Assembly (NCBI RefSeq): GCF_020535545.1
Contig: NZ_CP084752.1
Location: forward strand, 2,693,501 to 2,757,500
DNA length: 64,000 bases
Reading direction: 5' to 3'
DNA from: Roseateles sp. XES5
GTDB lineage: Bacteria > Pseudomonadota > Alphaproteobacteria > Rhizobiales > Rhizobiaceae
Shown here: positions 1-64,000 of the stretch, in pieces
Position numbering within the stretch: position 1 is the stretch's first letter
Layout of the letters: each line of letters starts with the position of its first letter
Notes under the pieces: generated by a model
Database searches by the model: none
Told to the model about the DNA's origin: nothing
The model's input: the letters and a program-made list of their open reading frames with translations, nothing else
Program-made: the position numbers and the translations under genes

Positions 1-421
1 CCTCGACCCCATTGGACTGGTCGCCTTCGTGGTGGCCGTAGAGGCCAAAGCGCTTTCTTTCCTCTTCTTTTTGATGCTCCCAAGCTTCGATTCGTTCGGC
101 GACTTTCTCAGCGAAGCCCGCTGTCACGATCAGCTTGTCGGCGAAGATGTCGTGAAGGGTGCTGTCAATCTCGGACGCTATCTCGTCGATCCGCTCTTCA
201 AGGTCGCTTCCATGCTTCAGAGCAGCTACCAGGTCCGCAAGATGCTCGACCCGATCTTCAAATGATGCTGGCCGAGGGAAATATTCTTCAAGGCAATGAA
301 CAATCGCCTCGTTCATCGAAAGCCCTAAGCGTTCTGCCTGCGTCTTGATGCGGTCGCGCATTCCGGGTGGCAGCCGCACTATGAATTGATCGTAGTCGCG
401 TACCCGCGCCTTCTTCCCCAT
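1..421 (-). CDS. Arc-family ribbon-helix-helix regulator (partial, 3' end outside window)
   Basis: This gene runs off the left edge; 140 residues are visible. It starts at ATG 421 with a GAGGGG Shine-Dalgarno a few bases upstream. Residues about 10-48 read as a beta strand (QFIVRLP) followed by two helices and look like the Arc-type ribbon-helix-helix fold, which binds DNA as a dimer through the strand. Residues about 52-130 are charged and helical, probably a coiled coil for oligomerisation. It is divergent from the small AlpA-like gene at 540, and the 118-bp gap holds two dyads that it may bind. A role as phage repressor/Cro-like switch is inferred from position only. Confidence 0.6.
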   Translation of the reverse strand, partial: MGKKARVRDYDQFIVRLPPGMRDRIKTQAERLGLSMNEAIVHCLEEYFPRPASFEDRVEHLADLVAALKHGSDLEERIDEIASEIDSTLHDIFADKLIVTAGFAEKVAERIEAWEHQKEEERKRFGLYGHHEGDQSNGVE

Positions 422-435
422 AACACCCCTCATGC

Positions 436-511
436 AATATCACGCGTGCGATATCTCGCTTGCATTTACCATTCGTTTATGACTTAATCCAGTGATCGCA
501 CCCGTGCGATA
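436..511. promoter_or_regulatory. divergent operator region with two GTGCGAT dyads
   Basis: The gap between the divergent regulator genes has a perfect dyad at 495-510 (ATCGCAC, 2-nt centre CC, GTGCGAT). A related imperfect dyad lies at 438-453 (TATCAC.. GTGCGATA). The shared half-site is GTGCGAT and the dyad centres are about 57 bp apart. Paired dyads between divergent phage regulators are typical operators. Which protein binds is not shown by the sequence. Confidence 0.5.
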
Positions 512-539
512 CCACTATCTCGGCAAGGATTAAGATATT

Positions 540-770
540 ATGAATGACGAAAAACCACGCCTGCGCCGCTCCGAGGTTCCCGAATACATGCTGCGTAAAC
601 ACGGCATTCCGGTAGCCTTGGCAACGCTCGCCAAGATGGCAACCGTTGGCGGTGGCCCGGCCATGCAGCACGCCGGCCGCATCCCCCTCTACCATGTCAA
701 CGATCTGGATGCCTGGGCGGATGAACGCCTGTCCAAGCCAGCCCGCTCGACCTCCGAAAGGGCGGCATGA
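540..770 (+). CDS. small AlpA/excisionase-like DNA-binding protein
   Basis: The product is 76 residues and compact. Its middle part (about residues 10-60) resembles the winged-helix excisionase/AlpA class, with a start of the form [18 protein letters not shown], a glycine-rich turn, and [14 protein letters not shown] as the recognition/wing segment. Such proteins act as phage regulators or recombination directionality factors. It is the first gene of a tightly packed rightward operon; its stop overlaps the next ATG (ATGA at 767-770). The dyad region upstream is a likely control point. The assignment rests on fold-like pattern and context, not on a diagnostic motif. Confidence 0.5.
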
Positions 771-1165
771 TCATCGCCACCCAGAAAGCAAAAGGCCCGG
801 CGACCGTTGCAGCGGTTCCGAGCCATGGTTCCACCAATCCCCAGAAGGATACGGAAATGAACGAGGTAACGAATACCACGGCGGCGGCGGCCAAGTCAAA
901 GCCGACTGATGCGCAGATCGTCAAGGCCATGGACAATCTCATGGGCGATGTGCACTTCCTTCGGAGAGCCGCCGTCGTCTCCGACGAGCTGACGAGCATG
1001 GAGTTCCGCCGGTCGAAGACGGACGGGAGCAGCCTCCACTTCAAGTACGGCCTGACCACCGAACAAGTCGAAGGCATCACCTACATGCTGATGCATGTCC
1101 GTGACCTTGCTGAAAAGCTTGAGACAGCATGGGACAACGCCTTCGGCCTGGAGGGCGTTCAATGA
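767..1165 (+). CDS. phage early hypothetical protein
   Basis: The product is 132 residues from ATG 767, which overlaps the upstream stop. An internal ATG at 857, preceded by AAGGA, gives a 102-residue form and may be the real start, because the first 30 residues are low-complexity and Ala/Lys/Thr-rich. The C-terminal half is acidic and helical ([23 protein letters not shown]). No family was recognised. Its ATGA overlaps with both neighbours place it in the early-gene operon. Confidence 0.5.
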
Positions 1166-1374
1166 GTGCCTCCAATCAGCCAGCAATGATGATCACGAAA
1201 GCGATTGACGAATGTGACTTCGCTGCGAGTTTCGCCGAGGCGATTTTCATGGCCGCGGTCGGGATCAACGACACTGAGCAAACCGGCGCGATCCAAGTCG
1301 TGGCTGAGGAAGTACGGCGAAAGCTGTTTTCGATCAGTGCTACGCTCGCTGATATCAGTAGGGCGCTGAAATGA
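1162..1374 (+). CDS. phage early small protein
   Basis: The product is 70 residues from ATG 1162, chosen because it overlaps the upstream stop by ATGA. An in-frame ATG at 1129 also exists but would reach deep into the previous gene. The sequence is helical and acidic (ITKAIDECDFAASFAEAIF, VVAEEVRRKLFSISATLADIS) with no recognised domain. It reads like the small helical proteins of unknown role in alphaproteobacterial phage early regions. Confidence 0.5.
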   Translation: MSASNQPAMMITKAIDECDFAASFAEAIFMAAVGINDTEQTGAIQVVAEEVRRKLFSISATLADISRALK

Positions 1375-1610
1375 CCGCGAACCTCCCGACCACCCATGCC
1401 CGCATAAAGGACCGAGTTAAGGAACTGGCGGCGATGGTCAACCTGATCGACGGTGAAACCCTTGCGGCGGATATCAACACCACCGCTGATCGCTTGGCGG
1501 CGTTGATGCAGCGGATGCACGGCGGGAAGTGGAGCATCGATATCGATCATGACACCTGCTTCGTAGCTGTCTGCCGCGATTTCCCTGACGAACGGGAGGT
1601 GAAGCGATGA
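1371..1610 (+). CDS. phage early small protein
   Basis: The product is 79 residues, translationally coupled to both neighbours by ATGA overlaps (1371-1374 and 1607-1610). The N-terminal two thirds is one or two amphipathic helices (ARIKDRVKELAAMVNLIDGE, TTADRLAALMQRMHGG), followed by a short beta-like segment (WSIDIDHDTCFVAVCRD). No family was recognised. Confidence 0.5.
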   Translation: MTANLPTTHARIKDRVKELAAMVNLIDGETLAADINTTADRLAALMQRMHGGKWSIDIDHDTCFVAVCRDFPDEREVKR

Positions 1611-1798
1611 TGATACCTCCCGAACACTCCCACTCCGCCGCGGTCGAGGAGGCCGCCCACTGGCTCGCGGATCTTCGCGAGCCTCCCCTCCCTGTCGTGC
1701 CGGCGCTGAAAGAGCGGTTCGGTCTCTCTGCCGTCGAGGCGTGCGAGGCGATCGCCTGGGCTGACCGTATGCGCGTTTATCGAAAGGCCCATGAATGA
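1607..1798 (+). CDS. phage early small protein
   Basis: The product is 63 residues, starting in an ATGA overlap and ending in an ATGA overlap with the next gene. The segment PVVPALKERFGLSAVEACEA looks like a short helix-turn-helix-like helical pair (recruitment of a rigid 'GLSAVEA' turn). The size is too small for a firm call. Confidence 0.5.
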   Translation: MMIPPEHSHSAAVEEAAHWLADLREPPLPVVPALKERFGLSAVEACEAIAWADRMRVYRKAHE

Positions 1799-2228
1799 AG
1801 AAGAACCAAAATCGGCGCCTAGCAAGCGACGGCCGATACTTCCCGATGTTCGAATGGTTCATGCGCTCAGCGGCATGGCATCATGCGTCTGTATACGAGA
1901 AAGCCCTCTACGTCGAAATTAAGCGACGGTATGACGGCAAGAACAATGGTGACATTCCAATGTCGCATCGAGAGGCGGCAGGGCTACTGGGTTGCAGCAA
2001 TAAGCCGATCGCCGCCGCCTTCGCTGGCCTCCAGGAGAAGGGCTTTCTCAAGGCCTCGATCAAAGGATCATTCGACTGGAAGGTGGCAAAGGCGGGTAAA
2101 AATTTCGGCCGTTGCACACGTTGGGAGTTGACGGAGTTACCCCGCGATCTGCCGACCCGAGTGCTATCCGGCGGCTCGAAAGACTTCATGAGATGGACGC
2201 CCGGCGAAAATTTAGCGGTATGCCTAGC
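1795..2228 (+). pseudogene. phage helix-turn-helix replication/regulatory protein, truncated by IS
   Basis: The frame opens at ATG 1795 in an ATGA overlap. About 144 phage-derived residues are readable before the IS left end at 2229; the frame continues 19 codons into the IS and stops at 2286. Residues 1-140 look like a family of rhizobial phage proteins with a helix-turn-helix-like core (IPMSHREAAGLLGCSNKPIAAAFAGLQEKGFLK), which resembles plasmid/phage replication-initiator wing domains. In that family the segment SGGSKDFMRW is usually followed by a further proline-rich tail, so the C-terminus here is probably lost. It is the last gene of the early operon. Confidence 0.55.
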
Positions 2229-3180
2229 TGTGGAGCCTCAAGAGGTTGTCGTCGGTCATGCCGATCCTGCTGATGGGCGTCTTTGAGTCTAAGCTGCCAT
2301 GCGGCCTGTGCCAATTGTATCGATGAAGCCAGACCGGCAACTCGGCGGCGCGGTGGTGTGACGTCGGGTATGCGACGGCATAGGCCCATTCGCGCAGGGC
2401 CGACTGGATGAAGCGCTCGGCCTTGCCGTTGGTCTGTGGCCGGTAGGGCTTGGTGCGAATGTGCCTGAGACCCAGCGTGCGGCAAGCCATGGCCAATGCT
2501 TTCGACTTGTAGCAGGAGCCGTTGTCGGTCATGACGCGCTCGACCGTGATGCCGAGGCTTTTGTAGTAGGCAATCGTGGCCTCAAGGAAGGCAACGGCGC
2601 TCTCTTGTCTTTCGTCCGGCAAGATCTGCGAGAAGGCGACGCGCGCGGCGTCATCGATCGAGACATGGACGAACTCCCAGCCGATGCCACGGCTTTTGGA
2701 CTGGCCGGTGCGGTTGCCGGTGATGCGATGACCGGTACGCTCGAAGCGCCCGAGTTTCTTGATGTCGATGTGGATCATCTCGCCGGGCGTGTCTCGCTCG
2801 TAGCGACGCACCGGTTCGGCCGGCTCGATATCCTTCCATCGCGATAGACCGGCACGCTTGAGCACCCGGCTGACGGTGGCCGCCGACACCCCGCTCTGCC
2901 TGGCAATGTGTTTGCCCGTCAGTCGCTGGCGGCGCAGCATGACGATTTCGTCGGCAATCATCGACGCGGTCTGTTTCGGGCTCCTCTTCGGTCGGGACGA
3001 GTGATCCGCCATGCCGGCGAAGCCGTCGCACCGGAAGCGCTCGACCCAGCGCCCCACAACCTTGATCGTCACGCCGTAGGTGCGCGCTGCATGGGCCTTG
3101 GAAAGACGGCCCTCAACAACCGCGCGAGCCATCTCCCTTCGACGCAGCGGCGTCAAACGGGCATTCTTGTGGATGTTCAT
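2224..3180 (-). CDS. IS481-family DDE transposase
   Basis: The start is taken at ATG 3180 (MNIHKNARLTPLRRREMAR); an in-frame ATG at 3195 would add five residues. The product is 318 residues, a usual length for IS481. Residues about 1-110 hold two helix-turn-helix segments (LSKAHAARTYGVTIKVVGRW and RQSGVSAATVSRVLKRAGL) that bind the ends. The rve catalytic core follows, with DDE residues visible in HIDIKKLGRF, MTDNGSCYKS and GKAERFIQSAL, and the YNWHRPHGSL signature near the end. The stop lies 5 bp outside the inverted repeat as drawn here, a small misfit that may mean the terminal repeat starts slightly further out. The enzyme appears intact. Confidence 0.92.
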   Translation of the reverse strand: MNIHKNARLTPLRRREMARAVVEGRLSKAHAARTYGVTIKVVGRWVERFRCDGFAGMADHSSRPKRSPKQTASMIADEIVMLRRQRLTGKHIARQSGVSAATVSRVLKRAGLSRWKDIEPAEPVRRYERDTPGEMIHIDIKKLGRFERTGHRITGNRTGQSKSRGIGWEFVHVSIDDAARVAFSQILPDERQESAVAFLEATIAYYKSLGITVERVMTDNGSCYKSKALAMACRTLGLRHIRTKPYRPQTNGKAERFIQSALREWAYAVAYPTSHHRAAELPVWLHRYNWHRPHGSLDSKTPISRIGMTDDNLLRLHS

Positions 3181-3263
3181 TCGGTCCTCCGACAATCACT
3201 GAAGCTTCGACAACCTCAGCTTGATCGGCTAGGACCGAATGGACAACCTGCTGAAAGCTCACA
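2229..3263 (-). mobile_element. IS481-family insertion sequence, 1035 bp
   Basis: Both ends begin TGTG and share AGGTTGTC at the same distance: left end 2229-2250 and right end, read inward on the minus strand, 3263-3242. By eye 15 of 22 positions match, a normal degree for imperfect IS481 inverted repeats. One transposase gene fills the element. The flanks (..CCTAGC before, ACTAACC.. after) do not form an exact direct repeat, so no target duplication is visible. The genes on the two sides are also unrelated. Both facts suggest a deletion formed by recombination between IS copies or by abortive transposition. Confidence 0.75.
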
Positions 3264-3500
3264 ACTAACCGTGCGAACGAGGCGCTCAATGGCTCGCCAG
3301 CGCCACAATTTACCCATGCCGCCTTCGCCGTAGCGATCGGCGAGCTCCTGCTTGCTCTCATCGAGGATGGCGCGCTCTCAAGAACGAAGGCCGCGCGGGT
3401 TGCGCAGATGGCTGCGGGCTCCGTGCCCTTAGACGCGCCCGCAGCGACCTACTTCGCACATGTCGTAAAGACGTTGGAGGATCCGAATGCTGCTCACTAA
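3264..3500 (+). pseudogene. remnant of a phage late gene upstream of the tail fibre
   Basis: An open frame without a start codon runs from the IS right end to TAA 3498-3500 and overlaps the start of the tail-fibre gene by 14 nt. About 78 residues read as coherent protein (THAAFAVAIGELLLALIEDG, RTKAARVAQMAAG, TYFAHVVKTLEDPNAAH). Such small helical proteins lie directly before tail-fibre genes in many alphaproteobacterial phages, but no named family was recognised. The 5' part has been removed together with the region now occupied by the IS. Confidence 0.45.
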
Positions 3501-5646
3501 ACCGGCGAATGATGTCTTTTCTCCCTACGACGCAGGCGGGGACGTCCGATCTGTCGTGAACCAGGAGGCGCAGGTCTGGGGGACGGAGGTGGAGCGGCTG
3601 ATCCTCGCCTTCCAGGCGGGCGGCGGCATCATCTTCCCCGACAAGGCGACGATGGACGCATCGATCGCCTATGCCGCTAACCAGCAGGCATGGGTGCTGG
3701 GCGATGCCACAGTCGCCAATAACGGCATCTATCGCAAGATCGGCGCATCCGGCACGGGTTCGTGGACGCGCCTTGGCGATCTGCCGTATTCGTTCATCAT
3801 CGCGACCGATGTGGGCGCCGGCACGCCCAATGCCATACAGGCGACGACCAGCATTCCTGTTTCGGCATCGGCTCTCGTCTGGTTCAGCGTCTTCGAGGCC
3901 AATACTGAATCTCCGGTGACGGTAAGCTTCAACGATGGGTCATCCCTCACGATCAAGGCAAACAGTGGCAACGATATTGCTGTCGGCGGCCTGACCGCCG
4001 GCATGATCGTCATGGGCATCGTTTCCGGCTCCACGTTCCGTCTTGTGAGCGACCAGGCTGGTGCGGCAATTCTGGCTGCGTGCGAGGCCGCGCTCGCTGC
4101 GGCCGAGGCGGCGAAGGATGACGCCGAGACGGCGGCGTCCGCTGCCTTGGCCGCCGCCAACAACCAGATGACGTTCAATACCGTCGCCGATCTCACGACT
4201 GCGACGATTCCGCTCTCCGTCACGGCGGTGCGCACCAGCGGTTATGCGACCGCTGGCGACGGCGGCGGATGGCCATTGGCCGTGGAGGTCGTAAACACGG
4301 GCCCGCTGAAGCCGTGGCAAAAGCAGAGCAATGGCGGTACGCGGCGTTGGGAGCTGCGTGCAACGACGGTCTATCCGGAAATGTTTGCGCAGATCATTGA
4401 TGGCGTTGGCGATCATACCGCCGCAATCCAAGCTGCGATCGACTGTCTGCCTGCGCGCGGCGGAGAGGTGCGACTTCAGGCTAAATGGTATCAGATCACG
4501 GCGGGGCTCAACATCGGCGACGGCGACGGCGGGACTAACTTTTCCACGCGGAACGGCGTCAAATTCAAGGGCGCCGGCGGAGGTTTCGGCGTGTCCGGGG
4601 CGCAGGTGCCGACTTTGATCCGCTACAACGGCCCGGCTATTACGACGCCCGTCATCGATATCAAAGGGCGGATAAGTGACGCCTCTGTGGAAGATGTTTT
4701 TCTTGAATTAAACGGCAATGCAGGTGGCATTCGGGCCAAGGCGTTCTCGAACACCACAATTCGAGGCGTCAAGATCGTTGGCAACTCCTCGAACTCGGTC
4801 GCGCTGGAGATTTTGGGGGGCGGCTCGCCAACGGGCAACTACAACGTCTTCAATCGAATCGACCAGATCAGCATTGCCCTGACGCAGCCCAATTCGACTG
4901 GGCTTCTGTTGGATGGCGTGTTCGCTGTCCAGAACGATACGTGGCTTTCGATGTTCGGCGTCGGCCGGGTCGAGGTCGTGCCTGGCGCGACCAACGCAAT
5001 CTGCGGCCACTTCAAATTCGTCGACAGCATCGACCTGTCGCGGTGGCACTTCGATTCCAAACCGGAAGCGACAGCTAAGTCTGTTGTTCTCGACGCTCTC
5101 AGCAACGACCAGTTCCCGGTCGGCATGCTCTTCCAAAGCTGCTCGATCCCGTCGATTGAGGTCAGAGAAGACGGGACGCATAAGATCCGGGCCAACAGCT
5201 TCTACAGCCATGGCACCGAAGATCTGGAGGTTATCCCGAGCCATGCGAAACTGAAGATCATCACCGACAACGGGGTGATGTACAACTTCGCGTCAGCAAC
5301 TCCGTTCGCCTTCGCCTCAGGGGTAGGGGTCGGCGGTGTTGTCACGCAGCTCGTCAGCAAGTCGAAGCCGGTGACGCTCAATAAGGCATGTGGTGTGATC
5401 ACCATGCACAATGAGAGCATCCCCGCCGGGTCTTACAAGAACTTCGTTTTCAACAACAGCTTGATCACGAGCAACGACGTGGTCATCCCGTACATTATCA
5501 GCGCGGCGGCCTATGGATCGTACACGGTCTCTATAGCCGACGTGAACAACGGCAACTGTGTGGTTGTCCTGCGGAACGTGTCTGGCGGGGCGCTGGCAGA
5601 GGCGGTCCAGATTTCGTTTGTGCTGGTCAAGGTAGCGGTGTCTTAA
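3487..5646 (+). CDS. phage tail fibre/tailspike with pectate-lyase-like beta-helix
   Basis: The product is 719 residues. The N-terminal ~70 residues probably attach to the virion. An alanine-rich coiled segment (about residues 195-230, AACEAALAAAEAAKDDAETAASAALAAA) is typical of trimeric fibre shafts. From about residue 305 the signature GDHTAAIQAAIDCLPARGGE marks the pectate-lyase-3 type right-handed beta-helix of tailspikes that bind or cleave surface polysaccharide. The remainder is beta-rich with many Asn/Gly turns, as expected for helix coils and a C-terminal receptor domain. No catalytic pair can be assigned by eye, so depolymerase activity is unproven. It lies directly after a truncated late gene and before sugar-modifying enzymes. 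Confidence 0.8.
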   Translation: MLLTKPANDVFSPYDAGGDVRSVVNQEAQVWGTEVERLILAFQAGGGIIFPDKATMDASIAYAANQQAWVLGDATVANNGIYRKIGASGTGSWTRLGDLPYSFIIATDVGAGTPNAIQATTSIPVSASALVWFSVFEANTESPVTVSFNDGSSLTIKANSGNDIAVGGLTAGMIVMGIVSGSTFRLVSDQAGAAILAACEAALAAAEAAKDDAETAASAALAAANNQMTFNTVADLTTATIPLSVTAVRTSGYATAGDGGGWPLAVEVVNTGPLKPWQKQSNGGTRRWELRATTVYPEMFAQIIDGVGDHTAAIQAAIDCLPARGGEVRLQAKWYQITAGLNIGDGDGGTNFSTRNGVKFKGAGGGFGVSGAQVPTLIRYNGPAITTPVIDIKGRISDASVEDVFLELNGNAGGIRAKAFSNTTIRGVKIVGNSSNSVALEILGGGSPTGNYNVFNRIDQISIALTQPNSTGLLLDGVFAVQNDTWLSMFGVGRVEVVPGATNAICGHFKFVDSIDLSRWHFDSKPEATAKSVVLDALSNDQFPVGMLFQSCSIPSIEVREDGTHKIRANSFYSHGTEDLEVIPSHAKLKIITDNGVMYNFASATPFAFASGVGVGGVVTQLVSKSKPVTLNKACGVITMHNESIPAGSYKNFVFNNSLITSNDVVIPYIISAAAYGSYTVSIADVNNGNCVVVLRNVSGGALAEAVQISFVLVKVAVS

Positions 5647-5685
5647 AAATTCACCGCTACCCTGCCGGCGTGTTCGCGGCAAACG

Positions 5686-6339
5686 TCAACCTGGCAGATC
5701 TTCGCAGCGCCACATTGCGAAGAACGAGTTGTTCCAGCAGACGTTCTTCATATTGTAGGGCTCTTTGGTCAAGTCCACGGCGCGCGCTTGCCCATCAACG
5801 GCATGCTCGAGTTCAGTGTTTTCAACCCCGAACGAGTTCGACGCGATGAAATACTTAGAGCCGGATTTCTTCACATTCGCCAGGATCGAGAAAATCTGGT
5901 CGTTCGTGAGATGGATCAGGAGTTCCTTGCAGAAGATGAGATCGTAAGCCGGCGGCACGCTCGAAACGATGTCGAAATGCTCGAAACGTCGATCCGGATG
6001 GTTCTTCCGGTTCTGCTCGATGAGATCGGCGACGATGTCATAGCCGACGTAATCAAGCGTTGGATGCAGTTCCAGGGCGCCGCTTGCGCTTACAAAGTCA
6101 CCACACGGGCAGTCGGCGATAGACCTCACCCCGAATTTCGTAACGGCCGCGTCGATCGCGTCGACACCTTTTACCCACATCGGGCTCCCGCGATGTGAAC
6201 CGGGGCCTGACACAGAGCCTTCCGCGCCCCAAAGTTTTTTAAGAAACACTTCCGTGAATCGGTTTTCCAGGTCGCCATTGATCGGCTTGGCAACATCCGA
6301 ATTCTCCGGGTCTTGCTGGTTCTCGATGTCGTCCGACAT
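5686..6339 (-). CDS. class I SAM-dependent methyltransferase
   Basis: The product is 217 residues. The segment SGPGSHRGS followed by RSIADCPCGDFVSASG is characteristic of a class I methyltransferase group in which motif I reads (D)xPCGDF rather than GxGxG. YVGYDIVADLIEQN is motif II with the acidic ribose-binding residue, and YDLIFCKELLIHLTN is motif IV. The substrate is not known. Its position, convergent with the tail-fibre gene and next to a glycosyltransferase-methyltransferase, suggests a role in decorating surface sugars or virion glycans. The start at 6339 is preceded by GGAGA (AGGAGAG-type) on the minus strand. Confidence 0.75.
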   Translation of the reverse strand: MSDDIENQQDPENSDVAKPINGDLENRFTEVFLKKLWGAEGSVSGPGSHRGSPMWVKGVDAIDAAVTKFGVRSIADCPCGDFVSASGALELHPTLDYVGYDIVADLIEQNRKNHPDRRFEHFDIVSSVPPAYDLIFCKELLIHLTNDQIFSILANVKKSGSKYFIASNSFGVENTELEHAVDGQARAVDLTKEPYNMKNVCWNNSFFAMWRCEDLPG

Positions 6340-6408
6340 TAAATCTCTCCTGAAATCTCCGGCACGATAAGCAAATCGCGCCTAGCGTTTCAACCCAAGG
6401 AAATCACC

Positions 6409-6516
6409 ATGAACTTCTACCATCCCTCACGGGGCGGCGATCATGCTTGCCTTCATTTCGCAAGACTCAAGTCGGCCGGGACCTGCCAGCTTCTCAAGTG
6501 CGGCTGGTATGACTAG
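6409..6516 (+). CDS. possible 35-residue small protein
   Basis: ATG 6409 to TAG 6516 encodes 35 residues with an AAGGA ribosome site 8 nt upstream. The peptide is cysteine- and histidine-containing (three Cys, three His) and starts MNFYHPSRGGDHACLHFARL. It stands in the gap between the methyltransferase and the fusion enzyme, on the opposite strand. Good initiation signals argue for expression; the short length and lack of known relatives argue against. It is listed as tentative. Confidence 0.25.
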   Translation: MNFYHPSRGGDHACLHFARLKSAGTCQLLKCGWYD

Positions 6517-6565
6517 GGTTTGATCTTTGTCTGTTTTCGATCTGCGATCATTTTGCCCGTGCGCT

Positions 6566-7873
6566 TCATACCCGAGCAATGTCGAATGCTAGCGTTGTTA
6601 GGCGGCTGTCTCTCCCAACATTCCAAGGCTCTACATCGTACCGCTGATAAGGCGTCTTGTTTACGTGGCTTAGCTGGAAGCCAAGGTCCTGCATTATCAG
6701 GATATAGTCTTCCGGGTTTCGGTTGAATACGGGTGGGTTGCCGTCTCTGCGCCAGCGGCTGTCCATGACCTCAGAAATGATAAATCGCTTCCGCCCTTTT
6801 ACTGCTTCCTCAAGGACGATTGGCAGCGCCTCATCCGAAACGTGCAAAAGTACGGTATAGAACATTGCGCAGGGTGCAGGTGGATAGGCGTATCCGTCGT
6901 CAAAAATCCGGATATTGTGATCAACAAGAGACCGTCGAGCTTGCAATACAGCATTCGGATTAATGTCAACGCCGATGTATTCAGTCGGAGAAAACAGCGA
7001 AGCAATTCGTCCGACGCCACATCCGATTTCGAGTAGCGGCCAGTGCCCACTTACCGCATCGCGAAGGACGGATGCAATGTCGAAGCCTTCCGGAAAGTCA
7101 AAACCCAATTCTGGCTTGATGTGGGCTGTGCCTTCGCTGATCCAGAACGTTTCCTCTGGCGTTCGCCAAGGCTTTTCCGACTTGCGGTTCTCCATGCCCC
7201 GCTCTGTGATCGACAATTGGGGGTGAGGGCTTGAACGCCCATCTTCTTTTAGCGTTCTGGATGCCTGCCAGTGTTTGATAACCGCTGGCGATTCTTCAGG
7301 TTGATCGAATATTTGCAAATACGATCTAGGCAACCAGAACGTTTTCAAGTCCTCGGTGGCGGCTATGTCGCACCAGGCCGACTGTAAGTGAGTCTGATCC
7401 CATGTGATGGGGTCGGCTTCACAACGCAAAGCCCATTGCTCCAACAGCTTAAACGCAGCTAATGACTTTCCGAAATAAATAGTGCCACTTCCAAATTGCC
7501 AGCCGTCCCACTTATGTATAGCGAAGTCCGCGTCAATGCCTTGGAACAAGGTTGGGAACGCCTCAACTGTTGCGTCGGCGTCAATCCAAACAATTGGCAC
7601 ATCCGATCGCTCCCAAGCCTCTCTAAGAAAGCGGGCTTTTCGAGCGCAGTTGTGTTCCCATAAGCCAGCGTTTTCAACCGCCACGATTTCGTTGGGGATG
7701 TTCCATTTATCGAGCGATGATTTCAGTTTTGTCGCGTGAAGCGCATATTCATTGTCTTCTGTGTAGTATGACACTACGCGGAATGGACAATTGATAGGCT
7801 GATCAGCTTTTAGGAGGGAGAATACGCGGTTAACAAGATTTGAAACGAGGTTCTTTGTTGCCATCATACCCAA
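6566..7873 (-). CDS. glycosyltransferase-methyltransferase fusion
   Basis: The product is 435 residues with two enzyme domains. Residues about 25-220 resemble a nucleotide-diphospho-sugar transferase, with the metal-binding DxD-type motif in VPIVWIDADATVEAFP and a downstream acceptor segment WQFGSGTIYFGKS. Residues about 265-430 are a class I SAM methyltransferase with motif I LLEIGCGVGRIASLF and motif II YIGVDINP. The pairing suggests transfer of a sugar and its O-methylation, a common way to alter lipopolysaccharide or phage glycans. It carries a lower-GC composition than the chromosome further right. ATG 7864 (MATKNLV) is an alternative start to 7873. Substrates are not predictable here. 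Confidence 0.7.
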   Translation of the reverse strand: MGMMATKNLVSNLVNRVFSLLKADQPINCPFRVVSYYTEDNEYALHATKLKSSLDKWNIPNEIVAVENAGLWEHNCARKARFLREAWERSDVPIVWIDADATVEAFPTLFQGIDADFAIHKWDGWQFGSGTIYFGKSLAAFKLLEQWALRCEADPITWDQTHLQSAWCDIAATEDLKTFWLPRSYLQIFDQPEESPAVIKHWQASRTLKEDGRSSPHPQLSITERGMENRKSEKPWRTPEETFWISEGTAHIKPELGFDFPEGFDIASVLRDAVSGHWPLLEIGCGVGRIASLFSPTEYIGVDINPNAVLQARRSLVDHNIRIFDDGYAYPPAPCAMFYTVLLHVSDEALPIVLEEAVKGRKRFIISEVMDSRWRRDGNPPVFNRNPEDYILIMQDLGFQLSHVNKTPYQRYDVEPWNVGRDSRLTTLAFDIARV

Positions 7874-7910
7874 CTATCATGCGCATAAAATTCGATAAAC
7901 GGACGCCTAG

Positions 7911-8077
7911 TTACGGCAGATCTCCCACTTCGCACGTGCTGTCGGCATAGGCAAGAATGTTTAAGGCGCTCTTATCTTCAGTGTCGAGAAACGCATTACC
8001 TGTGACGACAAGCCTTGGCCACTCCTGGCATGCGACCTGCCTTGCGGCGCTGTTCGCTACATGAACCGTTTATGCAG
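7911..8077 (-). pseudogene. C-terminal fragment of a small phage protein, possibly lysis-associated
   Basis: Read on the minus strand, an open frame without start codon continues from about 8077 to a TAA near 7911. It translates to TVHVANSAARQVACQEWPRL, then a segment ending LAYADSTCEVGDLP. Phage Rz-like or small late proteins often end in such short cysteine-containing tails, but the family is not certain. It overlaps the end of the upstream gene and has no initiation codon, so it is best seen as a truncated remnant. Confidence 0.25.
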
Positions 8078-8800
8078 AGGTGTCTCGTCTGAGAGGATTT
8101 TGACGTTCTGGGAGGACGCTGCCGCAAGCCGGTGGTCGAGAACAACCATTATACGGCAACACCCCGAAGTGAACGCTAGCCGCGGTTGCTCAGGGTATTT
8201 TTCACCGACCATTCGCATGGAAAGTTCATCACATTTGGAAGTCAGCCCTTTGTCAGAGAGGTCAACATCAATCTGATGCGCAAAGTCATTACGGATCTTG
8301 CGTACAAGGTTTATTGAGTCCGCTTCGTCTTCCGTAATCAAGCCAAGAGCCAGTGCTGTTTTCGCGCGATTGGAAAAAGTGCCGAAAGGTGCTTGGTTCC
8401 CAAAAAGGGAATTGACCTTATCTGGTACATCGGCAGTGAACGCATCTAAGATTTTCTGCAGAATTTCGTCTATTATTGATGCCCACACCAATACGACGCC
8501 GCGGTCGGTCCCAGATTGGTTCTCTTTGTTGGCTTCATGTAAGTAGAGCCTCAGCGGGTGGTCGCCCGAGAAAATTTCTATGCGGGAAAAATCCTCTCGC
8601 TTGGCCATTCCGACGGGCCCAAATTCGCCAGATATAGCCCGCTTGAAAATCTCGCGTCCGTGAGGTTCGACATCGCGCAGGTCCGCGGTGAACGGTACCT
8701 CTTCTGCTATATGATCGAACTGCACCATACATAGGATCTGTGTCTTGGTTTCATCGGCCCATTTGGGATCGCGAACTGTTGTGTATTTTATGTTTGCCAT
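8057..8800 (-). CDS. phage protein with tail-fibre-like N-terminus and MtlR-like domain
   Basis: The start is placed at ATG 8800 (MANIKYTTVRDPKW), because the open frame upstream of it overlaps another gene and is not protein-like. The product is 247 residues. Residues 1-65 resemble a module found in phage tail-fibre proteins (FDHIAEEVPFTADLRDVEPHGREIF..GEFGPVG). Residues about 95-245 look like the mannitol-repressor MtlR/DUF4145 type helical bundle (ASIIDEILQKILDAF, LFGNQAPFGTFSNRAKTALALGLI, LVRKIRNDFAH). MtlR-like bundles recur in phage and defence loci; the biochemical role is unknown. The join looks like a domain fusion rather than a known architecture. Confidence 0.5.
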   Translation of the reverse strand: MANIKYTTVRDPKWADETKTQILCMVQFDHIAEEVPFTADLRDVEPHGREIFKRAISGEFGPVGMAKREDFSRIEIFSGDHPLRLYLHEANKENQSGTDRGVVLVWASIIDEILQKILDAFTADVPDKVNSLFGNQAPFGTFSNRAKTALALGLITEDEADSINLVRKIRNDFAHQIDVDLSDKGLTSKCDELSMRMVGEKYPEQPRLAFTSGCCRIMVVLDHRLAAASSQNVKILSDETPLHKRFM

Positions 8801-8837
8801 CTGTAACCCCAAGATTAGCCCACGCCAGTTCTGAAAA

Positions 8838-9183
8838 ATGCACGGCATGAGAGCATGGCCTGTGGCTAAGCTCAAGACGCTGCGACCCAAGGTCTCTACT
8901 ATCAAGCCACTCATCGGCAGAGAGCCTGGAGAGAAGGCGAGGGACAAACACAGGGAAGCAACACAGCTCTGGCGCAAATGGTATCACTCAGCAGAATGGC
9001 AGGCCCTGCGCCTCCAAGCCTTCAGGCGCGACAAGTACCGCTGCCAAAGGACAGGAGAGCTCTGCATCGCCAAGGGCCAGCAGCCCAACGCCCCACGTTT
9101 GTCGTGGACGCGATTGTGCCCCCGCTGGCCCCGATCACTCTGCGGGACGAGAAACGCGCCAGAGGGCGACGCAAGCCAAGATG
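8838..9183 (+). pseudogene. HNH endonuclease, frameshifted and decayed
   Basis: Residues KLKTLRPKVSTIKP, WRKWYHSAEWQALRLQAFRRDKYRCQRTGELC match the N-terminal half of phage HNH nucleases that sit next to terminase genes. The first half reads in the frame from 8838 (or GTG 8862). The part that should contain the His-Asn-His core continues in the next frame after about 9094 (FVVDAIVPP..LRDEKRA). The expected D-H-I-V-P reads D-A-I-V-P, so the catalytic His also appears lost. Two separate lesions make a nonfunctional gene most likely. Confidence 0.6.
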
Positions 9184-9197
9184 ACAGGTGGCCGAGC

Positions 9198-9419
9198 CTA
9201 CCGCGCACGCTCTCGTTCACGGTTCGCTATCCAGCGCGCCAATCCGGCTTCAGCTTCCTCTTCGCGTGAGAGAGTCTGCCTCCTAGGCGGCGTGAACGGC
9301 ATTACCCGGTAAATTGTGCCATCCCTCTCAAGTTCGACCGTTACGTTTTCAGCGTTGGCAATGTCAGCCATACGCTTCAGCTCGCTTGCTTTCACAGTCG
9401 CCTTCGATGTCATCATCAC
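9198..9419 (-). CDS. small phage hypothetical protein
   Basis: The product is 73 residues with three consecutive Met codons at the start and an AGGAG ribosome site just before them, so the real start may be the second or third. The middle (VKASELKRMADIANAENVTVELERDGTIYRV) reads as helix plus two beta strands. The C-terminus is strongly charged (REEEAEAGLARWIANRERERAR). Proteins of this shape are frequent next to excisionase-like genes in rhizobial prophages; function is unknown. Confidence 0.5.
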   Translation of the reverse strand: MMMTSKATVKASELKRMADIANAENVTVELERDGTIYRVMPFTPPRRQTLSREEEAEAGLARWIANRERERAR

Positions 9420-9504
9420 TCCTGAATTGCCCCTGTCGGGTGGAAAGCCCTAGATAGAGGCGATCTCTGAAACGCTGCTCAGAGGGACAATCGGTGCGAA
9501 TGGG

Positions 9505-9762
9505 CTACTCATTCCGGGAGCCTCGTCGCGCAAATATCTCGTCGATCTTGTTTCCGGTTTCCGCAGGCAGATCTGTAAAGGCTGCATCAAGGGCGATGCG
9601 GTCCCAGACTACCCGGCCGTCGATACGCTTCGGCTGCGGCATACGATGATCCTGGACCAATTCGTGAAACTTCGTCGTCCCGACCCCGATGTCCCGCGCA
9701 GCCTCCTCGCGGGACATGCCACGGGGAGGGTAGGCGAGCATGTCCAACTTTCTAGTCTTCAT
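9505..9762 (-). CDS. excisionase/AlpA-like helix-turn-helix protein
   Basis: The product is 85 residues; a shorter form from MLAYPPRGMSREEAARDIGV is possible. The segment MSREEAARDIGVGTTKFHELVQDHRMPQPKRIDGRVVWDR is a MerR/AlpA-type winged helix: helix-turn-helix, then the P-x-x-K-R-I-D-G-R-V-V-W wing. It probably binds DNA to control a phage promoter or excision. It lies 3 bp downstream of the coiled-coil gene fragment and is transcribed with it. Confidence 0.65.
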   Translation of the reverse strand: MKTRKLDMLAYPPRGMSREEAARDIGVGTTKFHELVQDHRMPQPKRIDGRVVWDRIALDAAFTDLPAETGNKIDEIFARRGSRNE

Positions 9763-9765
9763 GGA

Positions 9766-11052
9766 TCAATCATCCCAAAAATTTTGCTTTGGCGGCGGAT
9801 CACCTTCCGGATCTAAAAGATCATCCTGCTCCGGGAAAAGCCCCTTATCCACCAAGGCACTTTGGATGGCCTCGACAGTTGTCTTGGCCTCTAACTCCGC
9901 TAGGCGTTCATTGGCCCATGCGATCATACGCTCGTACTCGGCTGGAAGATGGCCGGCCGCTGGGATCATATCTATCGTTTGCCGCATTTCCACGACCTTA
10001 CGGCGTGCTGCAGCGATCTCTTCCAGGTATGATGATCGTTTGGTTTCACGTTCGGATCGTAGGCGTGCCAACTCGCGCCGGCGCTGCATCGCTTGTCTGG
10101 CGCGCTCTCGTTCCGCTGTTTTGCATTTCTCCTCGGCGATGGCGGCGATGATCATGCGCATGCCGATAACGAAATCGACAAGGCAACCTTCAACGGTCTA
10201 GGACTTGCCATCCGACCATGATTTCCGAAGGCCGAAGTTGCCGTAGCCGTTGTAGCCAATGGTGAGTTTTCCTGTGTAGACAATGTCGAATTCTGCCCAT
10301 GGCTCCAATCGGTCAAACGTCCACCTCGACCAGCTGCGATCCTTATCGCGTTTTGCTTTGAGCCGTTGATATTCGGCGAGTTCGGCCTCCGTCGGGGTGT
10401 GCTTTTGGCGCCGCCGCTCCTCTGCTAAGCTGACGCCCACCGCTCCTTCCGAGGTTGAAACTCGGAGACCGTTTTCAGCGGCTACTAGTTTGGCTCCGTT
10501 GGTCTCGGCGGCTACGGCCAAGTGATGAAGAATACGAACAGCGCGTTCACGGGTTCGTTCGTGAACGCAGACCCCGTTCGCTGAGATCACGCCATCGCTA
10601 TCCGGTTTCGCACGTTCCAACTGCTTCGCAATTTGAGCGATAGCTTTGTGAAGCACGTCAACCGGCTGATCAGCATCAATCGATTGCGTCGCCGGCATGC
10701 TTACAGCGATTCTTTCCATCGTCCGCTTGCGTTCCTCCGAAGCAAGCTTTCGTTCCGCCTTGGCTGCCGCCAGCGCCGCCAAAATGGCTTCGCTACGAGG
10801 AGCCCGAGTAGCGATCTCAACCTGGTGGAGGGCCTTATTCTCGACACTCCGCAGTGGGGTCTTCTTAGCCGGCAGGCCTGCCTCGATTTTTGCCCAGTAC
10901 CCCCGCGGCGGAGTCGGAACGAGGTGTCTTATACAGATCTTGGCGAAGCCACGGTCAGAGATGCCAAACTCCTCGGCGAGCTTCAATATTGGGGTCGACC
11001 ACACCAGATCGTGCAATTCTTCCCGCGTGAAGGTCCGCTTAGTTGGTGCCAT
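9766..11052 (-). pseudogene. coiled-coil prophage protein split by an in-frame amber codon
   Basis: Two collinear pieces in the same frame, 11052-10198 (284 residues) and 10197-9766 (about 143 codons), are separated only by TAG at 10198-10200. Residues about 8-60 hold a helix-turn-helix-like start (TREELHDLVWSTPILKLAEEFGISDRGFAKIC). A central charged region follows, then a beta segment around GKLTIGYNGYGNFGLRKSWSDGK, and the second piece is a long Arg/Glu coiled coil. Proteins of this layout without the stop are known from alphaproteobacterial prophages and islands, so the TAG looks like a recent nonsense mutation. The second piece could restart at ATG 10161. DNA binding is inferred from the N-terminal segment. 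Confidence 0.65.
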
Positions 11053-11482
11053 TCGTCTGACTCCACATTCCCTGTGAAGTCGAAAACGTGCAAGCAGTGT
11101 TCGGCGGAGTCAATCGAGGCGCGGCCCATGCCGCATCACCATACAGGTGAGCACTCTTGCCACCGTGGGAGCTAGAGACGCAAGCATCCACCCTTGGGCG
11201 AGGGTGTGCTTTGATGTCGTTATCAAAGCGGGCAAGTTACTCGAAGGGTTGAACACCAAGAGTAGGAACAGCAGGAGCTTTGATGAGCGTGAGGCTCTGC
11301 TGACGCGTGATAAAGCCTTGGCCAGTTCTGAGGGCGCGGAGAGGCGTTCATTTCAAGCATCACACTACTGCGCTTAGCGGGAAGCTGCGTCTCGACACCA
11401 TGAAAAGGATGCGGAGAGTTGAGGCCCTAGCGTTCCTCATCCTCACCCGCTGCCATCTTCGACTAGGATTCAAGAGGGCGGC
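11053..11482. other. 430-bp gap without a convincing gene
   Basis: Only short frames with poor amino-acid composition and no ribosome site are present. The region between the coiled-coil gene start and the next leftward gene probably holds the promoter of the coiled-coil gene near 11053-11100. No repeat or dyad stood out. Confidence 0.4.
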
Positions 11483-11722
11483 TTAGCAGCCACCTGTCAC
11501 CTTCAGGTAATCGTGAACCGCCCATGCTTTTAGGACAAAGCTGTCAATCCGCTCGTCAAAATGCGCGCCTTTCTCCTTGCGGAACTCGCTTCCCATCGTC
11601 TCAGGATTAAAGCCTTCAAGGCAGACGACGTGCGATAGGCACCTGTAGAACTCGGCGTCGTCGAGCTCGTGGTTGGTATGCCATGTTGGGCGGTTCAAGA
11701 AGCTGGCGAAAGCGGCATACAT
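11483..11722 (-). CDS. small hypothetical protein
   Basis: The product is 79 residues (MYAAFASFLNRPTWHTNHEL). It has an acidic, aromatic composition and helical pattern (DDAEFYRCLSHVV, FDERIDSFVLKAWAVHDYLK), with no known motif or export signal. Amino-acid use looks protein-like, unlike the opposite-strand frames. It stands alone in a gene-poor part of the prophage remnant. Confidence 0.4.
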   Translation of the reverse strand: MYAAFASFLNRPTWHTNHELDDAEFYRCLSHVVCLEGFNPETMGSEFRKEKGAHFDERIDSFVLKAWAVHDYLKVTGGC

Positions 11723-11779
11723 GGTCTCTAAAGTTCCGGCACACCGGTCAGTCGCTATATCACCCGTTACGAGGGCGGC

Positions 11780-12235
11780 TCAGGGCTTAACGCGCTTGAG
11801 CAGTTCAGATGCTGAAGTGGCCCCGTTAATACTGTGCACAGAAATCCTCCGGCCCTCTGGTGCCAACTGCTCGCTGCACGGCAATCGCGAAGCTCGCACG
11901 AGAAGGTCCACAGACGCCGAATCTATCGTCGTTTTCGAGCTTGCCCCGGGCTCTATCAGGAGTTCGACTTTGTTTTGGGGAAGGCGGCGCACCCGAATAT
12001 TATCCATATACTCAAGAGGCTTCTCGCCGAGAGTGCTAGCCGTATCCAGATAAAGATGATCGCCTTCCGTGCACAACGCGGTGTAGGCGAGCAATCCACC
12101 CTCTCCAACGCCTAAATCGTTTACGGTGAAACGACCAGCAGCTTTGAGGATATCAAGCAGACTCATGTCTGCAATGAACTCCGCCCTCACGGGAAAGCTC
12201 ATCATGACGACAGCTGCAGCGACTACAAAACGCAT
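11780..12235 (-). CDS. small exported hypothetical protein
   Basis: The start is taken at ATG 12235, which has GAGG upstream and begins a signal peptide (MRFVVAAAVVMMSFPVRA, cut before EFI). The mature part is about 130 residues and likely periplasmic. Two cysteines in CTEG and LPCSEQ could form one disulfide. An 'LLAYTALCTEGD' segment followed by beta strands recalls small periplasmic proteins of unknown role in rhizobia. It is the last gene before the tRNA-derived att copy. Confidence 0.5.
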   Translation of the reverse strand: MRFVVAAAVVMMSFPVRAEFIADMSLLDILKAAGRFTVNDLGVGEGGLLAYTALCTEGDHLYLDTASTLGEKPLEYMDNIRVRRLPQNKVELLIEPGASSKTTIDSASVDLLVRASRLPCSEQLAPEGRRISVHSINGATSASELLKRVKP

Positions 12236-12372
12236 TGTCCCCTCCGAAATCGCGAGGAGATTGGCAGGATGCACGCGGGAGTCAAGATCACCGGAATTCG
12301 GCATCCGCTTCCTATACGCTTCCTGTGGAATTCTTGAGGCGTGGTAAACGGCGCATAAGCCGTTGAAAAGAT

Positions 12373-12418
12373 TGGCGCACCCGACAGGATTCGAACCTGT
12401 GACCTTTGGAATCGGAAT
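12373..12418 (-). repeat. att copy: 3' half of tRNA-Arg
   Basis: The segment matches 33578-33623 over 46 bp with two changes. The identical stretch GACCTTTGGAATCGGAAT (12401-12418) covers the anticodon-loop side. The two changes fall in the T-stem and are complementary (G-C to A-T), so the stem is still paired. This fits an att site imported from another tRNA allele rather than random decay. The 5' half of a tRNA is absent, so it is not a functional gene. Confidence 0.8.
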
Positions 12419-12711
12419 TGGTTATCCATTGTTGTAAGCTATTGTTTTGTATGATGCGTGCTCAAAACTGGACTAGAACTGCGCTACCTTGCGCTCCTCT
12501 GCGGTCGCGAGGAAATTAGCTCAGTGCAGAAAATTTTAGCACGGCAAATCCGCGTCATCGGAATTGGTTGTCCATGGTTCTACGATGTTGTTTTTACTGA
12601 AGTTGGATCAAAGCTGGACTAGGAATGCGCTACCTTGCGCATCTCTGCGGTCGCTGTGAAATCAGCTCAGTGCGGAAGATTTTTAAATTTGCAGATCCGC
12701 GTCATCGGAAT
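12411..12711. repeat. two 146/147-bp direct repeats next to the att copy
   Basis: Unit 1 spans 12411-12556 and unit 2 12557-12703; a third start lies at 12704-12711. Each begins with ATCGGAAT, the end of the att core. The units share blocks such as GACTAG.A.TGCGCTACCTTGCG and CTGCGGTCGC, with drift elsewhere. The arrangement looks like duplicated att arms, as left by repeated insertion or partial excision of related elements. The stretch 12236-12874 holds no convincing gene. Confidence 0.7.
12467..12490 (+). promoter_or_regulatory. candidate integrase arm sites (left end: 12467-12490 and 12613-12636)
   Basis: A 24-nt motif of the form RCTGGRCTAG.A.TGMGCTA recurs at 12467-12490 and 12613-12636 at the left end, and at 33411-33434 and 33494-33517 at the right end. 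All copies are in the same orientation. Two copies per end close to the att core fit arm-type binding sites for the tyrosine integrase. Binding is inferred only. Confidence 0.45.
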
Positions 12712-12874
12712 GCAACGTCTAAGTTTTAAGCATATGTTTTTTATGATTTTATTTCGGTTGTGCGAGGATGCTACCGTAAGTGTCGCGGGCTCGGGCCACG
12801 AGAAACATTTCGAAGCCTTCCGGTTGGCGCAGGGATAAGGCCGGGATTGACAATATCGGCAAATCAGTCAATCA

Positions 12875-13789
12875 GTGAAAGTGCGGGACCGGTTTGATGA
12901 CTATAAGTATCTATTGGAGGCGTTTGTGCTGGCGAGGAAGGATTTTGTTGCTTGTGGCGACTGCATGGAGCTTATCGAAAGCTTGCCAGACAATTCCGTT
13001 GATGTTGTTGTTACCAGTCCTCCGTATTGGGGGCAACGTACGTCCTTTGGGTCTGGCGTAGAAGACGATCCGCGAGACTATATCGCTTTTCTGACACGCG
13101 TGTTCACAAAGATACTTGTAAAATTGAAACCAGAAGGCATCGTCTGGATTAATATCGGCGATGCTTATAATACACCTATCAACTGGCGGTATGAGGACTA
13201 TGAGTATAGTTCTTTGGGACACGCCAACGAAGGGCTTTCTCCAAACAACAGCGCGTATACAAAACCTCGCAAGAACCGCAAAGCATTTATTGATAGAGAA
13301 CAAAACTGGCTTTCTTACGGAAATCTGTTAGCCCTTCCAATGCGCCTAGTAGTCTCTCTCTGTGATGAGGGCTATCTTTTTCGAGGAGAGGTAGTTTGGA
13401 AGAAGGCTAATCCGATGCCTGAAGGCCGATGCAGACGGCCTCACCGGGCGCATGAACCGATTTTTCTGTTGTCAAAAACTGATCAGCATAGGTTCCGGAC
13501 ATCGCCGCCTGTTAAATCTGTCTGGGAGTTTGCAAATGAGCGCGCTTCGGGAGAGCGACATTTTTCCCGGTTCCCGAAAGAATTACCAACGCGCTGTATC
13601 GAAGCTTATGGTCATGTGGGCGATCATGTTGTTGTGCTCGACCCGTTTTCCGGCTCTGGAACGACGGGTTTCGCTGCACTTGATTTGGGCTGCTCCTATG
13701 TCGGCTTCGAGATTGATCCTGCACACGCATATACTTCAAACGAGAGGCTTAAGGTCTACCGTCCTCGCGACAGGTTATCGGCCAAATAG
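12875..13789 (+). CDS. type II DNA methyltransferase, beta class (N4-cytosine or N6-adenine)
   Basis: The product is 304 residues. Catalytic motif IV TSPPYWGQ is at residues 47-53 and the AdoMet motif I DPFSGSGTT at about 256-264, so the order IV-before-I marks the beta class. TSPPYW is most common in N4-cytosine enzymes, but N6-adenine is not excluded. The N-terminal 20 residues are weakly conserved-looking, and a start further in is possible. It is convergent with the restriction gene and their 3' ends overlap by 15 bp. It presumably protects the host DNA from that nuclease. Confidence 0.85.
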   Translation: MKVRDRFDDYKYLLEAFVLARKDFVACGDCMELIESLPDNSVDVVVTSPPYWGQRTSFGSGVEDDPRDYIAFLTRVFTKILVKLKPEGIVWINIGDAYNTPINWRYEDYEYSSLGHANEGLSPNNSAYTKPRKNRKAFIDREQNWLSYGNLLALPMRLVVSLCDEGYLFRGEVVWKKANPMPEGRCRRPHRAHEPIFLLSKTDQHRFRTSPPVKSVWEFANERASGERHFSRFPKELPTRCIEAYGHVGDHVVVLDPFSGSGTTGFAALDLGCSYVGFEIDPAHAYTSNERLKVYRPRDRLSAK

Positions 13790-14905
13790 CTTGTCCCTCA
13801 CGCTAATAGCTGCCCTCGAAAAAGCGTCATCGGCGGTGTTAAAGTCGGTGACGAAAATGCGAGATGTTGCCATCTGCCCTTCGGGCGTTGGAATAGTATT
13901 TGCGTTAAACGAATAACAGCCGGAATAATATCCTTCGTCCTCGAATTCTTTTCGTTTGTCGCGTCTGCTATCAGCGCCTTCTTTGTTGATCGTGATGCCG
14001 AATTCACCCTTGTTGAGCGGGTGAGTTGACGGAGAGCTCTTGCAGTCCATCGTGACGAACGGGGAAAAGAAATTTTTGCTCAGCAACGCCGCGCTAAAAT
14101 TTTGATCGTTTTGCCTGCGTTCAGCTATGCTGGCTTTAACATGCGCTACACCAAAGCAAGCGCGTTTTGTCCCCGCAATATTCAAAAGTAGCACATCGGC
14201 CTTGTTTGCCTCGACGTGATAGTTGAGCTTCATGCCTTTCAGAAGTTGTTCTTTCTCGGCGCGGCTGAAAATACCGATCTCGATCTTATGCTTCGCTAGA
14301 AATTCTCGATAATGATCGACGACAATTTTTTCGAGCGCCCATCCTGCTGTTCTTTTCCAGCTTTGCCCGAAATCCCGATGCGCTTCAGTCGCAGGATGGA
14401 AGTAGGGGTCAGAATAGAGCCGCGACATGATAAACCACCAAATATCAGATGGATTTGCCTGAGGCCAAAGCTTTACAAGATGCATGTAGGCATCTACTAC
14501 CGCTTCCGCTTTTCGGCCAGTGCTGAGGTCGTCTCTGAATTTTTCTACTACAAGGTCGAACGTCGCCTTTGACGCGCTTGGAATGAACACTTGCGCCAGG
14601 TAGCTGTTATATCGGAATCGAACGTTCGCTCCTTTTTGCTTTGCTTTCTTTGTGTCCTCAACCTCGATATTGTGGCTCAGTACATCTTTTGCAGAGGAAA
14701 AGTCCAGTTCTTGGAATACTGTTTCAAAGTCTAGATCCAATGCACGCACGATTGCAAAAATAAAATCTATCGTGGGTGCCGTTTGATTGGCTTCAAAACC
14801 TTCAATCCAACCGGGGCCGAGCCTCAATTTGTCGTTTAATTCGTCCGTGGTGATGCCCGCTCTTTCGCGTGCTGCCTTAAGCTTCGCGACTATGCCCTCA
14901 ATCAT
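13775..14905 (-). CDS. type II restriction endonuclease, BsaWI-like, with N-terminal HTH
   Basis: The product is 376 residues. Residues about 5-65 are an XRE helix-turn-helix (LKAARERAGITTDELNDKL, PTIDFIFAIVRALDL). The rest resembles the BsaWI group of CCGG-type PD-(D/E)XK nucleases: GWALEKIV (E192), KADVLLLN (D237), FGVAHVKASIAER (K257, E262), then FSPFVTMDCKSSPS. If the group is right, the target would be a sequence with a CCGG core, but specificity cannot be read from sequence. The ATG overlaps the stop of the controller gene (14902-14905), so translation is coupled. A built-in HTH suggests it may read its own promoter as well. Confidence 0.7.
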   Translation of the reverse strand: MIEGIVAKLKAARERAGITTDELNDKLRLGPGWIEGFEANQTAPTIDFIFAIVRALDLDFETVFQELDFSSAKDVLSHNIEVEDTKKAKQKGANVRFRYNSYLAQVFIPSASKATFDLVVEKFRDDLSTGRKAEAVVDAYMHLVKLWPQANPSDIWWFIMSRLYSDPYFHPATEAHRDFGQSWKRTAGWALEKIVVDHYREFLAKHKIEIGIFSRAEKEQLLKGMKLNYHVEANKADVLLLNIAGTKRACFGVAHVKASIAERRQNDQNFSAALLSKNFFSPFVTMDCKSSPSTHPLNKGEFGITINKEGADSRRDKRKEFEDEGYYSGCYSFNANTIPTPEGQMATSRIFVTDFNTADDAFSRAAISVRDKLFGR

Positions 14906-15132
14906 TGTGACCTCTCAAACAAACACTCGCAGGAGGTATCAAGGATTTTGGCTAAACGGAAGAGTATCAAAATGGTCGGGTTTCTTTCACCCCTCTCAAT
15001 TCCGCCAATGTAAGTGCGGTCCAAGCCAGAAATCACGCCAAGCTGCTCCTGAGACAAGCCAGCACGCTTCCGCAGCCGACGGATGTTCCCGCCGACCAAT
15101 TTCAGAAGCTGAGAATCATCGTCCTTTTTCAT
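14902..15132 (-). CDS. XRE-family controller (C) protein of the restriction system
   Basis: The product is 76 residues from ATG 15132 (MKKDDDSQLLKLVG); a longer open frame upstream is Cys/Arg-rich and not protein-like. The whole protein is one helix-turn-helix domain (GNIRRLRKRAGLSQEQLGVISGLDRTYIGGIERGERNPTIL, cut here for length), the size and pattern of C proteins. Such proteins bind their own promoter and delay restriction after entry into a new host. The stop overlaps the nuclease start by ATGA. No clear C-box was found in 15133-15414. Confidence 0.8.
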   Translation of the reverse strand: MKKDDDSQLLKLVGGNIRRLRKRAGLSQEQLGVISGLDRTYIGGIERGERNPTILILFRLAKILDTSCECLFERSQ

Positions 15133-15414
15133 GCAGCTATTAGAGCAACTTCTCGCGGCACAATCCATGAGGCAGGATGTTAAGCAACGAGAGACGCAGC
15201 ACCGCCTGCCGGCGCGCTCAAATCCAGTAAGTGACAAGCTTTGGAGGCCAGGGTACCCACCGATAGGATTTTGTGGGTCTGGGGATGGTACTCGGGCGGG
15301 AAATGCCCTGCATTGCTGAAGAAACTCGCTGCCAGAACAGAAATTTCTTTGAAAATGATGTAAGTTGAGGAATATTCCTTCCGCTACCCTGATTTGTAAA
15401 GTTGGAGGAACTAT

Positions 15415-17001
15415 ATGGCAAAGAAATCATATTCGTTTCGCTTACTGAAGCCGCACATTTTGGATCCAGCTGATGCGCTGAAGGAGAATAATAGGCTTGA
15501 GGAGAAGCCTCTTAACGACGCGCCCGAGAACAAGCGTCTCTTCGCTGGTCAGGCATATAGCGCGCGACCCGGATGGATTAGCTTCTTCGCAGAACCTGAC
15601 CGTGCACATTTCAACGGATTGTTCGGCGGCCAAGCTGCGGCGGTCCTCTTTGTACGTGTCGATTTCCCGGCGGACGACGATCAGGTAGCGGAAAGCCGCT
15701 GGCTGGCAGTGTGCTTTGGCATGGGCTTTCAAGATCTGCGACCAGAGGCCCTCGAAAGCCAGTTTGGACTGAAGGTTGCGCTAAACAGATTGGGCCGCGA
15801 GCGCATCAAGAGTGTAGATACCAGACGCCCCGAGGATGCCACGATCCAGACCCGTTCCCAAAGTAGTCGCGCAGGTGAGATTTTCGATTTCGGTATCGAA
15901 ATGAACCGGATCATCCTTCAAGCCATCACCGGCAAGTCGGGAGAAGACGACTTTGGCGGAACGCTTACAGGAGCCGACGGGCTGAAATTGAGCTGCGAGA
16001 CGAGCTATGAGGAGATCGACGACAAAGCACTCCAGATCGTAACCTCCTACGGGGACAATGCATTTGAGGAGGCATTTCCGTGGTACGGGAAGATCACCCC
16101 GATTAGAGACATAGCGCGGATTGGGGAACTCGATAACGAGTTGCTCATTCGTCTGACCGCTGGTGCGGTCGATGGCATTCACTTGGCGCCTCCTGAAATC
16201 GTTGACTACCAAAACATCGATCGGTTCAAATTCTCGGGGTCTGGCCGCGGCGACGGACACGACGAACTGCGCCTCGATGACTATCTGGACCTATTCAGCG
16301 ATGAGCGCCCGCTCACACTCGCGCATCTTAAGGGCGACAAAGTGCGCGTTGCGTCTGACGAAGGGCAGTTTTTTGATCGATGGACAGTCTTCAAATGCCT
16401 CGGTGCCGAAATTTACATCGACGGGGTCCTTTACATACTTGCCGCAGACGAATGGTACGCAGTGCGCAATGACTTCGTTGCCGAGATCAATGAAGCGATT
16501 GCGGGTATCGCGGCAATCGATCTTGCCCTCCCAGCCTACACCCCTGGGGAAAAAGAAGGCCGTTATAATGAGCGGGCGATCGACGGTAGGGATGATTTGT
16601 TCCTATACGATAAAAATCTTGTTGCGTTCGAGGGGGAACGTGGACGGATTGAGTTTTGCGACCTGCTCACCGCAAACAAGGACCTTATCCATGTCAAACG
16701 CAGGAGCAAATCGCAGACACTTAGCCACCTATTCATGCAAGGACACGTCTCAGCCGAAGCATTTCTAGACTACCCCGCATTGCGCGACCAGATACGCGCC
16801 GCCATGCCGGATGTCGCGCTGCTTGTTCCCGAAGAGCGCCCAGACCCGGCGCAATACCGGGTCGTCTATGCGTTGCTTCATGAAGGCAACGCGACGCTGC
16901 CATTCTTCAGCAAAGTTGCTCTTGCGAGCATTAGCAGGCAACTGCGACGAATGAACTACAGGGTGGCCTTATCGTGGATCGGACCAGTCGTTGCCACCTA
17001 A
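15415..17001 (+). CDS. TIGR04141/DUF6119 sporadically distributed protein, probable defence factor
   Basis: The product is 528 residues with a GGAGG ribosome site at 15406-15410. It opens MAKKSYSFRLLKP and carries the family's hallmark near residues 435-475: RIEFCDLLTANKDLIHVKRR..SQTLSHLFMQG. The TIGR04141 family is scattered among bacteria, mostly in mobile or defence contexts, with no settled function. The E-x(10-15)-H-V-K pattern recalls the last strand pair of PD-(D/E)XK nucleases, and the nearby restriction enzyme has the same HVK string; this is inference. It is divergent from the C gene and shares its 280-bp upstream gap. Confidence 0.75.
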   Translation: MAKKSYSFRLLKPHILDPADALKENNRLEEKPLNDAPENKRLFAGQAYSARPGWISFFAEPDRAHFNGLFGGQAAAVLFVRVDFPADDDQVAESRWLAVCFGMGFQDLRPEALESQFGLKVALNRLGRERIKSVDTRRPEDATIQTRSQSSRAGEIFDFGIEMNRIILQAITGKSGEDDFGGTLTGADGLKLSCETSYEEIDDKALQIVTSYGDNAFEEAFPWYGKITPIRDIARIGELDNELLIRLTAGAVDGIHLAPPEIVDYQNIDRFKFSGSGRGDGHDELRLDDYLDLFSDERPLTLAHLKGDKVRVASDEGQFFDRWTVFKCLGAEIYIDGVLYILAADEWYAVRNDFVAEINEAIAGIAAIDLALPAYTPGEKEGRYNERAIDGRDDLFLYDKNLVAFEGERGRIEFCDLLTANKDLIHVKRRSKSQTLSHLFMQGHVSAEAFLDYPALRDQIRAAMPDVALLVPEERPDPAQYRVVYALLHEGNATLPFFSKVALASISRQLRRMNYRVALSWIGPVVAT

Positions 17002-17166
17002 CGCTGATGAATATCACAAAATTCACAAATCCTGATGTTCCGAAGCTAGATGATAGGAAAGCCTTGATCTCGTTGAGTAATTTTCAGTGGGCATCAGGGT
17101 CTCGCCCTTGCTGCTCATCGGTAACATAACGAACGGCATGGAAACGCTGCCTTTCGTGAGGTTCTG

Positions 17167-17736
17167 ATGAAGCAAGCTCGGGTTTTGACGGATGCCGAAT
17201 TCAAGCGGCTGCTGGCCGTTGTCGCGCAGATGAAACATGCGGGACGCAACCGGCTGGCGCTGATGCTGTCGCATCTCGCGGGGCTGCGTGTTGGCGAGAT
17301 TGCCGCGCTGACCGTGCGCGACGTTATCGACGGCGATGGCAAGGTGCGCGAGCAATTGCGTCTGAGCGCGGAAGTGACCAAGGGCGGGCATGCGCGCGTC
17401 GTGTTTCTGAACGACAAGCTGCGCCGGGAGATCGAAAAGCATCGGAATGAATGGCCCGAAGACCGCAAGCCCGACATGCCGTTGCTGTTGACGCAGAAAC
17501 GCACGGTGTTTTCCGCGAACACGCTCTGCCAATTGCTGGGACAGCTTTACCGGAGTGCCGGCCTCGACGGAGCAACCTCGCATAGCGGCCGTCGCTGGTT
17601 CATTACGAGGCTGGCACATTCCGGTGTCAGCCCGAAGGTCATCATGACGTTGGCGGGGCATAGGAACCTAACCACGACGCAGCGGTACATCGACGTGCGC
17701 GATGAGATGATGAAGGCGGCTGTCGATCTACTATAG
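17167..17736 (+). CDS. short tyrosine recombinase (catalytic domain only)
   Basis: The product is 189 residues, about 100 less than XerC/D, because the N-terminal core-binding domain is absent. The catalytic set is complete: R41 (GLRVGE), K72, H139-x-x-R142 (HSGRRW), H165 (GHRN) and Y174 (RYID). The start ATG is preceded by GAGG. Catalytic-only recombinases occur in rhizobial plasmids and islands, where they act on local sites or resolve dimers. It heads the 17.1-22.4 kb module and ends just before a 19-bp hairpin repeat. Confidence 0.85.
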   Translation: MKQARVLTDAEFKRLLAVVAQMKHAGRNRLALMLSHLAGLRVGEIAALTVRDVIDGDGKVREQLRLSAEVTKGGHARVVFLNDKLRREIEKHRNEWPEDRKPDMPLLLTQKRTVFSANTLCQLLGQLYRSAGLDGATSHSGRRWFITRLAHSGVSPKVIMTLAGHRNLTTTQRYIDVRDEMMKAAVDLL

Positions 17737-17742
17737 CCGAAA

Positions 17743-17761
17743 TTGTCGTGAAACACGACAA
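17743..17761. repeat. hairpin repeat copy 1 (TTGTCGTGAAACACGACAA)
   Basis: A perfect inverted repeat with 8-bp arms and an AAA loop lies between the convergent recombinase and DUF6626-like genes. The same sequence recurs at 19064-19082 and 21630-21648. Its place here suits a terminator, but there is no T-run. Confidence 0.75.
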
Positions 17762-17764
17762 AGG

Positions 17765-18172
17765 TCAGCGCGTCACAACACGCCCACGCAGCAACCAACC
17801 GGCAAGCCGCTGCCCGAAAGGTGCGGAGTTGACAGACGTCGGCGGGCGCTCTTGCGGTTCGTGCTCAGTAGTTTGGTGCCGTTTTAGCCAATCCAGCATG
17901 TCGATGCGGTGCGTGCGGCCACGTTCACGGCGCTCGACGTCGGCGTTGAGCCGTAAAATCTCCACGTCATCATCCAAAATATCGTTGTGCAGTTGCCCGG
18001 CGAGAAACGTCATGACGTCATCCGGCACCTTTCTGTCTCTGGCACTCATCGAGGTCAGGTAGCTTGGCCCCTTTCCGAGCATCCGCGCCGAGAAATCGGC
18101 TTTGCTCTGCACAAGGCCCACCTGCTGCATGCGCTCGCAGACGGTTTCTAGAAATTCGATATCGCTGACCAT
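17765..18172 (-). CDS. DUF6626-like small regulator-type protein
   Basis: The product is 135 residues. Residues about 1-70 (FLETVCERMQQVGLVQSKADFSARMLGKGPSYLTSMSARDRKVPDD, described in parts) match a group of alphaproteobacterial proteins with a helical N-terminus that spots 'LV.S..eFS...LGK..SY'. The pattern resembles a degenerate helix-turn-helix and may bind DNA. The C-terminal 40 residues are basic and less ordered. It is divergent from the HUH Rep gene (18294), so the intervening 120 bp may be its operator. Confidence 0.5.
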   Translation of the reverse strand: MVSDIEFLETVCERMQQVGLVQSKADFSARMLGKGPSYLTSMSARDRKVPDDVMTFLAGQLHNDILDDDVEILRLNADVERRERGRTHRIDMLDWLKRHQTTEHEPQERPPTSVNSAPFGQRLAGWLLRGRVVTR

Positions 18173-18293
18173 ATGTTCCCTCCTTCAAAGCCTGCGGTTC
18201 TGGCCTGTTTGACGCAGACTTCTGCTGCTGGTCGCTAAATAGCTGAACTATTTATCGAAATGATGCTGCTGGCCAAGCAGCAGGAGAAACGGC

Positions 18294-18767
18294 ATGGAAT
18301 ACGACTACGGGCACAAGAAGCGTCTTCGCCAGGCGTGGGTAGAATTCGTGGAGGCATTCGAGCCCAACTTCTACATCACGCTTACCGATCCAACGGAACC
18401 GCACCTCGCAACAATGCGGGAAAAGCTCGGCAAGCTTTGCGGGCGTATTGACCGTGCCTTGCTCGGCAAGAAATTCGCACGTCATTTGCCGCATGAAAGA
18501 ACCGACGGCATATTCTTCATCGAACATATCGGCAGCAACATTCATGCCCACGGTCTGCTGCGCGTGCCGAAAGCTTCATTCGATGAACTCGGCGCGCTGA
18601 CCAAAATGCAATGGCACCGCGTCTGCCGCGACGGCAAATTCGATCTGCAAGAGGTCTACGACTGCGCAGGTGTCGCCAGCTACTGCACCAAGGAAATGAC
18701 CCGCTTCGGTTTCAACCCGGACCAGGTCGCTTTCACGCGGGATTTCATGAAGGAAATCTCGAACTAA
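18294..18767 (+). CDS. minimal HUH endonuclease, rolling-circle Rep-like
   Basis: The product is 157 residues with the three motifs of rolling-circle initiators in order: motif I FYITLT (26-31), motif II HAHGLL (H84, H86, metal ligands) and motif III ASYCTKE (Y130 nucleophile, K133). Enzymes of this fold nick one strand and stay bound by the tyrosine, to start replication, mobilisation or transposition. At 157 residues it is near the minimum for the fold and has no helicase domain. The gene is preceded by a dyad at about 18264-18283 (GCTGCT..AGCAGC) that could be a nick-site hairpin. Its role in this island is not known. Confidence 0.65.
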   Translation: MEYDYGHKKRLRQAWVEFVEAFEPNFYITLTDPTEPHLATMREKLGKLCGRIDRALLGKKFARHLPHERTDGIFFIEHIGSNIHAHGLLRVPKASFDELGALTKMQWHRVCRDGKFDLQEVYDCAGVASYCTKEMTRFGFNPDQVAFTRDFMKEISN

Positions 18768-19063
18768 CCTATCGCATGCTGTGACAGCTTGGCATCGCTG
18801 AGTATCGAGCAGCCCAACGCGATATGGCCGATTTTTCCAGAACCGCCTTTGCTACAGAGCGGTAATTGAATTCTACCAGCAGATGACAAGGTTCAAGAGA
18901 ACCAAGAACGTCTTCGAAATACATGCGCAGACCCTGATACGGTCGAAGACGACAGACGATCCGATACTGAGACTATCAAAATCCCACCAAATGATCCGTC
19001 CGGATCGAATTTTTTCCCACAAAGACTTACAGAGCAGAAAGCTTTAATCGTCCCACGCCTAAG
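18768..19063. other. gap with one possible 54-residue frame
   Basis: No gene of normal size is present. A frame from ATG 18883 to TAA 19047 encodes 54 basic residues (starting MTRFKRTKNVFEIHAQ) with no known relative and a weak ribosome site. It may be a gene fragment. The segment ends at hairpin copy 2. Confidence 0.3.
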
Positions 19064-19082
19064 TTGTCGTGTAACACGACAG
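19064..19082. repeat. hairpin repeat copy 2
   Basis: The inverted repeat here is TTGTCGTG-TAA-CACGACA with one terminal mismatch relative to the other copies. It ends 14 bp before the ATG at 19097, a position where protein binding or RNA folding would affect translation of that gene. Confidence 0.7.
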
Positions 19083-19096
19083 TTGGGACATGATCG

Positions 19097-20041
19097 ATGG
19101 CAGGCCACAGAGAATTCGACATTGGCGAAGGCATCAAGAGACTTCGCGAGGTTCGTACTCGTTTTATTACCGACACCCCGTCCCGCGCCTACAGGAACAC
19201 GCAACACCTTGTCGATCGGCTTTGGCCGCTCCGGGTTGCGCAAATGGACCCGGCGAAGATGCACCTACACATCTACCAGCCCGATCCAAACGCCGCCGAT
19301 CAAGCGGCAGAGCAAAAAAAGCGAGTGCAGTCGGCCATGCTGGCGAAGCTCGCCTTGCCGGTATGGCGCTATAATCTCGACACGCCCACCGACAGACATA
19401 GCCGCGTCGAAGAACTTGCCCGCGACCTCGCATTAAGTGCAAAAGACGGCTTGTTGCCGCATGAGCGGCGGTCATCTGAGAAAATCGAGCCGCCGATTTC
19501 CAGCGAAACCCTGCGCCATAATCAAAGCCTTCTGCCCAAACAACGCGAGCAACTGTTCGATAGGGGCTTGGAAGTTCCATCTATGGTTGAGAAACATAAG
19601 GGCCGCAAGCGGACGAAACCGATCGACCCGACCAATGCACTTCGGAAATCTTTGTTTCTGCGCAGCCGCCAGGAGTGGCGACCGGAGGAAATATTCACGG
19701 CTTGCGAGGCTCTCCATGCCGTCGCGCAGTGGGTGGATCAGCAGAATGATCATGATAAAGACGTTCTGCTTTTTGCCCGCCGTTATAGGCTTGACGAGCT
19801 TCGGCTTTCCGAGAGCAAACATGCGCCGTCGTCGTTTTCTGCGCGGCTTGCCATCGCAATCGCCAGCGCCGAGCATATGGCCAACGGCAAGGATGAGTAC
19901 GCAGCCGACGAGGCCATGGCTGTTCGTGTCTCATATCATTATGGCCTGTTCTTGCGGGCCATTAAATCTGCACCCGGCAAGAACAATCGCGGCCAAGCGA
20001 CGGAATTTTTAAATAAGTTACTGATTTCACACAACTATTAG
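19097..20041 (+). CDS. hypothetical island protein
   Basis: The product is 314 residues with no recognised family. It is charged and helical, with a basic N-terminal half (GIKRLREVRTRF, SRAYRNTQHLVDRLW) and a C-terminal part that is Ala-rich and helical (FSARLAIAIASAEHMANG). No signal peptide or membrane segment is seen. A hairpin repeat lies directly before the start. It sits between the HUH Rep and the AAA ATPase and may be a structural or replication partner; that is positional inference. Confidence 0.6.
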   Translation: MAGHREFDIGEGIKRLREVRTRFITDTPSRAYRNTQHLVDRLWPLRVAQMDPAKMHLHIYQPDPNAADQAAEQKKRVQSAMLAKLALPVWRYNLDTPTDRHSRVEELARDLALSAKDGLLPHERRSSEKIEPPISSETLRHNQSLLPKQREQLFDRGLEVPSMVEKHKGRKRTKPIDPTNALRKSLFLRSRQEWRPEEIFTACEALHAVAQWVDQQNDHDKDVLLFARRYRLDELRLSESKHAPSSFSARLAIAIASAEHMANGKDEYAADEAMAVRVSYHYGLFLRAIKSAPGKNNRGQATEFLNKLLISHNY

Positions 20042-20116
20042 AGCCTCTATCTCCGGGCTTGTTTTGACGGTGCCGCCTATTCTCCACGTGTCAATTACGA
20101 CATGAAGGAGAAACGA

Positions 20117-20899
20117 ATGACTGAAACTACACAGGAAAAGGTCGTTGCCAAAACGCCGGCGGTTCCGCGCAGCCTGGCCGAACAGATGCAGTCTGAAACC
20201 AGCCTGAAGTCCAGGGTCGACACGCTCCGCGCCGCCCGTCAGGCTTGGGAAGGTGATGAGCTTGCCGTGAGCAATCGCCGCAAGTACGAAATCCTTGCCG
20301 AAACCTACCGCCTTCTGCTGTCCTCGACGGTGGAAGAGCTTCGCGCGTTTGCGACCCTCTTTGATATCAGCATGAATGCGTCCACTCCCGCCGCCTCGCT
20401 GGCCGTCAAGATCGTATTCGGTGATACGGATCGCCGCCGCGCAAGTTCACTCGGCAAGGTCCTTGAAGCCGCGCAGGCGAAGAAGAAACCCCCCGAAGAC
20501 TTGGTCCAGTGGATCAAGGATGAGGGCGGTGTCGAGAACATCCGTCTCCAGAAGGTGAAGTCGTCGGTCGAGAAGCCTTCTGAAATCGGCAAGGCGAAGG
20601 CGCGTAAGCAGCAAACTCCGGTCTTTGTCATCCCGGCTGCGCAGGCCGCGGACATGAAGGATGGCGCCGATGGCTTCCTCGTCCATATCAGCCGCCGCAA
20701 CCGGAATAGCGGCCACGATATTCTGTTCACGCTGAACACGGATGCGGTTCTCAACGCTGTTTTCGCTGCCATCGCGAAGACCAGCGAGAGCGAAGACGCC
20801 GAGGTACCGGAAAGCGAAAGCAAGACCCTGTCCGTTGCCGTCAACGGTGTGGCGGCAACCGGCCTCAAGGCTGCGATGGAAGACGCCGTACAAGGTTGA
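20117..20899 (+). CDS. hypothetical island protein
   Basis: The start is set at ATG 20117 (MTETTQEKV), because GGAGAAACG stands just upstream; ATG 20102 would add five residues. The product is 260 residues. Residues about 25-140 are helical with YEILAETYRLLLSSTVEELRA, followed by DLVQWIKDEGGVENIRLQKV. A Lys-rich linker separates this from a C-terminal beta-containing part (TPVFVIPAAQAA, GFLVHISRRNRNSGHDILFTL) and an acidic tail. It precedes the AAA gene by 55 bp in the same direction. No function is assigned. Confidence 0.6.
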   Translation: MTETTQEKVVAKTPAVPRSLAEQMQSETSLKSRVDTLRAARQAWEGDELAVSNRRKYEILAETYRLLLSSTVEELRAFATLFDISMNASTPAASLAVKIVFGDTDRRRASSLGKVLEAAQAKKKPPEDLVQWIKDEGGVENIRLQKVKSSVEKPSEIGKAKARKQQTPVFVIPAAQAADMKDGADGFLVHISRRNRNSGHDILFTLNTDAVLNAVFAAIAKTSESEDAEVPESESKTLSVAVNGVAATGLKAAMEDAVQG

Positions 20900-20954
20900 C
20901 CTTACCGGGGTGGCACATAGAGCCACCCCACAATTCCCGAACATGGAGATTACG

Positions 20955-21638
20955 ATGAATTATGCCGTCACCTACGGACCGAAAGTGCTGTCCGACTTCC
21001 GCCACTTCGATCAAAAGCTTGCCGCAATAAGCTACGTCGGTGGCAACAACACCCGGCCACTCCTGCTTTATGGGCCGGCTGGAACCGGAAAGACCGCTTT
21101 CGCGCGGATACTTGCCGAAAATCTCTGCGCAGACGTGTCGCAGCACGATATCCTTTTTATCAACGGCAGCATGGAGAACTCCATCGACACCGTACGCGAG
21201 AAAATCGCGACATTCGCATCGGTGACGAAGTTCAACGAGAAGCAGTTGAGCATCATCATCATCGATGAAGCGGATGGCTTTTCCGGTTCGGCGCAAAATG
21301 CCCTCAAGGCCGAAATCGACAGGTTGATGCCGTATACGCTGTTCATCCTGACGACCAATCATCTTGAGAAGTTGGCCGGACCCATTCGCGACCGTTGCAA
21401 ACTCGTCCACTGCCCGTGGCCGATGCCTAGTGAGCTTCTGCCGCTGGCGCAGACGATTTTGGCGGCCGAAGGCGATGCCATTTCCGACGAAAAGCTCTTG
21501 CAGGTGTTAGGTGCCGATTATGCCTACATCCGAGGGCTGAGCTATCGGCAGATGTTCCAGCGCCTTGAGGAGCTGGTTGTTCTCCGCAGGATGCGGGCCG
21601 TAGGGAGCAATCCGGCTGAAGACGCCAAGTTGTCGTGA
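20955..21638 (+). CDS. clamp-loader-like AAA+ ATPase
   Basis: The product is 227 residues from ATG 20955 with GGAG upstream; the longer open frame further left overlaps the previous gene. Walker A is GPAGTGKT (40-47), Walker B IIIIDEAD (100-107), sensor 1 TTNH (133-136), and IRDRCK (144-149) matches the SRC-box region of RFC/gp44 subunits. A C-terminal alpha bundle is present but the collar domain is missing or short. Cellular clamp loaders of bacteria are larger, so this is closer to the phage/archaeal small-subunit type. The stop codon lies inside hairpin copy 3. Confidence 0.75.
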   Translation: MNYAVTYGPKVLSDFRHFDQKLAAISYVGGNNTRPLLLYGPAGTGKTAFARILAENLCADVSQHDILFINGSMENSIDTVREKIATFASVTKFNEKQLSIIIIDEADGFSGSAQNALKAEIDRLMPYTLFILTTNHLEKLAGPIRDRCKLVHCPWPMPSELLPLAQTILAAEGDAISDEKLLQVLGADYAYIRGLSYRQMFQRLEELVVLRRMRAVGSNPAEDAKLS

Positions 21639-21648
21639 AACACGACAA
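21630..21648. repeat. hairpin repeat copy 3
   Basis: TTGTCGTGAAACACGACAA is repeated exactly as in copy 1. The first arm contains the end of the AAA gene (codons for Leu-Ser and the TGA stop). Confidence 0.75.
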
Positions 21649-21673
21649 ATCCGGGGTCAAATAGGCCCCGGAT
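21649..21673. terminator. probable transcription stop after the AAA gene
   Basis: A second inverted repeat follows hairpin copy 3 directly: ATCCGGGG (21649-21656), a 9-nt loop, and CCCCGGAT (21666-21673). The stem is GC-rich, but only a short CTTCC tract follows, so termination strength is uncertain. Confidence 0.45.
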
Positions 21674-21713
21674 CCTTCCCCAGATGAATATCAGAGCTTG
21701 AAGGAGCAATTCC

Positions 21714-22016
21714 ATGCTTAGCGACGTATTGGCTGATGCCGAGACTGCGATTTATCGTTACCAAACCGAGTGGGCTGAAATGTACGGGCCATTGGCCGAG
21801 GAAATCAACGAAGTCCGCTGCCGGATGGTCGTGCTTCAGATGAAGCTTGACCAGATGGTTCCAGATGATTGGCTTGATAAGAACCCCATCTACGCGGCTG
21901 CGAAGGCTGGTGATATTGCGCCGCATGACGCCTACATGCGCAACGAGGACGATAGTGTGCTTGCGAACTATCGAAGTGAGTTCGCGGCTTATCTCGCCAG
22001 CAAGGCGAGAGAGTAA
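21714..22016 (+). CDS. hypothetical island protein
   Basis: The product is 100 residues with GGAG before ATG 21714. It is acidic and mainly helical: TAIYRYQTEWAEMYGPLAEE and CRMVVLQMKLDQMVPDDW suggest one antiparallel coiled pair. The next gene starts 5 bp later, so the two are co-translated. No family was recognised. Confidence 0.5.
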   Translation: MLSDVLADAETAIYRYQTEWAEMYGPLAEEINEVRCRMVVLQMKLDQMVPDDWLDKNPIYAAAKAGDIAPHDAYMRNEDDSVLANYRSEFAAYLASKARE

Positions 22017-22021
22017 TTGCC

Positions 22022-22441
22022 ATGCCCCTCAAACCTGCAAGGTGGGACGATCTACTCCGCGACTTGGAAACAACGGGCGATTGGAGCGTTTTGACGATAA
22101 CCTTGGAAATTCACCGGGCGGGTGTGGTGTCGCGTTGGCACCACGCCCACGAAAACTGGCCGCTTGACGACGGTCTTGATCTGGATAACCTCATCCAGGA
22201 GCTTTCCGAATTCGCCGTAGAGTATCCAAGTTGCTGGACGTTCCTGCATCATGCGGACGATGTCGGGCTCCTTCCAGATCAAGTATTGAGTGATTGGAAG
22301 CTGACATCGCCCAACGGGGTTTATCTCCGCTGTTCTATAGATGGCAGCTTCGACGCGAACCACTGGTTCGCTGCGATGTTTGCTGATGATAGGCAAGGTA
22401 AGGATGCAGCCACGGTGTTCAAGCTTGCACTTCCCGATTGA
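22022..22441 (+). CDS. hypothetical island protein
   Basis: The product is 139 residues. It is Trp-rich and acidic with alternating strands and helices (WSVLTITLEIHRAGVVSRWH, FAVEYPSCWTFLHHADDVG), a composition seen in small immunity or phage anti-restriction proteins, but no diagnostic motif is present. It ends the rightward module that began at 17167. Confidence 0.5.
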   Translation: MPLKPARWDDLLRDLETTGDWSVLTITLEIHRAGVVSRWHHAHENWPLDDGLDLDNLIQELSEFAVEYPSCWTFLHHADDVGLLPDQVLSDWKLTSPNGVYLRCSIDGSFDANHWFAAMFADDRQGKDAATVFKLALPD

Positions 22442-22497
22442 TAACGGGCTCCGCGGTTGCCCCCGACCGCGGCCTCTCTCATGCACAAAAATGCCGC

Positions 22498-23307
22498 CTA
22501 TACCGTTCGGCTGTCAGCCAAATCACGCGGTGCTGTCTGCGAAAAGAAATAGTCGTCATAGATCGACTGAACGGGTAGCGCATTCCAGGCTGAATTTTCC
22601 CGGCAAGCCTGATCAAAAACGCTTCGGACCGCTTTCGATGGGGGCGGCGCTGCGAGCGGCAACACACAGCCGGTCATCCGCAAGACGGCAAGCTCTGGCT
22701 CTTCGACAATCCTGCCGGTCATCGCGGCAGCTTCCAGATATGCGCTGATCGGCATGGAAGCCGAGAATGTTTCGTCGCGAACGAGATCGATGCCGAGCAT
22801 CGGGCGCAACGCCATGATGTCAGAAATCCACAAAGGCTGAAACACCGGCCCGCCGTCGGTGAGGTTATGCAGGGCATCGACGGCATGCCCGCACAGCCGG
22901 CTGCGGGTCAGCAATATGACGACATCGCCATTCGGATCATAGAGCCTCGCGACCGGCGAGAAATTCGCGTTCTGTCGCGCGTGCCAATGCAGACGACGCA
23001 GCAGGGTGTTCGGAAACAGCCGCCGATAACGGCCCGGCTCGTCCATCTCGTGAACAGTGAGGGATTTGTCCGCGGTCAGGGCGAACAGCAGAATTGCCCG
23101 CCACGACAACGCCGACAGATAGCTTCGATGGAAAAACTCGCCGTCAATCTCGTATCGCAGGTTCAGCGATGTGCCCTTGCGCTTGATCTTGTAAAGCCGT
23201 TCCGATCCCACGTGCAGGTCAGTCATGAACAGCATGGCGAGATCGCTTTGCGCTTGCTTGACCCGTTCGCGATTGCCGTGATCGCTGTCGTATTGCTGGC
23301 TGTGCAT
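22498..23307 (-). CDS. DUF2958-like mobile-element protein
   Basis: The start is taken at ATG 23307 (MHSQQYDSDHGNRERV); the upstream open frame is not protein-like. The product is 269 residues. The C-terminal part (about 120-225) resembles DUF2958, common on conjugative plasmids and ICEs: FSPVARLYDPNGDVVILLTR, then a Gly-Pro-Val-Phe-Gln-Pro-Leu turn, and GIDLVRDETFSASMPISAYLEAA. The N-terminal domain has a beta-rich start (ERLYKIKRKGTSLNLRYEID) and is not recognised. The role is unknown. Confidence 0.5.
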   Translation of the reverse strand: MHSQQYDSDHGNRERVKQAQSDLAMLFMTDLHVGSERLYKIKRKGTSLNLRYEIDGEFFHRSYLSALSWRAILLFALTADKSLTVHEMDEPGRYRRLFPNTLLRRLHWHARQNANFSPVARLYDPNGDVVILLTRSRLCGHAVDALHNLTDGGPVFQPLWISDIMALRPMLGIDLVRDETFSASMPISAYLEAAAMTGRIVEEPELAVLRMTGCVLPLAAPPPSKAVRSVFDQACRENSAWNALPVQSIYDDYFFSQTAPRDLADSRTV

Positions 23308-23622
23308 TCGGTCCCCGCTTCGGTCTCGGCGGGAACAAAGTTCCAGATGGCGCAAAGGTCGAGTGAAGAGTGCTGTCGGCGGGGCATCGGCCGGATATGC
23401 GCTGACCGACGTTGCGTCCGGTGTCAATGCGCATCGCGCAGACGCACAGGGGCGTCAACGAGCGCGGCGAAGCGCAAATATGCATGCGGGCAGCGCGGAG
23501 ACCCAAGCGTGCGTCCGTGGCGCTCTTTGACAGCGTTCCGGCCCTGCCGGAACGCACGAAGGCCATAGGATCATTCATGATCCTATGGCCTACGGATGCT
23601 TGTCCTGCGAAAAGTACGCGGT

Positions 23623-24069
23623 TTACTTCGGCTTGCGCAGCATCTGTCCGCGCTCGGCGGCAGCAGCGGTCAGTGGCGCGTCGAGTTCGCCGGCCCGAAC
23701 AGCTTCAACGAGCGTGTCGATGACCTTCGGCAGTGCGGAAAGTTCGCCGGCCTCGATGGCATTCTTGTCCTTGGCGAATTCGATGGCTTTTCCGGCATAG
23801 CGGATCGCGAAGAACACCTTGCCGTTGCCGTCGGTGAACCAGCCCTGACGCATGCGCTTGGGAGTTTCGACCTCGACGCGGACCCCCTCGGCATTCTTCC
23901 TGCGCACGATATGCGTGGGGGTGAACGCCTGACCGGCGATCTTCGCCTCGGCCATCTGCTTCTGCTCGGCGAGCGCCGAGATCATCTTTTCCCGCGAACG
24001 CAGCACCGGATCGACGGTCGCGCGAACCGGGACTGCGGAGGTGAGCTTGAGAGCCTTAAGGTGAGACAT
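23623..24069 (-). CDS. DUF6641-family mobile-element protein
   Basis: The product is 148 residues. It follows the family pattern MS.LK.LKL at the N-terminus, a central PTHIVRRKN-type segment, then a KVFFAIRYAGKAIEF..KDKNAIEAGEL block and an AVRAGELDAPL end. Members occur mainly on rhizobial and betaproteobacterial integrative elements, with no known function. AGGA-type initiation and a clean 90-bp gap to the XRE-ImmA gene make it an independent leftward gene. Confidence 0.65.
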   Translation of the reverse strand: MSHLKALKLTSAVPVRATVDPVLRSREKMISALAEQKQMAEAKIAGQAFTPTHIVRRKNAEGVRVEVETPKRMRQGWFTDGNGKVFFAIRYAGKAIEFAKDKNAIEAGELSALPKVIDTLVEAVRAGELDAPLTAAAAERGQMLRKPK

Positions 24070-24159
24070 GCTGTGATCCTTTCCGAAACCGTTGAACGTG
24101 TTTCCCGGATACTGCCGTTTGCCAAAAGGGCGAGCGAAAAGTTCGCGAACGGCGCGCGC

Positions 24160-25215
24160 CTAAAGTAAGCGCAATCGCTCTTTGCTCTCGTTTCGCAAAG
24201 GCGGCGATGGATCAACCGTTAGGCCGAATAACAAATCCTCAATCTCCTCTGGCGGTATGAAAAGATCACGCGCTATATGATTTTTTGACACGCCTTGTTT
24301 CCAGAGATCCTTGAGCACCATTTCCCAAACAGCAGACTTTTCATGAGGTAAACCATCGGGCTCGGTTGAACGATAACGGCGATTGATTTGCACGTATTGC
24401 CACTCTGTCAATCGTCCAAGTTTATTCAGGCGATAAGCAAGGGCCACCGCAGCAACGCCCCATCGTTTCTTAGCCCTTATTATCTGCTCCACACTGCTGA
24501 CATAGGGAACATGAGACACCAAGTCGTCATGAGGCATAAGAAAGGCTGATGCAAAGGCGTTCGCCTCATTTTCAGCTTCACGCCCCTGTGGGCCTCCATG
24601 CTTGTGCATTACGAGATGCCCAAGCTCATGGGCGGCGTCAAAGCGGCTTCGTTCCGCCGATTTGAATGTGTTCAAGAACACGAATGCTTCGGTGTCCCGC
24701 CAGCAAGAGAACGCATCAACCTTCTTTGTTTCCTCGGCGAGCGAGAACACCCTGATACCTTTGGTCTCAAGCAACTTAATCATATTGCTAATGGGCTTCT
24801 CACCTATCGCCCAGTGCTGCCTTAAAAGACGTGCAGCTTTGCTGGGATCTCGCTCATGGCTGAGATCGATGAGATCGATGGGGGGCAGATCGTATCTTTG
24901 CTTGACCCATTCTAATACAGCAAAAGCCAATACACCCGCCGAAAGCGCGGCATCCCGCTCCCTCGCGCTCATTGATGTCAAGCTACGAAAACTAGCGGCC
25001 TGAACATCGATGGCGTTCACGTCATCGAGAAAGAAGAAGTCACGGGGATATTTCAACGCTCTCGCTAAGGCATCTACGGTGCTGTCGTCAGGCGTTTGCT
25101 GAGCATTGACGATGCGAGACAACGTGACAGGTGCGATGCCAGCCAACTCTGCCAACGCCTTCGCTGTCACTCGCCGTCGCTGTCTTGCAAGTTCCAACCT
25201 TGTGAAATTGAACAT
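24160..25215 (-). CDS. XRE regulator fused to ImmA/IrrE metallopeptidase
   Basis: The product is 351 residues. Residues about 5-60 are an XRE helix-turn-helix (LARQRRRVTAKALAELAG, VTLSRIVNAQQTP). The M78 peptidase domain follows with zinc motif HELGH (196-200) and the downstream EANAFASAFLMP (about 216-228). Such proteins cleave repressors or antitoxins to trigger prophage, ICE or stress responses. ATG 25215 begins 5 bp after the stop of the partner gene at 25220, so they form one operon. It probably autoregulates; the trigger is not visible. Confidence 0.85.
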   Translation of the reverse strand: MFNFTRLELARQRRRVTAKALAELAGIAPVTLSRIVNAQQTPDDSTVDALARALKYPRDFFFLDDVNAIDVQAASFRSLTSMSARERDAALSAGVLAFAVLEWVKQRYDLPPIDLIDLSHERDPSKAARLLRQHWAIGEKPISNMIKLLETKGIRVFSLAEETKKVDAFSCWRDTEAFVFLNTFKSAERSRFDAAHELGHLVMHKHGGPQGREAENEANAFASAFLMPHDDLVSHVPYVSSVEQIIRAKKRWGVAAVALAYRLNKLGRLTEWQYVQINRRYRSTEPDGLPHEKSAVWEMVLKDLWKQGVSKNHIARDLFIPPEEIEDLLFGLTVDPSPPLRNESKERLRLL

Positions 25216-25219
25216 TTTC

Positions 25220-25948
25220 CTACTTGCGGCGGATTACGGGTTCGAACTCAACACCGTCCGGCTCAATGTCTCCCTTCACACGAACATTTTCCCACTCACC
25301 CTTGCGGATGATAAAAATACGTTCTTCAAACTGCCGGAAATTTCCGTTCGAAACCCCAGCAGCTTTTGAAAGCTCTGCACACACATCTTCACCATTGACG
25401 GACACGCAGAGAAACCAAACGCCGGACGGCGGAGCCGTTACAGGCTTGAATGTCACCGCGTCAAGCTCACCGTCAGCAAAAAGGCTCCCTTGAGCCTGAT
25501 CAATGGCCCGCTCTGCCCCACTGCCTTTCCCGGAAATTGCCTGCGGCACATGCTTCTCGTCACATGCCACATCAACGCTCTGATAGATCACCTTGAGATT
25601 ACGATCGGGGTGTCGAACCGCTTCGATGTTTTCTCTCCGCTCATGCCGCCAGCCTTTGGAACGGAAGAGAGCACGAGTGTTGCGAGTGCCATGAATGTAG
25701 GCAAACAGACCAGCGGCCGTTATCGGGTCATCATCAACGGCGTCTGCACGAGCACCAACGACCTCCCTAACGACGTTGATCAACTCCTCGCGGGTGGCAT
25801 CGAATGCCGAAAGGCGCGTGTTGATTTCAATTTCGTTGACGTAAAGATGGGTGGCGACCATGTGACCCTCGATAATTTTTTCGACCTCATTTGTGCTCGA
25901 AAAAATTATCGCCGTCAATGGCCTGATACGGACTTTGCGGATTTCCAC
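25220..25948 (-). CDS. hypothetical partner of the XRE-ImmA protein
   Basis: The product is 242 residues, translated just before the metallopeptidase. It begins with beta strands (VRIRPLTAIIFSSTNEVEKII) and ends with another beta segment (GNFRQFEERIFIIRKGEWENVRV). The middle contains a helical part and CDEKHVPQAISGKG. No family was recognised. A position immediately upstream of an ImmA-type protease suggests a toxin, sensor or protease substrate; this is inferred from genetic linkage only. Confidence 0.55.
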   Translation of the reverse strand: MEIRKVRIRPLTAIIFSSTNEVEKIIEGHMVATHLYVNEIEINTRLSAFDATREELINVVREVVGARADAVDDDPITAAGLFAYIHGTRNTRALFRSKGWRHERRENIEAVRHPDRNLKVIYQSVDVACDEKHVPQAISGKGSGAERAIDQAQGSLFADGELDAVTFKPVTAPPSGVWFLCVSVNGEDVCAELSKAAGVSNGNFRQFEERIFIIRKGEWENVRVKGDIEPDGVEFEPVIRRK

Positions 25949-25975
25949 CCCTCTTAACGAGTGTGCACGCCACGA

Positions 25976-27655
25976 TCATCGAAATAGCTGCATAATATTC
26001 TCAGCGCTGCTGTTGGCGATCTGCAGCGACTGAAGCGCTAGCTGTTCCTGCGTCTGGAGCGCCTTGAGCCGGGTCGAAGCTTCGTTCATGTCGGCATCGA
26101 CAAGCCGGCCAATGCCCTTGTCGATGGTTGCCATCAGGACCTGCGCGAACTCGCTCTGCATATCGATGCGCGTCTTCACCGCGCCAAGCGCACTTGCGCC
26201 TGATATTACCTTCTCCAACATGGCATCGACGCCGAATAGATAGTTGTCGAGATCGTTCGCGGGATCGGTGATATCGACGTCTAGAATATCGAAATCCGGC
26301 GCGGGGCCGAGATTGTCGGTGACATTGCCGATCCGCATATAGGCTCGGCTGCCTGCGTTCGGATACAGCGTCTTGTCGATGTCGAAGACGATGCCGCCTG
26401 ATATCGGTGTGGCATCCAGGCCGTGCCCCTCCAGAGCGTAGTCCAGCAGGGCCGCAAATGCCCCCTCAGACGGTATTCTGCCATCAGTCGTTCCCATTAC
26501 GAGATCGACCATGTTGCGCGTGACGGTGATCGTCGTCACCGGATCGCTGCCCACCTGAATGTCAAAGCTGAATTCGATGTCGCGATAGATCGTGAACGGC
26601 CCGCTGAAGCTGAAGCTCCATTGCGGATATTGGTTGTTGAGTTCGGAAAGCGGTGTGTCTTCCAGACCCGCACCGAAGTTGCCCGAACCGAAGGTCGACG
26701 TGACGCCGGTAATCTCGATGCTCGATCCTGGCAATCCCGTCGTTTCCGCGCTTGAGATAACCAGGGTGTTGCCGCCAGCCCATCCAGCAGAAGCCGGGAC
26801 GGTATTGGCAGTGAATACATGATCGAGAATGGCACCATAGTCTTGCGCAGTTGTCACCATACCATCGCTGGTGCCGAGTGCGGCATCGACAGCCGCCCGG
26901 TCAATCACCAGCGTATGGCTGACGCCGGGAGCGAGCGGGCTGTCATCGACGATGACGTCCAGCGTGATCGTGTCAGCGGCTCCGAGGGTGAAGGGGCCGG
27001 AGAAAGCATAGTAGCTTTGCGCTCGGCTGCTCTGCTGGTTGGTGTTTGCTCCGCGAAACCCGCCAATGTCGCCAAGCGAACGAATATCCTTCTGCAAGGC
27101 CCCACCGCCGCCGACATTGAATAGGCTGAGGTCGGCCATATCGATTTCCGTGCTGCCGACATGCACATTGCCGCCAGCGGAGCGAATGAAGGACGAGGTG
27201 ATGCTGGTCGGCAACCCGGATAGTTCGTTGAGGTCCTGCGGAGCATCCGTGTTGAGCCAGTTGACGCCGTTGAAGCTGCCCGATGTGGCGATGGAGACGA
27301 ACTGCTCCTTGAACTGGTCAAGCTCGGTCTGGATCTTCGCTTTGTCCACGCCGTCTTCCTTGGCGGCAACGAGCTTTGCTCGAAACTCTCCGAGCACGTC
27401 TATGGTCGCATCGAGACCAATGTAAGCGACATCGATCTTTGCAGCACCAAGCCCGAGTGCATCCGAGACAGCGGCAAGCGCCATGTTGTCGGAGCGCATC
27501 GTCGTTGAGATTGACCAATAAGCCGCATTGTCAGCTGCGACCTGCACACGTAGCCCGGAACTGACCTGTCGCTGTGTCTCGGCCATGCTGCTGCCGATCA
27601 TGCGCAGGCTTTGCAGCGCGGCCATTGCGGAGGTGTTCGTCAGAATGCTGGTCAT
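25976..27655 (-). CDS. flagellin with long central domain
   Basis: The product is 559 residues. The N-terminus MTSILTNTSAMAALQSLR and the C-terminal end LQIANSSAENIMQLFR are the D0/D1 helices of rhizobial flagellins, with SSGLRVQVAADNAAYWSI between. Rhizobial flagellins are usually 320-410 residues; here residues about 150-470 form an enlarged beta-rich outer domain (repeated VTRNMVDLVMGTTDGRI-like and LVIDRAAVDAALGTSDGM segments). Outer domains vary with phage and immune pressure. The gene is on the island, not in a flagellar cluster, and stands divergent from a serine recombinase. Polymerisation motifs appear intact. Confidence 0.85.
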   Translation of the reverse strand: MTSILTNTSAMAALQSLRMIGSSMAETQRQVSSGLRVQVAADNAAYWSISTTMRSDNMALAAVSDALGLGAAKIDVAYIGLDATIDVLGEFRAKLVAAKEDGVDKAKIQTELDQFKEQFVSIATSGSFNGVNWLNTDAPQDLNELSGLPTSITSSFIRSAGGNVHVGSTEIDMADLSLFNVGGGGALQKDIRSLGDIGGFRGANTNQQSSRAQSYYAFSGPFTLGAADTITLDVIVDDSPLAPGVSHTLVIDRAAVDAALGTSDGMVTTAQDYGAILDHVFTANTVPASAGWAGGNTLVISSAETTGLPGSSIEITGVTSTFGSGNFGAGLEDTPLSELNNQYPQWSFSFSGPFTIYRDIEFSFDIQVGSDPVTTITVTRNMVDLVMGTTDGRIPSEGAFAALLDYALEGHGLDATPISGGIVFDIDKTLYPNAGSRAYMRIGNVTDNLGPAPDFDILDVDITDPANDLDNYLFGVDAMLEKVISGASALGAVKTRIDMQSEFAQVLMATIDKGIGRLVDADMNEASTRLKALQTQEQLALQSLQIANSSAENIMQLFR

Positions 27656-27726
27656 GCGTGAAGCCTGCGGTGATGCTTCCCGTCAGCCGAACCAGCGTCC
27701 GCTCAAGTTGCAATGCACTCAACTCA

Positions 27727-27745
27727 GGTTAACGCTTCATTAACC
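27727..27745. promoter_or_regulatory. GGTTAA dyad upstream of flagellin
   Basis: GGTTAA (27727-27732) and TTAACC (27740-27745) form an inverted repeat about 75 bp upstream of the flagellin ATG and about 180 bp before the recombinase ATG. It is a plausible regulator site or part of the flagellin promoter; no clear sigma-28 box was identified. Confidence 0.35.
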
Positions 27746-27926
27746 ATTGAGGCGTCACAACCGTTGCTGAGAGCTGTGGTGATTTGCGTCGGCTTTCTTC
27801 CGATCCCGACACCTCCTTTCCGCTAGCCGCAGTCTTACGCCGGTGCAGCCATTTGCACCCCGCGCTCCCTCATGCTCGCCCGCCCGATAGCCCCATGTTA
27901 GCGGATCGCAACATGAGGAGGCCGTC

Positions 27927-29558
27927 ATGGGCACCGAAGACAGCAACAGCAGCACCTTTCCTATCCGGGCTTACTCCTACGTCCGTATGAGCACCCGCAA
28001 GCAGCTTCGCGGCGATAGCCTGCGCCGGCAGCTTGAGCGGTCGAAGGCGTTTGCGGACGAACAGTCTCTGCTTCTGGACGATAGCTTGCAGGATCTGGGC
28101 GTCAGCGCGTGGAAGGGGAGGAACTTCAAGACCGGCGCGCTCGGCCGGTTCCTGGCGATGGTCGAGAGCGGGCAAATCCCGAAAGGCAGCTATCTGCTGA
28201 TCGAAAGCCTCGACCGGCTGTCGCGCGAGGCCGTGCCGGATGCGCTGACGCTGTTCATGGCGATCATCAATGCCGGCATCGTCATCGTGACGCTGGGCGA
28301 GGACCAGCAGGTTTACAGCCGCGACCGCCTCAACGGGGATTGGACCAAGCTCATCATCGGCTTGGCGGTCATGTCGCGGGGCCATGAAGAGAGCCAGACG
28401 AAGAGCGAGCGCATCAGCGCGGTCGCGAAACGCAAGCGGGAACTGGCACGCGAAGGCAAGGGCCATATCACCAGCATCACGCCCGCGTGGATTGATGCCA
28501 AGCGGATCGATACGAGCCGCTACGAGTTCACGCTGAACCACCACGCCGAAACGGTGAAGACGATCTATGAGATGGCCACGCGTGGCCTCGGTGCGACGGT
28601 GATTGCGCGCAAGCTCAACGCTGATGGCGTCCCAGCCTTCAAGAGCAAGGACGGCTGGTATCAAAGCGTCATCAAGGCGCTGCTAATTCGTCAAGATGTC
28701 ATAGGTACGTTCCAACCGCACAGGATTGTTGATGGCAAGCGCGTGCCGGATGGCGATCCCATCACAGACTATTTCCCCGCTGCCATCGACAAGGATCTCT
28801 TTCTCCGCGTGCAGGCGATGCGCAGCAATCCGGGGAAACCCGGGCGCAAGGGCAGCGCCTTCGCCAATCTCTTCACCGGGCTTTGCCATTGCGCCCATTG
28901 CGGAGGGCCGATGACGATGAAGATGAGCCGGGTCAAGGGGAATGAAAACGGCCGCTATCTGGTTTGCGCGAACTATGTGCGGGGCCATCGTTGCGCCGAT
29001 GGCAACCGGCATTTCCGCTACGAGCCGTTAGAGGCGGCTATCCTTGATCAGGTCAAGGAACTTAATCTCGCGGAGACGCTGCAAACGGTACCGCTCGATG
29101 ACACCGTGCGGGAGCTTGATGAGATAATTGCCTGTCTGGCGCTGCAACTGGAAGAGCTTCGTAGAAAGGAGCAGCGTCTGGCACAGTCTGTCGAAGAAGA
29201 CAGCAAGCCACTGGATGCCATCGTGGCGTTGCTCAAGGCCCGGCAGGCCGAGCGTCAGCTTGTAGAAGCCGAGTTACGGCACCAACAGGCAGAACGCCAG
29301 CGCCGGTCAATTCGGCACGAAAAGCCTTCGGAGACGTGCGGCCGCATCGGCAGGCTGCGAGACCAATGGGAGCAAGCCGATGACGTAGACCGCTACGAAC
29401 TCCGCTCAGAGGCTCATGCTGCTGTGAGGGAAATCATCACGGAAATGAGCTTCGACAGCGGCGATTGTTCCACGACCTTGATCGTGGCGAATGGCGTGAT
29501 CACCTACAGCTTAAAAGAAGGCCAGATCAGTAGGCGGTTCCAGGCATTTGTAGCGTGA
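27927..29558 (+). CDS. large serine recombinase
   Basis: The product is 543 residues. The resolvase/invertase domain covers about 12-165 with the catalytic serine in YVRMSTRKQ (S22), and ESLDRLSREAVPDAL and RGHEESQTKSERIS later in the domain. A recombinase DNA-binding domain follows (about 180-280), then a zinc ribbon CHCAHCGG..CANYVRGHRC and a long coiled coil (about 370-470). That is the integrase type used by phages and mobile elements. The ATG has GGAGG upstream. It may mobilise a segment of the island or the flagellin region; no crossover pair was found by eye. Confidence 0.9.
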   Translation: MGTEDSNSSTFPIRAYSYVRMSTRKQLRGDSLRRQLERSKAFADEQSLLLDDSLQDLGVSAWKGRNFKTGALGRFLAMVESGQIPKGSYLLIESLDRLSREAVPDALTLFMAIINAGIVIVTLGEDQQVYSRDRLNGDWTKLIIGLAVMSRGHEESQTKSERISAVAKRKRELAREGKGHITSITPAWIDAKRIDTSRYEFTLNHHAETVKTIYEMATRGLGATVIARKLNADGVPAFKSKDGWYQSVIKALLIRQDVIGTFQPHRIVDGKRVPDGDPITDYFPAAIDKDLFLRVQAMRSNPGKPGRKGSAFANLFTGLCHCAHCGGPMTMKMSRVKGNENGRYLVCANYVRGHRCADGNRHFRYEPLEAAILDQVKELNLAETLQTVPLDDTVRELDEIIACLALQLEELRRKEQRLAQSVEEDSKPLDAIVALLKARQAERQLVEAELRHQQAERQRRSIRHEKPSETCGRIGRLRDQWEQADDVDRYELRSEAHAAVREIITEMSFDSGDCSTTLIVANGVITYSLKEGQISRRFQAFVA

Positions 29559-29815
29559 AATATCGGCGCTGTTGTAATCTATATCCCACGTCCGATTAAT
29601 TTGAGATGCGGTCGGCCATCGCGATGCCCGATGGTTTAACGGCAGTGCTTCGTTGCTGAAAACAGCGGCGCGATTTTTTGAGCGGATTACAACTCTGCGT
29701 CATTGTCTATCCGCGAACAATCAGGTTTCATGGCCACCAATGTTCGGCAAGGTTACATGCTCATGACGAAGGATTGTGTGGGTTGCCGGCTCGACTTTGA
29801 GATAAACACGCAATC

Positions 29816-31858
29816 ATGGTGCTTGAAATGAAAGCTGGTCCTGTCGAAATTGGTACACTCCTGCAAAATCGCAATCGGTACTGCGTTCCAATCTATCAGC
29901 GCCGCTACGTTTGGACAAAAAACAAGCAATGGGAACCCTTCTGGCAAGATATCCGGACCAAGGCAATCGAGCGCCTTGGCGGAAGAGAACGGCGCTTCTC
30001 GCACTTTATGGGAGCCGTTGTTCTGGAGAGCCGCGCTAAGCCGAGCGTGAAGCAAGTTCCATCGTTTCAGGTGGTGGACGGGCAACAGCGTTTGACGACG
30101 TTTCAGATGTTCCTGACAGCCGCGCGCCACTACGCACAAAAGATCGGATACTCGACAGCCGCGCATAATATTCAGCGCTTCGTCATGAATAGCGATCCCC
30201 AGCTCATGGAGCAGGCGGATGTCGAGGTTTATAAAGTCTGGCCGACACAAGCGGATAGGGAGATTTTTATCGATATCGTATCCTCCGAGGATCGCGCCGT
30301 ACTCCGAAAAAAACATGGAGACTATTGGTATAAGAACTGGGAAAGAGACCAGATTGCCGAGTACAACTATGTTCCGAACCTCCTCGGCGCCTACGGTTAT
30401 TTTTACGACCGAATTCGACATTCGGTCGAAACGAACGATCTTCATTCGGATATGGAAGAGGTTCCCGACGGTGTTCAGGGGATTGAAGGGGACGATGACG
30501 AAATTCCCCACGAGCTTAAACTGGACGCTATTTGGCAAGCTCTCCTTGAGGAATTCAAGGTCGTGGAAATCGTTCTCGATGAAGGCGACGACGCGCAGGT
30601 GATTTTTGAAACGCTCAATGATCGTGGAGAACCGCTGTTGGCGGCAGACCTGATCCGCAACAACATATTTCAGCGTGCAGATGCGAATATTGGCCCGACG
30701 AAAGCCGAAAAGCTTTTTTCAGCTCATTGGGGGCCATTCGACGATCCGTTCTGGTCAGTGCCTGAGAAGCAAGGCCGCTACAAAAAACAACGCATCGAAT
30801 TTTTTCTCGCCAATTTCATTGCCGGGAAAATCGCCAGTGACATCACCATTTCGAAGCTCTTTTCGGAGTACAAAGCATTCCTGCGTCCGCCCAAAGACAG
30901 CGTGAAGCCCCGCTATTCCACGGTTGAGGAAGAGATTTTAGACCTTAAGGCCTACGGGGCGATCTACCGCGAATTCATCGAGCGGGAAACAAGGTCTGAT
31001 TTGAGCGAGTTTTCTCGCCGCTTGCGCCTATGGGATGTTACGACAGCCAATCCGCTGGTAATCCGCCTTTGGGCCTCTGGAGAGCTATCTGCTGAGGAAA
31101 AGCAGCAGGCCCTTGAATTCCTTCTGTCTTTCATCGTGCGCCGGGCTGTCTGCGGTCTTACAAATAAGAACTATAATAATCTGTTTCTTTCAGCGATCGC
31201 GTATGTCGATAAGGTTGGTTGGACGCTATCAGCATTTCGAAGGTTCTTTCTGGACCAAAAATCAGACAGCGGGCGCTTTCCGAAGGACGACGAGTTCCGC
31301 CGCTTGCTCACCAGTGCCCCGATTTATCGAACCCTTGGTCCAGCAAAGACCAGAGCGTTACTTTCTGCGGTAGAACAAAGAAAACGCGGCAAATTCCAAG
31401 AGACCCAAGAATTACCTGATGGGCTGTCGGTCGAGCACATTATGCCGAACGTATGGCGCACTCACTGGCCCCTGATGGATGGTTTGGTTCCGTCTGATTG
31501 GGATTTCAGCCAAGCGCTATACTCATCGCTTGAGGATGAGAGTGCCTCTGGTCAAATAGTCAGGCGCAATCGCTTAAAAGACACGATTGGAAATCTCACG
31601 CTCGTTACCCCGTCGTTCAATAGTCACGTCAGCAATGACGCGTTTGATATCAAGCGAAAGGAATTCGACGACCAGTCTGTTCTCATGATGACGCGTGATT
31701 TCGTGAAGAAAGCTGTATGGACCGAGCCTGAAATCGAAGAGCGTGGGAGGGCGATGGCGTCGCTGGCCTGCGAAATATGGCCTTTGCAGGGTGCAGATCA
31801 AACGCCAGCGTCGAACCTTGGGGGGAGTGACGAAAACACGGAGGACGTCTTAGCCTGA
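29816..31858 (+). CDS. DUF262/DUF1524 protein, GmrSD-like modification-dependent nuclease
   Basis: The product is 680 residues. The DUF262 N-terminal domain (about 10-300) shows VPIYQRRYVW (24-33) and VVDGQQRLTTF (86-96), which binds and hydrolyses NTP in GmrS-type proteins. The DUF1524 HNH domain is C-terminal: SVEHIMPNVW (about 538-547) and IGNLTLVTPSFNS (about 591-603). In GmrSD, BrxU and SspE relatives these parts restrict phage DNA with modified bases. The single-chain form is full length. ATG 29828 (MKAGPVEIGTLLQN) is an alternative start. It is convergent with the integrase. Confidence 0.8.
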   Translation: MVLEMKAGPVEIGTLLQNRNRYCVPIYQRRYVWTKNKQWEPFWQDIRTKAIERLGGRERRFSHFMGAVVLESRAKPSVKQVPSFQVVDGQQRLTTFQMFLTAARHYAQKIGYSTAAHNIQRFVMNSDPQLMEQADVEVYKVWPTQADREIFIDIVSSEDRAVLRKKHGDYWYKNWERDQIAEYNYVPNLLGAYGYFYDRIRHSVETNDLHSDMEEVPDGVQGIEGDDDEIPHELKLDAIWQALLEEFKVVEIVLDEGDDAQVIFETLNDRGEPLLAADLIRNNIFQRADANIGPTKAEKLFSAHWGPFDDPFWSVPEKQGRYKKQRIEFFLANFIAGKIASDITISKLFSEYKAFLRPPKDSVKPRYSTVEEEILDLKAYGAIYREFIERETRSDLSEFSRRLRLWDVTTANPLVIRLWASGELSAEEKQQALEFLLSFIVRRAVCGLTNKNYNNLFLSAIAYVDKVGWTLSAFRRFFLDQKSDSGRFPKDDEFRRLLTSAPIYRTLGPAKTRALLSAVEQRKRGKFQETQELPDGLSVEHIMPNVWRTHWPLMDGLVPSDWDFSQALYSSLEDESASGQIVRRNRLKDTIGNLTLVTPSFNSHVSNDAFDIKRKEFDDQSVLMMTRDFVKKAVWTEPEIEERGRAMASLACEIWPLQGADQTPASNLGGSDENTEDVLA

Positions 31859-31915
31859 GCGTGTAGCGACAATCATGCCGAGCCTGCGTTGCTGTACCGA
31901 CGAAGCGACGACAGA

Positions 31916-33442
31916 TTACTGTCGCGCGGAATATTTCCGCGACAGTTTCTCGGCGGTGCGTTCGCCAGCCGCACCATCTTTCAACTCGGCCAGGCGTTTC
32001 TCGAGTAGGGCGATTTCATCATAGGTCTCGTCGTCCAGCAGCTTCGGCTCCTTCATGAAGTCCTCTTCGCCGGGGCGGAGGAAGTCCTTGATCTGCTCGG
32101 TGTTGACCTGAGCGTAGTGCTTGTCGATCATCGAAATCGAAGTGCGGGTGTTGCGGGCGACGTGGTGGATCGAGACATTGTTCGCAAGCATCTGCGAGAT
32201 GTAGAAGTGCCGGAATGAATAGGCAGTTCGCTTGACGCCTCGGCTATCGTATTCCAAATCGGCCGCTTTGAGCAGGGCGTTCAAGCCGCGCTGGAACGAT
32301 AGGATGGGCTTGCCGCTTGCATCCGCAAAGACAGGATCGTCATTGGTGGGCTCCCGGCCGACCTCGCTAACGAAGACGTTCCACAACATATGAAGCGCCT
32401 GGATCGCACCATGCATTGGTACGGCATCGCCATGCTTGCTTTTTCCGTGGACCTGTAGCCGGGCATCCTGTTGGAAGAGGGGAAGGTCTTTCGTATCGCG
32501 GTAGCGTAGGATGTTGCTCCATTTGAGGTTTTTTGCCTCAGTGGGGCGCAGGCCCGAACTAGCCATGAACTCTATATAGGCGTGCAGACGAACGCGATCT
32601 GAGCGCACGCGGCTGGTAAGCGTGCTTTGCGTCCAGACCCGACCGTCTTTCGCCTTGATGAGCCTCACCGATTGCTGAGGCTCGCTGATCCGCTCCAAGC
32701 TCTTACCGAGCAGACGCTCGTATTCCTCGGGCGCGAACCCGGGACGGCGCGTGTCGGGTTTCTTTTTCGCTCTGACGGCCGGGATTATGATCGGCTTGCA
32801 ATAGCCCCATTTCGCCGCCTGCTCAAATAGCTCGCGGATGATGACCATCTCGCCCTTGACCGTGCTCAAGGCTGCGACCTTCCGCGGTGCAGGGCGAATG
32901 AAGACCCTGCCATCTTCGCGTTCGCATCGGATTTTCTGAATGTGAATGCCGGGGCCGGCCGTCCAATAGGTCTTACGCCATTCCAGATATCGTTCGATGT
33001 CGGCGGTGGTGATCGTCTCAATGGCGCGGTCCCCGAAGTAGCCGACGGGAAAACGTCGAATGATCGGCGGCCAATAAATCGGGTGATATTTGCTGCGTTC
33101 GTCGCGCTCGGCCTCTGCGACGACTTTTTCTATGAACTCTTCCGCCACCTCGACAAAGGAGCGGCTATCCAGGGAAAGGCCCTGCCTGTTGCGAAAGCTC
33201 TGCTCGTGCCAGATTTCGTAGGCCCGTTGCAGGGCCTCTTCCTCGTTCGCGGTTCCGAGGGTCTTTTTGTATTGCTTGCCGCCGAGCGAATATCGCATTG
33301 ACCAGTTCCGCGTTCCTTCTCGTTGGAAAAGCGCGAACGGGGTCTTCTTCATTGAGGCCGGGCTTTGCAGCATAACGTGGGGCACCTTTCGAGTTGCTAT
33401 GGTCGGTGCGCTGCGCTGAAACTGCGCTAGCGACGTGTCCAA
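31916..33442 (-). CDS. tyrosine site-specific integrase of the island
   Basis: The product is up to 508 residues; ATG 33352 (MKKTPFALFQREGTRNWS) gives 478 and looks like the more natural start. The N-terminal arm-binding part spans about 30-90, the SAM-like core-binding domain about 93-215, and the catalytic domain from 235. Catalytic residues seen are R299 (SSGLRPTEA), K334, R411 (YSFRHFY), and Y443 (KHYAQV). The usual first His of HxxR reads Tyr (Y408), and the second His/Trp position is in HHVARNTRTS. The gene starts about 140 bp from the tRNA-Arg, as expected for an integrase beside its att site. Confidence 0.88.
   Translation of the reverse strand: MDTSLAQFQRSAPTIATRKVPHVMLQSPASMKKTPFALFQREGTRNWSMRYSLGGKQYKKTLGTANEEEALQRAYEIWHEQSFRNRQGLSLDSRSFVEVAEEFIEKVVAEAERDERSKYHPIYWPPIIRRFPVGYFGDRAIETITTADIERYLEWRKTYWTAGPGIHIQKIRCEREDGRVFIRPAPRKVAALSTVKGEMVIIRELFEQAAKWGYCKPIIIPAVRAKKKPDTRRPGFAPEEYERLLGKSLERISEPQQSVRLIKAKDGRVWTQSTLTSRVRSDRVRLHAYIEFMASSGLRPTEAKNLKWSNILRYRDTKDLPLFQQDARLQVHGKSKHGDAVPMHGAIQALHMLWNVFVSEVGREPTNDDPVFADASGKPILSFQRGLNALLKAADLEYDSRGVKRTAYSFRHFYISQMLANNVSIHHVARNTRTSISMIDKHYAQVNTEQIKDFLRPGEEDFMKEPKLLDDETYDEIALLEKRLAELKDGAAGERTAEKLSRKYSARQ
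31918..31946. terminator. hairpin between convergent DUF262 and integrase genes
   Basis: ACTGTCGCG (31918-31926) and CGCGACAGT (31938-31946) are perfect 9-bp arms with an 11-nt loop. The hairpin covers the last codons of the integrase gene. It could stop transcription from either side, though no long T-run follows. Confidence 0.4.
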
Positions 33443-33517
33443 GCCCAGAAAAGCTACCTTGAAATCATTGACGAATTCCCAATCGCATGGGCTACTGGGC
33501 TAGGACTGAGCTAGCTT
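33411..33517 (+). promoter_or_regulatory. candidate integrase arm sites (right end)
   Basis: Sites at 33411-33434 and 33494-33517 match the 24-nt motif found twice at the left end of the island; the first overlaps the 5' end of the long form of the integrase gene and is the weaker match (about 19 of 24). The segment 33435-33577 has no gene. Its location between int and att makes integrase binding and autoregulation possible. Confidence 0.45.
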
Positions 33518-33577
33518 ATTTCCAGCCCGAGTGAGGACAAGATAAAACTGATAAATCAATGATTTCAAGCAGTTCGG

Positions 33578-33654
33578 TGGCGCACCCGGCAGGATTCGAA
33601 CCTGCGACCTTTGGAATCGGAATCCAACACTCTATCCAGCTGAGCTACGGGTGC
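33578..33654 (-). tRNA. tRNA-Arg(CCG)
   Basis: The minus strand folds as a complete cloverleaf of 77 nt including an encoded CCA. The acceptor stem is GCACCCG/CGGGTGC and the T-arm carries GGTTCGAATCC. The anticodon stem TTGGA/TCCAA encloses loop TTCCGAT with anticodon CCG, reading CGG Arg codons. The gene is intact, and its 3' part serves as attachment site for the island to its left. Confidence 0.95.
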
Positions 33655-33781
33655 ATCCAGGGCAATGACTCGCCTGTCCGATGAGGGGTTCTTAGCCTAG
33701 CTGGGGGCGGGCTTCAATCGGGAAATTGCGGGGGTGGGCAATCTCTTGGGTGGTTTGTTGGTGGGGTGTCCCCGAAAGTAT

Positions 33782-33809
33782 AAAGCCGCCGGGGTGGGCC
33801 GGCGGCTTT
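33782..33809. terminator. terminator of the xylFHG operon
   Basis: AAAGCCGCCGG (33782-33792), a 6-nt loop and CCGGCGGCTTT (33799-33809) form a perfect 11-bp stem 20 bp past the stop of the ATPase gene. Read leftward it ends in a TTTATA tract, typical of an intrinsic terminator. Confidence 0.8.
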
Positions 33810-33828
33810 TCGTGTCTGGTCTGGCCGG

Positions 33829-34614
33829 TCAGGCCGTCTGCATGGCGCCGGGGCCGGGGATGGCTTTTTCGGGGACCTTGCCGAGGATGATCATGCCGAG
33901 CACCTCGTCCTTGGTGACATCCTCCGTGCGGGCGTGGCCGACGACCTGGCCGTTCTTCATCACCGAGACGCGGTCGGCAAGGTCGAAGACGTCGTGGATG
34001 TCGTGGCTGATCAGGAAGATGCCGATGCCTTCCTTCTTCAACTGCTTGATCAGTTCGCCGACCTGGGCGGTCTCCTGCGGGCCGAGCGCGGCTGTCGGTT
34101 CGTCCATGATGAGGATGCGGGCGTTGAAGAGGATGGCTCTCGCGATCGCCACCGACTGGCGCTGGCCGCCGGAAAGCGCCTTCACCGGCTCCTTGAAGCG
34201 CTGGAAGTTGGGATTGAGGCGGCCCATGACCTCGCGGGTCTTGGCCTCCATCGCCACGTCGTCGAGCGTGCCCCAGGGGGTGCGCAGCTCACGGCCGAGA
34301 TAGAGGTTGGCGGCGGCGTCGACATTGTCGGCGACGGCGAGCGTCTGGTAGATCGTCTCGATGCCGTATTTCTTGGCATCGCGCGGGTTGCCGATGTCGG
34401 CGGGCTCGCCATTGATCAGGATTTCACCGGCATCGCGCTTGTAGGCGCCGGAGAGGATCTTGATCAGGGTCGACTTGCCGGCGCCGTTGTGGCCGAGCAG
34501 GGCGACGACCTCGCCGGGATAGAGATCGACCGAGGCATTGTCCACGGCGTGGATGCCGCCGAAGGATATGGAGATGTTCTTCAGCTCCACGAGGGGCGTA
34601 CGGGTGTCCGTCAT
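33829..34614 (-). CDS. xylG: sugar ABC transporter ATPase, XylG/FrcA type
   Basis: The product is 261 residues, a single nucleotide-binding domain instead of the usual double of XylG/RbsA. Walker [10 protein letters not shown] (about 40-48), signature LSGGQRQ (about 148-154), and Walker [11 protein letters not shown] (about 167-176) are intact, with H-loop LISHDIH. It energises uptake of a pentose, probably D-xylose. The neighbours are the matching permease (14 bp upstream) and binding protein. Rhizobial FrcA is likewise a single domain, so a related monosaccharide is possible. Confidence 0.85.
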
Positions 34615-34628
34615 TGGATGGGCTCCTC

Positions 34629-35942
34629 TTACTTGGCGCGGGCGCGATAGATCGTGTCGAGCCAGACGGCGACGACGAGGACCATCCCGACCACGATGCG
34701 CTGGAACGGCGTGTCGATGCCGACCAGCACCATGCCCGATTGCAGCGATTGCATGACGAGGGCGCCAAGCATGGCGCCCGCAATGGTGCCCATGCCGCCG
34801 GCGAGCGAGGTGCCGCCGATGACGGCGGCGGCGATGGTGTAGAGCTCGTCGAGCTCACCCTGCGCATTGGTCGCGGCGTTGAGGCGGGCGGTGGAGATGG
34901 CGGCGGCGATGGCGCAGAGCATGCCCATCAGCGCGAAGATCTTGACCGTGACCCAGCGGGTCTTGATGCCGGCGAGTTCCGCGGCTTCCGGGTTGCCGCC
35001 GAGCGCGAAGACGTAGCGGCCGAAGCGCAGGCGCGTCGAAATGAAGGTCATGACGATGCCGACGACGATGGCGATCAGCACGGGGATGGCGATGCCGTGC
35101 GGAATGAACAGGCCGCCTTCCGGCCAGGCGATGCCGTTGGCGTCTGCGAACTTGCGAGCGATGGCGACCGGCCAGGGATAGCTGTTGACGACGGCGATGG
35201 CGCCGAGCACCAGCGCGCAGCCGATGGCGACAAGGAAATATTCGGCCCACATGGGACGCAGCGGGAAGCCGAAGCGCTTGCGCTGCTTGCGGGAGTTGGC
35301 GATCGTCGCGACGATGGCGATGCAGGCAAGCACGCCGACGATCCAGCTCGCCGTAGCACCGATCGAGCCTTCGGTGCCGCCGCCCATCAGGCGGAAGGTG
35401 GCGTCCATGGGGGCGACGGTGCGTCCGCTCGTGACGAACCAGGTGGCGCCGCGCCAGATCAGCAGGCCGCCGAGCGTGACGATGAAGGACGGCACGTTGA
35501 GGAAGGCGATGATCGAGCCGTGCAGCGCGCCGATGGCGGCGCCGAGCAGCAGGCCGGCAAGCAGGGTGACGACCCAGATTGCCGGATGATTAAAGCCGAG
35601 AAGCTGCGGCAGCAGTTCGGCCTGCAGCACACCCATGATCATGCCGATGAAGCCGAGGATCGAGCCGACCGACAGGTCGATGTTGCGCGTGACGATGACG
35701 AGCACCATGCCGGTCGCCATGACGGCGACGGAGGCGGTCTGGACGGAGAGGTTCCAGAGGTTTCTCGGCGTCAGGAAGAGGCCGCCGGACAGGATGTTGA
35801 AGCCGACCCAGATGATCAGCAGCGCGCCGACCATGCCGAGCAGGCGCGTGTCGATCTCGGTCGCGCGGAAAAAGCGCTTCACCGGATTCTCGCTCGCGGT
35901 TCGCGCGCGATTGGCATGTACGGTATTCGTGATGTCGGCCAT
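34629..35942 (-). CDS. xylH: sugar ABC transporter permease, XylH type
   Basis: The product is 437 residues with about 10-12 hydrophobic segments. The conserved carbohydrate-permease motifs are present: [15 protein letters not shown] (about 107-121), [13 protein letters not shown], and [14 protein letters not shown] (about 370-385), where the last contacts the ATPase. At 437 residues it has the longer loops seen in XylH compared with RbsC (about 320). Antisense frames in this stretch are composition shadows. It forms the membrane pore with the 33829 ATPase. Confidence 0.88.
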
Positions 35943-36102
35943 CGCTTTGCCGTCCCCCTCACTTTTGTTGATCGTGTCGTCCGGGCTTTTCGAGGATTGA
36001 ATGCCGCTTCATCCTCCGCCCGCTGCCCATCTTGCGCAAGCGCCGCAACGGTTGCCGTTGCGGCGCCTGGCGATGGTCAGGTCAGTCCCGGATGGTGGCG
36101 GC

Positions 36103-37146
36103 TCAGTTGCAGGCCGCGACCGAACCGGCGGCGACGCCCTGGCAGGCCGTTTCCTTGGAAATCCAGCCGGCGTCGATGACGACGTTCAGGTTGTCCTTGG
36201 TGATCGGCAGCGGTGCGAGGAAGACCGACTTCATCTCGGTGCCCTTCGGGCCGCCGTTGAAGGTGGTGACGCCTTCGATTTCGTCCATGGTCTTGCCGCT
36301 GGCGAGCGAGGCCGCGATTTCCGCGGCGCGCTTGCCGAGTTCACGCGAGTCCTTCCAGACGGAGACGGTCTGGGTGCCGAGCGCGACGCGGTTCAGCGCG
36401 GCGTGGTCGGCGTCCTGGCCGGAGACCGGAACGGAGCCTGCAAGGCCCTGCGCCGTCAGAGCGGCAATCGCACCGCCGGCCGTGCCGTCGTTCGAGGCGA
36501 CGACCGCATCGACCTTGTTGTCGTTCGCCGTCAGGAACTGTTCCATGTTCTTCTGGGCGTTTTCCGGCTTCCAGCCATCGGTGTAGGCTTCGCCGACATT
36601 CTTGATCTTGCCGGCGTCAATGGCTTCCTTCAGCACTTCCTGCTGGCCTGCGAAGAGGAAATCGGCGTTCGGGTCGGACGAGGAGCCCTTGATGAAGACA
36701 TAGTTGCCTTCCGGCTTCACCTTGAACACTTCGCGGGCCTGCATGCGGCCGACTTCCTTGTTGTCGAAGGTGATGTAGAAGGCAGCGGGGTTTTCGATCA
36801 GGCGGTCGTAGCCGACGACCGGAATGCCTTCGGCGGCAGCCTTTTCAATGGCCGGGCCAATGGCGTCCGAATCCTGCGCCAGCACGATGATGGCGTTGGC
36901 GCCCTGGGCGATCAGCGACTCGATATCCGTCAGCTGCTTTGCGGCGGAAGACTGGGCGTCAGCGGAAATATACTTGTCGCCGGAGGCCTCGAGCGCTGCC
37001 TTGATGGCGGCCTCGTCGGTTTTCCAACGCTCTTCCTGGAAGTTCGACCAGGAAACGCCGACCACCAGGTCCTTGGCGTGCGCGGCGGCGGAATGCAGGG
37101 AAACGATGATGGCAGCCCCTGCCATCAGCTTCAAAACGGACTTCAT
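36103..37146 (-). CDS. xylF: D-xylose-type periplasmic binding protein XylF
   Basis: The start is ATG 37146 with GGGAGG upstream; a longer frame exists but lacks signals. The product is 347 residues with a signal peptide ([24 protein letters not shown]). The mature protein follows Xyl[65 protein letters not shown] and [12 protein letters not shown]. It delivers xylose (or a similar pentose) to XylH. The gap of 160 bp to xylH may hold a weak attenuator, common where binding protein is made in excess. A strong dyad precedes the gene. Confidence 0.88.
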
Positions 37147-37252
37147 AATATCCTCCCAAGTGAACACCGGCCGCCTGGACGAACCTCCCGTCCAATCAAC
37201 GACCGGCCACGATAACACTGCCTCGATGCCCCTCCCGACGGTGTCGGGACTT

Positions 37253-37273
37253 TTTTCTCGACAGTCGAGAAAA
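37253..37273. promoter_or_regulatory. operator dyad between xylF and ROK regulator
   Basis: TTTTCTCGA (37253-37261), spacer CAG, and TCGAGAAAA (37265-37273) form a perfect 9-bp dyad in the divergent promoter region, about 107 bp upstream of xylF and 120 bp upstream of the ROK start. The A/T-flanked dyad shape fits ROK/NagC-type operators. Confidence 0.6.
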
Positions 37274-37391
37274 TAAATGTCAGAACTTTTTTGGGCTGTC
37301 AACACGGTTTAGAAAACCCTTGAATGACGGCGTGACAGATGCTTTGGGAGGGGCATGTGTTGCAGCATATGAAGGCGGGCGGAAACGGAAG

Positions 37392-38612
37392 ATGCTGGTG
37401 AAGTCGAGCACCGAGCTTGTGCGTCAGCAGAACAGTGCGCTCGTTCTTGCGTCGCTGCGCCGGCACGGGCCGCTCGCCCACACGGATATTTCCCACCATA
37501 CCGGCCTTGCCTCGGCGACGGTCTCGGCGATCACGGCGGAACTGGAAAAGGCCGAGGTGCTGGAGCGGCGCGAGCAGCAGGCGTCCGCCGCGCGCGGCCG
37601 GCCGCGGGTCATCTTCGGCCAGCGGCGCGGCGCCGGCTATCTCGTCGCGGTGCGCATCTCGTCCGATGCCGTGCAATATTCGCTCGCCGATTACGGCGGC
37701 ACGCTGCTCGACCGGTTCGAGGAACCGCGCAGCCATGCCGATACCTCCACGCAACCCTTCGCGGATGCCTTCGTTGCCGCGCTGGAAAGGCTGGTCAGCC
37801 GTTCCAGGATCGCGCGGGAGGAGGTGCTGGTCGTCTCGATCAGCAGCAAGGGCCTTGTCGATCCCGTCTCCGCGCGGCTGGTCTGGTCGCCGGTTTTCGG
37901 TTCGCAACAGGTGGATTTCGCCGCGCTCCTGCAGTCGCACTGGCGGGCGAAAATCCTGCTCAGCAACGAGACGCTGCTTGTCGCGCATGCCATGGCGCTG
38001 CGCATGGAGAAGGCAGGCGCGAAGAACCTGCAGGCCGTTGCCGCTCTGTCGCTCGGCCACAGCATCGGCCTCGGCATCGCACGGTTCGACCGTACGGGCG
38101 AACTCTCCGTCACTGCCCCGAATTTCGGGCATATGCTGAATTCGTCGGACGGGAAGCTCTGCCGCTGCGGTTCGCAGGGCTGCATCGAGGCGTCCGCCGG
38201 TTTCTACGGCATCCTGCGCACGGCTTTCGAAGTGCCGCCGGATACGATCCCCGCCAAGTTCGTGCCGCTTGCCGAAATGGACAAGATCGCGCTGCGCGCC
38301 CGGCAGGGACACCGCATGTCGGAATATGCCTTCCGCCAGGCCGGCCTTGCCTTGGGGCAGGGGCTGTCGCGCATGGCGAGCCTCTACGAGAACATGCCCA
38401 TCGCCATTACCGGCCCGGGCATCCGTTATTTCGATCTTCTCCAGCGCGGCCTCGAAGAGGGGTTGGCGCAATCCCAGCAGGTTCGCCTCTTCGGCGCACC
38501 GCCGATTTCCATCGTGCCGGAGGAGGCGACGCTGGTGCTGGAGGGTCACCTCGACCGGGCACTGGCGGAAATGGACCACGACATCATCGCGGCGCGGACG
38601 GCCGGCGAATAA
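37392..38612 (+). CDS. ROK-family transcriptional regulator, XylR-like
   Basis: The start is taken at ATG 37392 (MLVKSSTELVRQQN), preceded by GGAAACGG; an upstream ATG at 37320 adds 24 poorly conserved-looking residues. The product is 406 residues. A winged helix (about 10-80: THTDISHHTGLASATVSAITAEL-like segment and RGRPRVIF wing) is followed by a sugar-kinase-fold domain with zinc motif CRCGSQGCIEA (about 255-265). ROK regulators release DNA on binding sugar. It is divergent from xylF and probably represses the xylFHG operon. Confidence 0.82.
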   Translation: MLVKSSTELVRQQNSALVLASLRRHGPLAHTDISHHTGLASATVSAITAELEKAEVLERREQQASAARGRPRVIFGQRRGAGYLVAVRISSDAVQYSLADYGGTLLDRFEEPRSHADTSTQPFADAFVAALERLVSRSRIAREEVLVVSISSKGLVDPVSARLVWSPVFGSQQVDFAALLQSHWRAKILLSNETLLVAHAMALRMEKAGAKNLQAVAALSLGHSIGLGIARFDRTGELSVTAPNFGHMLNSSDGKLCRCGSQGCIEASAGFYGILRTAFEVPPDTIPAKFVPLAEMDKIALRARQGHRMSEYAFRQAGLALGQGLSRMASLYENMPIAITGPGIRYFDLLQRGLEEGLAQSQQVRLFGAPPISIVPEEATLVLEGHLDRALAEMDHDIIAARTAGE

Positions 38613-38617
38613 AAAGA

Positions 38618-38639
38618 CCGGGCGACAGAAATCGCCCGG
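38618..38639. terminator. bidirectional terminator between ROK regulator and iolG
   Basis: CCGGGCGA (38618-38625), loop CAGAAA, and TCGCCCGG (38632-38639) form a perfect 8-bp stem in the 54-bp gap between convergent genes. An A-run lies on the left side, giving a U-run for leftward transcripts. Confidence 0.75.
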
Positions 38640-38666
38640 CCAGTCGGCCTTGGGAGGAGGGCTCCG

Positions 38667-39659
38667 TCAGGCGACGGAGATCTGGCGTTTTTCTTCCACG
38701 GACTTCAGAGCCGCATCGGCAAGCGCGAGCGCAGCGAGACCGTCGGTGCCGGAAGGAGACAGGGGCGTGCCTTTTTCGATGGCCGCGATGAAGCTTGCAA
38801 TCTCGTTGGCATAGGCCTCTGTGTAGCGCGTCATGAAGAAATCGTGCAGCGGCGGACGGGTGTAGCCGTCGCCATTGGCGACCTCGATGGAGACGGGGCG
38901 CTGGTTTTCCGCCGAGACCATGCCCTTCGAGCCGTGCACCTCGATACGCTGGTCGTAGCCATAGCTGGCGCGACGGGAATTGGAGATGACGGCCTGCCTG
39001 CCCGACGTCGTCTGGAGAATGACCGAAACGCTGTCGTAGTCGCCGGCCTTGCCGATTTCCGGATCGACCAGCACGGCCGCCGTCGCGAAGACCGAGACGA
39101 CCTCTTCGCCGAGCAGGAAGCGCGCCATGTCGAAGTCATGGATCGTCATGTCGCGGAAGATGCCGCCGGAGCGCTTGATATAGTCGACCGGTGGAGCGCC
39201 GGGATCGCGCGAGGTGATGGTCACCATCTCGACATCGCCGATGCGGCCGTCGTCGATCGCCTTGCGGACGGCCATGAAATGCGGGTCGAAGCGGCGGTTG
39301 AAGCCGACCATCAGCTTGCCCTTGGTTTCGTCCACAACCTGGATGCAGGCCTTCACGCGGTCGATGGCGAGATCGACGGGCTTTTCGCAGAAGATCGCCT
39401 TGCCGGCGCGGGAGAAGCGCTCGATGAGATCGGCATGGGTGTCGGTGGGTGTGCAGATCACGACAGCATCGATGTCGTCGGCGGCTTCGATGGCCTCGAT
39501 GGTGCGGACCGCGCAGCCATATTGTCTGGCAATGGCGTCGGCGGCGGCCGGGAAGGCGTCGGCGACCGCGACGAGCGTGGCGTCCGGGTTGCCAGTCACG
39601 GCCTTGGCGTGGACCTTGCCGATGCGGCCGGCGCCGAGAAGACCAAATCTTACAGTCAT
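38667..39659 (-). CDS. iolG: myo-inositol 2-dehydrogenase
   Basis: The product is 330 residues, the length of rhizobial IdhA/IolG. The Rossmann start MTVRFGLLGAGRIGKVHAKA binds NAD. EKPVDL (about 95-100, catalytic Lys of the Gfo/Idh/MocA family) and GGIFRDMTIHDFDMARFL (Asp and His of the active site) are intact. It oxidises inositol isomers to inososes, the first step of inositol use and also of rhizopine use. A repeat-rich 140-bp gap separates it from the transporter. It is last in a leftward series that starts at the binding protein. Confidence 0.9.
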   Translation of the reverse strand: MTVRFGLLGAGRIGKVHAKAVTGNPDATLVAVADAFPAAADAIARQYGCAVRTIEAIEAADDIDAVVICTPTDTHADLIERFSRAGKAIFCEKPVDLAIDRVKACIQVVDETKGKLMVGFNRRFDPHFMAVRKAIDDGRIGDVEMVTITSRDPGAPPVDYIKRSGGIFRDMTIHDFDMARFLLGEEVVSVFATAAVLVDPEIGKAGDYDSVSVILQTTSGRQAVISNSRRASYGYDQRIEVHGSKGMVSAENQRPVSIEVANGDGYTRPPLHDFFMTRYTEAYANEIASFIAAIEKGTPLSPSGTDGLAALALADAALKSVEEKRQISVA

Positions 39660-39679
39660 GTTGTCCTCGTATGTGGGGA

Positions 39680-39776
39680 GCGAATAGGGAATAGCGAGTG
39701 GCGAATAGGGATTAGGTATGAGAGAGAGTTGGCGATCTGAATAATAACTATTCGCTATTGGTTACTCCCTATTCGC
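39680..39776. repeat. inverted intergenic repeat of GCGAATAGG(G) units
   Basis: The left arm (39680-39710) has units GCGAATAGGG, ATAGCGAGTG, GCGAATAGGG. The right arm (39748-39776) reads CTATTCGCTATTGG.. CTATTCGC, its approximate reverse complement. The pair can fold as a long imperfect hairpin between the permease and iolG. It has the look of the small dispersed intergenic repeats found in rhizobial genomes. Confidence 0.65.
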
Positions 39777-39798
39777 AATCTCCTATGCGCTTGTGACC

Positions 39799-40818
39799 TT
39801 ACGTCTTGCGCTTCTTCTGCCGGTAGACGTCGACGACCACGGCGGCGACGATGATCACGCCCTTGACGATCTCCTGGTAGAAAGCATCGACGCGCAGGAA
39901 GGTAAAGCCCGAGGTCATGACGCCGAGGATGACGGTGCCGATGACCGTGCCGGTGATGCGCCCGACGCCGCCGGCAAGCGAGGTGCCGCCGATGACGGTC
40001 GCGGCGATGGCGTCGAGTTCGTACATCACGCCCATGCCGGCCTGCGCGGTCTGGGCTCTGGCGGCGGTGACGACGCCGGCAAGGCCCGCAAGAGCGCCGG
40101 CGATGGCATAGACCTTCACCAGATGCGCCTCGACATTGATGCCGGAGACGCGGGCGGCCTGCACATTGGCGCCGATGGCGTAGGTGAACTTGCCGTAGCG
40201 GGTGTAGCGCAAGGCGATGTGGAAGATCACGGCGACGACGAGGAAAATCACCACGGGCCAGATGCCGGTGCCGATGAAGTTGAACTGATCCGTGAGACCC
40301 GAAACCGGCTGGCCCTTCGTGTACCATTTGGAAATGCCGCGGGCGGACACCATCATGCCGAGCGTGGCGATGAAGGGCGGGATTTTCGTTTTGGCGATGA
40401 GCTGGCCGTTGATGAAGCCGGCGAGCAGGCCGACGCCGACGCCGAGCGCGATGGGCACGATGACGGGAAGATCGGTCAGCGAAGGATAGAGCGCGCGCGG
40501 CCAGGTGGAGGCCTGGGCGAGCGAGGCGGTGAACATCGCCGTCATGCCGACGACCGAGCCGGAGGACAGGTCGATGCCTCCGGTGATGATGACCTGCGTG
40601 ACGCCGACGGCGATGATGCCGATGACCGAGACCTGCAGGATGATGATCGTCAGGCGCTGCGGGTTCATCAGGAAGCTCTGGCCGATGAAGATCCAGCCGA
40701 GGATCTCGTAGACCAGCGCGATGCCGACGAGGACGAGAAAGATGTTGAGTTCCGGCGGGAGCCGGCGGGCCGATTTCTGCGCGGCGACCTGGGCCTGCGC
40801 TGCGGAATTCGTGCTCAT
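39799..40818 (-). CDS. inositol-type ABC transporter permease
   Basis: The product is 339 residues with about 9 hydrophobic segments, RbsC/IatP class. Conserved motifs are GGIDLSSGSVVGMTAM (about 128-143), PPFIATLGMMVSARG, and [16 protein letters not shown] (about 275-290). It starts 35 bp after the ATPase stop and belongs to the same leftward operon. Linkage to iolG and an IolR-like site points to myo-inositol or a related inosamine as substrate. Confidence 0.85.
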   Translation of the reverse strand: MSTNSAAQAQVAAQKSARRLPPELNIFLVLVGIALVYEILGWIFIGQSFLMNPQRLTIIILQVSVIGIIAVGVTQVIITGGIDLSSGSVVGMTAMFTASLAQASTWPRALYPSLTDLPVIVPIALGVGVGLLAGFINGQLIAKTKIPPFIATLGMMVSARGISKWYTKGQPVSGLTDQFNFIGTGIWPVVIFLVVAVIFHIALRYTRYGKFTYAIGANVQAARVSGINVEAHLVKVYAIAGALAGLAGVVTAARAQTAQAGMGVMYELDAIAATVIGGTSLAGGVGRITGTVIGTVILGVMTSGFTFLRVDAFYQEIVKGVIIVAAVVVDVYRQKKRKT

Positions 40819-40853
40819 GATTACCTCCCTTGGGCCGCGGACGGCCGTGATCC

Positions 40854-42392
40854 TTACTGGGCAGCCAGTTCCATCACCTTGATCTGCGTGGCGTCCGCGC
40901 GATCGAGGAAGCCGGTGACGCGCCCCTCGTGCATGACCATGATGCGGTCGCTCATGCCGAGCACCTCGGGCATTTCCGACGAGATCATGATGACGGCGAC
41001 GCCGTCGCGGGCGAGTTCGGTGACGAAGCGGTGGATCTCGGCCTTGGCGCCGACATCGATGCCGCGGGTCGGCTCGTCGAGAATGAGGATGCGCGGATGG
41101 GTGAGCAGCCAGCGGCTGATCAGCACCTTCTGCTGGTTGCCGCCCGACAGGTTTTCGATGCGTTCGCCAAGGTTCGGCGTCTTCACGCGCAGCTTGCGGC
41201 TCATTTCCTCGCAGGCCGCCGTCAGCGCGCGCTCGGCGACGAAGCCGTTCTTGACGAACTTGTCCTGCAGAACGGCGATCTGCATGTTTTCCAGGATATC
41301 GAGAACCAGCAGGCAGCCGGTGTCCTTGCGGTCTTCCGTCAGGAAGGCCATGCGGTGCCGGATCGCCGTGTTCGGGCTGTCGATGACAAGGTTCTTGCCG
41401 TTGATCGCGATGGTGCCTGAAGTCGCGGGCGTCACGCCGAAGAGCGTTTCGGCGACGTTCGAGCGGCCCGAGCCGACGAGACCGGCGATGCCGAGGATTT
41501 CCCCGGCGCGCACCTCGAAGGAAACGTCGCGGAAGACGCCCTTGAGGCCGAGGTCCTTCACCGACAGGACGACGTCGCCGATCGGGACCTCTTCCTTGGG
41601 GAACATCTGGGTGATCTCGCGGCCGACCATCATGCGGATGATGTCGTCGCGCGTGACGTCCGAGGAGGCGTGCGTGCCGATATACTTGCCGTCGCGGAAC
41701 ACCGAGAATTCGTCGGCGATCTCGAACAGCTCGTTCATCTTGTGGGTGATGTAGACGATGCCGATGCCCTGCGCGCGCAGGTCCCGGATGATCGTGAAGA
41801 GGTGGTCGACCTCACGTTCGGTCAGCGCCGAAGTCGGCTCGTCCATGATGAGCACGTCGCTCTCGTAGGAAACGGCCTTGGCGATCTCGACCATCTGGCG
41901 GTTGGCGACGGACAGGTCACGCACCTGCGTTTCCGGGTCCATGGCGATGTTGAGGCGCTGGAAAAGCGCGGCGGTCTTGCGGTTCATCTCTCCGTGATCG
42001 ACGAAGCCGAGGCGGGTCTTCGGTTCGCGGCGGATCCAGATGTTTTCCGCGACCGTCATGAAGGGCATCAGGTTGAGCTCCTGATGGATCATGGCGATGC
42101 CATTTTCGAGGGCGTCGAGCGGCGAGTTGAGCCGGATCTTCTGGCCCTTCAGCAGCACGTCGCCCTGGTCCGGCGTGTAGATGCCGGCGAGAATCTTCAT
42201 CAGCGTGGATTTGCCAGCGCCGTTCTCGCCCATCAGGGCGTGCACGGTGCCGCGCTTCAGTCTGAACTGGACGTCGTCGAGTGCGACGACGCCGGGGAAT
42301 TCCTTACGGATACCTTCGGCAGCCAGCAGGAATTCAGCATTCGGAATGGCGCCGCTGGCACGAACCGCGGCCATGGTGGTCGGACTGACCAT
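40854..42392 (-). CDS. inositol-type ABC transporter ATPase (double domain)
   Basis: The start ATG 42392 ([14 protein letters not shown]) follows GGGAGGGAGGG; the longer frame adds nothing convincing. The product is 512 residues with two nucleotide-binding domains. Domain 1 has [23 protein letters not shown] and [11 protein letters not shown]; domain 2 has a degenerate P-loop ([10 protein letters not shown]), [12 protein letters not shown] and [12 protein letters not shown]. This is the IatA/RbsA architecture. It lies 97 bp from the binding-protein stop. It drives import through the 39799 permease. Confidence 0.88.
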
Positions 42393-42488
42393 CGTCCCTC
42401 CCTCCCGGAGCAACCTGAAACGGGCGGACGCGCGCACGCCGGGTGCGCGCGTCCTTCATGGTCTGCTTTCAAGGAACCGGCGTGCCGG

Positions 42489-43418
42489 TCAGTTCTTCGC
42501 CTGGAAGTCGGCCATGTTGGCGGGGGTCACGAGCTGGAAGGGAATGTAGACCTTCGAGTCGACCTTTTCGCCCTTGGCGAGCTTCAGGGCGGCGTCGACC
42601 GAGCCCTTGCCCTGGCCGGCGGCATCCTGGAACACCGTCACGTCTAGTTCGCCGGCGGCCATGGCGGCAAGGCCGTCCTGGGTGGCGTCGATGCCGGCGA
42701 CCACAACCTTGTCCATCGGACGGCCCGCAGCCTTCAGCGCCTGGATCGCGCCGATCGCCATCTCATCGTTGTTGGCGATGATGGCGTCGAATTCCATGCC
42801 GGCGGAGAGCCAGTTGTTCATGAGGTCCTGGCCCTGCGTGCGCTGCCAGTTGGCGGTCTGTTCCTCGACGATTTCGAGGCCCTTGCACTCGTCCGTGGCG
42901 ATGACGTCCTTGACGTCCTGGGTGCGCATGCGCGCAGCCTGGTTGGCAAGTTCGCCCATCATGACGACGACCTTGCCCTTGCCGCCGAGAAGACGGCAGA
43001 CTTCCTTGGTCTGGAGCGTGCCGGAATCCTGCTCGTTCGAGGCGACGAAGGCCTGCTTTTCCGGCAGTTCGTTGACGTTTACCGGCTCGCGGTTGACATA
43101 GACGAGCGGAATGCCGGCATCGGCCGCAAGCTTGGAAAGCGCGGTCGTCGCATCGGTATCGACCGGGTTGACGATGATCGCATCGACGCCGGCGGCGATG
43201 AAGTTCTGGACCTGGCTCTGCTGCTTGGCGACATCGGCCTGGCTGTCTTCGATCTGCAGCTCGACGCCGCTGAGCGTCTTGGCATAGTCGGACATGCCGT
43301 TGCGCAGGACCGTCAGGAAGTTGTCGTCGAAATTCGCCATGGAAACGCCGATCGTCTCGGCATGGGCGGCGGTCGACATCATCACGGCAAGCGCCGCGCT
43401 CACAATCACTTTTTTCAT
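42489..43418 (-). CDS. inositol/rhizopine-type periplasmic binding protein (IbpA/MocB-like)
   Basis: The start is ATG 43418 with GGAGGAG upstream. The product is 309 residues with a signal peptide (MKKVIVSAALAVMMSTAAHA). The mature type I fold shows IGVSMANFDDNFLTVLRNGM, AIIVNPVDTDATTALS, IPLVYVNREP and AIIANNDEMAIGAIQAL. MocB of rhizopine catabolism and IbpA for inositol share this fold, and sequence alone does not separate them here. Context with MocDEF keeps rhizopine possible. The gene follows an IolR-type dyad at 43538-43551. Confidence 0.82.
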   Translation of the reverse strand: MKKVIVSAALAVMMSTAAHAETIGVSMANFDDNFLTVLRNGMSDYAKTLSGVELQIEDSQADVAKQQSQVQNFIAAGVDAIIVNPVDTDATTALSKLAADAGIPLVYVNREPVNVNELPEKQAFVASNEQDSGTLQTKEVCRLLGGKGKVVVMMGELANQAARMRTQDVKDVIATDECKGLEIVEEQTANWQRTQGQDLMNNWLSAGMEFDAIIANNDEMAIGAIQALKAAGRPMDKVVVAGIDATQDGLAAMAAGELDVTVFQDAAGQGKGSVDAALKLAKGEKVDSKVYIPFQLVTPANMADFQAKN

Positions 43419-43508
43419 TGTCGTTCTCCTCCTCGCGCGGTGTCCGGCGGCACCGCAGAATGATCCGGATGACGGGCCCTGCTCCTCCCGGGAGGCAGCG
43501 CCAAAACA

Positions 43509-43551
43509 GAATAAACAAACCGTGAATTTCATATTGCGGAATGTTTATTCC
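43509..43551. promoter_or_regulatory. IolR-type operator (GGAA-N6-TTCC) and flanking repeat
   Basis: GGAATGTTTATTCC at 43538-43551 fits the GGAA-N6-TTCC palindrome described for rhizobial IolR. Its right half TGTTTATTC also pairs with GAATAAACA at about 43509-43517, so a wider inverted repeat is present. The sites are 90-130 bp upstream of the binding-protein ATG. This supports inositol as a signal. The iolR gene is not in the window. Confidence 0.6.
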
Positions 43552-43651
43552 ATTTTCTGCCTGTAACGTCAAGCCCGTTCCATTTCGAGGTGAGGGGAAA
43601 CCGGCCGACCTGGGGAAAAGGGCCGGCGTGATGTCCGCCGACCCGTGGCTC

Positions 43652-44464
43652 TCAGAGGCGTTCGCGCAGGAAAGCGACGCTTTCGGCGACCGCCGCTTTC
43701 GGGTCCGCGACATCATGTACGGCCGGCGAAAAGGGCTCGAAGGACAGCGGGCCGGCATAACCGGTAGCAAGCAATGCCTTGATCTGGCTGACATTTCCAA
43801 GCCGGTCATCAGAGCCTACGAGAACGCGGTGGCCGTCCCGCATGTCGGAAACGGAGACTGCGGGGTCCTCGACGCCAGAAATGTGGACGAGGCCGGTGAG
43901 GTCAGCAAAAAAATCCGGTTCGCCGGCGAGGTGATGGTGGAACGTGTCGTGCACAAGGCGGAATGTCCGTTCCCCTCCGACGGCTTTGATCGCCTCCACC
44001 GCTTCGCGCTTGGAGCGCAGCGAGCAGATCTCGAAGCCGAGCGGCTCGACGAGGCCGATGATGCCGGCGGCATCGAGCAGGGGCTTCAGCGCGGTCAGCG
44101 CCTCGCGGAGGTTCGCCTGTCGCTCGCCATCGGCCCGGCCGGTGCCGTCGTTCTTCGGCACGAGCACCAGCGCGCGGGCGCCGCAGGCGCTGGCGTAGTC
44201 GATCAGTTCTCCCGCCTCGGCCGCGCGGGCGGGCGTCCATTCGTTGAAGCGCTGGAGGGCGTTGATTGAAATGATCGCGACACCATGGCGTTCGGTGAGC
44301 GCCTTCACCTCGGCGGGCGTCGTGCCGTCGAGGATGGCGTTGCCGTCGAGGTCGTTGCGGATTTCGACCGCCGTCATGCCGAGGGAGATTGCGAGGGCGA
44401 AGAAGGCGTCGAGCGTCAGGGCGGGCGCCGTCATGTGGTTGAGGGCGAAAGTCAGGGCGGGCAT
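43652..44464 (-). CDS. TIM-barrel sugar isomerase, MocC/2-keto-myo-inositol isomerase-like
   Basis: The start is ATG 44464 (MPALTFALNHMTAP) with GGAG before it; the longer frame is Arg/Pro-rich and unlikely. The product is 270 residues of the AP-endonuclease-2/xylose-isomerase type barrel. Metal-ligand positions are visible: GLVEPLGFE (Glu), LVHDTFHHHLAG (Asp and His), and LSFEPFSP (Glu). IolI isomerises 2-keto-myo-inositol, and MocC is a similar barrel in rhizopine loci. It probably handles the ketone made by IolG. Confidence 0.8.
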   Translation of the reverse strand: MPALTFALNHMTAPALTLDAFFALAISLGMTAVEIRNDLDGNAILDGTTPAEVKALTERHGVAIISINALQRFNEWTPARAAEAGELIDYASACGARALVLVPKNDGTGRADGERQANLREALTALKPLLDAAGIIGLVEPLGFEICSLRSKREAVEAIKAVGGERTFRLVHDTFHHHLAGEPDFFADLTGLVHISGVEDPAVSVSDMRDGHRVLVGSDDRLGNVSQIKALLATGYAGPLSFEPFSPAVHDVADPKAAVAESVAFLRERL

Positions 44465-44595
44465 GGAATCCTCCGGTCTTCGAGGCCATCGACAGGGCGG
44501 CCTCGCATGCACGCACGAGGATCGGGACAGGCTTGGCGGGCGTCAAAGCCGAAGGTGCTGTCGCGGCATTCATCGCTGAAAGATTGAGAAAGCAT

Positions 44596-44615
44596 CATGA
44601 TGGAATACCATCATG
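44596..44615. promoter_or_regulatory. dyad CATGATGG-N4-CCATCATG near the mocC-like gene
   Basis: Arms CATGATGG (44596-44603) and CCATCATG (44608-44615) flank AATA, between the end of the LacI gene (44621) and the start of the isomerase (44464). It could be the LacI operator or a weak terminator; the AT content and position favour an operator. Confidence 0.4.
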
Positions 44616-44620
44616 CGGCG

Positions 44621-45652
44621 TCAGATATTCTCCGGCAGGAAGATGTCGAAGGGCAGGAATGTCTGGCCCGGCACGGCGTTCTCGCCCTTCTCGATGGCGG
44701 TCACCATCAGCGAGACGAGTTCACGGCAGAGGGCGGGCAAGGGGGTGCTGATGGCCATTGTGACGACGTCGTCGGCAAGGCCGGCCTTCGATTCTGGGGT
44801 CAGTTCGTTGACGATGAGCTGCACCTTGCCGGCATAGCCTTCCTCGCGGATCGCCGAAATTGCCCCCTCCATGCCGCCGCCGGCGACATAGAGGCCGACG
44901 AGATCGGGATGCTGCGCCAGAAGGTTTGCCGTCGCCTCGTGGGTGATCTCGCTGGTGTCGAGATTGACCAGCGTGTCCAGCACCTCGAAACCCTGGCCCT
45001 TTTCGCGGAAGAAGGAGCGGAAGCCCATCTCGCGCAGCTCGTGGCCGTGAAAGCGGTGGCTGCCGACGAAGATCGCGACCTTTCCGGGGTGCCTTGCGCC
45101 GCGCGCGATCATCCAGGCGGCGGTGCGCCCGACCTTCATGTTGTTGAGGCCGATATAGCCCTGCCGCACGTCCATGGCGAAGTCCGAGAGAAGGCAGAAC
45201 AGCGGGATGCCGCGGGTCTTCAGGTCTTCCACCAGGGTCGTGGTCGCCGGATAGTCCGGCGCGACGACGGCGAGCGCCTGGTTGCGCGCGGAGAGCTGGC
45301 GCAGCATCTCGGCCATCGCCGCCGGTGTCTGCGCATTGATGAACTCGATCTGCGGCACGATGCGCGCCGTGGTGCAGGCATTGCAGGCGATTTCGATCTC
45401 GCGCGCGAAATTCTGGTAGAAGGCCTGGCCCGGGCGCTGGAAGCTGAGGCCCAGCCGGTATTGCGGCAGGTCCTCGAAGACGCGCTGCCGGATGAGGCCG
45501 ATGGCGTGATAGCCGATGGCGTTGGCGGCCTCATAGACCCGACGCGCCGTCTCCTCGCGCACCTTGTGGCGGCCGTTCAGCACGCGGTCGACCGTTGCCA
45601 CGCTGACGCCGGCCGCCCTGGCGAGATCCGAGATGGTGGGTCTCGATGCCAT
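44621..45652 (-). CDS. LacI-family transcriptional regulator
   Basis: The product is 343 residues. The N-terminal helix-turn-helix PTISDLARAAGVSVATVDRVLNG (about 5-27) and hinge are typical LacI; VDRVLNGR replaces the more common VSRVLNN, as in rhizobial sugar regulators. The periplasmic-binding-like sensor domain follows (about 60-340). It is divergent from mocD and upstream of the isomerase, so it likely controls the rhizopine/inositol genes. A loose dyad GAATG-N13-CATTC (45695-45717) lies in the divergent gap. The inducer is not known. Confidence 0.88.
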   Translation of the reverse strand: MASRPTISDLARAAGVSVATVDRVLNGRHKVREETARRVYEAANAIGYHAIGLIRQRVFEDLPQYRLGLSFQRPGQAFYQNFAREIEIACNACTTARIVPQIEFINAQTPAAMAEMLRQLSARNQALAVVAPDYPATTTLVEDLKTRGIPLFCLLSDFAMDVRQGYIGLNNMKVGRTAAWMIARGARHPGKVAIFVGSHRFHGHELREMGFRSFFREKGQGFEVLDTLVNLDTSEITHEATANLLAQHPDLVGLYVAGGGMEGAISAIREEGYAGKVQLIVNELTPESKAGLADDVVTMAISTPLPALCRELVSLMVTAIEKGENAVPGQTFLPFDIFLPENI

Positions 45653-45816
45653 GTTCCCCTCCGTGAAATCTTTCCATCAAGCAAGAATGATAATGAATGA
45701 TGTAATTTGATGCATTCTATCATGGCAGGATTGAGAGACACAAGAAGCGGCGGTATCGTTTGCCCATCAGATGAGGCGGGTCGGTGAGCATGCGCCCCGC
45801 GTGGAGGAGACGAGCG

Positions 45817-46902
45817 ATGAACCCGACGAAGAGGGACTACAGCCTTCTTGGCCGCGATGCCGAGGCGGCCGTTGCCAACGGGCTGGCGGCGGCCGAATGG
45901 TATCATACCGAAATCCCGCGCAAGGACATGAAGGCGCTGATGCAGCGCAGCGATGCGGAGGCCATCCGCGACACCACGATCTGGCTGGGAACCATGCTCG
46001 TCTGCGCCGCCGCAGGCATTTGGTTCTGGGGAACCTGGTGGGCCGTGCCGTTCTTCCTCGTCTACGGCGTGCTCTACGGCTCGGCCTCCGACAGCCGCTG
46101 GCATGAATGCGGCCATGGCACGGCGTTCAAGACAATGTGGATGAACAATGCCTTCTACCAGATCGCTTGCTTCATGATCATGCGCAATCCGGTGACCTGG
46201 CGCTGGAGCCACACGCGCCACCACACGGATACGGTCATCGTCGGCCGCGACCCGGAGATTGCCGTCATGCGCCCGCCGGATCTCCTGCGGCTCGTCCTCA
46301 ATTTCTTCGGCCTGCTCGATGCCTGGCATGCCGTCGTCGATATGGTGCGAAATGCGGCGGGCGTGATGAGCGCGGCGGAAAAGACCTTCGTGCCCGAAAT
46401 GGAACAGCCGAAGGCAATCCGCATCGCCCGCATCTGGCTTGCCATCTACGCCGCGACCATCGCCGCCTGTTTCTACTTCGGCTCCATCCTTCCGGCCATG
46501 CTGATCGGCCTGCCGCGCCTCTACGGCGCTTGGCATCATGTGATGACCGGCTTGCTCCAGCATGGCGGCCTTGCCGACAACGTCGTCGACCATCGGCTCA
46601 ACAGCCGCACGGTCTACATGAACCCCGTCAGCCGCTTCATCTACTGGAACATGAACTACCATGTGGAGCACCATATGTTCCCGATGGTGCCCTATCACGC
46701 GCTGCCGCGTCTGCACGCCATGATCAGACACGATCTGCCGGCGCCGAACCCGTCCATCTGGCACGGCTACAGGGAAATGATCCCGGCCTTCCTGCGGCAG
46801 CTGCGCAACGAGGACTATTTCCTGAAGCGGGAACTGCCGCAGACGGCGCGCCCCTACAAGGAAGAGTTCCACACTGAGACCGCGATTGCGGCCGCCGAAT
46901 AA
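45817..46902 (+). CDS. mocD: MocD-like membrane diiron oxygenase (fatty-acid-desaturase family)
   Basis: The start is ATG 45817 with GAGGAG 8 nt upstream; ATGs before it lack a site. The product is 361 residues. Histidine boxes HECGH (96-100), HTRHH (132-136) and HVEHH (about 281-285) bind two irons, and hydrophobic segments lie at about 55-90 and 205-235. In the moc model of R. leguminosarum, MocD is the oxygenase that removes the O-methyl group of 3-O-methyl-scyllo-inosamine, fed electrons by MocE and MocF. Both partners follow directly, which strongly supports the name. Confidence 0.85.
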   Translation: MNPTKRDYSLLGRDAEAAVANGLAAAEWYHTEIPRKDMKALMQRSDAEAIRDTTIWLGTMLVCAAAGIWFWGTWWAVPFFLVYGVLYGSASDSRWHECGHGTAFKTMWMNNAFYQIACFMIMRNPVTWRWSHTRHHTDTVIVGRDPEIAVMRPPDLLRLVLNFFGLLDAWHAVVDMVRNAAGVMSAAEKTFVPEMEQPKAIRIARIWLAIYAATIAACFYFGSILPAMLIGLPRLYGAWHHVMTGLLQHGGLADNVVDHRLNSRTVYMNPVSRFIYWNMNYHVEHHMFPMVPYHALPRLHAMIRHDLPAPNPSIWHGYREMIPAFLRQLRNEDYFLKRELPQTARPYKEEFHTETAIAAAE

Positions 46903-46925
46903 CAACCCATCTCGGAGGAAACACC

Positions 46926-47240
46926 ATGAGCGACAACTGGATCGAGGTCTGCGCGGCGGACGAGATCGACGAGGAGGATGTCATCCGCTTCGACCATGCG
47001 GGCCGCACCTTCGCGATCTACCGCAGCCCGGAAGACACCTACCATGCGACGGACGGGCTCTGCACCCACGAGAAGATCCACCTTTGCGATGGGCTGGTGA
47101 TGGATCACATCATCGAATGTCCCAAGCACAACGGCCGCTTCGACTACAGGTCCGGTGAAGCCAAGGGTGCACCAGTCTGCGTCGACCTCAGGACCTATCC
47201 GGTCAAGGTCGAGGGCGGCACGGTCTTCATCGGGCTCTAG
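46926..47240 (+). CDS. mocE: MocE-type Rieske [2Fe-2S] ferredoxin
   Basis: The product is 104 residues, a complete Rieske ferredoxin. The cluster ligands are C46-T-H48 and C65-P-K-H68 (CTHEKIHLCDG and ECPKHNGRFD). GGAGG precedes the ATG by 7 nt. It passes electrons from the reductase to the MocD oxygenase. It starts 24 bp after mocD, in one operon. Confidence 0.9.
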   Translation: MSDNWIEVCAADEIDEEDVIRFDHAGRTFAIYRSPEDTYHATDGLCTHEKIHLCDGLVMDHIIECPKHNGRFDYRSGEAKGAPVCVDLRTYPVKVEGGTVFIGL

Positions 47241-47307
47241 GGTTTTGTCGCATTATCGACGCCGAAGCGACTTCGCTTCGGCTGGAAATACTCCAGAGGA
47301 AACTGTC

Positions 47308-48531
47308 ATGGCGAATTTCGTTATCGTCGGCGCCGGCGAATGCGGCGCACGCGCGGCCTTCGCGCTGCGCGACAAGGGGTTCGACGGCACGCTGACCCTG
47401 ATCGGCAGTGAGCCCCACCTGCCATACGAGCGTCCGCCGCTTTCCAAGGAGGCGCTGGTTGCCGGCGCTGGCCCGAAATTCGTCGCGGAACCGCAGCGCT
47501 ATGTCGAAGCCGGTATAGACCTGCTGCTGGGCCGCTCGGTCTGCGGGATCGATCGCGCCGCAAAGCGTGTCTCGCTGGGAGACGGCACGGTCGTTCCCTA
47601 TGACAAGCTGCTGCTTGCCACCGGCGCCCGCCCGCGTGCCCTGCCGGGCACGACCTACGGCGGCCGCATCGCGGCGCTGCGCAGCCATGACGATGCCGCC
47701 CGTATTCGCGCGCATCTGATGGACGGCAGCCATGTTGCCATACTGGGCGGAGGGTTCATTGGGCTGGAGCTGGCCGCGAGCGCCCGCAAGCTCGGCGCGA
47801 CCGTCACGCTTATCGAGGGCCTGCCGCGTGTTCTCAGTCGTGGCATTCCGGCGGAGATTGCCGACATCGTCGCGCGCCGGCACGCTGCCGAGGGCGTGGA
47901 AATCCTCTGCGCCGCGAAGGTCGCGCGCATCGAGGAACGGCCGGGCGAAGTGCGCCTTACGCTTGAAGACGGACGTGTCGTAGCTGCCAGCCTGCTCGTC
48001 GTCGGCATCGGCGCGGCGCCGAACACGGAACTGGCGGAAGCGGCTGGCCTTGCCATCGAGAACGGCATTGCCGTCGATGGAATGCTGCGCACCTCCGATC
48101 CGGATATCTTTGCCGCGGGAGACTGCACCTCCTATCCGCTGTCGCTCTATGGCGAGCGCCGCATCCGCCTTGAATCCTGGCGCAACGCGCAGGAACAGGG
48201 AGCGCTCGCAGCGGCCAACATGCTCGGCGGTGCTGATATCCATGCGGCGGTGCCGTGGTTCTGGTCGGATCAGTACGACATGACCTTGCAGATCGCCGGC
48301 CTTGCCGATGGCGCGGCGACAACCGTCCGGCGCGACATGGGCGAGGGGACATTCATCCTCTTCCATCTCGATGCCGCGGGGCAGCTGATCGCCGCAAGCG
48401 GCATCGGGCCGGGCAATGCGGTCGCGCGCGACATCCGCCTTGCCGAAATGCTGATCGCCGCCCGCATCCATCCAGATCCGGCGGAACTCGCCGCACCGGA
48501 AACCAAGCTCAGGAAACTGCTCGCTGCCTGA
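47308..48531 (+). CDS. mocF: MocF-type ferredoxin reductase
   Basis: The start is ATG 47308 (MANFVIVGAGECGARAA) with AGAGGAA upstream; a longer open frame reads through the mocE tail and is not used. The product is 407 residues of the bacterial oxygenase-coupled NAD(P)H-ferredoxin reductase family. FAD motif GAGECGARAA (8-17), NAD motif GGGFIGLELAASA (about 148-160) and IFAAGDCTS (second FAD motif) are present. It reduces MocE. The 67-bp gap to mocE is still operon-like. Confidence 0.88.
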   Translation: MANFVIVGAGECGARAAFALRDKGFDGTLTLIGSEPHLPYERPPLSKEALVAGAGPKFVAEPQRYVEAGIDLLLGRSVCGIDRAAKRVSLGDGTVVPYDKLLLATGARPRALPGTTYGGRIAALRSHDDAARIRAHLMDGSHVAILGGGFIGLELAASARKLGATVTLIEGLPRVLSRGIPAEIADIVARRHAAEGVEILCAAKVARIEERPGEVRLTLEDGRVVAASLLVVGIGAAPNTELAEAAGLAIENGIAVDGMLRTSDPDIFAAGDCTSYPLSLYGERRIRLESWRNAQEQGALAAANMLGGADIHAAVPWFWSDQYDMTLQIAGLADGAATTVRRDMGEGTFILFHLDAAGQLIAASGIGPGNAVARDIRLAEMLIAARIHPDPAELAAPETKLRKLLAA

Positions 48532-48542
48532 GGGAGACCAAC

Positions 48543-49337
48543 GTGAAGACCAAGAGACCGACCGTCGCCGACCTCCAGGCCATGAAGGGCAAGCGCCAAC
48601 TCACCATGCTGCGCGTCGTGACGCTGGATGAGGCGGCAGCCGCCGAACAGGCGAGCATCGACCTCGTTTCCGTGCCGCCCGCCCTGCTGGGGCCGGCCTT
48701 CCGTGAGGCGGCCCCGACGGTCTTCGCCTTCCCTGGCCTCGAATACGGTGATTTCGTCACGACCGACGACTACCTGCGCGGCGCCTTCCAGGCGATGAAG
48801 GCCGGAGGCGATGCGGTCTATTGCGCCGCCGGCCTTTCCACCGTCCGGCGCCTGCGCGAGGAGGGCATTCCGGTGTGTGGCCATGTCGGTCTCATTCCCT
48901 CCAAGGCGACATGGACGGGCGGGTTCCGCGCGGTCGGCAAGACGGCGGAAAGCGCGCTGGAAATCTTCCGGCAGGTCAAGGCGCTCGAAGAGGCGGGGGC
49001 CTTCGCGGCGGAGATCGAGGTTGTGCCCGGCGAAATCGCGGCGGCGATCAGCGCGAGGACCGCGCTCGTCATGCTGTCCATGGGCGCGGGGACGGGGTGC
49101 GACGCGCAATATCTCTTCGCGGACGACGTGCTCGGGCAGAATCGTGGCCATTATCCGCGCCATGCCAAGGTCTACCGCAACTTCGCTGCCGAATATGATC
49201 GGCTCCAGCAGGAGCGCGTCGCCGCCTTCCGCGAATATGCCGATGACGTGCGCTCTGGCGCCTATCCGCAGAAGGGACACCTCGTCGGCATCGAGCCATC
49301 CGAGCTTGCCGCCTTCCTCGATCGGCTCAGCGCTTGA
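48543..49337 (+). CDS. PanB-fold protein without metal ligands
   Basis: The start is GTG 48543 with GAGGGAGA upstream, 11 bp after mocF. The product is 264 residues and aligns by eye to ketopantoate hydroxymethyltransferase along its length: VCGHVGLIPSKATWTGGFRAVGK, ALEEAGAFAAEIEVVP, MGAGTGCDAQYLFADDVLG and HYPRHAKVYRNF. The three Mg2+ ligands of E. coli PanB (D45 in VGDSLG, D84 in ADLPF, E114 in KIEGG) correspond to VSVPPAL, FAFPGL and VYCAAGL, so all seem replaced; the general base E181 is kept in EVVP. A role in ketopantoate synthesis is doubtful. Being last in an O-demethylase operon, it may handle the one-carbon product. Confidence 0.8.
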   Translation: MKTKRPTVADLQAMKGKRQLTMLRVVTLDEAAAAEQASIDLVSVPPALLGPAFREAAPTVFAFPGLEYGDFVTTDDYLRGAFQAMKAGGDAVYCAAGLSTVRRLREEGIPVCGHVGLIPSKATWTGGFRAVGKTAESALEIFRQVKALEEAGAFAAEIEVVPGEIAAAISARTALVMLSMGAGTGCDAQYLFADDVLGQNRGHYPRHAKVYRNFAAEYDRLQQERVAAFREYADDVRSGAYPQKGHLVGIEPSELAAFLDRLSA

Positions 49338-49400
49338 AAAGCCGGTTTCCCCCCGCCGCAAAACCGCCTATGTAGGCGCTGAAGGCGCGAGGAGACGTTC

Positions 49401-49796
49401 ATGAAGTTCATCGACCCAGACCACCCGTTCTACCGCCCGCTCTGGCGGCGGCTGCTTCTGGTCGGGTTCTGTGCCGCATGGACGGCGGTGGAGCTCTATA
49501 ACGGCGAGCAGACCTGGGGCATGATCTTCCTCGTCGTGACCGCCTATGCCTTCGCGAACCTCATCCTCTTCTTCAAGCCTTCCGATCCGGCCGCAAAGCC
49601 GCCGGAAGAGGGGGCGAGCCGAAGAGCTAGGGCATGCCTAGCGCGACAGCCCGAGGCTCTTTTCGACATTGACGCGGCGGATCGTCTCGTCAATCAGCAT
49701 GTTGGCGATCTTCATGCGCAGCGTCGCATTGATGCGCAGATCCTCCGGCGCGCGGTCGGGATGGTTTTCGCGCGCAAAGCTGCGGCGGCGGGCTAG
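49401..49796 (+). CDS. small inner-membrane protein with antisense-overlapping tail
   Basis: The product is 131 residues. The first ~75 (MKFIDPDHPFYRPLWRRLLLVGFC, two hydrophobic segments at about 18-34 and 40-58) are a typical small rhizobial membrane protein. After about residue 78 the sequence becomes Arg/Ala-rich and lies opposite the convergent gene 49638-50135. The tail is probably extension by loss of an earlier stop. GAGGAGA precedes the ATG. Function unknown. Confidence 0.6.
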   Translation: MKFIDPDHPFYRPLWRRLLLVGFCAAWTAVELYNGEQTWGMIFLVVTAYAFANLILFFKPSDPAAKPPEEGASRRARACLARQPEALFDIDAADRLVNQHVGDLHAQRRIDAQILRRAVGMVFARKAAAAG

Positions 49797-50135
49797 AAGG
49801 TTGTCGACGGTTTCCCTGCCGGTAAGGGCGAGATCTTCCGCGACCTCTTCCGGTGCGGTGCGCAGCAGGTGTGGCGGCGGTGCCGGGGGTGCTTCGGGCG
49901 GTGGCTGCGGTTCGGGCGGGCGCGGCTCTTCATAGAGATCGAGATAGGCGGCGGCAGCCTGCGACCCTGATACGAATGCGCCGGTCGTGCCGAGGCCGGT
50001 GAACCCGGAGGTGAGGCCGCGCACCGTGCCGGCGCCGCTCTCTTCCGGTGTCTCCGCGTCAGCCTCCTCGGCCGCTTCGCGCGCTTCCGTCTTCAGGCGC
50101 TCCAGCACGGATTCAAAAACGGTCATGCCGAACAT
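49638..50135 (-). CDS. rhizobial protein with degenerate J-domain C-terminus
   Basis: The product is 165 residues. Residues 1-35 are acidic and helical, about 36-95 is Pro/Gly-rich linker (EEPRPPEPQPPPEAPPAPPP), and the C-terminal 60 residues read like a J-domain fragment: VDNLLARRRSFARENHPDRAPEDLRINATLRMKIANMLIDE (described in parts), with the HPD tripeptide that activates DnaK. Helix I of a normal J-domain is weak. A co-chaperone role is possible; the pattern is short, so caution is needed. Confidence 0.55.
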   Translation of the reverse strand: MFGMTVFESVLERLKTEAREAAEEADAETPEESGAGTVRGLTSGFTGLGTTGAFVSGSQAAAAYLDLYEEPRPPEPQPPPEAPPAPPPHLLRTAPEEVAEDLALTGRETVDNLLARRRSFARENHPDRAPEDLRINATLRMKIANMLIDETIRRVNVEKSLGLSR

Positions 50136-50149
50136 GGGTTATCCTTCTT

Positions 50150-51157
50150 TCAGTCCGGCGACAGCATGCGGCTGCGTTGCCAGATCAGATCATAGAGCAG
50201 TTTGGCGCTCGGCGGGAGCGCCCTGCCTTTGACGGAGATAAGGCTGTAGGGCTTGATGTCGATCTCGAAATCCGTGTTGAGGATGCTGATCTCGCCGGCC
50301 TGCGCGCCGACATCGGCGACGAAGTTGGCCATGTCGCGCGCCACCGGCGCGATGGCATTCGAGCCGCAGACGATGGCGGTGGTGAGCAGGATGGACGAGG
50401 TGTTGACGACGGTGGCCGGCAGCGGCACGCCGGCGGCGATGAACAGTTCCTCGATCCTGCGGCGCAGCAGCGTGCCGGCCGGCTGGAACACCCAGTCGTA
50501 GCGTGGCAGGTCGGCCAGGCCGACGACGGGCTTTTCCGTCAGCGGATGCCCCTTGCGCACGATGAGGCAGGCCTTCTCGATGCCGATTTCCGTGACGTTG
50601 AAGAGGCGCGGGTTGAGGTCGTCGGGCACGCGGGCGATGATGAAATCCTGCTGGGCGGCAAGCAGTTCGCGGGCGAGCACATTGCTCGTTTCCACGCGCA
50701 CGTTCACCTCGATGCCGGGATAGGCGGCGCTGACCTGCTGGATCGCGGGGACGGCGAGGCTGATGGCCGGCGCCGTCACCGAGCCGAGAAACACCGAGCC
50801 GCCGGTGCCCGACTTCAGGGCGGAAAGCTCGCGGTCGACCTCGCGCAACTCTAGAAGGATGGTGCGCGCCCGCCGCGCGAAGGCCCGGCCGAAGGCGGTG
50901 AGGGTGACGCCGCGCGAGATGCGCTCGCAGAGCTGGGCCTTGAGGATCGTCTCCATTTCGGTCAGCATGCGCGAGGCCGCGGGCTGGGATATGTTGAGCG
51001 TATCCGCGGCCGCGCTGACCTGCCCGTGCTGCTCGATGGCGACGATCATGCGCAGGTGGCTGAGCTTCAGGCCGCCGCGCAGCAGCCCGATGCTCTGCAG
51101 GTTGTCGAAATTCTCGCCGGCGAAAAGCTGCTCCTCGCCGTTTCCCTCTGTCCGCAT
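50150..51157 (-). CDS. gbpR: LysR-family regulator GbpR
   Basis: The product is 335 residues. The helix-turn-helix is LRMIVAIEQHGQVSAAADTLNISQPAASRMLTEME (about 35-69, described in parts), followed by the LysR sensor domain. In Agrobacterium, GbpR is divergent from gbp/chvE and controls it in response to galactose, arabinose and fucose. The same divergent layout with chvE (254 bp gap) is seen here. The real start may lie a little inside, near the GGLKLSHLRM segment. A dyad in the shared promoter is a likely binding site. Confidence 0.85.
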   Translation of the reverse strand: MRTEGNGEEQLFAGENFDNLQSIGLLRGGLKLSHLRMIVAIEQHGQVSAAADTLNISQPAASRMLTEMETILKAQLCERISRGVTLTAFGRAFARRARTILLELREVDRELSALKSGTGGSVFLGSVTAPAISLAVPAIQQVSAAYPGIEVNVRVETSNVLARELLAAQQDFIIARVPDDLNPRLFNVTEIGIEKACLIVRKGHPLTEKPVVGLADLPRYDWVFQPAGTLLRRRIEELFIAAGVPLPATVVNTSSILLTTAIVCGSNAIAPVARDMANFVADVGAQAGEISILNTDFEIDIKPYSLISVKGRALPPSAKLLYDLIWQRSRMLSPD

Positions 51158-51194
51158 GGCTCCCTCGTATAAAATAGTATATTTGGTTCTCTGT

Positions 51195-51210
51195 ATATCA
51201 AATCTGATAT
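51195..51210. promoter_or_regulatory. LysR-type dyad between gbpR and chvE
   Basis: ATATCA (51195-51200), AATC, TGATAT (51205-51210) forms a perfect dyad 37 bp upstream of gbpR and 200 bp upstream of chvE, and TATATTTGG / TGTATAT sequences lie next to it. The gap 51158-51409 holds no gene. The position suits GbpR binding. Confidence 0.5.
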
Positions 51211-51409
51211 CGATTTAGAAGTTCATTGCATTTGACAGTTATGGCAATTCGTACGACGTTGCGCCAATGTGCGCTGGGGTCCTTGGGAGTGGGGACCGGC
51301 GGGCTTGCGCCCGACCAGTCCAGGCCGTCGCCTGATAGCGACCCCGCCCGTGCACAGAACAATGCCTGGCCGCAATTTCGGCCAGTGCGTACAAGGGAGA
51401 GACCTTTCA

Positions 51410-52483
51410 ATGAAAATGATCACTTCGCTTCTCGCCGCCGCCGCCATCAGCGTCGCATCGTTCGTGGCGCCGGCTTTCGCCCAGGATAAGGGCATGGTCG
51501 GCATCTCCATGCCCACCAAGACCTCGACCCGCTGGATTTCCGACGGCGAGACGATGGAAAAGCTGTTCAAGGAAGCCGGCTACACGCCGGACCTGCAGTT
51601 TGCTGACGACGACATCCCGAACCAGCTGGCCCAGATCGAAAACATGGTCACCAAGGGTGCCAAGGTTCTCGTCATCGGCGCCATCGACGGCACGACGCTT
51701 TCCGACATCCTGCAGAAGGCTGCCGATGCCGGCGTGAAGGTCATCGCCTACGACCGCCTCATCCGCGACTCGGGCAACGTCAACTACTACGCCACCTTCG
51801 ACAACTTCCAGGTCGGCGTTCTCCAGGCCACCAGCCTCGTCGACGGCCTGAAGGCGAAGTTCCCGAACACCAAGCCGTGGAACGTCGAGCTCTTCGGCGG
51901 TTCGCCGGACGACAACAACGCCTTCTTCTTCTACGACGGCGCGATGTCGGTCATCCAGCCGCTGATCGACAAGGGTGACATCGTCATCAAGTCGGGCCAG
52001 ACCGGCATGGAAACCGTCGGCACGCTGCGTTGGGACGGTGCCGTCGCCCAGGCGCGCATGGAGAACCTGCTGTCCTCGACCTACACCGATGGCCGCGTCG
52101 ATGGCGTTCTGTCGCCCTATGATGGTCTCTCCATCGGTATCCTGTCGGCCCTGAAGGGCGTCGGCTACGGCTCGGGCGACCAGCCGATGGCGATCGTCAC
52201 CGGCCAGGACGCCGAACTGCCGTCCGTCAAGTCGATCCTCGCCGACGAACAGTATTCGACGATCTTCAAGGACACCCGCGAACTCGCCAAGGTGACCGTC
52301 GGCATGGTCAACTCGATCATGGAAGGCAAGGAGCCGGAAGTGAACGACACGAAGACCTACGACAACGGCGTCAAGGTCGTTCCGTCCTACCTGCTGAAGC
52401 CCGTCGCCGTCGACAAGTCCAGCGCGGAAAAGATCCTCGTTACGGACTCGGCCTACTACACGGCCGACCAGCTGAAGAACTGA
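51410..52483 (+). CDS. chvE: ChvE/Gbp multiple-monosaccharide periplasmic binding protein
   Basis: The product is 357 residues with a signal peptide ([19 protein letters not shown].. AFA, cleaved before QDKG). The mature sequence follows Agrobacterium Chv[81 protein letters not shown] and ATGQDAE-like [11 protein letters not shown]. ChvE binds galactose, arabinose, glucose and related sugars for the Ggu transporter, chemotaxis, and VirA signalling where present. An AGGGAGAG site precedes ATG 51410. GbpR is divergent. Confidence 0.92.
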
Positions 52484-52500
52484 TCGTTCTTCCTTTCCCG

Positions 52501-52525
52501 GGGTTCGCGCCATGTGCGCGAACCC
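52501..52525 (+). terminator. hairpin terminator/attenuator between chvE and gguA
   Basis: GGGTTCGCGC (52501-52510), loop CATGT, and GCGCGAACCC (52516-52525) form a perfect 10-bp stem followed by TCTTTTCT. It lies 18 bp after chvE in a co-directional operon, so partial termination would give more binding protein than transporter. Confidence 0.75.
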
Positions 52526-52603
52526 TCTTTTCTCCGGATCGCAGAGCGAATAGGCTCGGTTACGCCGCTTGAATGACGGCGGCTGGCCGCTGGAAACTGG
52601 TAT

Positions 52604-54139
52604 ATGAGCAAAACCCTTCTGGAAATGCGTGGCATCACGAAGACGTTCCCGGGCGTAAAGGCGCTCGACAACGTCAACCTGAAGGTCCGCGAAGGCGAGA
52701 TCCATGCCCTTGTCGGCGAAAACGGCGCCGGCAAATCCACCCTCATGAAAGTGTTGAGCGGCGTCTATCCGGCCGGCTCCTACGAGGGGGAAATCCATTT
52801 CGACGGCGAGGTCCGCCGCTTCTCGACGATCTCTGACAGCGAGCATCTGGGCATCATCATCATCCACCAGGAGCTGGCGCTGGTGCCGCTTCTGTCGATC
52901 GCGGAAAACATCTTCCTCGGCAACGAGGTCGCGACGAACGGCATCATCGACTGGAAGAAGGCCTTCCGCCTCACCCAGGACCTGCTCGACAAGGTCGGTC
53001 TCAAGGAGCCGCCGGGCACGCTGATCACCGATATCGGCGTGGGCAAGCAGCAGCTCGTCGAAATCGCCAAGGCGCTGTCGAAGAAGGTGCGTCTGCTCAT
53101 CCTCGACGAGCCCACGGCCTCGCTGAACGAAAAGGACTCCGACGCGCTCCTGAAGCTGCTCATGGAGTTCCGTGCGCAGGGCCTGACCTCCATCATCATC
53201 TCGCACAAGCTGAACGAGATCAAAAAGGTCGCCGACCAGATTACCATCCTGCGCGACGGCGGCACGGTCGAGACGCTCGACTGTCACCACGAGGACATTT
53301 CCGAGGACCGCATCATCAAGGGCATGGTCGGCCGCGAGATGGAGGACCGCTATCCGCCGCGCGAGCCGAATGTCGGCGAGACGCTGCTGGAGGTAAAGAA
53401 CTGGAACGTCTTCCACCAGCATCACCGCGACCGGCAGTTCCTGCATGACGTGAACTTCACGGTGCGCGCCGGCGAGGTGGTCGGCATTGCCGGCCTGATG
53501 GGGGCAGGGCGCACCGAGACGGCGATGAGCCTGTTCGGCAAGAGCTGGGGCCACAAGATCACCGGCGACGTCACCATGCGCGGCAAGCCGGTGGACGTCA
53601 GCACGATCCCGAAGGCGATCGAGGCGGGCCTTGCCTATGTCACGGAGGACCGCAAGCAGCTCGGCCTCGTGCTGATCGACAACATCATGCGCAACACGAC
53701 GCTCGCCAATCTCAAGGGCGTTTCCAAGGCGACGGTGATCGACGGTCACCAGGAGGCCAAGGTCGCCTCCGGCTACCGCCAGAAGCTGCGCATCCGCTCG
53801 CACTCGATCTACCAGGAAACGATCAATCTTTCCGGCGGCAACCAGCAGAAGGTCGTGCTGTCGAAGTGGCTGTTCACCAATCCCGAGGTGCTGATCCTCG
53901 ACGAGCCGACGCGCGGCATCGACGTCGGCGCGAAATTTGAAATCTACACGATCATCAACCAGCTTGCCGCCGAGGGCAAGGGCATCCTCATGATCTCGTC
54001 GGAGATGCCGGAACTGCTCGGGACCTGCGATCGCATCTATGTCATGAACGAAGGACGCATCGTGGCCGAGCTTTCAAAGGCGGAAGCAAGCCAGGAATCC
54101 ATCATGCGCGCCATCATGCGCTCCGGGGAGAAACACTAA
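52604..54139 (+). CDS. gguA: GguA sugar ABC transporter ATPase
   Basis: The product is 511 residues with two nucleotide-binding domains. Domain 1 carries [21 protein letters not shown] and [11 protein letters not shown]; domain 2 carries [24 protein letters not shown] and [12 protein letters not shown]. It powers uptake of sugars bound by ChvE. It is 121 bp downstream of chvE after the attenuator-like hairpin. Its TAA overlaps the gguB ATG by one base (TAATG), so the two are coupled. Confidence 0.92.
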
Positions 54140-55347
54140 TGGCCACCGATACCGCGACCAAGACGACCCAGCCTTCGGTGGGGGAATATCTCAAGAAGAA
54201 CATCCGTGAATACGGCCTGCTCGTCGCGCTGGTCGTTATCATGGTCTTCTTCCAGGTCATTACCAACGGCGTGCTCTTCCGCCCGGTCAACATCACCAAC
54301 CTGGTGCTGCAGAACTCGTTCATCGTCATCATGGCGCTGGGCATGCTGCTGATCATCGTGGCGGGGCATATCGACCTTTCGGTCGGCTCCATCGTCGCCT
54401 TCATCGGCGCGATCTCGGCGATCATGCTGGTGAAGTGGGGATTGCCGGCCATCGTCGTCGTGCCGCTCTGCATCCTGGTCGGCGCCGTCATGGGGGCCGC
54501 ACAGGGCTATTGGGTCGCCTACCAGAAAATCCCGTCCTTCATCGTGACGCTCGCCGGCATGCTCGTCTTCCGTGGCATGACCTATGTCGTGCTGTCCGGC
54601 CGCCCGGTCGGTCCGTTCCCGAAGGAATTCCAGATCCTGTCCACGGGCTTCGTGCCGGACTTCCTGTCGATCACCGACCCGGCGACCAGCCTGATCAAGA
54701 ACTATGCCGCGCTCGTCGCCGTGCTGGGGCTTGCCGGCTATGCCATCTATGCGGGCCTGCGCGAGCGCCGCATGAATGCAACGCACGAGACGGAGAACGA
54801 GCCCTTCGCCTTCTTCGCCGTACAGATGGCGATCATCGGCGTCGTCGCGGTCTTCCTCGGCTTCCAGCTCTCCACCTATCGCGGCCTGCCGAACGTGCTC
54901 GTTGTCATGGGCGTTCTGATCGCGCTCTATACGTTCGTCACGACGCGCACGACCATCGGCCGGCGCATCTATGCCATGGGCGGCAACGAGAAGGCGGCGA
55001 AGCTCTCGGGCATCAACACCGAGCGGCTGACCTTCTATACCTTCGTCAACATGGGGGCGCTTGCCGCGCTCGCCGGCATGATCATCGCCGCCCGCCTCAA
55101 CTCGGCGACGCCGAAGGCCGGCGTCGGCTTCGAGCTTGACGTCATCGCGGCCTGCTTCATCGGCGGCGCTTCGGCCTCCGGCGGCGTCGGCAAGATCACC
55201 GGTGCGGTGATCGGCGCCTTCATCATGGGCGTCATGAACAACGGCATGTCGATCATGGGCATCGGCATCGACTACCAGCAGCTCATCAAGGGCTTGGTGC
55301 TGCTCGCCGCCGTGTTCTTCGACGTCTACAACAAGAACAAGGGCTGA
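54139..55347 (+). CDS. gguB: GguB sugar ABC transporter permease
   Basis: The product is 402 residues with 10 or more hydrophobic segments. Permease signatures [16 protein letters not shown] (about 75-90), IPSFIVTLAGMLVFRGM and FIGGASASGGVGKITGA (about 335-351) are intact. The start overlaps the gguA stop. It is the membrane channel of the ChvE-GguAB system. Confidence 0.92.
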   Translation: MATDTATKTTQPSVGEYLKKNIREYGLLVALVVIMVFFQVITNGVLFRPVNITNLVLQNSFIVIMALGMLLIIVAGHIDLSVGSIVAFIGAISAIMLVKWGLPAIVVVPLCILVGAVMGAAQGYWVAYQKIPSFIVTLAGMLVFRGMTYVVLSGRPVGPFPKEFQILSTGFVPDFLSITDPATSLIKNYAALVAVLGLAGYAIYAGLRERRMNATHETENEPFAFFAVQMAIIGVVAVFLGFQLSTYRGLPNVLVVMGVLIALYTFVTTRTTIGRRIYAMGGNEKAAKLSGINTERLTFYTFVNMGALAALAGMIIAARLNSATPKAGVGFELDVIAACFIGGASASGGVGKITGAVIGAFIMGVMNNGMSIMGIGIDYQQLIKGLVLLAAVFFDVYNKNKG

Positions 55348-55474
55348 CCGGGAAACCGGTCGGCCGACCATTCAAGCGCAATTGAACCGGCCGCCGAAGC
55401 GGCCCATGCGGAGACGTGTGTCCACCGCAGGTGCGGAGCTTTGACCTGAAGCCCGCGACAGGAAGGAAACGAAG

Positions 55475-56470
55475 ATGCTGATTTCGCAGGTGGCAAATGC
55501 CGATGGTTCCATCACCGTCGTCGTGAGGCAGGAGGGCGGCGAGGGCCGCGCGGTCAACAGTGCGGGCAGCGTCTACGTGCTTGCCATGGAGGCAGCCAAC
55601 AGCGGGCAGCCGCTGAAGGCGATCGTCGACGCCAAGGGGCTTGGCGAGGCGGTCGACCTCGCCGCAGCCTATGCGGACGGCCGGCTGCTCTCGCCGATCA
55701 CCCATCCGGATGCCGCGCATCTGCATCTGACCGGCACGGGCCTTACCCATCTCGGCTCCGCCGCCACGCGCGATTCCATGCACAAGAAGACATCGGAAGC
55801 GGCTGAGGAGACGCTGACCGATTCCATGAAGATGTTCCGCATGGGTCTCGAGAACGGCAAGCCAAAGGCCGGCGAGAAAGGCGTGCAGCCGGAATGGTTC
55901 TACAAGGGCAACGGCACGCAGGCCGTCGCGCCCGGCCAGGCGCTCACCTCACCCTCCTTCGCGCTGGACGGCGGCGAGGAACCGGAAATGGCGGGCATCT
56001 ATGTCATCGCCGAAGACGGTTCGCCGTTCCGCATCGGCTTTGCCGTGTCGAACGAGTTCTCAGACCATGTGACGGAGCGGATCAACTATCTCTACCTCGC
56101 CCATTCCAAGCTGCGGCAGGCAAGCTTCGGTCCGGAAATCCGCATCGGCGCGGCGCCGGACGATATCCGCGGCTTTTCGCGCATCGTGCGGGATGGCAAG
56201 GTGCTCTGGGAAAAGCCCTTCGTCTCGGGCGAAGCCAACATGTCCCATACCTTCGCCAATCTCGAATACCACCACTTCAAATATGGCCTGTTCCGCGCGC
56301 CGGGCGACATCCACGTCCACATGTTCGGTACGGCGACGCTCTCCTTCGGCGATGGCATCCGCACGGAAGCGGGCGACGTGTTCGAGATCGGCGCGGATGG
56401 TTTCGGCCTGCCGCTGCGCAACCCGCTGGCGGTCGCCGCGGAGGAGGAAATCGTCATTCGGCAATTGTAA
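55475..56470 (+). CDS. gguC: GguC/AraD1, L-2-keto-3-deoxyarabonate dehydratase-type protein
   Basis: The product is 331 residues of the FAH-fold GguC family. GGAAGGAAACG lies before ATG 55475. Segments ADGSITVVVRQEGG, PITHPDAAHLHLTGTGLTHLGSAATRDSMH, and PEWFYKGNGTQAVAPGQALTSPSFALDGGEEPEMAG (described in parts) with acidic metal-ligand residues match the family. AraD1 dehydrates L-2-keto-3-deoxyarabonate to 2,5-dioxopentanoate. The aldehyde dehydrogenase next door removes that product. A 127-bp gap after gguB has only a weak hairpin. Confidence 0.85.
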   Translation: MLISQVANADGSITVVVRQEGGEGRAVNSAGSVYVLAMEAANSGQPLKAIVDAKGLGEAVDLAAAYADGRLLSPITHPDAAHLHLTGTGLTHLGSAATRDSMHKKTSEAAEETLTDSMKMFRMGLENGKPKAGEKGVQPEWFYKGNGTQAVAPGQALTSPSFALDGGEEPEMAGIYVIAEDGSPFRIGFAVSNEFSDHVTERINYLYLAHSKLRQASFGPEIRIGAAPDDIRGFSRIVRDGKVLWEKPFVSGEANMSHTFANLEYHHFKYGLFRAPGDIHVHMFGTATLSFGDGIRTEAGDVFEIGADGFGLPLRNPLAVAAEEEIVIRQL

Positions 56471-56527
56471 TCCCGGCGGCAACCCGGTTCTATCGGGCCA
56501 GCAGATGACAGACAGGAGGCCTCGGCC

Positions 56528-57961
56528 ATGACCATCCACCAGAACCTGATCGCCGGCGAATGGGTCGGCTCGGACGCCGTCAAGAACATCAATCCGTCCA
56601 ACACCGACGATGTTGTGGGCGACTATGCCCGCGCTTCGGTGGATGACACCAAGGCGGCGATTGCGGCGGCGAAGGCTGCCTTCCCCGCCTGGGCGCGTTC
56701 CGGCATCCTCGAGCGCCATACGATCCTGCGCAAGACCGCCGACGAGATCCTCGCCCGCAAGGACGAGCTCGGCCGCCTGCTCTCGCGCGAGGAAGGCAAG
56801 ACGCTGGCCGAAGGCATCGGCGAGACGGTGCGCGCCGGCCAGATCTTCGATTTCTTCGCCGGGGAGTGCCTGCGCCTTGCGGGCGAGGCGCTGCCCTCCG
56901 TTCGCCCGAATATCGGCGTCGAGATCACCCGTGAACCGGTCGGCGTCGTCGGCATCATCACGCCCTGGAACTTTCCCATCGCCATTCCGGCGTGGAAGAT
57001 CGCGCCGGCGCTCTGCTACGGCAATACGGTCGTCTTCAAGCCGGCCGAACTGGTGCCGGGCTGCTCCTGGGCCATCGTCGACATCCTCGTGCGGGCCGGC
57101 CTTCCGAAGGGCGTGCTCAACCTCGTCATGGGCAAGGGTTCCGTCGTCGGCCAGACGATGCTCGACAGCCCCGATGTCAACGCCATCACCTTCACCGGTT
57201 CCACCGGCACCGGCAAGCGCGTCGCCATGGCCTCGGTCGAACATAACCGCAAATACCAGCTCGAAATGGGCGGCAAGAACCCCTTCGTCGTGCTCGACGA
57301 TGCGGATCTCACGGTCGCGGTGGAAGCCGCCGTCAACTCGGCTTTCTTCTCCACCGGTCAGCGTTGCACCGCCTCTTCGCGCGTCATCGTCACCGAAGGC
57401 ATCCATGACCGGTTCGTCGCCGCCGTCGGTGAGCGCTTGAAGAGCGTCGTCGTCGATGACGCCCTGAAGGCCGGCACCCATATCGGCCCCGTGGTCGACG
57501 AGACGCAGCTGAAGCAGGACACCGACTATATCGAGATCGGCCAGAAGGAAGGTGCGAAGCTCGCCTTTGGCGGCGAGCGCCTGAAGCGCGATACGCCTGG
57601 CTTCTATCTCCAGCCCGCACTCTTCACCGAAGCGACCAACGCCATGCGCATTTCGCGTGAGGAAATCTTCGGCCCCGTCGCCGCGGTCATCCGCGTGAAG
57701 GACTACGAGGAGGCCCTTGCGGTCGCCAATGACACGCCCTTCGGGCTGTCCTCCGGCATTGCGACGACGAGCCTCAAGCACGCGACGCATTTCAAGCGCA
57801 ATGCGGAAGCGGGCATGGTGATGGTGAACCTGCCGACGGCGGGCGTCGATTTCCACGTGCCCTTTGGCGGGCGCAAGGGGTCGTCCTTCGGCCCGCGCGA
57901 ACAGGGCCGTTATGCCAGCGAGTTCTACACCGTCGTCAAGACGGCCTATACGCTCGCCTGA
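56528..57961 (+). CDS. 2,5-dioxopentanoate (alpha-ketoglutaric semialdehyde) dehydrogenase-type ALDH
   Basis: The product is 477 residues, a normal aldehyde dehydrogenase. TPWNFPIAIPAWKIAPAL (about 142-160, NAD binding), FTGSTGTGKRVA, LEMGGKNPFVVLDDAD (catalytic Glu) and STGQRCTASSR (catalytic Cys near residue 282) are intact. Its position right after gguC makes alpha-ketoglutaric semialdehyde the likely substrate, giving 2-oxoglutarate. GGAGG precedes ATG by 7 nt. Confidence 0.88.
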   Translation: MTIHQNLIAGEWVGSDAVKNINPSNTDDVVGDYARASVDDTKAAIAAAKAAFPAWARSGILERHTILRKTADEILARKDELGRLLSREEGKTLAEGIGETVRAGQIFDFFAGECLRLAGEALPSVRPNIGVEITREPVGVVGIITPWNFPIAIPAWKIAPALCYGNTVVFKPAELVPGCSWAIVDILVRAGLPKGVLNLVMGKGSVVGQTMLDSPDVNAITFTGSTGTGKRVAMASVEHNRKYQLEMGGKNPFVVLDDADLTVAVEAAVNSAFFSTGQRCTASSRVIVTEGIHDRFVAAVGERLKSVVVDDALKAGTHIGPVVDETQLKQDTDYIEIGQKEGAKLAFGGERLKRDTPGFYLQPALFTEATNAMRISREEIFGPVAAVIRVKDYEEALAVANDTPFGLSSGIATTSLKHATHFKRNAEAGMVMVNLPTAGVDFHVPFGGRKGSSFGPREQGRYASEFYTVVKTAYTLA

Positions 57962-58177
57962 GAGCGTGGCCGACAACGGGTTTGACCGGGCATCGCCTCA
58001 CGGCGGTGCCCGAACTGTTTCGTTATGGAGCATTCGCCCTCGCTCCCGAGCGCGCTTAAACCTTTCCTTTTCCTTGCTGTTCACGCGATTGGCCATGCGG
58101 GAACCGTTGCCCGCCGTTCAACCTTCCGTTTCAGGAAGCCGGTCCACTCCCGGACTGGCCGCTGACAGGAGGTTCCC

Positions 58178-58870
58178 ATGTCCACAGCATTTCATGCAGT
58201 GTCGATCCCCAGACTTTCGGCGGCCGTGCTGGTCGCTGCCGTTCTTGTCCTTCCGGGGCAGGGTCTTGCCCAGGAAAGGGGCGCCGGTCAGACACGCGGT
58301 CTCGGCCTTGGCGTCGATGTCGACCTCGGCGGCATCAAAGCCGATGTCGATGCCACGGTCGGTGGCGAAAAAGGCCTTGTCGATGCGAATGCAACCGCCA
58401 ATGTCGGCGGTGAGCGCGGCGTGAATGCCGATGCCAAGGCCAATGTCGCCGGGTCGAAGGGTCTCGTCGATGCGGACGTGACGGCATCCATCGGCGGGCG
58501 CGACGGCGTTACGGCGGATATCGATGCGAATGTCGGCGGATCGCGAGGTCTGGTCGATGCCAACGTCAATGCCGGTGTTGGTGGAAGCCGAGGCCTCAAT
58601 GCGAATGTCGGGGCCAATGTGGGCGGCGGCAATCTGCTGGATGCGACCGTCGGACTTGGCACTGGCGTCAATGCGGGCGGCGGCGATAGCACCGGTTCCG
58701 GCGGTGCGGCTGCCGGCAACGGGCAGAATGAAGAGATGCTTCGTCGCTTCTCGGAATTGCCGAGCAACGAACGCCTGCAGATGATCCGCCGGTGCGGCGG
58801 TATCAATGGCGCGGGTTACGATGCGGCGCTCGCCAATCTGTGCCGGCTGCTGGAAACCGCCTCGCGCTGA
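58178..58870 (+). CDS. secreted glycine-rich tandem-repeat protein
   Basis: The product is 230 residues. A signal peptide ends near LPGQGLAQ. Residues about 50-165 are about eight copies of a 14-15 residue unit of the type VDAxVxAxVGGxxGL, which alternates hydrophobic residues, a Gly-Gly turn and Asp/Asn, as in parallel beta-roll or solenoid folds. A Gly/Ser/Ala linker follows, and then a conserved-looking helical C-terminus (MLRRFSELPSNERLQMIRRCGG, CRLLETASR) with two cysteines. It may be a surface or periplasmic matrix protein. No homologue was named. GGAGG precedes ATG 58178. Confidence 0.75.
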   Translation: MSTAFHAVSIPRLSAAVLVAAVLVLPGQGLAQERGAGQTRGLGLGVDVDLGGIKADVDATVGGEKGLVDANATANVGGERGVNADAKANVAGSKGLVDADVTASIGGRDGVTADIDANVGGSRGLVDANVNAGVGGSRGLNANVGANVGGGNLLDATVGLGTGVNAGGGDSTGSGGAAAGNGQNEEMLRRFSELPSNERLQMIRRCGGINGAGYDAALANLCRLLETASR

Positions 58871-58876
58871 TGGAAG

Positions 58877-58903
58877 GCGGCAGCCCGCAAGGCTGCCGCT
58901 TTT
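58877..58903. terminator. terminator after the repeat protein
   Basis: GCGGCAGCC (58877-58885), loop CGCAA, and GGCTGCCGC (58891-58899) are followed by TTTT. The perfect 9-bp stem lies between convergent genes and overlaps the end of the transglutaminase gene side by its T-run only. Confidence 0.8.
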
Positions 58904-59727
58904 CAACTCTGGCTTTGCGACTGGCTCTGGCTGGCGACGGACTCGACCGAGATGGAGACGTGCATCGTCTCCTCCGCCTTGCCCGTTACCATGCCGGAGA
59001 CCGGCGCGGCGTCCTTGTAGTCGAGCCCGGTGGAAAGCCGGACATACCGCGCATCGGGGCAGATCTTGTTCGCCGCGTCGAAGCCGACCCAGCCGAGGCC
59101 CTGCAGATAGACTTCCGCCCAGGCGTGGCTTGCCGTCTGCTCCGGCTCGTCCATCAGCAGGTAGCCGGAAACGTAGCGCGCCGGCAGGCCGAGATGGCGC
59201 GCCACGGCGATGAAGACATGCGCGTGATCCTGGCAGACGCCCTGTTTCTTCTCCAGCGCCTGTTCGGCCGTGGTGTCGGACGCGGTCTCGCCCGGTTTGT
59301 AGGCGACGGCCTCGTGGATGGCGGCCATCAGCGCGTGCATGCGGGCCAGTTCATTGTCGCCGACCGAGGCCTTGGCGAGATCGCGGACGAGCCTGCCGGG
59401 TTTGGTCAGCGGCGTCTCGCGCAGGTAGAGCCATAGCGGCACGAACCCCTGATGCGGCCCGAAGACCCCGGCGCGATCCTCCGTCTCCACCTCGCCCTCG
59501 GCGACGATGCGGATCGTCACCTGCTCGGCATTGGTGCTGACGAGATCGACATGGTTGCCGAAATGGTCGGTATAGCCCGCCTCGACGCGCGCGCCATGCA
59601 CGGTGGTCTTCCAGGCACGCACGGTCTGGCCCGGCTGGGTCTTCGGTGTCAGCCGCAGGCGCTGCAACGAATACTGGATCGGGTCGTCGTAGTGATATTC
59701 GGTCGTGTGGCTGATCTTCAGACGCAT
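58903..59727 (-). CDS. transglutaminase-like cysteine protease-fold protein
   Basis: The product is 274 residues. The N-terminal beta domain (MRLKISHTTEYHYDDPIQYS, RLTPKTQPGQ) and transglutaminase core are complete, with the triad Cys in GVCQDHAHVF, His in SHAWAEVY and Asp in GFDAANKICP. Bacterial members act as proteases or amidases on unknown peptides. It is the last gene of an ATP-grasp/alpha-E/transglutaminase operon (16 bp after the alpha-E stop). The C-terminal SQSQSQSQS tail is a small repeat and may vary in length. Confidence 0.88.
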   Translation of the reverse strand: MRLKISHTTEYHYDDPIQYSLQRLRLTPKTQPGQTVRAWKTTVHGARVEAGYTDHFGNHVDLVSTNAEQVTIRIVAEGEVETEDRAGVFGPHQGFVPLWLYLRETPLTKPGRLVRDLAKASVGDNELARMHALMAAIHEAVAYKPGETASDTTAEQALEKKQGVCQDHAHVFIAVARHLGLPARYVSGYLLMDEPEQTASHAWAEVYLQGLGWVGFDAANKICPDARYVRLSTGLDYKDAAPVSGMVTGKAEETMHVSISVESVASQSQSQSQS

Positions 59728-59743
59728 CCTTCGCCTCCAGCCT

Positions 59744-60685
59744 CTAGCGGTAGAACCGGTAGCCCTCGGAGATTTCCTCCCCGAGGCGGTTGTTGTGCAC
59801 GATGAATTCCTCGATGAACTCGTGGAGCCCCTGTTCCATGATGTCGTCCATGCTGCGGCTGCGCAGCAGCATCAGCGTCGCCGACGCCGTCTCATGCGCG
59901 GCATGGTTCTCGCCATAGAGCTTGGCGAGGTAGCCGAGATTGCTGACGAGCTTGTCGTAGCTGTAGGCGAGCGAGCGCGGCATGCGGTCGTTGAGGATCA
60001 GGAAGTCCGAAATGTTGCCGGAGGAATAGTCGCCGTCATAGACCCAACTATAGGACCGGTGCGCCGAAACCGAGCGCAGGATCGATTCCCATTGCATGTT
60101 GTCGAGCGAGGAGCCGACCTTGGCGATAGCGGGCAGCAGCACGTAGTACTTCACGTCGAGGATACGCGCGGTGTTGTCCGCCCGCTCGATGAAGGTGCCG
60201 ATGCGCGAGAAATTGTAGATATCGTCGCGCAGCATCGTGCCGTGGAAGGCGCCACGGATGAGGCCGGTGCGCCGTTTGATCGTTTCGATGATCTCCGGCA
60301 TGTCGGCAGGCTTGGCGCGCTTTGCGAGCACCTGCTTCAGCTCGATCCAGCACTCGTTGGTCGCTTCCCAGGTCTCGCGCGTCAGAGCCGTTCGCACCAT
60401 GCGGGCATTGTTGCGCGCCGCTTCGATACAGGACATGACGCTCGACGGGTTGGCCCGGTCACGCAACAGGTAGTCGATGGCGTCCGCGCTTGTCAGCTTG
60501 TCGTGCACGGCGTCGAAATCCTCGCGCACCCCGGCGCTTTGCAGAACGCCGTCCCAGTCCTCGTCGGAGGAGCCGGAGCGCGTCAGCGCCATGCGCAGGC
60601 CCGCATCAATGAGGCGAGCGATGTTTTCGCCCCGCTCGATATAGCGGAACATCCAGTAAAGGCCGTTTGCAGTTCGTCCCAGCAT
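59744..60685 (-). CDS. alpha-E domain protein (DUF403)
   Basis: The product is 313 residues, nearly all helix. The N-terminus MLGRTANGLYWMFRYIERGENIARLID is the family hallmark, and YHVLLP-like YYVLLPAIAKVG, W-type FLILNDRMPRSLAYSY and a C-terminal IVHNNRLGEEI follow. The alpha-E domain always occurs with circularly permuted ATP-grasp and transglutaminase genes; it is thought to assist that enzyme pair, with no defined chemistry. It lies 5 bp downstream of the ATP-grasp gene. Confidence 0.9.
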   Translation of the reverse strand: MLGRTANGLYWMFRYIERGENIARLIDAGLRMALTRSGSSDEDWDGVLQSAGVREDFDAVHDKLTSADAIDYLLRDRANPSSVMSCIEAARNNARMVRTALTRETWEATNECWIELKQVLAKRAKPADMPEIIETIKRRTGLIRGAFHGTMLRDDIYNFSRIGTFIERADNTARILDVKYYVLLPAIAKVGSSLDNMQWESILRSVSAHRSYSWVYDGDYSSGNISDFLILNDRMPRSLAYSYDKLVSNLGYLAKLYGENHAAHETASATLMLLRSRSMDDIMEQGLHEFIEEFIVHNNRLGEEISEGYRFYR

Positions 60686-60689
60686 CGGC

Positions 60690-62114
60690 TCAGTTCTCCA
60701 GAATCCAGGTGTCCTTGGTGCCGCCGCCTTGCGAGGAATTGACGACCAGGGAACCCTGCTTGAGCGCGACGCGGGTCAGACCGCCCGAGACCATCTGCAC
60801 CTCGCGGCCGGTCAGCACAAAGGGCCGCAGATCGATGTGGCGCGGGGCGATGCCGCTCTCCACAAAGGTGGGGCAGCTGGACAGGCACAGCGTGGGCTGG
60901 GCGATGTAGTTGCTGGGGTTGGCGCGCACGCGCTCGCGGAAGTCCGCCACCTCGGCGGCCGTGGCGGCCGGGCCTACCAGCATGCCGTAGCCGCCGGCGC
61001 CATGCACCTCCTTGACCACCAGCTCTTCAAGATGCTCGAGCACGTATTTCAGGCTGTCGTCTTCCGAGCAGCGCCAGGTCGGCACGTTTTCCAGCAGCGC
61101 CTTGCGGCCGGTATAGAACTCGACGATCTCGGGCATGTAGGAATAGATCGCCTTGTCGTCGGAAATGCCGGTGCCGGGCGCATTGGCGATGGTGATGTTG
61201 CCGGCCTTGTAGACATCCATGATGCCGGGAACGCCGAGGGCCGAATCCGGCCGGAAGGTGAGGGGGTCGAGGAAGTCGTCGTCGACGCGGCGGTAGAGCA
61301 CGTCGATCGCCTCGTAGCCGCGGGTCGTGCGCATCTTCACCTTGCCGTCGACGACGCGCAGGTCCGAGCCCTCGACCAGTTCCACGCCCATCATGTCGGC
61401 GAGGAAGGCATGCTCGTAATAGGCGGAGTTGAAGATGCCGGGCGTCAGCACCGCGACGCGCGGCTTGCCCGAACAGCCGGGCGGGGCGAGCGAGGCAAGG
61501 CTCTGGCGCAGGAGCTTGGGATAGTCCTCGACCGGGCGCACCTTGTTGAGGTGAAACAGCTCGGGGAACATCTGCATCATGGTTTCCCGGTTTTCCAGCA
61601 TGTAGCTGACGCCGGAGGGGGTGCGGGCATTGTCTTCCAGCACGTAGAACTGGTCTTCGCCCGTGCGTACGATGTCGGTGCCGACGATGTGGGTATAGAC
61701 GCCGCCCGGTGGCTTGAAGCCGATCATCTGCGGCAGGAAGGCGATGTTGCGTTCGATCAGTTCGCGGGGAATGCGGCCCGCCTTGATGATTTCCTGCTTG
61801 TGGTAGATGTCGTCGAGGAAGGCGTTGAGGGCGATGACCCGCTGTTCGATGCCCTGGGCGAGCTTGCGCCATTCTCGACCGGAAATGATGCGCGGGATGA
61901 TGTCGAAGGGGATGAGCTTTTCGGAGCTGTCGGCGTGTCCGTAGACCGCGAAGGTGATGCCGGTTTTTCTGAAGAGGTTTTCGGCGTCCCTCGATTTGGC
62001 GATCAGGCGAGCCCGATCCTGTCCTTCGTACCAGCTGTGGTAATTTTCGTATGGTTGCCGCGGGTTGGAATCCGCGTTCATCATTTCGTCAAATGCCAAA
62101 GGCTTGTTCCCCAT
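60690..62114 (-). CDS. circularly permuted type 2 ATP-grasp protein (DUF404/407)
   Basis: The product is 474 residues. Family segments are RKTGITFAVYGHADSSEKLIPFDIIPRII (in parts), EDNARTPSGVSYMLENRETMMQMFPELF, FNSAYYEHAFLADMMGVELVEGSDL and EVHGAGGYGMLVGP near the C-terminus. The domain order is permuted relative to glutathione synthetase and others, and probably forms amide or peptide bonds using ATP. It is first in the three-gene operon. The product is not known. The start ATG 62114 has a weak ribosome site; other starts just inside are possible. Confidence 0.88.
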   Translation of the reverse strand: MGNKPLAFDEMMNADSNPRQPYENYHSWYEGQDRARLIAKSRDAENLFRKTGITFAVYGHADSSEKLIPFDIIPRIISGREWRKLAQGIEQRVIALNAFLDDIYHKQEIIKAGRIPRELIERNIAFLPQMIGFKPPGGVYTHIVGTDIVRTGEDQFYVLEDNARTPSGVSYMLENRETMMQMFPELFHLNKVRPVEDYPKLLRQSLASLAPPGCSGKPRVAVLTPGIFNSAYYEHAFLADMMGVELVEGSDLRVVDGKVKMRTTRGYEAIDVLYRRVDDDFLDPLTFRPDSALGVPGIMDVYKAGNITIANAPGTGISDDKAIYSYMPEIVEFYTGRKALLENVPTWRCSEDDSLKYVLEHLEELVVKEVHGAGGYGMLVGPAATAAEVADFRERVRANPSNYIAQPTLCLSSCPTFVESGIAPRHIDLRPFVLTGREVQMVSGGLTRVALKQGSLVVNSSQGGGTKDTWILEN

Positions 62115-62409
62115 TTTTCGTCATTTGAGTACAACATTTGGGGTAATGCAAGAACCATGCTCGATGCGCGGAAAAGAATTCTCACACCGCTTTGGGTGCG
62201 GGCAAACCGGCCGGCGCGACGGTTTTTCGAGACGCATCGCGGATGCTCGTTCCGTCATGGGCCGGTGAGGCTGCCGAAAGGATAGGCAGATGCCGAAAGC
62301 GTGGCCTGCCGCGCCTTTCGCTGAACCTAAGCATCAAGGAAATTCCTTTGACGCTTGCCGGGGCAGGTCCTAACGCTCGCGCATTGTTCGCCATGCCGCC
62401 GGAAATTCC

Positions 62410-63282
62410 ATGTCCCTAGATCGTCTGGCTCCGGCCATCTTCGTCCTGCTCTGGTCGACCGGCTGGGTCGTCGCCAAATTCGCGGCCATCCTTTCGGAAC
62501 CGCTGACCTTTCTCAGCATTCGCTACCTGACGGCGGCAATTCTCTTTGCCGGCCTTTGCGTGGTGTCCGGCGTTTCCTGGCCGCGCGACGGACGCACCAT
62601 CCTGCATGCCGTCGTCTCGGGCGTCTTCCTGCATGGGCTCTATCTCGGCGCCGTCTGGTGGGCGATCGGGCAGGGCGTGCCGGCGGCGCTCTCCTCCATC
62701 ATCGCCGCGCTCCAGCCGCTGATGACGGCGTTGGTCGCGCCCTTCTTCATCGGCGAACGGTTGAGCGGGCGGCAGAAGCTTGGCCTCGGGCTCGGCTTTG
62801 TCGGCGTCCTGCTTGCCGTCCTGCCAAAATTCTTCGGCCAGGGCGCGGCGGAAATTCCGGCTTTCGCCATCGTCGTCAACATGCTCGGCATGGCGTCCGT
62901 GACCTATGGCACGATCTACCAGAAACAGCACCTGCAGACCGGCGACATCCGGGCGGTGGCAACCCTGCAATATGTCGGCGCCCTCATCGTCACGGTCCCC
63001 TTCGCGCTCGGCATGGAAAGCCAGCATGTCGACTTCGGCTTCGCCTTCGTCGCGCTGCTCGCCTGGTCCGTGCTCGGCATCTCGATGGGTGCGATCCTGC
63101 TGCTGCTCTATCTTCTGCGCCGCGGGCAGGTCTCGCGCGCCGCTTCGCTCATCTATCTCGTGCCGCCGATCGCGGCCCTGCAGGCCGCGGTCATTTTCGG
63201 CGAGGACCTGACGGTGCCGATGATCGTCGGCACGGCGATTTCGGTGGTCGGCGTCTATCTCACCAATCGCAAGGTGGCCTGA
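62410..63282 (+). CDS. EamA/DMT-family drug or metabolite exporter
   Basis: The product is 290 residues with ten transmembrane segments in two EamA repeats. The first shows LLWSTGWVVAKFAAIL and ALSSIIAALQPLMTALVAPFFIGERL; the second SLIYLVPPIAALQAAVIFGEDL, both typical of the 'P..A.l....l.E.l' end of each repeat. It probably exports amino acids or other metabolites; the substrate cannot be told. It is a single gene, ended by the hairpin at 63311. Confidence 0.85.
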   Translation: MSLDRLAPAIFVLLWSTGWVVAKFAAILSEPLTFLSIRYLTAAILFAGLCVVSGVSWPRDGRTILHAVVSGVFLHGLYLGAVWWAIGQGVPAALSSIIAALQPLMTALVAPFFIGERLSGRQKLGLGLGFVGVLLAVLPKFFGQGAAEIPAFAIVVNMLGMASVTYGTIYQKQHLQTGDIRAVATLQYVGALIVTVPFALGMESQHVDFGFAFVALLAWSVLGISMGAILLLLYLLRRGQVSRAASLIYLVPPIAALQAAVIFGEDLTVPMIVGTAISVVGVYLTNRKVA

Positions 63283-63310
63283 CGTGTAAACGAAAGCGGC
63301 GGGCAAACGA

Positions 63311-63336
63311 AAACGGCGGGCCGAGGCCCGCCGTTT
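63311..63336. terminator. bidirectional terminator between EamA gene and helicase
   Basis: AAACGGCGGGCC (63311-63322), GA, GGCCCGCCGTTT (63325-63336) is a perfect 12-bp stem between convergent genes, with A-run and T-run at the two sides, so it can stop transcription from either direction. Confidence 0.85.
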
Positions 63337-63359
63337 CCCTGCAATCGCAATGCTTTCGC

Positions 63360-64000
63360 TTATGCCTGCTCGCGGCGCTGGCCTTCCGAGCGGCGCGGCT
63401 TGCCGCGGTGCTGCGGGCGACCGGGCTGACCGTTGGCGCCGCCGTGGTTGCGGTTCTGGCGCTCGCCCTGCTTCTGGGCCGGGCGGCCATGCTGCGGGCG
63501 CTTGGCGCCTGCCGCGGCACCGGCTTCCGCCTGTGCGCCGTCGCCGAAAGGCTGGCGCTGCGGGCGCTGGGCGGCGCGGCCGCTACCGTTGCCGGCGCGC
63601 TGGCCGCCACCGCGGTTGCTGCGGCCCTTCTTGGACTTGCCGCCGGGGCCGGCGGTGCTTTCGACCGGCGCTTCGCCGCTGGCAACCGCGATCTTGATGC
63701 CCATCAGGCGCTCGATGTCGCGCAGCAGATGCACGTCATCGGGGGCGCAGAAGGCGATGGCGATGCCGTCGCGGCCGTTGCGGGCCGTGCGGCCGATGCG
63801 GTGGACATAGGCGTCCGGCACTTCAGGCAGGTCGTAGTTGTAGACGTGGGTAACGCCCGGAATGTCGATGCCGCGGGCGGCAACGTCGGTGGCGACGAGC
63901 ACGCGGATTTCGCCGTCACGGAAGGCCTTGAGGGCGCGTTCGCGCTGGCCCTGGCTCTTGTTGCCGTGGATCGAAGCGGCCTTGAAGCCCAGATGGTCGA
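63360..64000 (-). CDS. DEAD-box RNA helicase, C-terminal part (N-terminal part outside window)
   Basis: About 213 residues are visible, running off the right edge at the N-terminal side. They hold helicase domain 2 motifs: VLVATDVAARGIDIPGVTHVYNYD (motif V) and YVHRIGRTARNGRDGIAIAFC (motif VI, HRIGRTAR). The last ~110 residues are a Gly/Arg/Gln-rich tail (RSNRGGGQRAGNGSGRAAQ, GRPQHRGKPRRSEGQRREQA) like the RNA-binding tails of RhlE/DeaD-type helicases. It probably remodels RNA in ribosome assembly or cold adaptation. Confidence 0.92.
   Translation of the reverse strand, partial: DHLGFKAASIHGNKSQGQRERALKAFRDGEIRVLVATDVAARGIDIPGVTHVYNYDLPEVPDAYVHRIGRTARNGRDGIAIAFCAPDDVHLLRDIERLMGIKIAVASGEAPVESTAGPGGKSKKGRSNRGGGQRAGNGSGRAAQRPQRQPFGDGAQAEAGAAAGAKRPQHGRPAQKQGERQNRNHGGANGQPGRPQHRGKPRRSEGQRREQA

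What the first reader, a model, noticed from the sequence alone, without database searches (positions are those of the whole stretch)
48543..49337. PanB homologue that has lost all three Mg2+ ligands, in an O-demethylase operon
By eye the three acidic ligands of PanB (D45, D84, E114) are replaced, yet the barrel, the base E181 and neighbouring motifs are kept. The gene is translated right after MocF. Oxidative O-demethylation yields formaldehyde, and PanB chemistry moves a one-carbon unit between methylene-tetrahydrofolate and a keto acid. A metal-free PanB-fold enzyme could capture the one-carbon unit or act as an aldolase on a keto-inositol. I know of no described function for such a protein.
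Basis: partly seen in the sequence, partly recalled or inferred. Interest (0 to 1): 0.75.

Follow-up and report, generated by a model that had tools for sequence, protein, structure and literature searches.

The report
Possible folate-dependent formaldehyde-capturing enzyme
A bacterial gene related to a vitamin-B5 enzyme has lost that enzyme's metal and substrate sites and travels with oxygenases that probably remove methyl groups, which suggests that it loads the released formaldehyde onto folate, a step so far thought to happen without an enzyme.

Summary
The 264-aa protein at 48543-49337 (+) has the PanB fold but lacks the Mg2+ ligands D45, D84 and E114, and also K112, S46 and about 20 residues after the 'GDS' motif. 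E181 and H136 are kept. It belongs to a clade (56 rows, support 100/100) separate from housekeeping PanB, which this genome encodes elsewhere with all ligands. In 79 of the 80 best-matching loci it follows MocD-MocE-MocF on the same strand. Across the wider clade the partner oxygenase varies, but 29 of 37 non-redundant loci have one within 4 kb, against 0 of 20 housekeeping panB loci. PurU lies directly downstream in 20 of 80 loci, sometimes with FolD. PanC lies near 13 of 20 housekeeping panB genes and in 0 of 80 of these loci. Best reading: after oxidative demethylation of an O-methyl-inositol-like substrate, the protein condenses formaldehyde (or the hemiacetal's CH2OH) with THF to CH2-THF, which FolD and PurU turn into formate. 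Linkage and ligand loss are shown; the activity is inferred. A replacement metal site is not excluded. In the literature searches made, the step HCHO + THF is described as spontaneous.

The parts
48543..49337 (+). PanB-like protein without the PanB Mg2+ ligands ('PanBv'), 264 aa, GTG start
   Evidence: start fits relatives such as one that begins MKSKRPTV
48531..48536 (+). AGGGAG, likely ribosome-binding site of PanBv, overlapping the MocF stop codon
   Evidence: sequence, (inference)
47305..48531 (+). MocF-like ferredoxin reductase (FAD, PF07992 + PF14759)
   Evidence: anthranilate dioxygenase reductase model 375.4 bits, below its cut-off of 650
46926..47240 (+). MocE family Rieske ferredoxin
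   Evidence: TIGR02377 175.4 bits, cut-off 136.15
45784..46902 (+). MocD-like membrane di-iron oxygenase (FA_desaturase family)
   Evidence: PF00487 126.5 bits; oxygenase role inferred
44621..45652 (-). LacI-family regulator, divergent to mocD
   Evidence: homologues beside mocDEF described in PMC3538637 (passages)
43652..44512 (-). Xylose-isomerase-like TIM barrel protein
   Evidence: PF01261 104 bits
42489..43532 (-). Sugar ABC transporter substrate-binding protein
   Evidence: no equivalog cut-off reached
40854..42437 (-). Sugar ABC transporter ATPase
   Evidence: no equivalog cut-off reached among the 25 models shown
39805..40853 (-). Sugar ABC transporter permease (ends approximate, from tblastn)
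   Evidence: 63% identity to the R. rosettiformans permease
38667..39674 (-). Inositol 2-dehydrogenase IolG
   Evidence: TIGR04380 429 bits, cut-off 355

Best explanation
PanBv is a PanB-derived hydroxymethyltransferase that kept the folate/C1 half of the PanB reaction and lost the keto-acid half. The neighbouring oxygenase (MocD with MocE and MocF; elsewhere FA-hydroxylase or PhyH types) hydroxylates the O-methyl group of an inositol-like substrate. PanBv then condenses the released formaldehyde, or the -O-CH2OH group before it falls off, with tetrahydrofolate to give 5,10-methylene-THF. FolD oxidises this to 10-formyl-THF and PurU hydrolyses that to formate and THF. Transporter, TIM-barrel protein and IolG handle the demethylated polyol. 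Shown: the gene order, the ligand and keto-acid-site loss, the conserved remainder, the linkage to oxygenase-family genes and to PurU/FolD. Inferred: the demethylation, the use of THF, the catalysis, the substrate.
For: D84, E114 and K112 (which positions the keto acid in PanB; recalled) are gone, whereas H136 and E181 stay. PanBv is one clade, 100/100, apart from PanB, and is accessory: 15 of 21 genomes of the genus (own included) have it, all 21 have a weaker PanB-type match. mocDEF lies upstream in 79 of 80 rows; PurU directly downstream in 20 of 80; FolD near in 4 of 80. Different layouts keep the link: PanBv-folD-purU-iolG in Neotabrizicola; folD-purU at the far end of the divergent arm in R. 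rosettiformans; PurU directly downstream in L089, after IolG in L187, divergent in L065. A gene of one of four oxygenase types lies within 4 kb in 29 of 37 non-redundant loci, 21 of 29 after dropping rows that supplied an oxygenase query, against 0 of 20 panB loci. PanC is near 13 of 20 panB genes, in 0 of 80 PanBv loci. Precedent: the pAO1 purU-mabO-folD demethylation operon (PMC6214936 and PMC3891541, passages). The genome has no Fae.
Against: No biochemistry. PurU is near only 4 of the 37 non-redundant rows and is not found in the window; this genome's purU-folD pair is on another contig. FolD lies 2.5 kb from 1 of 20 classical panB genes too. The genome has three glutathione-dependent formaldehyde dehydrogenases, so another route exists. 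HCHO + THF also proceeds without an enzyme. 8 of 37 loci show no oxygenase within 4 kb (L123 has a TRAP transporter). The MIOX-like match in L134 is just under Pfam's cut-off (23.8 vs 25). That MocDEF removes the methyl group is recalled, not tested.
Confidence: 0.52

Rival explanations
1. PanBv acts on the polyol, not on the C1 unit: an aldolase or retro-aldolase (or isomerase) on a keto-inositol or keto-sugar made by IolG, working without metal or with a new site.
For: IolG and xylose-isomerase-like TIM proteins are recurrent neighbours; PanB itself is an aldolase-type enzyme.
Against: Keto-acid residues K112, S46, D84 are lost. Members in L124, L172, L173, L175, L184 and L185 have an oxygenase-family gene but no IolG within 4 kb, and IolG is within 4 kb in 6 of 37 rows. 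PurU/FolD linkage is unexplained.
Confidence: 0.13
2. PanBv uses a different metal: H114, E157, E159 and H207 bind a metal ion that activates formaldehyde or the hemiacetal; the reaction is the same hydroxymethyl transfer to THF, so only 'metal-free' is wrong.
For: H114, E157, H207 are invariant in 361 of 361 proteins and E159 in 359. E157 and H207 are V179 and F229 in E. coli PanB.
Against: No coordinates could be measured. E at the E157 column also occurs in the third PF02548 type (10 of 10). The same residues may serve acid-base chemistry or folate binding.
Confidence: 0.15
3. PanBv is not an enzyme but a folate- or formaldehyde-binding helper, or a structural partner of the oxygenase.
For: Catalytic metal ligands are lost, as in pseudoenzymes.
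Against: A set of residues (H114, W124, E157, E159, D187, D195, H207) is kept in nearly all members down to about 35% identity. The partner oxygenase changes family, which fits a shared product better than a fixed protein partner.
Confidence: 0.12
4. PanBv is a second, ordinary ketopantoate hydroxymethyltransferase for pantothenate.
For: PF02548 match; named public records call it 3-methyl-2-oxobutanoate hydroxymethyltransferase.
Against: Ligands lost, NCBIfam panB cut-off missed, no panC in 80 loci, intact panB elsewhere.
Confidence: 0.02

Closest known systems
PanB, ketopantoate hydroxymethyltransferase (EC 2.1.2.11, PF02548)
   Different: Mg2+ ligands, K112, S46 and about 20 residues after GDS lost; E157, W124, H207, R225 (nearly) invariant instead; mocDEF and purU neighbours instead of panC
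Fae, formaldehyde-activating enzyme (PF08714)
   Same: Proposed job: condense formaldehyde with a pterin C1 carrier
   Different: Different Pfam family (only PF02548 found); carrier here would be THF, not tetrahydromethanopterin; Fae absent from this genome
Rhizobial moc (rhizopine) locus, mocDEF with LacI (FixV-like) and TIM-barrel gene
   Same: MocE family hit, mocD-E-F order, divergent LacI and TIM gene, as described in PMC3538637 (passages); LacI-mocD-mocE-mocF neighbours SM_b20817-20820 in PMC11387232 (passage)
   Different: PanBv and PurU do not appear in PMC3538637 ('panB', 'hydroxymethyltransferase', 'purU', 'formaldehyde', 'tetrahydrofolate': 0 occurrences in the main text); rhizopine-binding protein model not met
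pAO1 purU-mabO-folD operon (N-demethylation of methylaminobutyrate)
   Same: Demethylation operon that carries folD and purU to process CH2-THF (passages)
   Different: There the FAD-dependent oxidase MABO itself yields CH2-THF; here a PanB-fold protein would load THF after a separate oxygenase

Membership tests
PanB (EC 2.1.2.11) | PF02548 over gathering score | tested here: met
   143.4 vs 28.7 bits
PanB (EC 2.1.2.11) | NCBIfam TIGR00222 panB equivalog cut-off | tested here: not met
   111.3 vs 207.55 bits
PanB (EC 2.1.2.11) | Mg2+ ligands D45, D84, E114 | tested here: not met
PanB (EC 2.1.2.11) | K112 and S46 (keto-acid site; role recalled) | tested here: not met
   Y93 and A47 in the window protein
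PanB (EC 2.1.2.11) | E181 catalytic residue | tested here: met
   E159; 107 of 107, 359 of 361
PanB (EC 2.1.2.11) | Phylogenetic place among PanB | tested here: not met
   separate clade 100/100
PanB (EC 2.1.2.11) | Makes ketopantoate | not testable with these tools
   needs complementation or assay
Fae (PF08714) | Fae domain | tested here: not met
   only PF02548 found in the protein at E 0.001
moc (rhizopine) catabolic locus | mocD-mocE-mocF with MocE-family ferredoxin | tested here: met
moc (rhizopine) catabolic locus | Rhizopine-binding protein model NF052284 | tested here: not met
   49.3 vs 420 bits for 42489-43532
moc (rhizopine) catabolic locus | Substrate is rhizopine or another O-methyl-inositol | not testable with these tools
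   inferred from IolG, TIM and transporter neighbours

The most novel reading that the evidence does not exclude
PanBv is the first enzyme family that catalyses formaldehyde (or methoxy-hemiacetal) + THF to 5,10-methylene-THF, a folate counterpart of Fae. It arose from PanB by losing the keto-acid half-site and is used by many Alphaproteobacteria behind several unrelated demethylating oxygenases.
Probability: 0.42. Interest if true: 0.86.

Novelty: new variant of a known kind. Interest (0 to 1): 0.73.

Why it matters
Condensation of formaldehyde with THF is described as spontaneous (review PMC8879981, passages) and as too slow for growth: He et al. [quoted passage not shown] PanBv is a concrete candidate with a ready test. 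It would explain how bacteria that oxidatively demethylate polyols handle the toxic C1 product, correct the 'pantothenate synthesis' label that public records give these proteins, and supply a part for synthetic C1 assimilation.

Tried and rejected
Ordinary PanB isozyme: rejected on ligands, tree, NCBIfam cut-off and absence of panC. Ligands shifted to nearby positions: not found; the best nearby acid (E67) is E in 114 and D in 7 of 361. Decayed gene or artefact: rejected, found in three capped lists of 120 proteins each with the same residues kept. Specific rhizopine substrate: not supported by NF052284; substrate left open. Measuring distances in the model: not possible, no coordinates were laid in the box. 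Literature: ten searches; I saw listings with the start of abstracts, and passages of eight papers (PMC11387232, PMC6214936, PMC3891541, PMC7073904, PMC4814558, PMC10107442, PMC3538637, PMC8879981). Neither the listings nor the passages name a PanB relative as a formaldehyde-THF enzyme. That such an enzyme is not in print rests on these searches of open-licence papers only.

Weak points: the oxygenase queries came partly from PanBv loci, so I give the count with and without those rows. The 80 loci are the best 80 of at least 544, all at 73% identity or more, and most are related Rhizobiaceae, which inflates the mocDEF and PurU counts; some loci are cut short, which lowers the PurU count. D at the D45 column in 115 of 361 proteins goes against 'all three ligands lost' as a family trait. 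L081's ORF came out short (123 aa) in my extraction and was dropped; the counts are on the window plus 79 of the 80 loci, and on all 80.

Full report
What is there. The ORF at 48543-49337 (+) encodes 264 aa. It lies 11 nt behind MocF, with AGGGAG overlapping the MocF stop codon. Upstream on the same strand are MocD (FA_desaturase family), MocE (TIGR02377, 175.4 vs 136.15 bits) and MocF. Divergent from mocD run a LacI regulator, a xylose-isomerase-like TIM protein, a sugar ABC transporter and IolG (TIGR04380, 429 vs 355 bits). The window lies in a genome of 5.8 Mb; the best named matches to this protein are from Shinella.

It is a separate family. In a tree of 79 rows the 56 PanBv rows form one side of a branch with support 100/100. 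On the other side are 13 classical PanB rows and 10 rows of a third type (D45, S46, K112 kept; D84 C or S; E114 Q). The genome has its own panB with all ligands and panC beside it. In the genus, 15 of 21 genomes (own included) have a PanBv-strength match and all 21 a weaker PanB-type match, as expected of an accessory catabolic gene. Named public records call it 3-methyl-2-oxobutanoate hydroxymethyltransferase.

Its company. Of the best 80 loci (of at least 544 found), 79 have MocD, MocE and MocF upstream; counted on the window plus 79 loci, 79 of 80 on the same strand. PurU is directly downstream on the same strand, under 400 nt away, in 20 of 80; FolD is near in 4 of 80. Other layouts carry the same genes: PanBv-folD-purU-iolG on a Neotabrizicola plasmid; folD-purU at the end of the divergent arm in R. 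rosettiformans; PurU divergent to PanBv in L065, directly downstream in L089, behind IolG in L187. Over 37 loci below 80% identity, a gene of the FA_desaturase (22), FA_hydroxylase (5), PhyH (5) or MIOX-like (1) type lies within 4 kb in 29. After dropping the 8 rows that had supplied an oxygenase query it is 21 of 29; in 20 classical panB loci 0 (Fisher p 2.6e-9 and 1.3e-7, phylogeny not corrected). In those 20 control loci PurU was found in 0 and FolD in 1. Pfam confirmed PhyH in L175 and L185, FA_hydroxylase in L134 and FA_desaturase in L172; the MIOX match of L134 is just under its cut-off. PanC is found in 13 of 20 classical loci and in 0 of 80 PanBv loci.

Reading. The constant next to changing oxygenases is PanBv; what such oxygenases share, if they remove methyl groups, is formaldehyde. 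PurU and FolD suggest that the carrier is THF. PanB normally moves the CH2 of CH2-THF to a metal-bound keto acid. PanBv has lost the metal and keto-acid residues but not E181 and H136. The simplest enzyme left over is one that loads formaldehyde, or the hydroxymethyl ether before it falls apart, onto THF. Folate-linked disposal in a demethylation operon has a precedent on pAO1: purU-mabO-folD (PMC6214936 and PMC3891541, passages). He et al. 2020 (PMC7073904, passages) argue that the uncatalysed reaction is too slow to matter and could not exclude an unknown enzyme; a 2022 review (PMC8879981, passages) also calls the step spontaneous. PanB has been argued to cleave CH2-THF in a side reaction (PMC4814558, passages).

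Limits. MocDEF as an O-demethylase of rhizopine is recalled from the older literature; the passages I read say only that mocDEF or the mocD operon is required for or involved in rhizopine catabolism and that the mocD promoter is rhizopine-inducible (PMC10107442, PMC3538637). PurU is not linked in the window, and this genome's purU-folD pair lies on another contig. Three glutathione-dependent formaldehyde dehydrogenases exist here. In the 37 non-redundant rows PurU is near in 4 only, and 8 rows have no oxygenase-family gene within 4 kb. 'Metal-free' is unproven. The substrate is inferred.

Verdict. Observation confirmed, with the qualification about D45 in a distant subclade. Interpretation partly supported: the one-carbon half is now the leading explanation, the keto-inositol aldolase a weaker rival. 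The finding is a new variant of the PanB kind with a testable and potentially important function.

Noticed in passing
L163, L166-L171, L189-L191: A third PF02548 type keeps D45, S46 and K112 but has C or S for D84 and Q for E114; 10 rows, on the PanB side of the tree; L190 has a DctP transporter gene and a GntR regulator beside it, L191 a GntR regulator. Function unknown.
   Followed up: partly
L174, L175, L176 (one unnamed 1.6-Mb genome): Five matches to a PanBv query in one small genome; the four fetched are PanBv, two in tandem, near FA_desaturase, FA_hydroxylase, PhyH or GH4 genes.
   Followed up: partly
L065: PanBv 76% identical to the window's, in a contig labelled beta-proteobacterium MAG, divergent from PurU and without mocDEF in 14.8 kb; horizontal transfer or misbinning.
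   Followed up: no
window 51407-55347: A second sugar ABC transporter set (binding protein, ATPase, permease) downstream, behind a divergent LysR gene.
   Followed up: no
window 49638-50135 (-): 165-aa ORF found in the Shinella loci and one Rhizobium locus (L021, 48%) but in none of the other loci; not scanned for families.
   Followed up: no
L122, L184: Distant PanBv members beside a rearranged MocD-MocF-MocE set (L122) or a PhyH-like gene (L184).
   Followed up: partly
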